26,418 nucleotides of DNA, from IMG/VR virus record IMGVR_UViG_3300038423_000025, positions 1-26,418 of that record; one strand, given 5' to 3'. This document shows, piece by piece, positions 1 to 26,418 of this stretch. Every line of letters begins with the position of its first letter. The stretch's first letter is position 1. The DNA comes from a virus. A model generated the notes under the pieces. The model saw nothing but the letters and a program-made list of their open reading frames with translations, had not been told where the DNA came from and did not search any database. The position numbers and the translations under genes are program-made.

Positions 1-24
1 ATTTCTGGTTGAGAAAAAGTAAGT

Positions 25-44
25 CACGGTTTCCATAATCCGTG
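25..44 (+). other. short hairpin near the window edge
   Basis: A five-base stem (CACGG with CCGTG) closes a ten-base loop. There is no T-run after it. It lies just upstream of the stronger hairpin at 62-89. It may be part of a folded leader or just chance; the stem is too short to decide. Confidence 0.2.
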
Positions 45-61
45 CTCTATAATAAAGATGT

Positions 62-98
62 GAAGGACTGTTTCTTACTTCAGTCCTTCAATTATTTT
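62..98 (+). terminator. rho-independent terminator-like hairpin
   Basis: A perfect nine-base stem (GAAGGACTG with CAGTCCTTC) closes a ten-base loop and is followed by AATTATTTT. It would end a transcript entering from the left, outside the window. The loop is rather large and the T-run is interrupted, so strength is uncertain. Confidence 0.5.
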
Positions 99-107
99 AT
101 AGTCAAC

Positions 108-138
108 AACCCCTAGGCTAAAGCCGTTGGGGTTTCCT
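108..138 (+). other. stem-loop resembling IS200/IS605-type end hairpins
   Basis: AACCCC pairs with GGGGTT. An inner stem, GGC with GCC, closes a TAAA loop, and a few unpaired bases separate the two stems. Hairpins with a GGCTAAAGCC core flanked by a C-run and a G-run are common at the ends of IS200/IS605-family elements and beside TnpB genes. No TnpA or TnpB is inside the window, so this could be the right edge of such an element, a terminator, or a leader structure of the next gene. Confidence 0.3.
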
Positions 139-151
139 TGGCCGGAAAAAT

Positions 152-577
152 ATGAATGAAGAAAAAATATATTGGAAAGAAGATGAACATTGGTGCAGAA
201 TTTGCCCGAAATGTGGAAAGAAAATTGTCTATTCAAGTCCGAATATTTGTGAATCCTTCATAAAATATATTGTTAAAAAAAAGTCAATATGTCGGGATTG
301 TTGTAACAAAAATAAATGTGGTAGGCCACTTCCGAAAAAGAAAGAAATCATAATTCCATTGAAAGTTGATGACATTTCAGAAATAAAAATCAAGGTGAAA
401 GACAACCGTGCAGGTTATGATTATACCAAAAGATTTGATAAGATTATTCAATTCAAGGTTATTGAATATGTTTGTCAAAAATGTGGAAAATCCATTGTTA
501 GAAAAATTCCAATGGGCGAATCATATTTGGCTCGTTGCGTTCATTGTGGCGCATGGACTTCTGTAAATACTTCATAA
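152..577 (+). CDS. small protein with two zinc ribbons, phage HNH-associated type
   Basis: This 141-residue protein is not assigned to a named family. The N-terminal half has CPKC at residues about 19-22 and CRDC at about 47-50, a treble-clef or zinc-ribbon layout. The C-terminal half has CQKC at about 110-113 and CVHC at about 129-132, a second ribbon. A Lys-rich linker (about 55-85) joins them. The layout matches the N-terminal zinc modules that precede HNH or other nuclease domains in phage homing endonucleases, but no HNH residues follow. A DNA-binding role is therefore likely and nuclease activity is not supported. The N-terminal ribbon resembles that of the truncated frame at 4263-4628. 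The ATG at 152 follows CGGAAAAAT, so the ribosome site is weak. Confidence 0.7.
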   Translation: MNEEKIYWKEDEHWCRICPKCGKKIVYSSPNICESFIKYIVKKKSICRDCCNKNKCGRPLPKKKEIIIPLKVDDISEIKIKVKDNRAGYDYTKRFDKIIQFKVIEYVCQKCGKSIVRKIPMGESYLARCVHCGAWTSVNTS

Positions 578-578
578 G

Positions 579-620
579 ATATTCAGCAAATAACAATTAT
601 TTGATATAAGTGATAAAATA
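579..620 (+). other. nested AT-rich inverted repeat after the zinc-ribbon gene
   Basis: CAAATAA and TTATTTG pair around a CAA loop (587-603). They are enclosed by GATATT and AATATC. There is no T-run. It may be a weak transcription end, an operator or an RNA-stability element before the next gene, or it may be fortuitous in AT-rich DNA. Confidence 0.25.
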
Positions 621-712
621 TCAAAAGAATTATTGCTTGATTGAATGATTGTGGTAATGTCCAATCGTTAGGGTAGCAGAAACAAACATATAAACAATCA
701 AACAAAAAAGTT

Positions 713-1060
713 ATGGCAGAAACAAAACAAGAAATCAAAGAAGCTGTCAAAAAAGTTTTTGGATTGAAAACCAAACGTGACGGCCTTTCACAACAGATTG
801 AAACCATTGACAAAGAATTGGCTGAATATGGGATTGAAGCCGGTTCTTTTTCATCGGATAAACCACGCAGAACCGATTGGCCAGAATTGACTGTGGAAAC
901 GGTCAAGACGTTCATTCAATCACTCGGAACTGCTGGAACAAAGGCCGGTGAACTCCGTGACCATTTCGGTCCATCGTGGGGCAAATGGTCGAAGGAAAAT
1001 GCAAAACATTTCAAGATTCACAAAGACGGAATCAAACGGATTTGGAACTTGAAGGCATAA
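713..1060 (+). CDS. small coiled-coil protein with probable DNA-binding C-terminus
   Basis: This 115-residue protein is not recognised as a named family. Residues about 3-45 are rich in Lys, Glu, Gln and Leu with heptad-like spacing, which suggests a coiled coil and a dimer. Residues about 60-115 are compact and basic, with a helix (TVKTFIQSL), a turn, and a Trp- and Lys-rich end (GKWSKENAKHFKI, then KRIWNLKA). That fits a small winged-helix or other DNA-binding fold. The start ATG follows an A-rich leader (CAAACAAAAAAGTT) with no Shine-Dalgarno. A good terminator follows at 1084-1112, so it is probably its own transcription unit or the end of one. A regulator or nucleoid-type protein is plausible, but function is inferred only from shape. 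Confidence 0.65.
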   Translation: MAETKQEIKEAVKKVFGLKTKRDGLSQQIETIDKELAEYGIEAGSFSSDKPRRTDWPELTVETVKTFIQSLGTAGTKAGELRDHFGPSWGKWSKENAKHFKIHKDGIKRIWNLKA

Positions 1061-1083
1061 ATCCATTATTCCAATCAGTTCAA

Positions 1084-1112
1084 CCCTATCATTCATTTGA
1101 TAGGGGATTTTT
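1084..1112 (+). terminator. rho-independent terminator after the 713-1060 gene
   Basis: A perfect eight-base stem (CCCTATCA with TGATAGGG) closes a TTCATT loop and is followed by GATTTTT. It starts 23 bases after the stop codon and separates the small coiled-coil gene from the recombinase region. Confidence 0.8.
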
Positions 1113-1123
1113 AATGCAGTTCT

Positions 1124-1186
1124 TTGGGGTCAGGGATTGCGTATAAACGACCTTTCTGCCAGTTTGGTGTCGCGGTCAATCCCCAA
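1124..1186. other. candidate phage attachment site (imperfect inverted repeat)
   Basis: TTGGGG, then GGGATTG and GCG, on the left side mirror CGCGGT and CAATCCCCAA on the right side. The centre lies near 1155-1158. Large serine integrases use imperfectly palindromic sites of roughly 50 bases, and attP commonly lies next to the integrase gene. Here the repeat lies about 115 bases upstream of the recombinase start. No second copy or half-site is visible in the window, so crossover is unproven. An operator for the recombinase is the alternative. Confidence 0.35.
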
Positions 1187-1302
1187 TAAAATCAACGATT
1201 TAGACCATTATGTGAAAAAGAACAAAAGAATTCTTGACTTCTGATTGACATAATGGGATATTGTCCACGTTAAGACGGTCAAACGAAAATAAAAAACTGA
1301 AT

Positions 1303-2997
1303 ATGAAAAACGCATACAGTTACGTCAGGTGGTCAACCCTTTCACAAGGTGAAACGGGTCGCGCTTCGCAAACACGTCAAACCAAGACAGCTAAAGAATG
1401 GATTCGTGATTATGGAAAGGGGGAATACGTTCTATCCGATGAAATGTTTTTGGACGCGGGAAAATCAGCCTTCAAGGGAAAGAACATTGCCAAGGATGAA
1501 TACGGAAAAGCCAAAGGTGAACTGGCCAAGTTTATTGAATTGGTTGAAGAAAATAAAATCAGCCGAGATTCAATTTTGCTGGTGGATTCGTATGATAGAT
1601 TTTCCAGGCTTCCAGCCTCAAAATCTTTGACTCTGTTTATGGATGTCATCAATTCGGGAATCGGTTTGGTGTTTACCGGCAGTTTTGAGAAACGGATTAT
1701 CAATTCAACGATGATTGACAGGGAGCCTTACATTCTCCAATTTATTGTTGGTGAACTAATCAGAAGCACAAGCCAATCAGAGGAAACAAGTCGCAAGGTC
1801 AAGTTGGCAAAACAATTTTTATTCGCCAATATCAAGAAAGGAATTGTTCAACGGAATAATCTGCCAAAATATTTTACGTTCATTCCCAATGAACCAATCA
1901 ATCCACGTTGTAACATTGGCAAATATGTTCACAATGAACTGACACCGATTGTCAAAGACATTGTGGATATGTTACTTAATGGAAAATCTCTTTACGCAAT
2001 CGCTGACCATTACAATGAAAAGAAGATTAAAACATTCAAGGGATATGAGTGGAGTGGAAATGGTATCAGCCACATTCTCCGTAATCGTCTTTTGTTTGGT
2101 GAATATAAAGGCGTGAAAAACTTTGTTCCACCAATCATTGATTTGGATACATTCGACAAAATCCAAAACGTATTGAACCAAAATCAGTTCACCAAAGGTC
2201 AACGCGGAAAGATAAATATTTTCCGTGGAATTTGTTTCTGTGCTGATTGTGGTCATACCATGTCTGTCATGGCGTCAAGTCACAAAGGCAGTTCATATCG
2301 GTATTTACGTTGTTCACATGGAGCGATTGGCAAACATAACGAATGTAAAAACCGATTGGCTTTTCGTCTTAATGATATGGAAGCAGAATTCTTTGTAAAT
2401 TTTCTTTTCAAGAACCCCAAACAGGTTATTACCGAAACCGATAATCGGGAATTGAAGGAATTGAACAAGACGATTGCCACCAAACAATCACGATTGAACC
2501 AAATCAATTCAGAGATTGATAAATTGATTGGTCTATTGGAAACATTACCCATGCCGGAGTTGAAAACCAAACTGGCAAAGTTGAATACCGAACGGGACAC
2601 GATTAAAACTGAATTGGATTCACTCAATTCCAAGGTATCGAATATTCAAGATTCACCCCAAATGTTTGACAAACTCAAAAAACTTTTGGGTAAGGATTCG
2701 GATTACAAACCCAAATTTAAGGCTGACAAAGACGGTGTTCCAATCTTTGAGCGTGACGAATTGGACACCGCTATTGAATCCGTCATTGAATCATTGAAAG
2801 ACGAATTCACACGGGAAGGAATTCGGATAATGTTACCATCATTGATTGGCAAGATAACCGTTGACACCAATGAAGGGCAATTTTACGTCTTTAACCGAAT
2901 GGGAAAACAGATTTATGAATCATTCCATTATGAATCCAATCGGAACTGCACAACCGAATGGAGGCGGTCACTCCTAAAACATAAGAAAGCGTCTTAA
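1303..2997 (+). CDS. large serine recombinase (probable phage integrase)
   Basis: A 564-residue member of the large serine recombinase family, which cuts both att sites through a serine-DNA phosphodiester and rotates strands. The resolvase-type catalytic domain covers residues about 4-165, with nucleophile Ser11 in YVRWST and arginines in DRFSR (99-102). A recombinase DNA-binding domain follows (about 185-300). A zinc ribbon has Cys at about 311, 313, 316, 337 and 348, then a coiled coil (about 378-440) and a C-terminal tail. The frame is open from a TTG at 1261, but the conserved catalytic strand begins right after ATG 1303, so that start was chosen. The upstream leader has no Shine-Dalgarno. 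It converges with the tail genes and ends in its own terminator. It probably integrates and, with a directionality factor not seen here, excises the phage. Confidence 0.92.
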   Translation: MKNAYSYVRWSTLSQGETGRASQTRQTKTAKEWIRDYGKGEYVLSDEMFLDAGKSAFKGKNIAKDEYGKAKGELAKFIELVEENKISRDSILLVDSYDRFSRLPASKSLTLFMDVINSGIGLVFTGSFEKRIINSTMIDREPYILQFIVGELIRSTSQSEETSRKVKLAKQFLFANIKKGIVQRNNLPKYFTFIPNEPINPRCNIGKYVHNELTPIVKDIVDMLLNGKSLYAIADHYNEKKIKTFKGYEWSGNGISHILRNRLLFGEYKGVKNFVPPIIDLDTFDKIQNVLNQNQFTKGQRGKINIFRGICFCADCGHTMSVMASSHKGSSYRYLRCSHGAIGKHNECKNRLAFRLNDMEAEFFVNFLFKNPKQVITETDNRELKELNKTIATKQSRLNQINSEIDKLIGLLETLPMPELKTKLAKLNTERDTIKTELDSLNSKVSNIQDSPQMFDKLKKLLGKDSDYKPKFKADKDGVPIFERDELDTAIESVIESLKDEFTREGIRIMLPSLIGKITVDTNEGQFYVFNRMGKQIYESFHYESNRNCTTEWRRSLLKHKKAS

Positions 2998-3019
2998 AAC
3001 GCAATTGGCGCAGTTTATT

Positions 3020-3052
3020 GACCGTTTTGAGGACTCTCTTAATGGTCTTTTT
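3020..3052 (+). terminator. terminator after the serine recombinase
   Basis: GACCGTT pairs with AATGGTC, with one G-U pair. An inner GAG with CTC stem closes a GACT loop, and TTTTTCTT follows. On the opposite strand the G-U pair becomes A-C and no T-run follows, so it acts for the + strand. It lies between the convergent recombinase and tail genes. Confidence 0.7.
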
Positions 3053-3063
3053 CTTGCGATTAT

Positions 3064-3444
3064 TTAATAACTGAATACTGATAAACTTCCCGTAACAAAA
3101 TCAGCGATAGGATGTGACCCCGAAGCCAAAACTATTGACATTGTAAATCCTGCTGTTCCTTGTGTCATTGGAAAGCCCAATGACATTGTAGGAGCGGAAA
3201 TATTACTGCCTGACCAACCGTTAAAATGGACTGAATAATTGCTACTTGATGGTAAATTATTAAATGAAACATAATATGTTCCGGTTAAACTTCGTGAAGG
3301 TTGGCAATTAAGCGAACCATTATATATAAAACCGGAAGCAGAACTATAAGTCATATATGCCCAAGCAAATACACATTGGCCACGTAATTGACTGGATATT
3401 TCAGCAACAATAAAATCGTTACTGGGAAAAAATGTTGTACTCAT
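3064..3444 (-). CDS. small beta-rich protein at the end of the tail module
   Basis: This 126-residue protein is not recognised. It is rich in Ser, Gly, Tyr, Phe and Asn, has few charged residues, and has the alternating polar and aromatic pattern of beta-sandwich tail or virion decoration proteins. It is the last gene of the minus-strand late module, 39 bases after the membrane protein at 3484-3801. The region before its ATG is A/T-rich (TATTTATAAT) without a Shine-Dalgarno. An accessory tail-tip or virion surface protein fits the position and composition. Function is inferred from context only. Confidence 0.6.
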   Translation of the reverse strand: MSTTFFPSNDFIVAEISSQLRGQCVFAWAYMTYSSASGFIYNGSLNCQPSRSLTGTYYVSFNNLPSSSNYSVHFNGWSGSNISAPTMSLGFPMTQGTAGFTMSIVLASGSHPIADFVTGSLSVFSY

Positions 3445-3483
3445 AAATTATAAATAGATTGTTGTTTGATTAAAAATAGAAAA

Positions 3484-3801
3484 TTAAGGGTCAATCTTGA
3501 TTCCGCCATCAATTCGTTTTAAGATTTTGCTGAAATTGGTTGCAGCCACATTTCTGTTGTCCGCAATTTCCTTATGAAATTCAACTACAATATTTTTATC
3601 CCTTTGGATGGATGAATTATCCACATCCTTGATTTGAGTTTCAAGTAGAGCAAAATTATTTGTCATATCATTGTGTAATGAAATTATTTCTTGCGGTGCT
3701 TGTTTAATAGCAATTACAACATCAACAGATTGCCAAAGAATTGGTAAAACTAAAATACAGCTTGCCAATATACCAATGTGTGTCCATTTTATCTCTCTCA
3801 T
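3484..3801 (-). CDS. one-pass membrane protein with coiled coil (candidate holin or spanin-like)
   Basis: This 105-residue protein starts with a short basic segment (MREIKWTH), then a hydrophobic stretch at residues about 9-32 that fits one membrane helix. A mostly charged helical part follows (about 35-100) with coiled-coil character. There is no lipobox and no cleavable signal sequence pattern, so it is probably anchored with the C-terminus outside. Its place at the end of the tail genes is where many phages keep lysis genes, and size and topology would suit a holin-like or spanin-like protein. No endolysin is recognised beside it, so lysis is a guess. A superinfection-exclusion or other membrane protein is equally possible. 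Confidence 0.65.
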   Translation of the reverse strand: MREIKWTHIGILASCILVLPILWQSVDVVIAIKQAPQEIISLHNDMTNNFALLETQIKDVDNSSIQRDKNIVVEFHKEIADNRNVAATNFSKILKRIDGGIKIDP

Positions 3802-3844
3802 ATTATATTATAAATAGTAAATTGTTTTTATAACTCTATTTTAT

Positions 3845-4303
3845 TTAACTGCTTAAACTACAACTAACCCATTTTAGACCTGTATAAACAAATAATGAAC
3901 TGGTCATATTGGATATTGAACCAGAAGTTCTCAAATAAAATGAACCTGTAAATAAAGCAGATGAAGTATTATAGGTTTTAACTGAACTGGAATATGGCAT
4001 TATATTTGCATAACTTGCAATTATTGAATTGAGTGCATTACTTGCACTTAAAGTATAACTTCCACTCAAAGTATAGGATGAACTGATTGAAGATGAAGCC
4101 CAACTGCAACTTGTCTGAATTGAACTGCTCCAATAGGAAGCGGTTAAAGAATAGCTTGAAGAAATACTTGAACTTGCCCAACTTGCTGATACCGTTGCGA
4201 TAAATGGACTCCAACTTGAACTTAAAGAGTAGCTTGAAGAAATTGAACTTGAAGCCCAAGAACTAGAAATCTGAATAGAACTTGACCAATAGCTTGAAGT
4301 CAA
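3845..4303 (-). CDS. Ser-rich tail repeat protein with paralogous C-terminal cap; 5' end missing
   Basis: The frame gives 152 residues only if the TTG at 4303 is used. No ATG is available upstream, yet the frame stays open back to 4411 and still encodes the same repeat there, so the true 5' end appears lost. Residues 4-29, 30-55 and 56-81 are three 26-residue repeats sharing SWASSSISSSYSL or close variants. After about residue 100 comes a cap (MPYSSS, then TGSFYL, then GLKWVS) that parallels the last 45 residues of the tailspike at 4669-8187. It was probably the end of a tail fibre or fibre-like adhesin. It is either a remnant, is expressed from TTG, or is fused by a frame change to the zinc-ribbon frame overlapping it (4263-4628). 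Confidence 0.55.
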   Translation of the reverse strand: MTSSYWSSSIQISSSWASSSISSSYSLSSSWSPFIATVSASWASSSISSSYSLTASYWSSSIQTSCSWASSSISSSYTLSGSYTLSASNALNSIIASYANIMPYSSSVKTYNTSSALFTGSFYLRTSGSISNMTSSLFVYTGLKWVSCSLSS

Positions 4304-4375
4304 AGCATAGCTTGAAGAAATTGATGAACTTGCATAGCTCGCAGAAATTGCATTGGATATTGAACCTGTCCAAGA
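4061..4375 (-). repeat. four tandem 26/27-codon Ser-rich repeats
   Basis: Units lie at 4375-4295 (27 codons), 4294-4217, 4216-4139 and 4138-4061 (26 codons each). Each contains (W/Y)ASSSISSSY followed by a Leu codon and a small residue. The first unit lies upstream of any usable ATG. The same SSSWASSS, SSSY and TASYA patterns recur in the tailspike (4669-8187) and in 8731-9372. Such low-complexity modules are common in phage fibre proteins and can recombine between genes. Confidence 0.8.
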
Positions 4376-4628
4376 CCCCGATAGGGCAAGTAAGAATCCA
4401 TCGATTTGTTTTTATATTAAATTGAAGAGCACCACATTCTTCCAGTTTGGTTGTATTGGAGTTCCTTTCAACATTATTAATAGCACATTTTTTACACAAA
4501 CTGTTTGCATCTGATGCTTTGATAAATCCATGTTTGGTAGTGTATATTAACTTAGTTTTACATTGAGGACATTTTCTTGTATAAGAAGAAATTGTTTTAT
4601 GGGAAAGCTTATTTTTCTTTTTCATCAA
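4263..4628 (-). CDS. zinc-ribbon (homing-endonuclease-like) frame, truncated at its 3' side
   Basis: The first 83 residues look genuine. They carry a basic N-terminus, CPQC at residues about 20-23 and CKKC at about 45-48, then a Trp segment ending in LTCPI where a second ribbon would be expected. From about 4380 downwards the DNA is tail repeat read in the wrong frame, so residues 84-121 are nonsense. The layout resembles the N-terminus of the protein at 152-577 and of phage mobile HNH endonucleases. It was probably a free-standing homing-type gene that landed between or inside tail genes and lost its nuclease half. The start region is A/T-only. The segment GALQFNIKTNRW also looks a little like fibre caps, so a shifted fusion cannot be excluded. 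Confidence 0.5.
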   Translation of the reverse strand: MMKKKNKLSHKTISSYTRKCPQCKTKLIYTTKHGFIKASDANSLCKKCAINNVERNSNTTKLEECGALQFNIKTNRWILTCPIGVLDRFNIQCNFCELCKFINFFKLCFDFKLLVKFYSDF

Positions 4629-4668
4629 TATAATAAAATATAAAATATAAAATGAAAACCTTCAAAAA

Positions 4669-7600
4669 TTATACAAAACTGGAGCTCCAATATCTCAATC
4701 CATCCCAAATATATAATAATCTATTGGAAGAACCTGAAATAAGAAAATATACCGAACCTGTTTGTAAATTTGAGCTTGAATTAAATGTATGAGTTGAACT
4801 TGAATAAGGTAAAGTATTTGTTATTATTGCATTACTTGAAGTATTGGCATAACTTGCAGTTCCTAACAACGAAGCAGTTATTACCGAACAGGAAATATTT
4901 CCTATAACATCCAAAGTATTTTTCGGAGTTATTGTTCCAATACCAACCCGCGAGTGTGCTGGATTACCACCATCGGTAGTCACTCTCATCATCGGGCCGG
5001 TTGTGTGGTCAAGTTCTCCATCTCCCATAAAGTCAAAGAATGGTTGTTTTAAGAAACTTGATTGAAAGATTATTGGGCCTTGAGCAGAGCCTATTATTGT
5101 TGAACCACTGACTATGATTGAATATCCCGAACTATATAAATCTATAGTATTAGTTGCATTTGGTGCATAATGATTTATAAATCCTGAATCATTGTAAGAA
5201 TTGCCCCCCAAATATAATTGTTGATAACCAACTCCATCATTATCCCAATCATTCAATACTGAAAATTTTGCTCCCATATTACTACTGCCTGTGCCTTCAT
5301 GACCAATATGGATACCATCACCATTATAACCTTGAATAATATAATCGGGTGTATTCTGACTGAAACCAATAGTTCCAGTTCCAACAATGCTACCGGAATC
5401 ATTTATATCCAAAGAATAAGATGGTGAAGTATTGTTTATTCCAATAAAACTATTTACATCAGTTATGTCGGGTAAATTTGTGTTTGTGCCAGCATTGGAA
5501 GCAGAAATTGCATAAGAAGCAGTCCCATAAAACCAAGATGCACTTATAGTATTATTTGTAGTAACATCAAAATTAGGATTAAAATAAAGGTTTGATGCAC
5601 TGAGGGCTGGATACAATATTATTGGAGATTCATATTTTGCATAAGGTAAAACTTTACCATATTCCAAATGAGGAACAGATGAAGTTAAATAATAGTTAAA
5701 ATTATAACCATTATATTCATCATATAATATTATTTTGTAATAATCTACGGGATTTGTCGGTGGAGGAGCACTCCAAGATATTTGATAATAATAACTGTTT
5801 GATGTCATTCCATTTTCCACATACCCCAATGAAAGTGGCTTGGTCGAATAATATGGAACTCCATTTATTACCTTGCAACTGTATATGTTAAAAATGAATC
5901 TATCCCAATTAGTATCATCAAAAATACCTGACCCCATAATTCTATGTAATGACCCTGAACCTAAACTATTATAGTTGTAGGAAGAACTGATCAGATTGGA
6001 AATTATTCCACCACCATTTAATATTACATTATTATTGAAAGTTGCTAATGCATGATTTGTGGTAAATGATGCAGATGTTATAGTAACCGAAGAAGGAGGG
6101 TCAGGCATCGCACCTGCTCCACCTTGGTCCATCACCATCAAGGATGTATTTACATAATCCAATTGTTGCTTTTGATAATTTGGTTTAACTACCGATAAAA
6201 CCGAATGAGGAAATTCTATTGACCAGCCAAGATTATTTGAGCCATCTCTGGTCAAAGTCAAATAAAGGTCAGAGTCAAACATATTGTCTGAGCAAACATA
6301 GGAAGCTTGATTGGTTAATTTTGGGTCAACAATAACATCTGCCCAACCAACTTCATTATAATTACCAATTATTATATGACTACTTCTTTGATAATAAGGA
6401 TAAACCCCAAGAGCTGCAAAAAGGAAATATTGAGAACTTACCCCGTGACAACCCTGAATATATGCTTCTTGTTTTGTTGAATCAATAATACAAGCTCCCA
6501 GACTGAATACACTGCTTGACGGCCATTGGGTTCCGGCCGTGTCACTTTGACCTGAATCGGAGTTTGGATTCCATCTGCCAATTCCACCAAAATCTGCATT
6601 AATTACTCTTGAATGGTCACAAGATAAATAAAGTCCGTTAGCCAATCCAGAAAATACACAATGACCATAGACGGCTGCAGCATTGTCACCTGTTGCATCC
6701 AACCATAAACCAATCAAGCCCGGAAGAACTTTTGGAACTACACCCAATTGAGTTGCGGAAAAATTTACTCTTGGATTAATCAATGAATAACTGTCACCAA
6801 ATGCACAATTATCAAATTCAACCTGATTAAAGCCTACACAATAAACCACTGCACACATTTGTTGCCAACACCAGAAGCCAATGTCTCTTGCAGTAAAGTT
6901 GATAGCAGCTACTCCATTATCAACTCTCATTTGTGGTGTGCCAACAGTGATAAAAGCACTTTGAGTAGATGAATTACTTGAAGAAATTGCAGTAGCACCG
7001 GTATAAATAATTTGTGTATTGAATTTTCCACCACCCTCAATTGCATAATTTGTTGAATATCCCTGTGGTGGATAAAGTGAACCACTTAATACAATATTGG
7101 GAACGGAAAAAGAAACGGGAGTATTACAATTATATCTACCGGGTGCAAATACCAACTTACTTCCAATTGGAAAACTGCCACTTGAAAGGTCTATATTGGC
7201 AAAGTTTATTGGATGATTGATTGCACTTTGTATCATTGCTCCACAATCATTAAAAGTATTGATGGATTGTGTGCCATTCATATTGATGATATACATTGGC
7301 TTTGGACTAGCATATAAATGAATAACGGGCAACGGAGCAGAATTAGCCAAACTTGAAGTAAAAGTGTAACTTCCACTTAATGATGAACTTGCCCAAGACG
7401 AACTTAAAGATGAACTGGCAAACAATGAACTTGATGCCCACGAAGCACTTCTTGCACTATCCCCGATAGGAGCAAAGCGAGCATCAGAAGATTGAGCAGT
7501 ATAACCATATTGTCCCTGATTTTGTGGAGTAATTATTTTAGAAACATATTGGCTTGTAACCAACATATTACTTGCATAACCTGAACTACCACTTGGTAGA

Positions 7601-8187
7601 ATTGAAAATGGAGTATCTTTAATTGTTCCACGAATCCAACCTTTATAAGTCAATCCCTGTATCAAATTACAAGTTGCGGTGTTATTGCTACAAGTAATTG
7701 GGAATGTATCACCCAAAACAAAATAATTATTCCAACCAACATTCTTATAAGCAGGTTGAAGGTCAATTGATGTTCCTTTCCAAGTATTCAGAATGTCAAA
7801 AATAACTGAACAATAAGAACCTGAATAAAGAGAACCTGAAACGATGGAATAAGAAGCAGTTCCATTAGAACCTGTCGTTAAATTGATATACCAATCATTT
7901 GTAGCTTCCAGATTACATTGAATCTTATAAGCATTTGCTGGTATATCCAATGAAGTCGGCGGAATACTACCTGTAATCGGGTCACTGGGAATAATAAACG
8001 AACCGGAAGCAAGGGGATAATTGATTGGGCGAATATCAAAACTTTGTGTTATCAAAGTTCCATTACCAAGAATAAAATTAAAATATGTTAGCATAATAGA
8101 TTCACCAATCTTTTCAATCCCACCGGATTGACCAGAATATAAATAGTTTGTTTTACTCCATAAAATTGAATAATCTTTCCAAAACAT
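4669..8187 (-). CDS. tailspike/tail fibre with beta-helix domain
   Basis: This 1172-residue modular tail adhesin is probably the main receptor-binding or polysaccharide-degrading protein. The N-terminal part (about 30-210) is beta-rich and likely attaches to the tail. Residues about 235-290 carry the Ser-rich repeats (SSSWASSSLSGSY). Residues about 300-640 match right-handed beta-helix spikes, with PGRYNC, then GGGKFNTQIIYTG, then many G-x-N and Y-N-E type turns. A fibronectin-III-like stretch follows (about 795-850). LDINDSGSIVGTG (about 915-930) and VGIGTITPKNTLDVIG (about 1080-1100) are typical fibre distal repeats. The end (about 1125-1172) is a cap shared with 3845-4303. No catalytic residues can be assigned. 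It starts five bases after the upstream gene; a later ATG at about residue 32 is possible. Confidence 0.82.
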   Translation of the reverse strand: MFWKDYSILWSKTNYLYSGQSGGIEKIGESIMLTYFNFILGNGTLITQSFDIRPINYPLASGSFIIPSDPITGSIPPTSLDIPANAYKIQCNLEATNDWYINLTTGSNGTASYSIVSGSLYSGSYCSVIFDILNTWKGTSIDLQPAYKNVGWNNYFVLGDTFPITCSNNTATCNLIQGLTYKGWIRGTIKDTPFSILPSGSSGYASNMLVTSQYVSKIITPQNQGQYGYTAQSSDARFAPIGDSARSASWASSSLFASSSLSSSWASSSLSGSYTFTSSLANSAPLPVIHLYASPKPMYIINMNGTQSINTFNDCGAMIQSAINHPINFANIDLSSGSFPIGSKLVFAPGRYNCNTPVSFSVPNIVLSGSLYPPQGYSTNYAIEGGGKFNTQIIYTGATAISSSNSSTQSAFITVGTPQMRVDNGVAAINFTARDIGFWCWQQMCAVVYCVGFNQVEFDNCAFGDSYSLINPRVNFSATQLGVVPKVLPGLIGLWLDATGDNAAAVYGHCVFSGLANGLYLSCDHSRVINADFGGIGRWNPNSDSGQSDTAGTQWPSSSVFSLGACIIDSTKQEAYIQGCHGVSSQYFLFAALGVYPYYQRSSHIIIGNYNEVGWADVIVDPKLTNQASYVCSDNMFDSDLYLTLTRDGSNNLGWSIEFPHSVLSVVKPNYQKQQLDYVNTSLMVMDQGGAGAMPDPPSSVTITSASFTTNHALATFNNNVILNGGGIISNLISSSYNYNSLGSGSLHRIMGSGIFDDTNWDRFIFNIYSCKVINGVPYYSTKPLSLGYVENGMTSNSYYYQISWSAPPPTNPVDYYKIILYDEYNGYNFNYYLTSSVPHLEYGKVLPYAKYESPIILYPALSASNLYFNPNFDVTTNNTISASWFYGTASYAISASNAGTNTNLPDITDVNSFIGINNTSPSYSLDINDSGSIVGTGTIGFSQNTPDYIIQGYNGDGIHIGHEGTGSSNMGAKFSVLNDWDNDGVGYQQLYLGGNSYNDSGFINHYAPNATNTIDLYSSGYSIIVSGSTIIGSAQGPIIFQSSFLKQPFFDFMGDGELDHTTGPMMRVTTDGGNPAHSRVGIGTITPKNTLDVIGNISCSVITASLLGTASYANTSSNAIITNTLPYSSSTHTFNSSSNLQTGSVYFLISGSSNRLLYIWDGLRYWSSSFV

Positions 8188-8192
8188 TCATT

Positions 8193-8729
8193 TTAATATC
8201 CATTCATTTGATAATATAGCAATCCTAATCCTTCACTATAACAACCTAAAAAATCTATCTTATAGTATTGATAACTTACATTACCCGGCAAATTAAATGA
8301 TTGTGAAACGGGTGTGTCAGGATTTAAGCCTGCAATTACACTATTCAAGTATGTCCAATTTTGATTATCATTACTACCATAATTATTCCAGTTCTGTTGA
8401 TGAAACAATTGCATATAATATGATACTGCATAATGTGAACTTGAAAGTTGAACATAAAATTGACCTGTTTGTTCTCCGCTAGTCCAATAAAGTGAACCCG
8501 TATTTTTATCACAAGCTCTATAAGGTTGAAATAAATTATTACCGGGATTATACCAAGTATTTGCAGTAATTATCCATCCTGAACCACTTAATGAACTACT
8601 ATCACTTGTCATTTGTGGTATTAACTGCCTAATTTGTGTAGAACTTGAAATTGCACTACTTCCTGTAGCAGGTGAAAGTGAAGCCACAAAAGCGGTATCA
8701 AGCAAAGTTAAGTTAGTGATAGCATTCAT
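8193..8729 (-). CDS. tail adhesin with discoidin (F5/8 type C)-like domain
   Basis: This 178-residue protein has a Ser/Thr-rich N-terminus (1-45), followed by a segment that follows the F5/8 type C (discoidin) pattern. That pattern is an Ala-Cys-Asp lead (YRACDKNTGSLYW), a central AVSYYMQLFHQQNW, the hallmark GSNDNQNWTYLNSV at about 117-130, and a YQYYKIDF strand near the end. Discoidin domains bind glycans or other surface ligands through loop tips. In phage tails they serve host recognition. It is followed after five bases by the tailspike, and the upstream gene ends one base before it, so the three are translationally coupled. Its ATG has no clear Shine-Dalgarno. The domain call rests on pattern recognition by eye. 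Confidence 0.72.
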   Translation of the reverse strand: MNAITNLTLLDTAFVASLSPATGSSAISSSTQIRQLIPQMTSDSSSLSGSGWIITANTWYNPGNNLFQPYRACDKNTGSLYWTSGEQTGQFYVQLSSSHYAVSYYMQLFHQQNWNNYGSNDNQNWTYLNSVIAGLNPDTPVSQSFNLPGNVSYQYYKIDFLGCYSEGLGLLYYQMNGY

Positions 8730-8730
8730 T

Positions 8731-9372
8731 TTACGGGATTACTTTGACATAGGCAGCCAATACTTGGCTTTCAATATTTCCATAAGAAGTAAGCGAAAGA
8801 ATGGCTGATTTACTACCACTCAAAGAATTGTTTAACAAAGTACCATTCAAATTCTGCCAATTAGTATTAAATGTAATTCGCCTATTGGAACCAGTTGCTG
8901 GAATATAAACTACACTTGCACCCGGTCCACCACTTGAACTTGCAAAGTTTATACTTCCGCTGGTTAAAATGTAATAATATGGAACAGTCAAATTGACATT
9001 GTAACTACCAGTATTAGCTGATGAAGTATAGGCGGTTAAACTTTGACTTAGCAATAAAATAACTGATGAACTATAATAATAAGTTGCACTTGAAGTTGTG
9101 TAGGAAGCGGTAAGTGTATTCACCGCCCAACTTGAAGTAATTGGATAAGTTGAAGCAGTTGTCAAGGTAGCACTTCCAGCATTCAATGAATAACTTGAAG
9201 TTAAAGCATAGCTTGATGAAAAACTACCAGTAGATAATGATACCAAAACACTTGCCGAATTAAATGTTACTACAGCATTTGGTAACGAAGAAAGTTTTTC
9301 TTCAACAAAACTTGAAGAATTAGCATTGCGTTGAGTTATCAACACATCAAATGGCGAATAAATTATACTCAT
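8731..9372 (-). CDS. Ser/Thr/Tyr-rich tail repeat protein
   Basis: This 213-residue protein is not assigned to a named family. The short N-terminus (MSIIYSPFDVLITQ) is the least repetitive part and may be the attachment segment. Residues about 45-125 are low complexity with SSSYALTSSYSL, SSWAV and TASYTTSS, the same vocabulary as the fibre repeats at 4061-4375 and in the tailspike. Residues about 125-213 form a Gly-, Ser- and Asn-rich beta region ending in a hydrophobic strand (VLAAYVKVIP). It lies between the large tail protein at 9437-11341 and the discoidin-like protein, almost touching the latter. A fibre or fibre-adaptor role is inferred from position and repeats. Confidence 0.65.
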   Translation of the reverse strand: MSIIYSPFDVLITQRNANSSSFVEEKLSSLPNAVVTFNSASVLVSLSTGSFSSSYALTSSYSLNAGSATLTTASTYPITSSWAVNTLTASYTTSSATYYYSSSVILLLSQSLTAYTSSANTGSYNVNLTVPYYYILTSGSINFASSSGGPGASVVYIPATGSNRRITFNTNWQNLNGTLLNNSLSGSKSAILSLTSYGNIESQVLAAYVKVIP

Positions 9373-9436
9373 ATTACATTTCTATTCAGATATTTCAATA
9401 AATCCAAGTGTTATTAAATTATTATTCATATTATTA

Positions 9437-11341
9437 TTAAAATTGGTCAAGTGCTATTCTCTTCCAAGAATTTAATCCTGAACAAATATAAATATAATCA
9501 TTATCCATTGTAATAAGACCGCCATCCATATAGCCATAAGTGCTTGCGGTTGAACTTAAAATTGTATTATTTGGAATAATTACCGGAACTATATTTCCAT
9601 CAGCACACAAGTTATTATTAGTATCACAAGTCAGAGTTACACTTGAATATATTGTTTCCCAAACTATATTACTGAAAGTTGGTTGTCCGTAAGTGCGGGT
9701 ATAACTTGGCGGATATGCGTCGCAAGAGCATTGTTTATTTGAAGAACTATACCACATAACATTTGCACAATTCCAATTGACCCACCTTTTGACACCGGGA
9801 ATCAATGGACCACCATACAAACAAAAGAAAACATAATTACTTACCGTAGAACTACCACTTAACCAGTTGAACGTGGAAAATGTATCAAAATCAATCATAG
9901 TATAATTTCCATACATTGTATTTCCATCTGTGTAACTGTTTGTGACCGGCGAGCCATTTGGCTGTAATATCTCCCAATTACTTAAAGAACTTGTTGAAGG
10001 TGAAGTATAAGTAATAACTGATGAACTTCCGGGGATGATACTCACAAGTGGCACACCCGGTACCAAGGTTCGGAAATTTGGAACATAACCAACACTGCCG
10101 GAATAAATATAAGGGCAATTATCCAGTTCATTCAAGTATTCGGTTACAATATTGAATAAATTATTTTGGTCACTTGTATTTAAACCGGCTGTATTGCCAA
10201 TAGCTGCAAATCTTAAAGTTTGGCCGGCATTAGCATAATTTACCGAACTTAAATAAAGTGTTGTTCCAGTATTTGTCCAATTACCAACTCCACCCAAAAG
10301 AAATGTTGGAGGATTTGAAAATCCACCCATTGAACTTACTCCCTGCTGACTACCACCTGTTGTTGGTGTATTGTTTATTTGATAAGTTCCACCATTGGAA
10401 CCATTGGAACCAGCAAAGAAAACATTGTAAATTGGATTGGTTAAATTACTTGTGGTTGTGTTACCCGTAGAACTCATACCCGTTGAAATACTACTTGTGG
10501 ATATATTCAAGTCACTATAAACGTGCAAAAAATACGGATTACCAATGTCACAAGTAAGACCAGCAACCGGTGTCAAACTGCTTGTGGTACCAATATTACT
10601 TAAAAAAACATTGACATTACAATTTTCACTGGCAGAAACAATAAGAAATTCGGGAGCTATAATACCCGTATCTGCATAACTGTTACCGTCACTTACTAAA
10701 CCTGTCAATGTATGGGCAGATGCATTAGCATAAGCTCCATTCCATTGTAGAGTATAACTTGAACCTTTAAGATTAGCTGCGTCTCCTGCAACGGTTGCAG
10801 CCGCAAATGGATAAACACCAACGAATTTGTCCCACAAACTGCAACTCTTCAAAGAAGCTGTTAAATTATTTACCGCACTTTGCGTGTAACGGGAACCCGT
10901 CAAATAAAGTGAGCCAGTCCCAATAAGTTGTCCCTGTTGCGGCGTTACAAAAGTCAAAACATAATTATTCTGATTTGTCAAAACACCAAGCCAATCATTC
11001 CAAGTATAAGTTCCATTTGCTAAACTATCATCTTCTCCTGAAACTGTAACCGTGGATAATTCATAACCTTCAATGGAAGTGGTATTGTAGAGTGTAAGAG
11101 ATTGTCCAGAACTTACCGAACCACCAAATTGATTTATTGTGGATATTTCATTTTGCAAATAATTAAACCAACTATTTGCTTTGGACCAAGCAGTAGCCGT
11201 TGGGTCGCCAAGGAAAGTGTATGCGTCAGTTCTTGTATATGGCTGACCACTTATACCAGCACTTTGTATTGTGATTGAACCACTCATACTCGAAGTGGTA
11301 GAGTAGGGCGTTACTTGGTCTATGTAATTGGGTTGGTTCAT
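9437..11341 (-). CDS. large beta-rich tail-tip protein
   Basis: This 634-residue protein has almost no charged clusters and many Ser, Thr, Gly, Asn and Tyr. Residues about 165-225 carry a WDKFVGVYPF, then NLKGSS, then LQWNG and YADTGI pattern. This motif set recurs in phage and bacterial surface proteins that fold like concanavalin/LamG sandwiches. The domain continues to about residue 400. A middle region (about 420-590) is rich in Trp and Tyr. The C-terminus (MDGGLITMDNDYIYICSG, then SWKRIAL) has the strand-turn-GLxxW form also seen in the caps of 3845-4303 and 4669-8187. It follows the 923-residue protein by 30 bases. A glycan-binding tail-tip role is likely but not shown. Confidence 0.65.
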   Translation of the reverse strand: MNQPNYIDQVTPYSTTSSMSGSITIQSAGISGQPYTRTDAYTFLGDPTATAWSKANSWFNYLQNEISTINQFGGSVSSGQSLTLYNTTSIEGYELSTVTVSGEDDSLANGTYTWNDWLGVLTNQNNYVLTFVTPQQGQLIGTGSLYLTGSRYTQSAVNNLTASLKSCSLWDKFVGVYPFAAATVAGDAANLKGSSYTLQWNGAYANASAHTLTGLVSDGNSYADTGIIAPEFLIVSASENCNVNVFLSNIGTTSSLTPVAGLTCDIGNPYFLHVYSDLNISTSSISTGMSSTGNTTTSNLTNPIYNVFFAGSNGSNGGTYQINNTPTTGGSQQGVSSMGGFSNPPTFLLGGVGNWTNTGTTLYLSSVNYANAGQTLRFAAIGNTAGLNTSDQNNLFNIVTEYLNELDNCPYIYSGSVGYVPNFRTLVPGVPLVSIIPGSSSVITYTSPSTSSLSNWEILQPNGSPVTNSYTDGNTMYGNYTMIDFDTFSTFNWLSGSSTVSNYVFFCLYGGPLIPGVKRWVNWNCANVMWYSSSNKQCSCDAYPPSYTRTYGQPTFSNIVWETIYSSVTLTCDTNNNLCADGNIVPVIIPNNTILSSTASTYGYMDGGLITMDNDYIYICSGLNSWKRIALDQF

Positions 11342-11371
11342 TAGATGATAATAATATAAATAGTAGTGATT

Positions 11372-14143
11372 TTATGATAATAGCGATAAACAATTCTGTA
11401 AATCCTTATACAAAGCAATGCTTAAAGGATATTGAACGTGAGTGCCAGCCGAGTCGCCATATACATCAATTCCATACGGGTCTGGATAATTTGTTTGTCG
11501 CGGGTCAAAGAAATTTGTAAATGAATTACAGAATTGAAAAGTTCTCGGATTAAAATTTGGAATATAGTTATTTTCATCATTGATATAAAATCCTTGTGCT
11601 GGAAATGAATAAGCAGAAGCAAACCAAATAGGTTGCCAATTTGCCCAAGCTTCAACTAAGCAAGGTGTATCACTTTTATAAACTAATGGCTGACCGTGAA
11701 TAACAGGCAACCAACAATCCACGTCTCCCGTATCTCTTTGATTTGGTTGAATAGTTAAAGTGAATATAGAACTTATATCTCCGCCAGCGCCACTATCTTC
11801 ATCATCAGCACCCGGTATTTCGTCACCTGCACCTGTTACAAGTCCCTGCGAAGTGAATGGAGCAAACAAATAAGTTTTATCAGGCAGTTGCCTATATTGC
11901 CCCAATGTTATATTTATTTGATTGCCAGTTGAAGGTGTAATAGAGATACCGTAATTATTTTGGACTGGCAAACGAGTTGCACGAACTTTATAGATGCAAT
12001 AGCCTTGAGCAGGAATTCTTTTTAGTCCAGTATAGGTTGGATAAAGTGAAGGAATGGAGTAAAATGTTGTAAATGAATTACCCGGCGAACCATCCAAAAC
12101 ATAACTAAAACATTCATAAGCATCGGGGATAAATTCCAGTTCAAGTGGAACATCTCCCCAATCAGTTTCAACTAATAAATCAAATGAAACTGGGAAAGCA
12201 TTACCATTCTTTATTGAATAATTGAAACCTGATGAGTCACTTAAATAATTTCTTCCGCCCATTGGTGGAATGTCAGCTTCATTGGTTTTTGATATAAAAT
12301 CATAAGGTGGTGGCATATAAGTTTTGGAAACCATAATGCTCATTGAATTATTATTCAGCTTACCGCCATCATATAATCGCCACGGTGTTGTTGAATTTAA
12401 CGGACTAACATTTCTTAATTTGATTTTGATTGCAGTTGTATTGGATGGGTAAGCTAAATTATAATTATTGGTTGAACCCGAAGCCATTATTACATTTCCA
12501 TAAATATCATAAGATTGATTTGGATTGCCCCATTCACCCCAAAGAATAGGCATTGGACTACCGGAAGCTAATGTCATCCATTGTGAAGGTTGAGCTTGGC
12601 AAGATTGTTCTATCAAATTATATTTAGGTCCAAGGTCAACTGCAATTGAACCTGAAAAGAAACTTTCCGAAACAACCGAGCCAGAGAAATACAACATTCT
12701 CTCCCCATTTTGGAGCAAAGCTTGTTGTCTTGTGCTTGATGCAAGTATAGGTAACGAATTATCCCATTGACCAAAATAAGAATTAGAGTTTGGATAATTG
12801 TCAATAAACGTAACATTTAAGTCACCGATTGTTTCTGTCTCTAAAGCTATATTTATCGCTTCCAAATTTGGAGACACTACAACCGGAGTATTGGTAAAAA
12901 GACTTGGAGCCAATGAACCAACATAATTCGGTAAATCTTGGTCAACATAACAATTTATTGCTGGAACTGGCAAAGTAAAAGCTGACCAAACACCTTTAAC
13001 ATTCTTATCGGTAATTGACCAGAAGGCTACGGAATAATTACCATTTACAATAAAATCACTTTCATCATCGGGCATATCCGGTGCTGAAATAGTCATTGTG
13101 TTACTTGTCGGGTGAATTGCTTGTATTGGTTGTGGGTCCGAATTGGTATCATATATCATCCTTGAACAAATAACTGGCCCTTGAATGATACTATATCCCG
13201 TTGGTGGAGCAGATGCGGTAAAATTGATACTTCCGTTTCCCTGCACAATCGGTAAATTTATATTGGCAATCAAAGCGGACGTGCTTATATTATTGGAGCC
13301 ACTCGTTTCCCAAGTTACTCCGGTTGAAGGATAAGCCGAAGCCGTTCCGAATGAACTTACCAATGGTGGGTGAACAGGTGGTGCGCCTCCACCAGTCCAT
13401 TCAACTTGCCAGAAAAGTTGACAATTCCATATCCCCGCCATAGAAGCAGAATAATATAAATCATATTTATCAATATAACCAGCATACGGAAAATCCACTC
13501 TCCTACCACAATTTATTTCTAATCCATTTAATGCGTCATTCAGCGCATAAGAAAATTGAACACTTTTATATGCAGTCTGATTTGGGTAACTTGTAATTGT
13601 GTTTGGTCCACCCGAAAAATAACCACCAACTGGTTCTGCTCCGCCAATTAAACCCAAAGTTCCAAATAATTCCCCATTACCATCAAGTGATTGACTTGGA
13701 TATGCTACAGAATAACCACCGCATCCAATAGACGGGAACACATCTTTATCCGATACGCCAACTACCCAAGGTCCACTTAAAATACTATCATTAAGTAAAG
13801 TCATATCTTGGTTCATAATAGTATAATAATCAGCCTTTATTCTATTTATTTGTGTATTCCAAGAACAAGTATTATGCACGGGATAAAAATGACCTGAATA
13901 AGTAATGTAAGAAATTGATGAACTGAAAAGATTGCCGGGTGGAAAAGATGCAGAATTATATGGTGGAAATTCGTAATCAGGTTGTGTAACTTCTGGATAT
14001 TCCCAATAATTCACGTCATACTCATTCATTGGCCAAGTTCCTTCATCAACTTGAGCATTGACTAATGGAAGCAAATTTGCATTAGCTAAAGTAGCTAATG
14101 CATCCATATCTGATTTTAATATAGGAGTTCCACTGGTTGGCAT
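11372..14143 (-). CDS. very large beta-rich tail-tip protein of unknown family
   Basis: This 923-residue protein is unrecognised. It is rich in Pro, Tyr, Trp, Asn and Ser throughout, which suggests a string of beta-sandwich domains. Residues about 770-795 form an acidic Gly/Asp/Glu stretch (EIPGADDEDSGAGGD), either a flexible linker or a metal-binding loop. No signal sequence, membrane helix or catalytic motif is seen. It is the largest gene between the tape measure and the tailspike. It is preceded by the 122-residue protein with a 12-base gap. In siphoviruses this slot holds the tail-tip hub, side-fibre anchors or baseplate-like proteins. It may therefore be the central fibre or receptor-binding platform. 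That is inference from position. Confidence 0.6.
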   Translation of the reverse strand: MPTSGTPILKSDMDALATLANANLLPLVNAQVDEGTWPMNEYDVNYWEYPEVTQPDYEFPPYNSASFPPGNLFSSSISYITYSGHFYPVHNTCSWNTQINRIKADYYTIMNQDMTLLNDSILSGPWVVGVSDKDVFPSIGCGGYSVAYPSQSLDGNGELFGTLGLIGGAEPVGGYFSGGPNTITSYPNQTAYKSVQFSYALNDALNGLEINCGRRVDFPYAGYIDKYDLYYSASMAGIWNCQLFWQVEWTGGGAPPVHPPLVSSFGTASAYPSTGVTWETSGSNNISTSALIANINLPIVQGNGSINFTASAPPTGYSIIQGPVICSRMIYDTNSDPQPIQAIHPTSNTMTISAPDMPDDESDFIVNGNYSVAFWSITDKNVKGVWSAFTLPVPAINCYVDQDLPNYVGSLAPSLFTNTPVVVSPNLEAINIALETETIGDLNVTFIDNYPNSNSYFGQWDNSLPILASSTRQQALLQNGERMLYFSGSVVSESFFSGSIAVDLGPKYNLIEQSCQAQPSQWMTLASGSPMPILWGEWGNPNQSYDIYGNVIMASGSTNNYNLAYPSNTTAIKIKLRNVSPLNSTTPWRLYDGGKLNNNSMSIMVSKTYMPPPYDFISKTNEADIPPMGGRNYLSDSSGFNYSIKNGNAFPVSFDLLVETDWGDVPLELEFIPDAYECFSYVLDGSPGNSFTTFYSIPSLYPTYTGLKRIPAQGYCIYKVRATRLPVQNNYGISITPSTGNQINITLGQYRQLPDKTYLFAPFTSQGLVTGAGDEIPGADDEDSGAGGDISSIFTLTIQPNQRDTGDVDCWLPVIHGQPLVYKSDTPCLVEAWANWQPIWFASAYSFPAQGFYINDENNYIPNFNPRTFQFCNSFTNFFDPRQTNYPDPYGIDVYGDSAGTHVQYPLSIALYKDLQNCLSLLS

Positions 14144-14155
14144 AATATCATATTG

Positions 14156-14524
14156 TTAAATATAAACACCTAATGGAGAAGATGGTGCTTGAACCCAATA
14201 TCCGCCACCTTGATAGGGTGGTTGACCTATTGATGGAATAAGAGCAAAATAGTTTCCAGAATTAAGACCAAAAGGTATTATTACTTCTTGGCCAGCCGTA
14301 TAATTTCTACCCGAATCCCATTCACCAACAAAACCGGATGTTCCACCAATAGAAATATTACTTGGTTTTTTTGCAAGGATTAAAGTTGTTCCGTGAGTAT
14401 CAGAACGGACTAAAATATCACTAGAACTGTGTAATGTAATTCTAATAAGATATTCACGCAGCATATTCCATACATGCGTAAAACTATTTACGTCTGGAAC
14501 TCTATGTGGTAGCCAATTTTCCAT
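14156..14524 (-). CDS. small tail protein with carbohydrate-binding-module-like C-terminus
   Basis: This 122-residue protein has two parts. Residues 1-55 (LPHRVPDVNSFTHVWNMLRE onwards) are helical then strand-like and may be the virion attachment part. Residues about 66-116 show the W-x-S-G-x-x-Y-x-x-G-x-x-V spacing (GEWDSGRNYTAGQEVI), then NYFALIPS and a closing GYWVQ. This spacing is typical of CBM5/12-type chitin- or cellulose-binding modules found on phage tails and chitinases. It would bind a surface glycan. It lies between two tail-tip genes with short gaps. The module is too short for a firm family call. Confidence 0.6.
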   Translation of the reverse strand: MENWLPHRVPDVNSFTHVWNMLREYLIRITLHSSSDILVRSDTHGTTLILAKKPSNISIGGTSGFVGEWDSGRNYTAGQEVIIPFGLNSGNYFALIPSIGQPPYQGGGYWVQAPSSPLGVYI

Positions 14525-14552
14525 ATCTTTTTAATAAATATTATCATTATTG

Positions 14553-15398
14553 TTACAATCTTGTCCCATAAACATTTTGTGGCCATAGACCAAATTCCCA
14601 TTCTCTTTGCACCGTTATTGTTGAACCATGTCCATCCTTTGTGCTTGGTTGTTGCAACCAACCATAAAGATAAGGAATACTTACACCATAAGAACTTATC
14701 GCAGTTGGGTCATTTGGTTGTCCTAAACAAGCTGCCCAATTAGCCGGAACACTAGCATTAGTAGTTAAAGTTGCAACTGAAAATATTCTCCCCATATAAA
14801 CATCATAACCTGCCAATGGATAAGTTTTTGGAACAACTATTTCTTGTCTTAAAATAGGAACAGAAATCGGAACTGTTCTAAAACCCTGCATGTGTAACGC
14901 ATAAACTGCTGCGCTTGCGCTATTCCATAAAATACCCTGACTTGTTGCTGGTGTAGTTCCATCCGTCAAACAAGATGGATAAAGCATATTTCCACCGGTA
15001 TCAAATGCGGCAGGTGAATTACTAAAATCACGTTCCAAAGATGCAATCTGTGAACCTGTCAATTGAACTATCCAAGGAATTTCAGCCGCATTACAATATA
15101 GTAATTCTTTCTGGTTTGGTTTATAATGCATTGACCAATTTACCGTGACATAACTGCCACTGCCATATTGTATAATATTATTACTACTATCTGTTTCTGC
15201 ATCTATGGTGAATGTTCCCATAAATGGATTACCAGATTGAAAATCAATATTCCATCCTTTACCCCAATATACTGAAGCAGTTGCTCTAACATCTGGTTCA
15301 TTCCCTACTACAATTTGCTCAATATGCGGATACTTATTTTGATAATATTGTTCGTGTCTGCTACTTGTGCTTGGACTTATACCAAAGGAATTATTCAT
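14553..15398 (-). CDS. tail protein directly after the tape measure (probable distal tail/tip)
   Basis: This 281-residue protein is not recognised by sequence. It is beta-rich, with many Trp and Tyr and no membrane segment. Its N-terminus is polar (NNSFGISPSTSSRHEQYYQN) and its C-terminus ends in FGLWPQNVYGTRL. It follows the tape measure gene by 11 bases, the position that usually holds the distal tail protein in siphoviruses, and its length fits. It may therefore form the ring that closes the tube and anchors the tip proteins encoded next. The start ATG has an A/T leader without a clear Shine-Dalgarno. Confidence 0.6.
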   Translation of the reverse strand: MNNSFGISPSTSSRHEQYYQNKYPHIEQIVVGNEPDVRATASVYWGKGWNIDFQSGNPFMGTFTIDAETDSSNNIIQYGSGSYVTVNWSMHYKPNQKELLYCNAAEIPWIVQLTGSQIASLERDFSNSPAAFDTGGNMLYPSCLTDGTTPATSQGILWNSASAAVYALHMQGFRTVPISVPILRQEIVVPKTYPLAGYDVYMGRIFSVATLTTNASVPANWAACLGQPNDPTAISSYGVSIPYLYGWLQQPSTKDGHGSTITVQREWEFGLWPQNVYGTRL

Positions 15399-15409
15399 AT
15401 TGTTATTAT

Positions 15410-16588
15410 TTATCTAAAATATTGCCACCAAGAATTATTGGAATTATTTACCGTATTCTTAGCTATTGTTTCCAAAAATGTTATTTGTCTTTGATTATAT
15501 TGTTTCATTTGTTCCAAAGCGGATAATTGATTTTTTTGTATATCCAATTGAGTTGCTACTCCACCCATTCCACGAAAAGAAGCACCAAACATATTACCAC
15601 TTGCGGTCAATGAATCACTATAATCTTTGACTGATTTGGCGTGTTCTTTATATGCTGGAACAGTTTTAGTTCCTTCACCAGTAGGATTGGTCAATTCCTT
15701 GGTAATTCTATCAATTGCTTTTTGTATTTCCATAAAATCAATATCAAAAGGTTTTTTAGCAACATTACCAGCCATATTGATAGCACCCCAATTTATTGAT
15801 GGTCCTGCTGGTCCAATAGCTCCACCAAAATTTTGCGCTCTATTTTCAAGTTGAGCATAAAATTCACCCAATTCCGCACCTATTTGTGCAGTTCTTCCCG
15901 CTCCTTTTGACGCAACTTCAATCAATGTCTTGGTCAATTCCATTACTGCGGGAGCTAATTGAACCATTAAAATCAATCCAAGTTCCTTGAAACTATCACC
16001 TAACACCTTTAATGATACTGCGGTTCGTGTATCCATTATTTCGCCTGCACGTCTCATTGATTCACCAACTTCGTCAACATTGGTTTTTAATACAGGCATT
16101 ATTTCCTCAAATCCCCTACCCAATATATTACTTATTGGAGCAGCAATATTATCAAGTCCTTTAGCATTCTTTACTGCGTCACCAATATTCTTAAATAATA
16201 AATCCGAGCTACTTTTAGCTTTTATATCGGATGTGGATATTCCAAGGTCCGTAAATTTCTTTATATCTTCTTTACTACCACCAAGAGCTTTTTGTCTTGC
16301 GATTGCTACTTTACCAATAGCAGTTTCCAAAGCATTAAATTCAGTTCCACTTTCTTCGGCTGCTCTCTTTAAAATTTGGACTTGTTCTACCGTTGTTCCC
16401 AGTTGTCTAGCCGATTTAACAAGACCGGCTGCTAAATCAAATTCACTTGATACAAATGATTTAATAGCTTCAACTGAAAATGCACCAATAATCATTTGTT
16501 TCAATCCCGCAAGGCTGCTATTAACGGATTTTATTGCTGTATCCAATCCACTTTTATTACCCGTTATTTCAACCATTACTCTTGACAT
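15410..16588 (-). CDS. tail tape measure protein (short)
   Basis: This 392-residue protein sets tail length and probably passes into the host during DNA injection. Features seen are an N-terminal GNKSGLDTAIKSVNSSLAGL, a form typical of tape measures, followed by long amphipathic helices (about 25-120). There is an Ala/Gly-rich hydrophobic region with a possible membrane-active helix (about 195-230), then further helix up to the C-terminal NSWWQYFR. At about 1.5 angstrom per residue it predicts a tail of roughly 60 nm, short for a siphovirus. Its ATG overlaps the stop of the chaperone gene by one base (TAATG), with AGGA eight bases before it, so the two are coupled. No alternative frame-shift partner is present. 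Confidence 0.88.
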   Translation of the reverse strand: MSRVMVEITGNKSGLDTAIKSVNSSLAGLKQMIIGAFSVEAIKSFVSSEFDLAAGLVKSARQLGTTVEQVQILKRAAEESGTEFNALETAIGKVAIARQKALGGSKEDIKKFTDLGISTSDIKAKSSSDLLFKNIGDAVKNAKGLDNIAAPISNILGRGFEEIMPVLKTNVDEVGESMRRAGEIMDTRTAVSLKVLGDSFKELGLILMVQLAPAVMELTKTLIEVASKGAGRTAQIGAELGEFYAQLENRAQNFGGAIGPAGPSINWGAINMAGNVAKKPFDIDFMEIQKAIDRITKELTNPTGEGTKTVPAYKEHAKSVKDYSDSLTASGNMFGASFRGMGGVATQLDIQKNQLSALEQMKQYNQRQITFLETIAKNTVNNSNNSWWQYFR

Positions 16589-17199
16589 TATTTCATTCCT
16601 ATCTTATTTCTTAATTCTCTTTCCTCTTTACTTATCAAAACAATGGTTTCCATTTTATGAGCATAAAGAAGATAAGCAGATTGACTTTCAACCAAAGGTA
16701 AATTATAACAATCATTACGTGACCAGTTACATTCAGTCATTAAAGTAAAAATAATGGACTCTTCCGGTTCAACCGGATTGACCGATATATCACTTTCATT
16801 TTTATTTTTTAATTGATAATCGGGAATATCAGTTCCATTTCTTAAATAATGTGCGAAATTATGTATTTCTTTAATAAGACTAAATTTCTTAAAATTGTTT
16901 TTGATTTGTTCAATCGCTTCAATTATTTTTCCACTACCTCTTTCTTCCTGAAAATCATCATAAGTCGTGGAACAAACCAATATTGCAAAGGCATATTCTC
17001 CAATTAAGGTTATATCATTGACTAAAGCTTCATATATTTTGTTTATATCACAAAATAAATCATATTCACCTGTAATGAATTTACTTTTAGCAGTTTTTAA
17101 TAGAATAATATGACCAAGAGACAACGGTAACATTCTATATCCACATATAGTAGGTATAGTTGTAGTTACACGTTCGGTATAGCTCTTATAGGAACTCAT
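16588..17199 (-). CDS. probable tail assembly chaperone
   Basis: This 203-residue protein lies between the tube and tape measure genes, the slot of lambda gpG and its relatives, which coat the tape measure before the tube polymerises. The N-terminal half is helical and carries GHIILLKTAKSKFITG, typical of tail proteins that process long helical partners. The C-terminal part (TECNWSRNDCYNLPLVES, then QSAYLLYAHK) resembles the short helical domain common in siphovirus chaperones. Only one frame is present, so the usual G/GT programmed frameshift product is not evident. GGAG about 11 bases upstream of the ATG may serve as ribosome site. The stop overlaps the tape measure start. Confidence 0.65.
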   Translation of the reverse strand: MSSYKSYTERVTTTIPTICGYRMLPLSLGHIILLKTAKSKFITGEYDLFCDINKIYEALVNDITLIGEYAFAILVCSTTYDDFQEERGSGKIIEAIEQIKNNFKKFSLIKEIHNFAHYLRNGTDIPDYQLKNKNESDISVNPVEPEESIIFTLMTECNWSRNDCYNLPLVESQSAYLLYAHKMETIVLISKEERELRNKIGMK

Positions 17200-17226
17200 A
17201 TCTTTTATTCGCTCCTACAAGTTTAG

Positions 17227-17613
17227 TTAAGGTAAAGTCGTGCCGTCTGCTTTAACCCATTGAGTAGCTTCAAACGTATATTTAGCACCGTCATCTGACT
17301 TGAAATCAAGCTCTGCATCCGTGCAAGCCCAAGTTCCACTAATTTCCGTTGTCCAAGGGTCTGTCCAAGTAAGAGTATCACCGGGATTTCCCAATGGAAT
17401 ATTGCTACCACTCGTATTCAATAATATTGTTGCAGTTGCAACTTTCTTTCTTTTACCCAAACCAATATAAATGAAATTATCCGTATTATCGGTAATCTCT
17501 TTTTTATCAGATTGTTTTTTTAACTTGAAATCAAGTGTTGAACCACTAAACAATGTATTGGTTGTATAAACGTGATAATAAACCCCGCTTCCAAATCCAT
17601 TCATATATGACAT
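17227..17613 (-). CDS. major tail tube protein
   Basis: This 128-residue protein is a probable subunit of the tail tube. It begins MSYMNGFGSGVYYHVY. Strand-turn patterns follow, with ATATILLNTSGSNIPLG (about 60-76) and GTWACTDAELDFKSDD (about 94-109), in keeping with the tube beta-sandwich fold. It lies between the tail terminator gene and the chaperone, the usual siphovirus order. The ATG at 17613 is preceded by AAGAAGGA with good spacing, one of the clearest ribosome sites in the window, as expected for an abundant protein. The family call is positional plus fold pattern. Confidence 0.7.
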   Translation of the reverse strand: MSYMNGFGSGVYYHVYTTNTLFSGSTLDFKLKKQSDKKEITDNTDNFIYIGLGKRKKVATATILLNTSGSNIPLGNPGDTLTWTDPWTTEISGTWACTDAELDFKSDDGAKYTFEATQWVKADGTTLP

Positions 17614-17631
17614 ATTTATTTTCCTTCTTTG

Positions 17632-18084
17632 TTATGATGTTCTAGCACAAGTCACTTCTAACTTTTGACTGGCAATCCAGCCATCAGTCAAAGGTGTTGT
17701 TTCTAATCCATCTTCTATTACTAATTTGTAAATTATATTGGGAGTATAGCTTCCCATTATTCCTTCAATTCCATTCATTAAGAATGGATTGAATACCAAA
17801 TCACTAACCGTCTCAAATTCATTTGCAGTTGTTCCTTCACCCGTATCTGTAAGACGAATAGCGGATGTCAATAATTCCAATTGTGCTTTATGTAATCCTG
17901 TTTTAAGAGCCTTTTCATAAGGTTGTTCATCAAAACATTGAACTCTAACATTTGGAAATTCAATACCTTTTCTATCTAAAACATCATATTGTCCATAAAT
18001 CTGCCAGTTAGTAATACTACCACTTGCAAATGAAGCAGATATAACTTGCTTGGCTGCGCTAACTATGTAATTTTGTATCAACAT
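17632..18084 (-). CDS. probable tail terminator protein
   Basis: This 150-residue protein fits the tail terminator (lambda gpU-like) that caps the tube and joins it to the head. The N-terminus is a helix (NYIVSAAKQVISASF). The middle holds NVRVQCFDEQPYEK, then a helix (LHKAQLELLTSA). A strand-rich end, with LVIEDGLETTPLTDGW then KLEVTCARTS, is typical for this family. It starts two bases after the neck protein stop and ends 18 bases before the tube gene. Similarity to a specific family is not certain. Confidence 0.62.
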   Translation of the reverse strand: MLIQNYIVSAAKQVISASFASGSITNWQIYGQYDVLDRKGIEFPNVRVQCFDEQPYEKALKTGLHKAQLELLTSAIRLTDTGEGTTANEFETVSDLVFNPFLMNGIEGIMGSYTPNIIYKLVIEDGLETTPLTDGWIASQKLEVTCARTS

Positions 18085-18086
18085 AT

Positions 18087-18707
18087 TTAAGACCTGTTAA
18101 AGTGTTCAGCAGGTATATCCAGTTTCTTAGATAAATAAGTCACTATATCTGAATTTATCTTTTGTAATCCTGCTTCTGCGCCTTCTTCTTTTAATTTTGT
18201 AACCAATCCTCTATTTATTTTACCTTCAACATCATTAAAGAAACTGCCTTTAATAACACTTCCTGTTTTTGTTGCTGGTTCTGCTCCACCGAATGAAGCT
18301 CTTGTAATTCCTGTTACACTTGCAAATGATTTATGAACATATTGTAATAACTTCTTTATACCGGGTAAATAACCAGCTTTTGTAAAACCAATGCTGGAAT
18401 ATCTTCTACCCATCAATTTTTTCACATCTGCTTCTAAATCTATTATTTCTTCACCGGATGCTTGTTTCTGTTTAATGACAACCATTTCTGCAACAGTTCT
18501 ATCAGGATATTTTGATGACATTTGTTCCAAAGATTGTTTTACTTTTGACCTGTCTGCTTTTGGTGTTTGTTTAAGAGCTTCTCTGCATCCATCATATAAC
18601 TTAAAATTTATTGCATCTTCTATTGTCTTACTTGTTTCCTGTAAATATAAATTCAAGTTTCTCCTACAAATTGCATCATCAACTTTAACTGTCATTAAAT
18701 CGCTCAT
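18087..18707 (-). CDS. probable neck/tail completion protein
   Basis: A 206-residue protein when started at ATG 18707 (MSDLMTVK), which lies five bases after the previous stop. A longer start at 18743 would overlap that gene, so the shorter one was chosen. It is helix-rich, basic and Lys-rich. It has VKQSLEQMSSKYPDRTVAEM near residues 60-80, and a C-terminal helical end (SDIVTYLSKKLDIP). In siphoviruses the slot between the stopper and the tail terminator holds HK97 gp10-like or minor-tail-Z-like neck proteins. This fits the size but the match is not strong. It is close-packed with its neighbours. Confidence 0.6.
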   Translation of the reverse strand: MSDLMTVKVDDAICRRNLNLYLQETSKTIEDAINFKLYDGCREALKQTPKADRSKVKQSLEQMSSKYPDRTVAEMVVIKQKQASGEEIIDLEADVKKLMGRRYSSIGFTKAGYLPGIKKLLQYVHKSFASVTGITRASFGGAEPATKTGSVIKGSFFNDVEGKINRGLVTKLKEEGAEAGLQKINSDIVTYLSKKLDIPAEHFNRS

Positions 18708-18711
18708 TATT

Positions 18712-19032
18712 TTATCGTTTAATAGTTGGTTGATTACAAACAAAAGTCCAAAAAATATTATTCGGTTGTCGGATATGTTTAATAACTAACTTATATCCAT
18801 TGAAATAAATGTAATCATTCAATTGTGGATATATTCCATTGAATTGACTGATTCTTACCTTCATTCTAAAATCTGTATTTTGGAGAAAAGCAGTTTCACT
18901 ATTAAGAATTTGATAATCAATCGTATGTGGAATACAAAGATAATCTTCACCTTGCCAAGTAAACATTTGACTGCCTAGTTCTTCTTCTATTTCAGTCAAG
19001 TCATTTTCAACTATATCTTTTATATTAAACAT
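18712..19032 (-). CDS. head-tail stopper/joining protein (FII-like)
   Basis: A 106-residue protein started at ATG 19032 (MFNIKDIVEN). An upstream start at 19068 would translate the terminator hairpin, so it was rejected. It has a strand-rich core: TWQGEDYLCIP at about 28-38, FRMKVRISQFNGIYPQLNDY in the middle, and IYFNGYKLVIKHI near the end. The D-Y-I-x-x-N-G-Y-K turn is typical of small head-tail joining proteins like lambda gpFII or the Gifsy-2 homologue. It is the first gene after the capsid gene and its terminator. Confidence 0.65.
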   Translation of the reverse strand: MFNIKDIVENDLTEIEEELGSQMFTWQGEDYLCIPHTIDYQILNSETAFLQNTDFRMKVRISQFNGIYPQLNDYIYFNGYKLVIKHIRQPNNIFWTFVCNQPTIKR

Positions 19033-19039
19033 ATTGTTT

Positions 19040-19080
19040 AAGAAAAAAGGATGGATGGATTTAACCACCCACCCTTTTTG
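19040..19080 (-). terminator. directional terminator after the major capsid gene
   Basis: On the minus strand GGGTGGGTGG pairs with CCATCCATCC over ten bases, two of them G-U, with a TTAAAT loop and a TTTTTTCTT tail. On the plus strand the two G-U pairs become A-C mismatches, so it acts mainly for minus-strand transcripts. It begins about 24 bases after the capsid stop codon, so it should give extra short capsid mRNA and lower expression of the downstream tail genes. Confidence 0.8.
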
Positions 19081-19103
19081 TGTAATTATTATTCTGTTCT
19101 AAA

Positions 19104-19997
19104 TTACGGATGTGTTCCATCGGTTATTCTGGTCAAAGCTTGTGTTTGACCTTTGGCATAACCATAGAGTAAATAATAGCCAATATAAGTTAATCCTGTC
19201 CAGGGATTACGCGACAATCGTAATTGTAATGTCAATTCGGACTCTGGTTCAGTTGCTTCTTCCACTTCTTCAATTCCAGATGCAACACTAATGACTGGCA
19301 ATCTTGTTGCAAGAGTCAAAGCTTCTTTACCAACACCAATACCAGCAAGACCTTCACCCAAATTATTAAAGTTTGGAGCTTCATAAACGGCAACGCCACC
19401 CAATCTTCCGATTGTACCTTCACGAATTAATTCGGTAGTACCGATTTGATAATTATTCTTAACATCGTTCAATAGCATTCCATAATAAGGAACGCTCAAT
19501 ACCAATGATTTTGGACTAGTTGAACCACTTTGTTTCAATGTTCCAATGACAGTTCTATATGCATTATCAAAAGTAAATGTTGAACCTGTATAAGAAGCTG
19601 TTCCATACGTCGCCATAGTAAATTGTGAATTGATACCTGCCCATACTACGTTGACTACACCAAACATATTACCTTCAAGGAATGTATTGATTAGACGTGG
19701 CATTGTAATAGTTGACACTTCATAATCGGTAAAAGCCGAAACGGAGTGCAATACGTCACTTAATGAAATCTGCACTTGTGAACCAGTTGCGTCCTGTGCA
19801 GTATATCCAGCCGTTCTTGTATAAAGAGAAGCTGATACTGCGGTTGGATAACGTGTATTGATTGCTCCATAAGCAGCAGCGGTTTCTCTACTGAAATCCG
19901 TATGAAATGCCAATAAAGGTGGCACTATCCTCTGAAGTACTGGTAGCGATTCTTCAGCAATCGCGGTCAATGTTAGACCATTTAAGAGGTTACTCAT
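19104..19997 (-). CDS. major capsid protein
   Basis: This 297-residue protein is the main head shell subunit, of the HK97 fold by position and by sequence pattern. Residues 1-45 are a helical N-arm. Residues about 75-95 (SQVQISLSDVLHSVSAF) lead into a helix and loop region. Residues about 165-225 show the alternating strand and helix pattern of the A-domain (LVLSVPYYGMLLND; GGVAVYEAPNFN). The C-terminal part (about 260-297) is beta-rich. It follows the scaffold gene after 29 bases and precedes a strong terminator. The ATG has AAGGA only about 20 bases upstream, so its ribosome site is weak by classical standards. No cleavage site for the S49 protease can be assigned by eye. Confidence 0.78.
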   Translation of the reverse strand: MSNLLNGLTLTAIAEESLPVLQRIVPPLLAFHTDFSRETAAAYGAINTRYPTAVSASLYTRTAGYTAQDATGSQVQISLSDVLHSVSAFTDYEVSTITMPRLINTFLEGNMFGVVNVVWAGINSQFTMATYGTASYTGSTFTFDNAYRTVIGTLKQSGSTSPKSLVLSVPYYGMLLNDVKNNYQIGTTELIREGTIGRLGGVAVYEAPNFNNLGEGLAGIGVGKEALTLATRLPVISVASGIEEVEEATEPESELTLQLRLSRNPWTGLTYIGYYLLYGYAKGQTQALTRITDGTHP

Positions 19998-20026
19998 AAA
20001 ATTATTTTATTTCTATCCTTATATTG

Positions 20027-20533
20027 TTATTGTTTAACACTTTCAGGCTTGGATAGAATAGCCTTGTGTTTGTTGTAATATTCAGTTCGTTGGTTGCCAG
20101 CGGGCATCTTTTTAAATTCTGCTTTGATTTCGGCTGGTGACAATTCACTGGAAATTGTTCGTTTAACCGTATTCACGGCTACACCCATTGAAGCAACCAA
20201 ATCTGCGGCTTGTTTGCCTGTGGATTGTGTAGCTTCTTGGATTTGTTTTTCTGATTGACTTAAAGATTTAAGATGTTCAGCTTTTAATTGTTCAATTATA
20301 GTTGAATGTTCAGCCTTCAATGTATCAATGGCTTTTATATTGTCGGCTTTAATACCTTCAATCTGCTTGGTCAAAGTTTCTTTTTCAGACACAAACGTTT
20401 GCACGTCTGCTTTAGCTTGTTCCATTATTTCTTTATTGGCTTTGTTCTTAATCTCTAATTGATTTGCCAATTCCGTATTGGTATTGGTTAAATCAGTTAC
20501 TTGTTTATTTAATTGAATTACATTCAAGTTCAT
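20027..20533 (-). CDS. head scaffold protein
   Basis: This 168-residue protein is an almost continuous coiled coil (residues about 5-110), rich in Glu, Lys, Gln and Ala. Its final 40 residues (EIKAEFKKMPAGNQRTEYYN) form a short basic helical domain, as expected for the capsid-binding end of phage scaffolds. It lies between the S49 protease and the major capsid gene, the usual scaffold position, as a separate gene rather than as an internal start of the protease. The leader before the ATG (CTATATGTATAAAAT) has no Shine-Dalgarno. Confidence 0.8.
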   Translation of the reverse strand: MNLNVIQLNKQVTDLTNTNTELANQLEIKNKANKEIMEQAKADVQTFVSEKETLTKQIEGIKADNIKAIDTLKAEHSTIIEQLKAEHLKSLSQSEKQIQEATQSTGKQAADLVASMGVAVNTVKRTISSELSPAEIKAEFKKMPAGNQRTEYYNKHKAILSKPESVKQ

Positions 20534-20575
20534 ATTTTATACATATAGGGTTGTCTGCGTTAAATTATATTTTTC

Positions 20576-21580
20576 TTATTCGGTATAAGAAGTTACTGCT
20601 TCTATGAAATCGTCATAGGTTGGAATTATACCGTCTGCAAAATTCTTTTTTACTGCTGTTTCACCGTCGAATATTTCTCCAGTACAATCTTCCATCTTAA
20701 TTCCCCTTTTCATAACATCAAAAATAAAATCACTTTCAATAGCATTTATTTGTGATTGAAGCATTGTCTTTTCGTCATCTGTCATTTTCTTAAATGAAGC
20801 ACCAGTAAGTTTATATTTTCCAAAAGAACCTGTTATAGCATTTACCACTGTTCCTTCTGTTTCCAATTGTTTTGAGTTATCAAGATAAATGGAATATACA
20901 TTTACAGAACCTATTCTTGCACTACCTGCAACAAAAAATTTAGAACATTGTGAAGCTAACCACATTCCCGCTGAAGTGCAGAGCATATCGGCATAACCTA
21001 TAACTTCTTTTTCTTTTGCTAATTCAGCTATTAAATCGGCAGTTTCAGGAGTTCCTACAACAATTCCACCGGGTGTATTGAAATACATACCCACTCTTTT
21101 AATCTCTGCATCGGTTTTAGCATCTGCTATTTGCTTATTGATAGTATCCAAATCAATACCACCAAACATAATTTCCAATTCTGAAAGATGTTTGCCAATT
21201 GTTCCATCCACTGATATTATTGGTATTCCATTTATTTTATTATCTTCTAATCCTTCTATTTCACTTTCACTATCGGGGTCAGCATTATATTCCAAATCTG
21301 AAAATATATTACCATTTACAACTGCTTTAAGATAATTCTGATATTGATTAAAATAAATATCATAATAGGCAACTGGTATTGACCAAGGCGTATTATAAAG
21401 AGATTGCTCTATTCTCACCAAAGATGATTTAGGATGCTTCTTTTTATTTCTATTATCCCAAAATGATTGACATACCGCATATCTTTCTTTTTGGTCTGAA
21501 TGTTTTTTATTCATCTCTTTATCGCCCATACATCTTTGCATATACGGGTCGTGTTTCTCGTTAAATTTTGGGTACGGCAT
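20576..21580 (-). CDS. S49-family head maturation protease
   Basis: A 334-residue prohead protease when started at ATG 21580 (MPYPKF), five bases after the portal stop, with AAAGGA nine bases upstream. A longer start at 21625 would overlap the portal. Residues about 1-45 carry a separate Cys/Tyr/Trp segment (MQRCMGDKEM, then KERYAVCQSFW) also seen ahead of head proteases in other phages. The SppA/ClpP-like domain covers about 115-320. It includes NTPGGIVVG (168-176), the likely nucleophile Ser203 in CTSAGMWLA, and Lys255 in GKYK as candidate dyad partner. It would trim scaffold and capsid during head maturation. The family is well supported; targets are not visible. Confidence 0.85.
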   Translation of the reverse strand: MPYPKFNEKHDPYMQRCMGDKEMNKKHSDQKERYAVCQSFWDNRNKKKHPKSSLVRIEQSLYNTPWSIPVAYYDIYFNQYQNYLKAVVNGNIFSDLEYNADPDSESEIEGLEDNKINGIPIISVDGTIGKHLSELEIMFGGIDLDTINKQIADAKTDAEIKRVGMYFNTPGGIVVGTPETADLIAELAKEKEVIGYADMLCTSAGMWLASQCSKFFVAGSARIGSVNVYSIYLDNSKQLETEGTVVNAITGSFGKYKLTGASFKKMTDDEKTMLQSQINAIESDFIFDVMKRGIKMEDCTGEIFDGETAVKKNFADGIIPTYDDFIEAVTSYTE

Positions 21581-21584
21581 AAAA

Positions 21585-23201
21585 TTATTCCTTTGTCTTT
21601 TCTTCTTCAGTTGAACTACCACCAATATCTATTAGCTCACTTTCTTTTTGTGCAGCAGGACTTTCATTTGGTGTTCTTTGTGATAATAGAGAAAGAGCTT
21701 TATCAAATGATAATTTAGGGAATTTTTTGGTTATATTCAATGCTCTCTGAATTAAATCTTCCGTTTCCTCTTGCGTCTGGTCCCTGACATCTTTCCACCA
21801 TTCACCGCGTTTTGCTACCACTTCGGATAATGTCATTGAACCTATTTTGACATTTTCCCTGTCTGCCGCTTCTTCTTGTGCGCCATCAATCGTCAATAAT
21901 TTTGGTCTTGTAAATGACCAGTTCCACCATTCATCCTTGTCTGCATAGTTTGGTGGAATAATTTTGTTCTGCATTGCAGTTGAAACAGCAAATTGAACCA
22001 TCAATCTTGCTCGTTTCATTACTGATAATTGACGTTTGCGAATTGTATTCCTTGCTTGATTTATGATACTTCTATTACCACTTGAATTAGTTTGCGGATT
22101 TAACAATTCATAATACCATCCAACTGCTCCAATAGCTCTGCGTCTTACTCTTTCAATAAAACCTTCTGTATTTGGTGAAGGTCGTTCATCATAAAAAGGC
22201 TCAATATCTTCACCTTCGGTCACGTCCAAATAAATATTTCCTGCATCATAGGCATTTTCCAAATTGAAAGTATATTGTTTTGGCACTCCCATTTCTTCAA
22301 TCAATGGGTCCTCTTGTGCGCCTATGATTGGAGCACCGGGGTCTGGTATTCCGCCAACTCTTTTATGCTTGATACCAAAAGTCGAAGCTAATTTAACTCC
22401 ACGTTTAATTGCTTCATCAATATCATTCATATCCAGCCAATCAGTTACCGTTCTAGCTACTCTACTGATTCCCCTGTATTGGCCGGACCATTCTGTTTCA
22501 TATAACAATTGAAATTTACCAGCAGGTAATATTACATCATCCTTTTCTAAATCTGCTTTAATATTATAAGCTATTCTTTCATTATTTTCATCAAGGATGA
22601 CACCATCAATGACTGTAAGACCATCATATTCCCCACCGTGAATAATATTGTCATTATAACGGGAACCTATTCTATGAGAAGCAATCAGTTGAACCAATGG
22701 CCAACCTGTTTTAGTTATATTAAATACACAGCCACTATCCCCATCCAAATCTATTGATTTGCCAGTAGCATAAAGTGTGTCGTGAAAGCCCATATTGGCT
22801 CCGTCAAGATTACAATTTTGATACCATCTTGTCTTTAACCAATTCTCCACATAAGTTCCCCAATCTTTATTTTGACCATTATATTTTGGCAACCAGCCTT
22901 CACTGAATGCCCAACTATTTTTTGCTTCAATAGCATTACCAAGTTCGGGCATTGAACCGTATAAACTTCTTGCGAATTGTATTTGACTTATACGAACACC
23001 GGGAGTTTGAGATTTCTTTAAATCCTGTGTTACATAAGTTATCGGGCGATACTTGAATGGAAATAATCTTGGATTAGAATACAAAAAAGAAGCACGAACA
23101 CCGTCACCAGTTGGAACGGTAATTCTTTTGTCAATTGTTTTTGCTATAGGTGAAATCAATTTGCGCTTTGATTTGACAATTTTATTTCTTTTCTTAATCA
23201 T
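21585..23201 (-). CDS. portal protein (lambda gpB type)
   Basis: This 538-residue portal forms the dodecameric ring at the head vertex. Features in order are an N-terminal basic tail (KKRNKIVKSKRKL) and an early helix region with NAIEAKNSWAFSEGW (about 90-105). Then come QLIASHRIGSR (about 175), LYETEWSGQYRGISR (about 235), and RRRAIGAVGWYYELLN (about 355). WWNWSFTRPKLLTIDGAQEE (about 435) is a hallmark of lambda-type portals, and the C-terminal tail is acidic and Ser-rich. It starts six bases after the small protein at 23208-23459 and is followed directly by the head protease. The length fits lambda-type portals. Confidence 0.9.
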   Translation of the reverse strand: MIKKRNKIVKSKRKLISPIAKTIDKRITVPTGDGVRASFLYSNPRLFPFKYRPITYVTQDLKKSQTPGVRISQIQFARSLYGSMPELGNAIEAKNSWAFSEGWLPKYNGQNKDWGTYVENWLKTRWYQNCNLDGANMGFHDTLYATGKSIDLDGDSGCVFNITKTGWPLVQLIASHRIGSRYNDNIIHGGEYDGLTVIDGVILDENNERIAYNIKADLEKDDVILPAGKFQLLYETEWSGQYRGISRVARTVTDWLDMNDIDEAIKRGVKLASTFGIKHKRVGGIPDPGAPIIGAQEDPLIEEMGVPKQYTFNLENAYDAGNIYLDVTEGEDIEPFYDERPSPNTEGFIERVRRRAIGAVGWYYELLNPQTNSSGNRSIINQARNTIRKRQLSVMKRARLMVQFAVSTAMQNKIIPPNYADKDEWWNWSFTRPKLLTIDGAQEEAADRENVKIGSMTLSEVVAKRGEWWKDVRDQTQEETEDLIQRALNITKKFPKLSFDKALSLLSQRTPNESPAAQKESELIDIGGSSTEEEKTKE

Positions 23202-23207
23202 AGGACT

Positions 23208-23459
23208 TTAATACCATGTGTAGAAGTTTGGGCGAGTGCGTGTTACAACAGGTCCATATTCTTCCGAATAATATGTTTGGAGATACAACCAAGTTTGTCC
23301 CAAAAGAAATTTAAGTGGAATACCAAAAGCTTTTTTAATGGTTGTATTTTCACAAGCATATTCTTGCATATACAAACCACCATTTTTAGCAACTTCAAGA
23401 GCTGCTATTCTTATTTTTAGAATATCCTCTTTTGTATCTGGGGGTAGGTGAAATAGCAT
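23208..23459 (-). CDS. small protein at the gpW (head-tail joining) position
   Basis: This 83-residue protein lies between the large terminase and the portal, exactly where lambda keeps gpW. It begins with a helical region (PDTKEDILKIRIAALEVAKN), and the rest is aromatic-rich (GQTWLYLQTYYSEEYGP), ending FYTWY. It is longer than gpW (68 residues) and clear sequence identity is not seen. The start at 23459 has A/T-rich DNA upstream and no good Shine-Dalgarno. Head completion is the likely role, by position only. Confidence 0.62.
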   Translation of the reverse strand: MLFHLPPDTKEDILKIRIAALEVAKNGGLYMQEYACENTTIKKAFGIPLKFLLGQTWLYLQTYYSEEYGPVVTRTRPNFYTWY

Positions 23460-23499
23460 AGTTAAAATCTTTTATTTATAATACATAGTTATAAGTATA

Positions 23500-25368
23500 T
23501 TAAAAATTCGTTTTAATTGTTGATGGAGTTGGAGCAATAGGTTTCTTTTCAATATCACCAACTCTACCCAAAATACCCCGTGCTAAACCTGCTACAACAA
23601 GTTGACATTCCACGTCCCAATAATGATTTGGTTTCTTATCTGGATTATCCCAGCGCCAATTTACTTTACCAGTTGTTTTATTCGTTTCTTTTATCAATAC
23701 TTCAGCGTTCATTTGTCGTTCATATTCATCATCTATTTTATTTGATACCCATTTGATGCTACTTTTTCCACTTCTTAAATGGCTCAAAATATTTTTTACA
23801 GTGTAGTTACTCCACAAAATCAATGGACACATCTTACCTTTGGACTTTGGATTAGTAATTGGCTTATATGCAATTGATGAATAGGGGCGGGATATATGGT
23901 CTGAATGATTGTTATAGGTAATAGCTTTGTCGCCTTTAAGAGCAAACCAGCAGAAATAAGTTTTCTTTCCCCTGTTAAATCCTTCATGTCCATACTGCAC
24001 ACATTTTTCATAAACTTCTTCTGTTAAATTACCGTCACCACTATCTATAACCACATTCTGGTCTTTGACCTGTAATCTTGTTTGGACATTTCTTAATTCA
24101 TCCCAGCTAACCGCAGTTCCTAACTCAATCAATCGGCTATCACCATTCTTTGCCATTGCTCTTACTATCCATCTAAACATCGGGTCAGTTCTTTGCACAT
24201 CAGCAGAAAGAAATCTTGTTTCTTCACTATCCCAAACTTTATTTGGGTCGTAATCCTCTATCATCGTATAGATAAGATTATCTCTGCTTCTGATTGGTCT
24301 TGGTATTCCCAATTCTTTTTTGTAGAAATTATTTAATGCGGTATCATCCAAACTATCCGCTTCATCTTTTGCATTCAAGTAACGCAATACCGCACTCTCA
24401 AAGGTTACATTGAACATTGCCCAAGACGGCCAATGATAAGAATGGACTAATTCATTTCCATTTTTCTTTGTGCAAATATATATTCCATTATTTCTTAAAT
24501 ATTCTCTATTTTCATCAGTATCAAACAACTTGTTTTTACAATGGTGACATTCTAAATGAGCCGTTTTAGCACACTCTGAATTGCTTCTAACTCCATTTGG
24601 ATAAGTTGTTTCATTTTTTAACCAGTTCATCCCTGAATAAGAACCATCCTCCCGCTTCATTTGCCAAGTGTGAATGTTCTCTTTACCACATTTACACTTG
24701 TAGCCCCATTCAAATACTATACCGCGCTTGTAATATTTGTCCCATTCATCATCTATTTGACCGCCTTGACTCATTCTTAATATCTTGGAATGATGAATAT
24801 GTCCTCTTATACGGTCACTGGCTTCTTCAATGAAGCCATTTTTGTACAAATAACAATCATCCATTACTACATAGCGCATATCAGAAGATTGTAATAAACT
24901 TTCTTTAGCACTTGTAAGAGTTACGGACATGTGCGGAAAAATAATTTCGTCTTTTCTTATCTTATCTGTATTTTTTGGAAGATGAACCGCAACAGGTGGG
25001 CAATCTAACAAAACAGGTAAGGTTTTTGTTTCACTAATCAATTCAGCAGCTTGTTCAACTTGCATTAACCATAACATTGAACCGGGAGCATTACATACAA
25101 TCCAAGGCAACCATATTTGAGCAAGTAACGTCTTGGCAGTTTTGACCGCAGCCATTATATTGATTTCCTTTATCTTACTATTTTTTAAGTCCTTGAAAGG
25201 TTCAATTAAATACGGGGATAAGGATACATCAAACTTACCAGTAATTGAAAATGGCGGTTTAAGAGTTATATTTTTATTCGCCCATTCATATATTTCTGAA
25301 TTATCTGGTGGTAGCCATATATTCTGAATATCTTTTACAAACTCATCTTGGATTTCTTCTGTTATCAT
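23500..25368 (-). CDS. terL: large terminase subunit, GpA family
   Basis: A 622-residue packaging motor and DNA cutter. The ATPase part covers residues about 45-330, with a deviant Walker A (AVKTAKT at 74-80, no GKT) and a Walker B (YVVMDD, Asp170-171). A Cys group at 225, 227, 266, 274 and 277 is a zinc site common in GpA proteins. The nuclease part (about 380-600) has three expected acidic residues, Asp390 (SADVQ), Asp442 (VVIDSGDG) and Asp585 (HYWDVE). The gene overlaps the small terminase by four bases (ATGA type) with AAAGG upstream. It would pair with TerS and the portal. The family uses cos-type cutting in lambda. Confidence 0.93.
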   Translation of the reverse strand: MITEEIQDEFVKDIQNIWLPPDNSEIYEWANKNITLKPPFSITGKFDVSLSPYLIEPFKDLKNSKIKEINIMAAVKTAKTLLAQIWLPWIVCNAPGSMLWLMQVEQAAELISETKTLPVLLDCPPVAVHLPKNTDKIRKDEIIFPHMSVTLTSAKESLLQSSDMRYVVMDDCYLYKNGFIEEASDRIRGHIHHSKILRMSQGGQIDDEWDKYYKRGIVFEWGYKCKCGKENIHTWQMKREDGSYSGMNWLKNETTYPNGVRSNSECAKTAHLECHHCKNKLFDTDENREYLRNNGIYICTKKNGNELVHSYHWPSWAMFNVTFESAVLRYLNAKDEADSLDDTALNNFYKKELGIPRPIRSRDNLIYTMIEDYDPNKVWDSEETRFLSADVQRTDPMFRWIVRAMAKNGDSRLIELGTAVSWDELRNVQTRLQVKDQNVVIDSGDGNLTEEVYEKCVQYGHEGFNRGKKTYFCWFALKGDKAITYNNHSDHISRPYSSIAYKPITNPKSKGKMCPLILWSNYTVKNILSHLRSGKSSIKWVSNKIDDEYERQMNAEVLIKETNKTTGKVNWRWDNPDKKPNHYWDVECQLVVAGLARGILGRVGDIEKKPIAPTPSTIKTNF

Positions 25369-25880
25369 TTTTTACCTTTAACCCATGCATCAGTATTTGC
25401 CTGATTGAACTTATTACAAATATCTTCAAGAGCAGTTCTCAAAATAGGTTCGCGTTCAGCTAAATTCTTGCCTTCAAGTTTCGGGTTCAGGTCATTCAAT
25501 AGAGCATCAGTCAATAAAGATTTAATTGCTTCGTGCATTGAACGTATATACATTCTAACATCTTCTTTATCCAATGAATTACTTTTTAATCTATCAACTT
25601 CAAGTTTAGCTTTGACTGATTGCCACTTTTTTAATTCGGTATTGTATTTCTGATAACCTTCTTTATCATTCTGATTATCTTCCATGAACTTAATAACTTC
25701 ATTTTTATGCTCTTCATACCATTGTGAAAGTTCTTTTAAGTAATATCTACCAGACGAAGCAGCAGCAGGACAACCAAGTTTCTTGAACGCTTTAACATAT
25801 TCAATAGGAATACCCAATGCTTTAGATACTGCTTGTTTGGTTGTTACTGTATTCGTATCTAATATATTTCCTTTTTCCAT
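25365..25880 (-). CDS. small terminase subunit
   Basis: This 171-residue protein recognises packaging-start DNA. Residues about 10-55 form a helix-turn-helix-like region (TTKQAVSKALGIPIEYVKAF, then GRYYLKELSQWY), comparable to lambda Nu1. A helical middle (about 75-140) would oligomerise, and the C-terminal end (LEDICNKFNQANTDAWVKGK) would contact the large subunit. It overlaps TerL by four bases. There is no Shine-Dalgarno before its ATG; the upstream bases are A/T-rich. The packaging site itself is not identified. Confidence 0.8.
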   Translation of the reverse strand: MEKGNILDTNTVTTKQAVSKALGIPIEYVKAFKKLGCPAAASSGRYYLKELSQWYEEHKNEVIKFMEDNQNDKEGYQKYNTELKKWQSVKAKLEVDRLKSNSLDKEDVRMYIRSMHEAIKSLLTDALLNDLNPKLEGKNLAEREPILRTALEDICNKFNQANTDAWVKGKK

Positions 25881-25881
25881 T

Positions 25882-26331
25882 TTAATTATTTGTCCATTTA
25901 TTATCGTGATTTTGACTTATCATTTTACAGATAAGAATAAATTGATTATATGTTAAATCTCTTTTCATTAAATTTATGAAACCACAACAAAATACTACAT
26001 TATCTTTTGTATATCCCTTTGTATTATCCAATCTATCTAATGAAATAGTGGTATATTTATTACATTCCGTAGTTAATGCTAATCCACTATAATAACAAAC
26101 CAATGGCATTAAATGAACATCTTCAAATTTCAATTCAAATGGAAGATTTCGTTCTTTTGCTCCTCTTTTCCATTCTCTAAATCTATATTCTAATGAATGC
26201 ATACATCTATACTTTTTTGTATAGAGTTTCGCACAAGTTTTACATCTTCTTTGGAGTCTATTGTTATCTTTAGCAAATTCTGAAATACATTTAACCATTT
26301 TACATATATTACATCTTTTTTCTATCATCAT
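25882..26331 (-). CDS. HNH endonuclease with N-terminal zinc finger
   Basis: This 149-residue protein has a CNIC and CKTC zinc pair at about residues 7-10 and 30-33, followed by a basic linker. The HNH fold comes after it: the YYSG lead at about 84-87, then SLDRLDNTKGYTKDNVVFCC (about 98-117), which is the DRxxxxxGYxxxN pattern of this family. The first catalytic His is not where it usually sits, and Tyr-Ser-Gly stands in the bba-metal region, so activity needs proof. It abuts the terminase genes, where HNH proteins help terminase in some HK97-like phages. It could also be a mobile (homing) gene. The second ATG (26328) is an alternative start and has better spacing from AAGGA. Confidence 0.8.
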   Translation of the reverse strand: MMIEKRCNICKMVKCISEFAKDNNRLQRRCKTCAKLYTKKYRCMHSLEYRFREWKRGAKERNLPFELKFEDVHLMPLVCYYSGLALTTECNKYTTISLDRLDNTKGYTKDNVVFCCGFINLMKRDLTYNQFILICKMISQNHDNKWTNN

Positions 26332-26397
26332 ATCCTTATCTACATATACACTTAAATCCGTGAGTGTTTTTCCATTTCATAATTTATTCATTGTGAA

Positions 26398-26413
26398 TTC
26401 GGAACGCGCTCCG
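26398..26413. other. near-palindrome upstream of the late module
   Basis: CGGAACGCGCTCCG is one change from a perfect palindrome and is strikingly GC-rich against the AT-rich surroundings. It lies about 70 bases upstream of the HNH start, at the window edge. It may be an operator, a packaging (cos-like) element, or a chance sequence. Confidence 0.25.
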
Positions 26414-26418
26414 TAACC

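Follow-up and report, generated by a model that had tools for sequence, protein, structure and literature searches.

The stretch of DNA analysed here (the window, 26,418 nucleotides in full) comes from an environmental metagenome and represents a small phage that carries a GpA-type terminase and a serine integrase. On its minus strand, a zinc-ribbon open reading frame (ORF, 4628–4263; NIKTNRWILTCPIGVLDRF is a stretch read within it) can start at TTG 4628 or ATG 4625 and closes with a stop ending at 4263. Its upstream portion (4384–4628) is the 5′ part of a zinc-ribbon gene without the 3′ end, containing two CxxC knuckles and a third, CPxC, that is cut off. Directly adjoining on the same strand lies a headless Ser-rich tail-fibre gene (3845–4383), consisting of repeats and a C-terminal domain and missing the 12-residue native head. 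Its frame is open from a TAA at 4414–4412, which lies within zinc-gene DNA and closes the frame upstream, down to 3845, and the codon list shows no ATG, GTG or TTG before TTG 4303. A run of four Gs occupies 4379–4376, and the step from the zinc frame to the tail frame is +1; a first-pass annotation had given this run, the frame coordinates and the +1 relation, all of which agree with the window sequence. A promoter and terminator scan of the sequence found no more of either than in shuffles.

We scored coding potential by codon usage, as a sum of log-likelihood ratios with the small phage's own genes as the training set. Between 4628 and 4384 the zinc frame scored +3.3, compared to −28.5 and −61.1 for the other frames, which contain 4 and 9 stops, respectively. 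Between 4381 and 4266 (38 codons) the tail frame scored +9.6 versus −18.9 for the zinc frame, indicating that the coding signal changes frame at the junction; where the zinc ORF goes on across the tail repeats (4263–4382, minus strand), it is out of frame, has a negative codon score and is non-coding. The codon scores, together with homology and the ORF coordinates, bear out the earlier description of a coding zinc frame followed by a headless Ser-rich frame. That description had put the junction near 4375–4380, and while the switch is indeed abrupt, comparison with the jumbo phage described below places the exact breakpoint a few bases earlier, at 4383/4384.

Scanning IMG/VR revealed three relatives of this locus. 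One of them, 3300038426_000025 (16,359 bp, from a third sample), is the same small phage, with 99.97% identity over window positions 3176–19534, and was the sole match in exact-pattern scans using the DNA of the tail body, of the zinc side and of the window from 3182 onward. The other two, 3300038424_000251 (365,299 bp) and 3300038429_000195 (95,273 bp), come from separate samples and represent a T4-like jumbo phage, whose major capsid protein is gp23-like (PF07068), with closest named matches that include Flavobacterium and Microcystis phages. Since the jumbo phage has its own gp23 capsid and its own terminase (PF03237), and the GpA-type terminase of the window was looked for in it and found absent, the two are different phages. 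Genome-contig scans with the capsid and integrase proteins yielded no match. Searching 50,697 phage records by tblastn likewise gave no match for the zinc frame, its jumbo relative or the other zinc protein of the window, nor for the tail and fibre proteins, for which low-complexity filtering may hide Ser-rich queries and the tail query was approximate, being one Ser short in one repeat.

The tail half of the locus has an intact counterpart in the jumbo phage. Window positions 4257–4383 (minus strand) form a 127-bp tract, an assembly-graph node, that is 100% identical to the end of both jumbo contigs, and that carries the same repeats in the same reading frame; since both contigs end there, the tract in common with the jumbo tail gene is at least 127 bp. 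By blastn and flank comparison, 4383 is the last shared base, and 4384 and everything upstream of it is unrelated to the jumbo tail gene. Across the breakpoint, the jumbo contigs continue into a native head (L036:19840 onward) that begins with an ATG and that the window copy lacks, reading MAITLDWQKRIL up to the breakpoint and SGSWTGSISNAISASYASSS (beginning SGSWTGSI) after it, without any zinc frame. In the jumbo phage, the breakpoint falls within a motif, DWQ..IL..G.W.G.I, that recurs twice more in an adjoining 1496-aa tail gene, which argues that head plus body is the ancestral order and that the window copy has lost its head. From the head motif only, we infer the direction of transfer. 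None of the four contigs differs in the run of four Gs, which the jumbo phage reads in frame with its ATG; this rules out a missing base or sequencing error in the run and speaks against the +1 shift that had been suggested there.

On the zinc side, a single relative turned up, a 179-aa multi-zinc-ribbon protein encoded by the jumbo phage (L023:1306–1845; G002:135235–135771), which shares with the window the CPxC..CxxC spacing and the segment that follows it (TYDPITHLYTITCP / QFNIKTNRWILTCP). Used as a query, this protein matched the window from 4586 to exactly 4383 through its residues 65–134 (31% identity, E 6.7e-5), in an alignment ending ..LYTITCP in the jumbo protein and ..RWILTCP in the window. 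As the alignment ends at the breakpoint, the zinc frame of the window is interrupted within its third knuckle, CPxC, at the very base where tail-gene sequence takes over, whereas the jumbo protein is complete. Aligned with an independent zinc-ribbon protein, the zinc frame scored 81, with 63 as the best of 2000 shuffles, which, along with the codon scores, shows that the frame is more than chance. The locus had been thought to contain a mobile endonuclease-type gene, a proposal that finds no backing here: neither the zinc frame nor its jumbo relative showed a Pfam match or a nuclease domain, including HNH and GIY-YIG for the zinc frame, although such a domain could have been encoded in the 3′ part that is missing. 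NCBIfam gave no match on the zinc side, the jumbo relative included, PHROG gave a weak one (E 0.039) to a family whose function is unassigned in PHROG, and none of the contigs scanned carried an intact zinc gene identical in DNA to that of the window. A second zinc-ribbon protein is encoded at 152–577 on the plus strand of the window, with CPKC..CRDC spacing like that of the jumbo zinc protein and no match in the phage database.

At the join, therefore, two unrelated sequences abut at one base, and each is homologous elsewhere to an intact gene, as expected of an illegitimate junction. An assembly or library chimera, in which an assembler or a chimeric molecule joined a zinc side from the small phage to a tail body from the jumbo phage, could produce the same appearance. 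A de Bruijn assembler with a largest k of 127 leaves exactly 127 bases at a branch. Both jumbo contigs end exactly 127 bp beyond their divergence from the window, and both tracts shared between the phages have exactly this length, with jumbo contigs ending there; moreover, the native head of the tail body is seen only in the jumbo phage. End overlaps of this kind, of length maxK, are known to be left at graph branches by metaSPAdes and MEGAHIT (PMC10914622). However, the left flanks at the join (the zinc side and the jumbo head) have no sequence in common, and an assembly graph, which needs crossing reads, could not have formed the join without molecules that span it. The same base-exact junction is present in 3300038426_000025, which is identical to the window over 4628–3845 and differs by five SNPs, all of them elsewhere, so that this argument and the second assembly together lead us to take the join as real. 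Contig breaks in two further samples also imply the junction: because the jumbo contigs stop one k-mer (127) past the divergence, zinc-to-tail k-mers are probably present in the assembly graphs of both jumbo samples too. In tetranucleotide composition, 3000–4256 resembles the small phage (0.70) more than the jumbo phage (0.51–0.56), a weak indication for a segment of 1.3 kb. We consequently consider a chimera unlikely. The 10-mer CCTATCGGGG, which may represent microhomology, has just two occurrences in the window, one at the break (4376–4385) and the other at 7461–7470, inside the second shared tract.

This second 127-bp tract (7423–7549, minus strand), a perfect match to the beginning of the jumbo contig, lies inside the next gene upstream, a fibre gene (8187–4669), and hence two tail genes a few kilobases apart have DNA in common with one jumbo phage. 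A contig from another sample, 3300009518_000021 (G004), follows the window from 26418 to 7423 with three mismatches in 18,996 bp and then passes directly into jumbo sequence, so that its fibre gene has another C-terminal half, containing GDVPVGCVVAWLQ (L045 18870–19101). In the window the 3′ half of this gene is long and includes PVIHLYAS.., and the alternative, collar-like GDVPVGCVVAWLQ half is common to the jumbo phage. The two halves switch at an 18-bp repeat, within TGGGCATCAAGTTCATTG, which is present in both phages, so the exchange in the fibre gene looks homologous. The second tract and the alternative 3′ half show, at the level of sequence, repeated exchange between the phages. A tail-fibre switch driven by a serine recombinase was considered and rejected, as the alternative 3′ half is attached without inversion and has no stored copy in the window; the serine recombinase of the window matches phage integrases. 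We also observed a similar C-terminal segment, PYSSS..TGS.YF.ISGS...LY.WDGL.W.S.S, in fibres of both phages (window 3845–4040 and 4669–4900; L037:16800–16989). Both the window and 3300009518_000021 terminate precisely at 26418, where a GC-rich sequence resembling a palindrome (GGTTACGGAGCGCGTTCCG) is possibly a cohesive-end site; position 26418 is not a genome end, as 3300017931_000063 (L054:1–1432) continues 1432 bp beyond it.

The arrangement of contig ends could alternatively mean that the jumbo tail locus contains an insertion of the small phage, whole or in large part, with small-phage DNA lying between the ends of the jumbo contig. Consistent with this, the 365-kb contig begins at window 7549–7423 and ends at 4383–4257 in one orientation, so that both of its ends join the window consistently, and G004 comprises 19.0 kb of small-phage DNA running straight into the jumbo start. 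Yet G004 enters only 105 bp of jumbo sequence, an insertion would require loss of window 4384–7422, and the same contig ends are explained by a short shared stretch in one jumbo tail gene (DWQ head, repeats and collar), making this arrangement barely plausible. The broader idea, that the jumbo phage holds all or much of a small temperate phage in its tail-fibre locus, or else that trading of fibre ends makes hybrids common in these samples, is very unlikely. Lastly, an expressed fusion, in which a +1 frameshift at GGGG would join the zinc-ribbon head and fibre tail into one functional protein, is almost certainly not what the locus encodes: a +1 step does connect the frames, with the G run rightly placed, but the GGGG is native jumbo sequence read in one frame, the metal-binding knuckle is severed on the zinc side, the relatives that had been named in advance as telling against fusion, carrying an ATG-started tail gene and no zinc frame, are exactly what the jumbo contigs supply, and, unlike those of a programmed +1 frameshift, the two frames do not descend from a single gene whose relatives preserve both.

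We therefore favour, at a probability of roughly 0.77, a reading of the sequences in which the junction is a real scar of non-homologous recombination, left by exchange of tail modules between two unrelated phages, with both genes broken. This is in line with the first-pass proposal of two genes joined by deletion or illegitimate recombination, which is supported by the jumbo tail gene having its own ATG and no zinc frame. According to this model, the two phages would share a host and trade tail modules through recombination within or close to the repeats, and a Ser-rich tail-fibre body, ATG-started in the jumbo phage of the sister samples, would have been linked at 4383/4384 to internal sequence of a zinc-ribbon gene. 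The join would have deprived the zinc gene of its 3′ end and the tail gene of its start, such that neither original protein would be made. Any translation of the tail body would begin at TTG 4303, a weak start in its frame, perhaps through re-initiation following the zinc ORF, which ends at 4263. In kind, the event is ordinary phage mosaicism, a gene-swap scar, and involves no new fused or frameshifted protein.

The locus thus shows, at base resolution, what an exchange of tail genes that failed or came at a cost has left behind, the partners being a small integrase phage and a T4-like jumbo phage from sister samples. Automated gene calling would yield two misleading products here: a zinc protein whose end is nonsense, and a fibre that starts at TTG. 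Unrelated phages are known to exchange receptor-binding modules, for example the Alteromonas phages A5 and V22 (PMC10579305), in which near-identical receptor-binding DNA occurs across families, as it does here between the small phage and the jumbo phage. In contrast to A5 and V22, the exchange here pairs a small phage with a GpA terminase with a T4-like phage of 365 kb, has a broken, out-of-frame junction on one side, and is deduced from metagenome contigs only.
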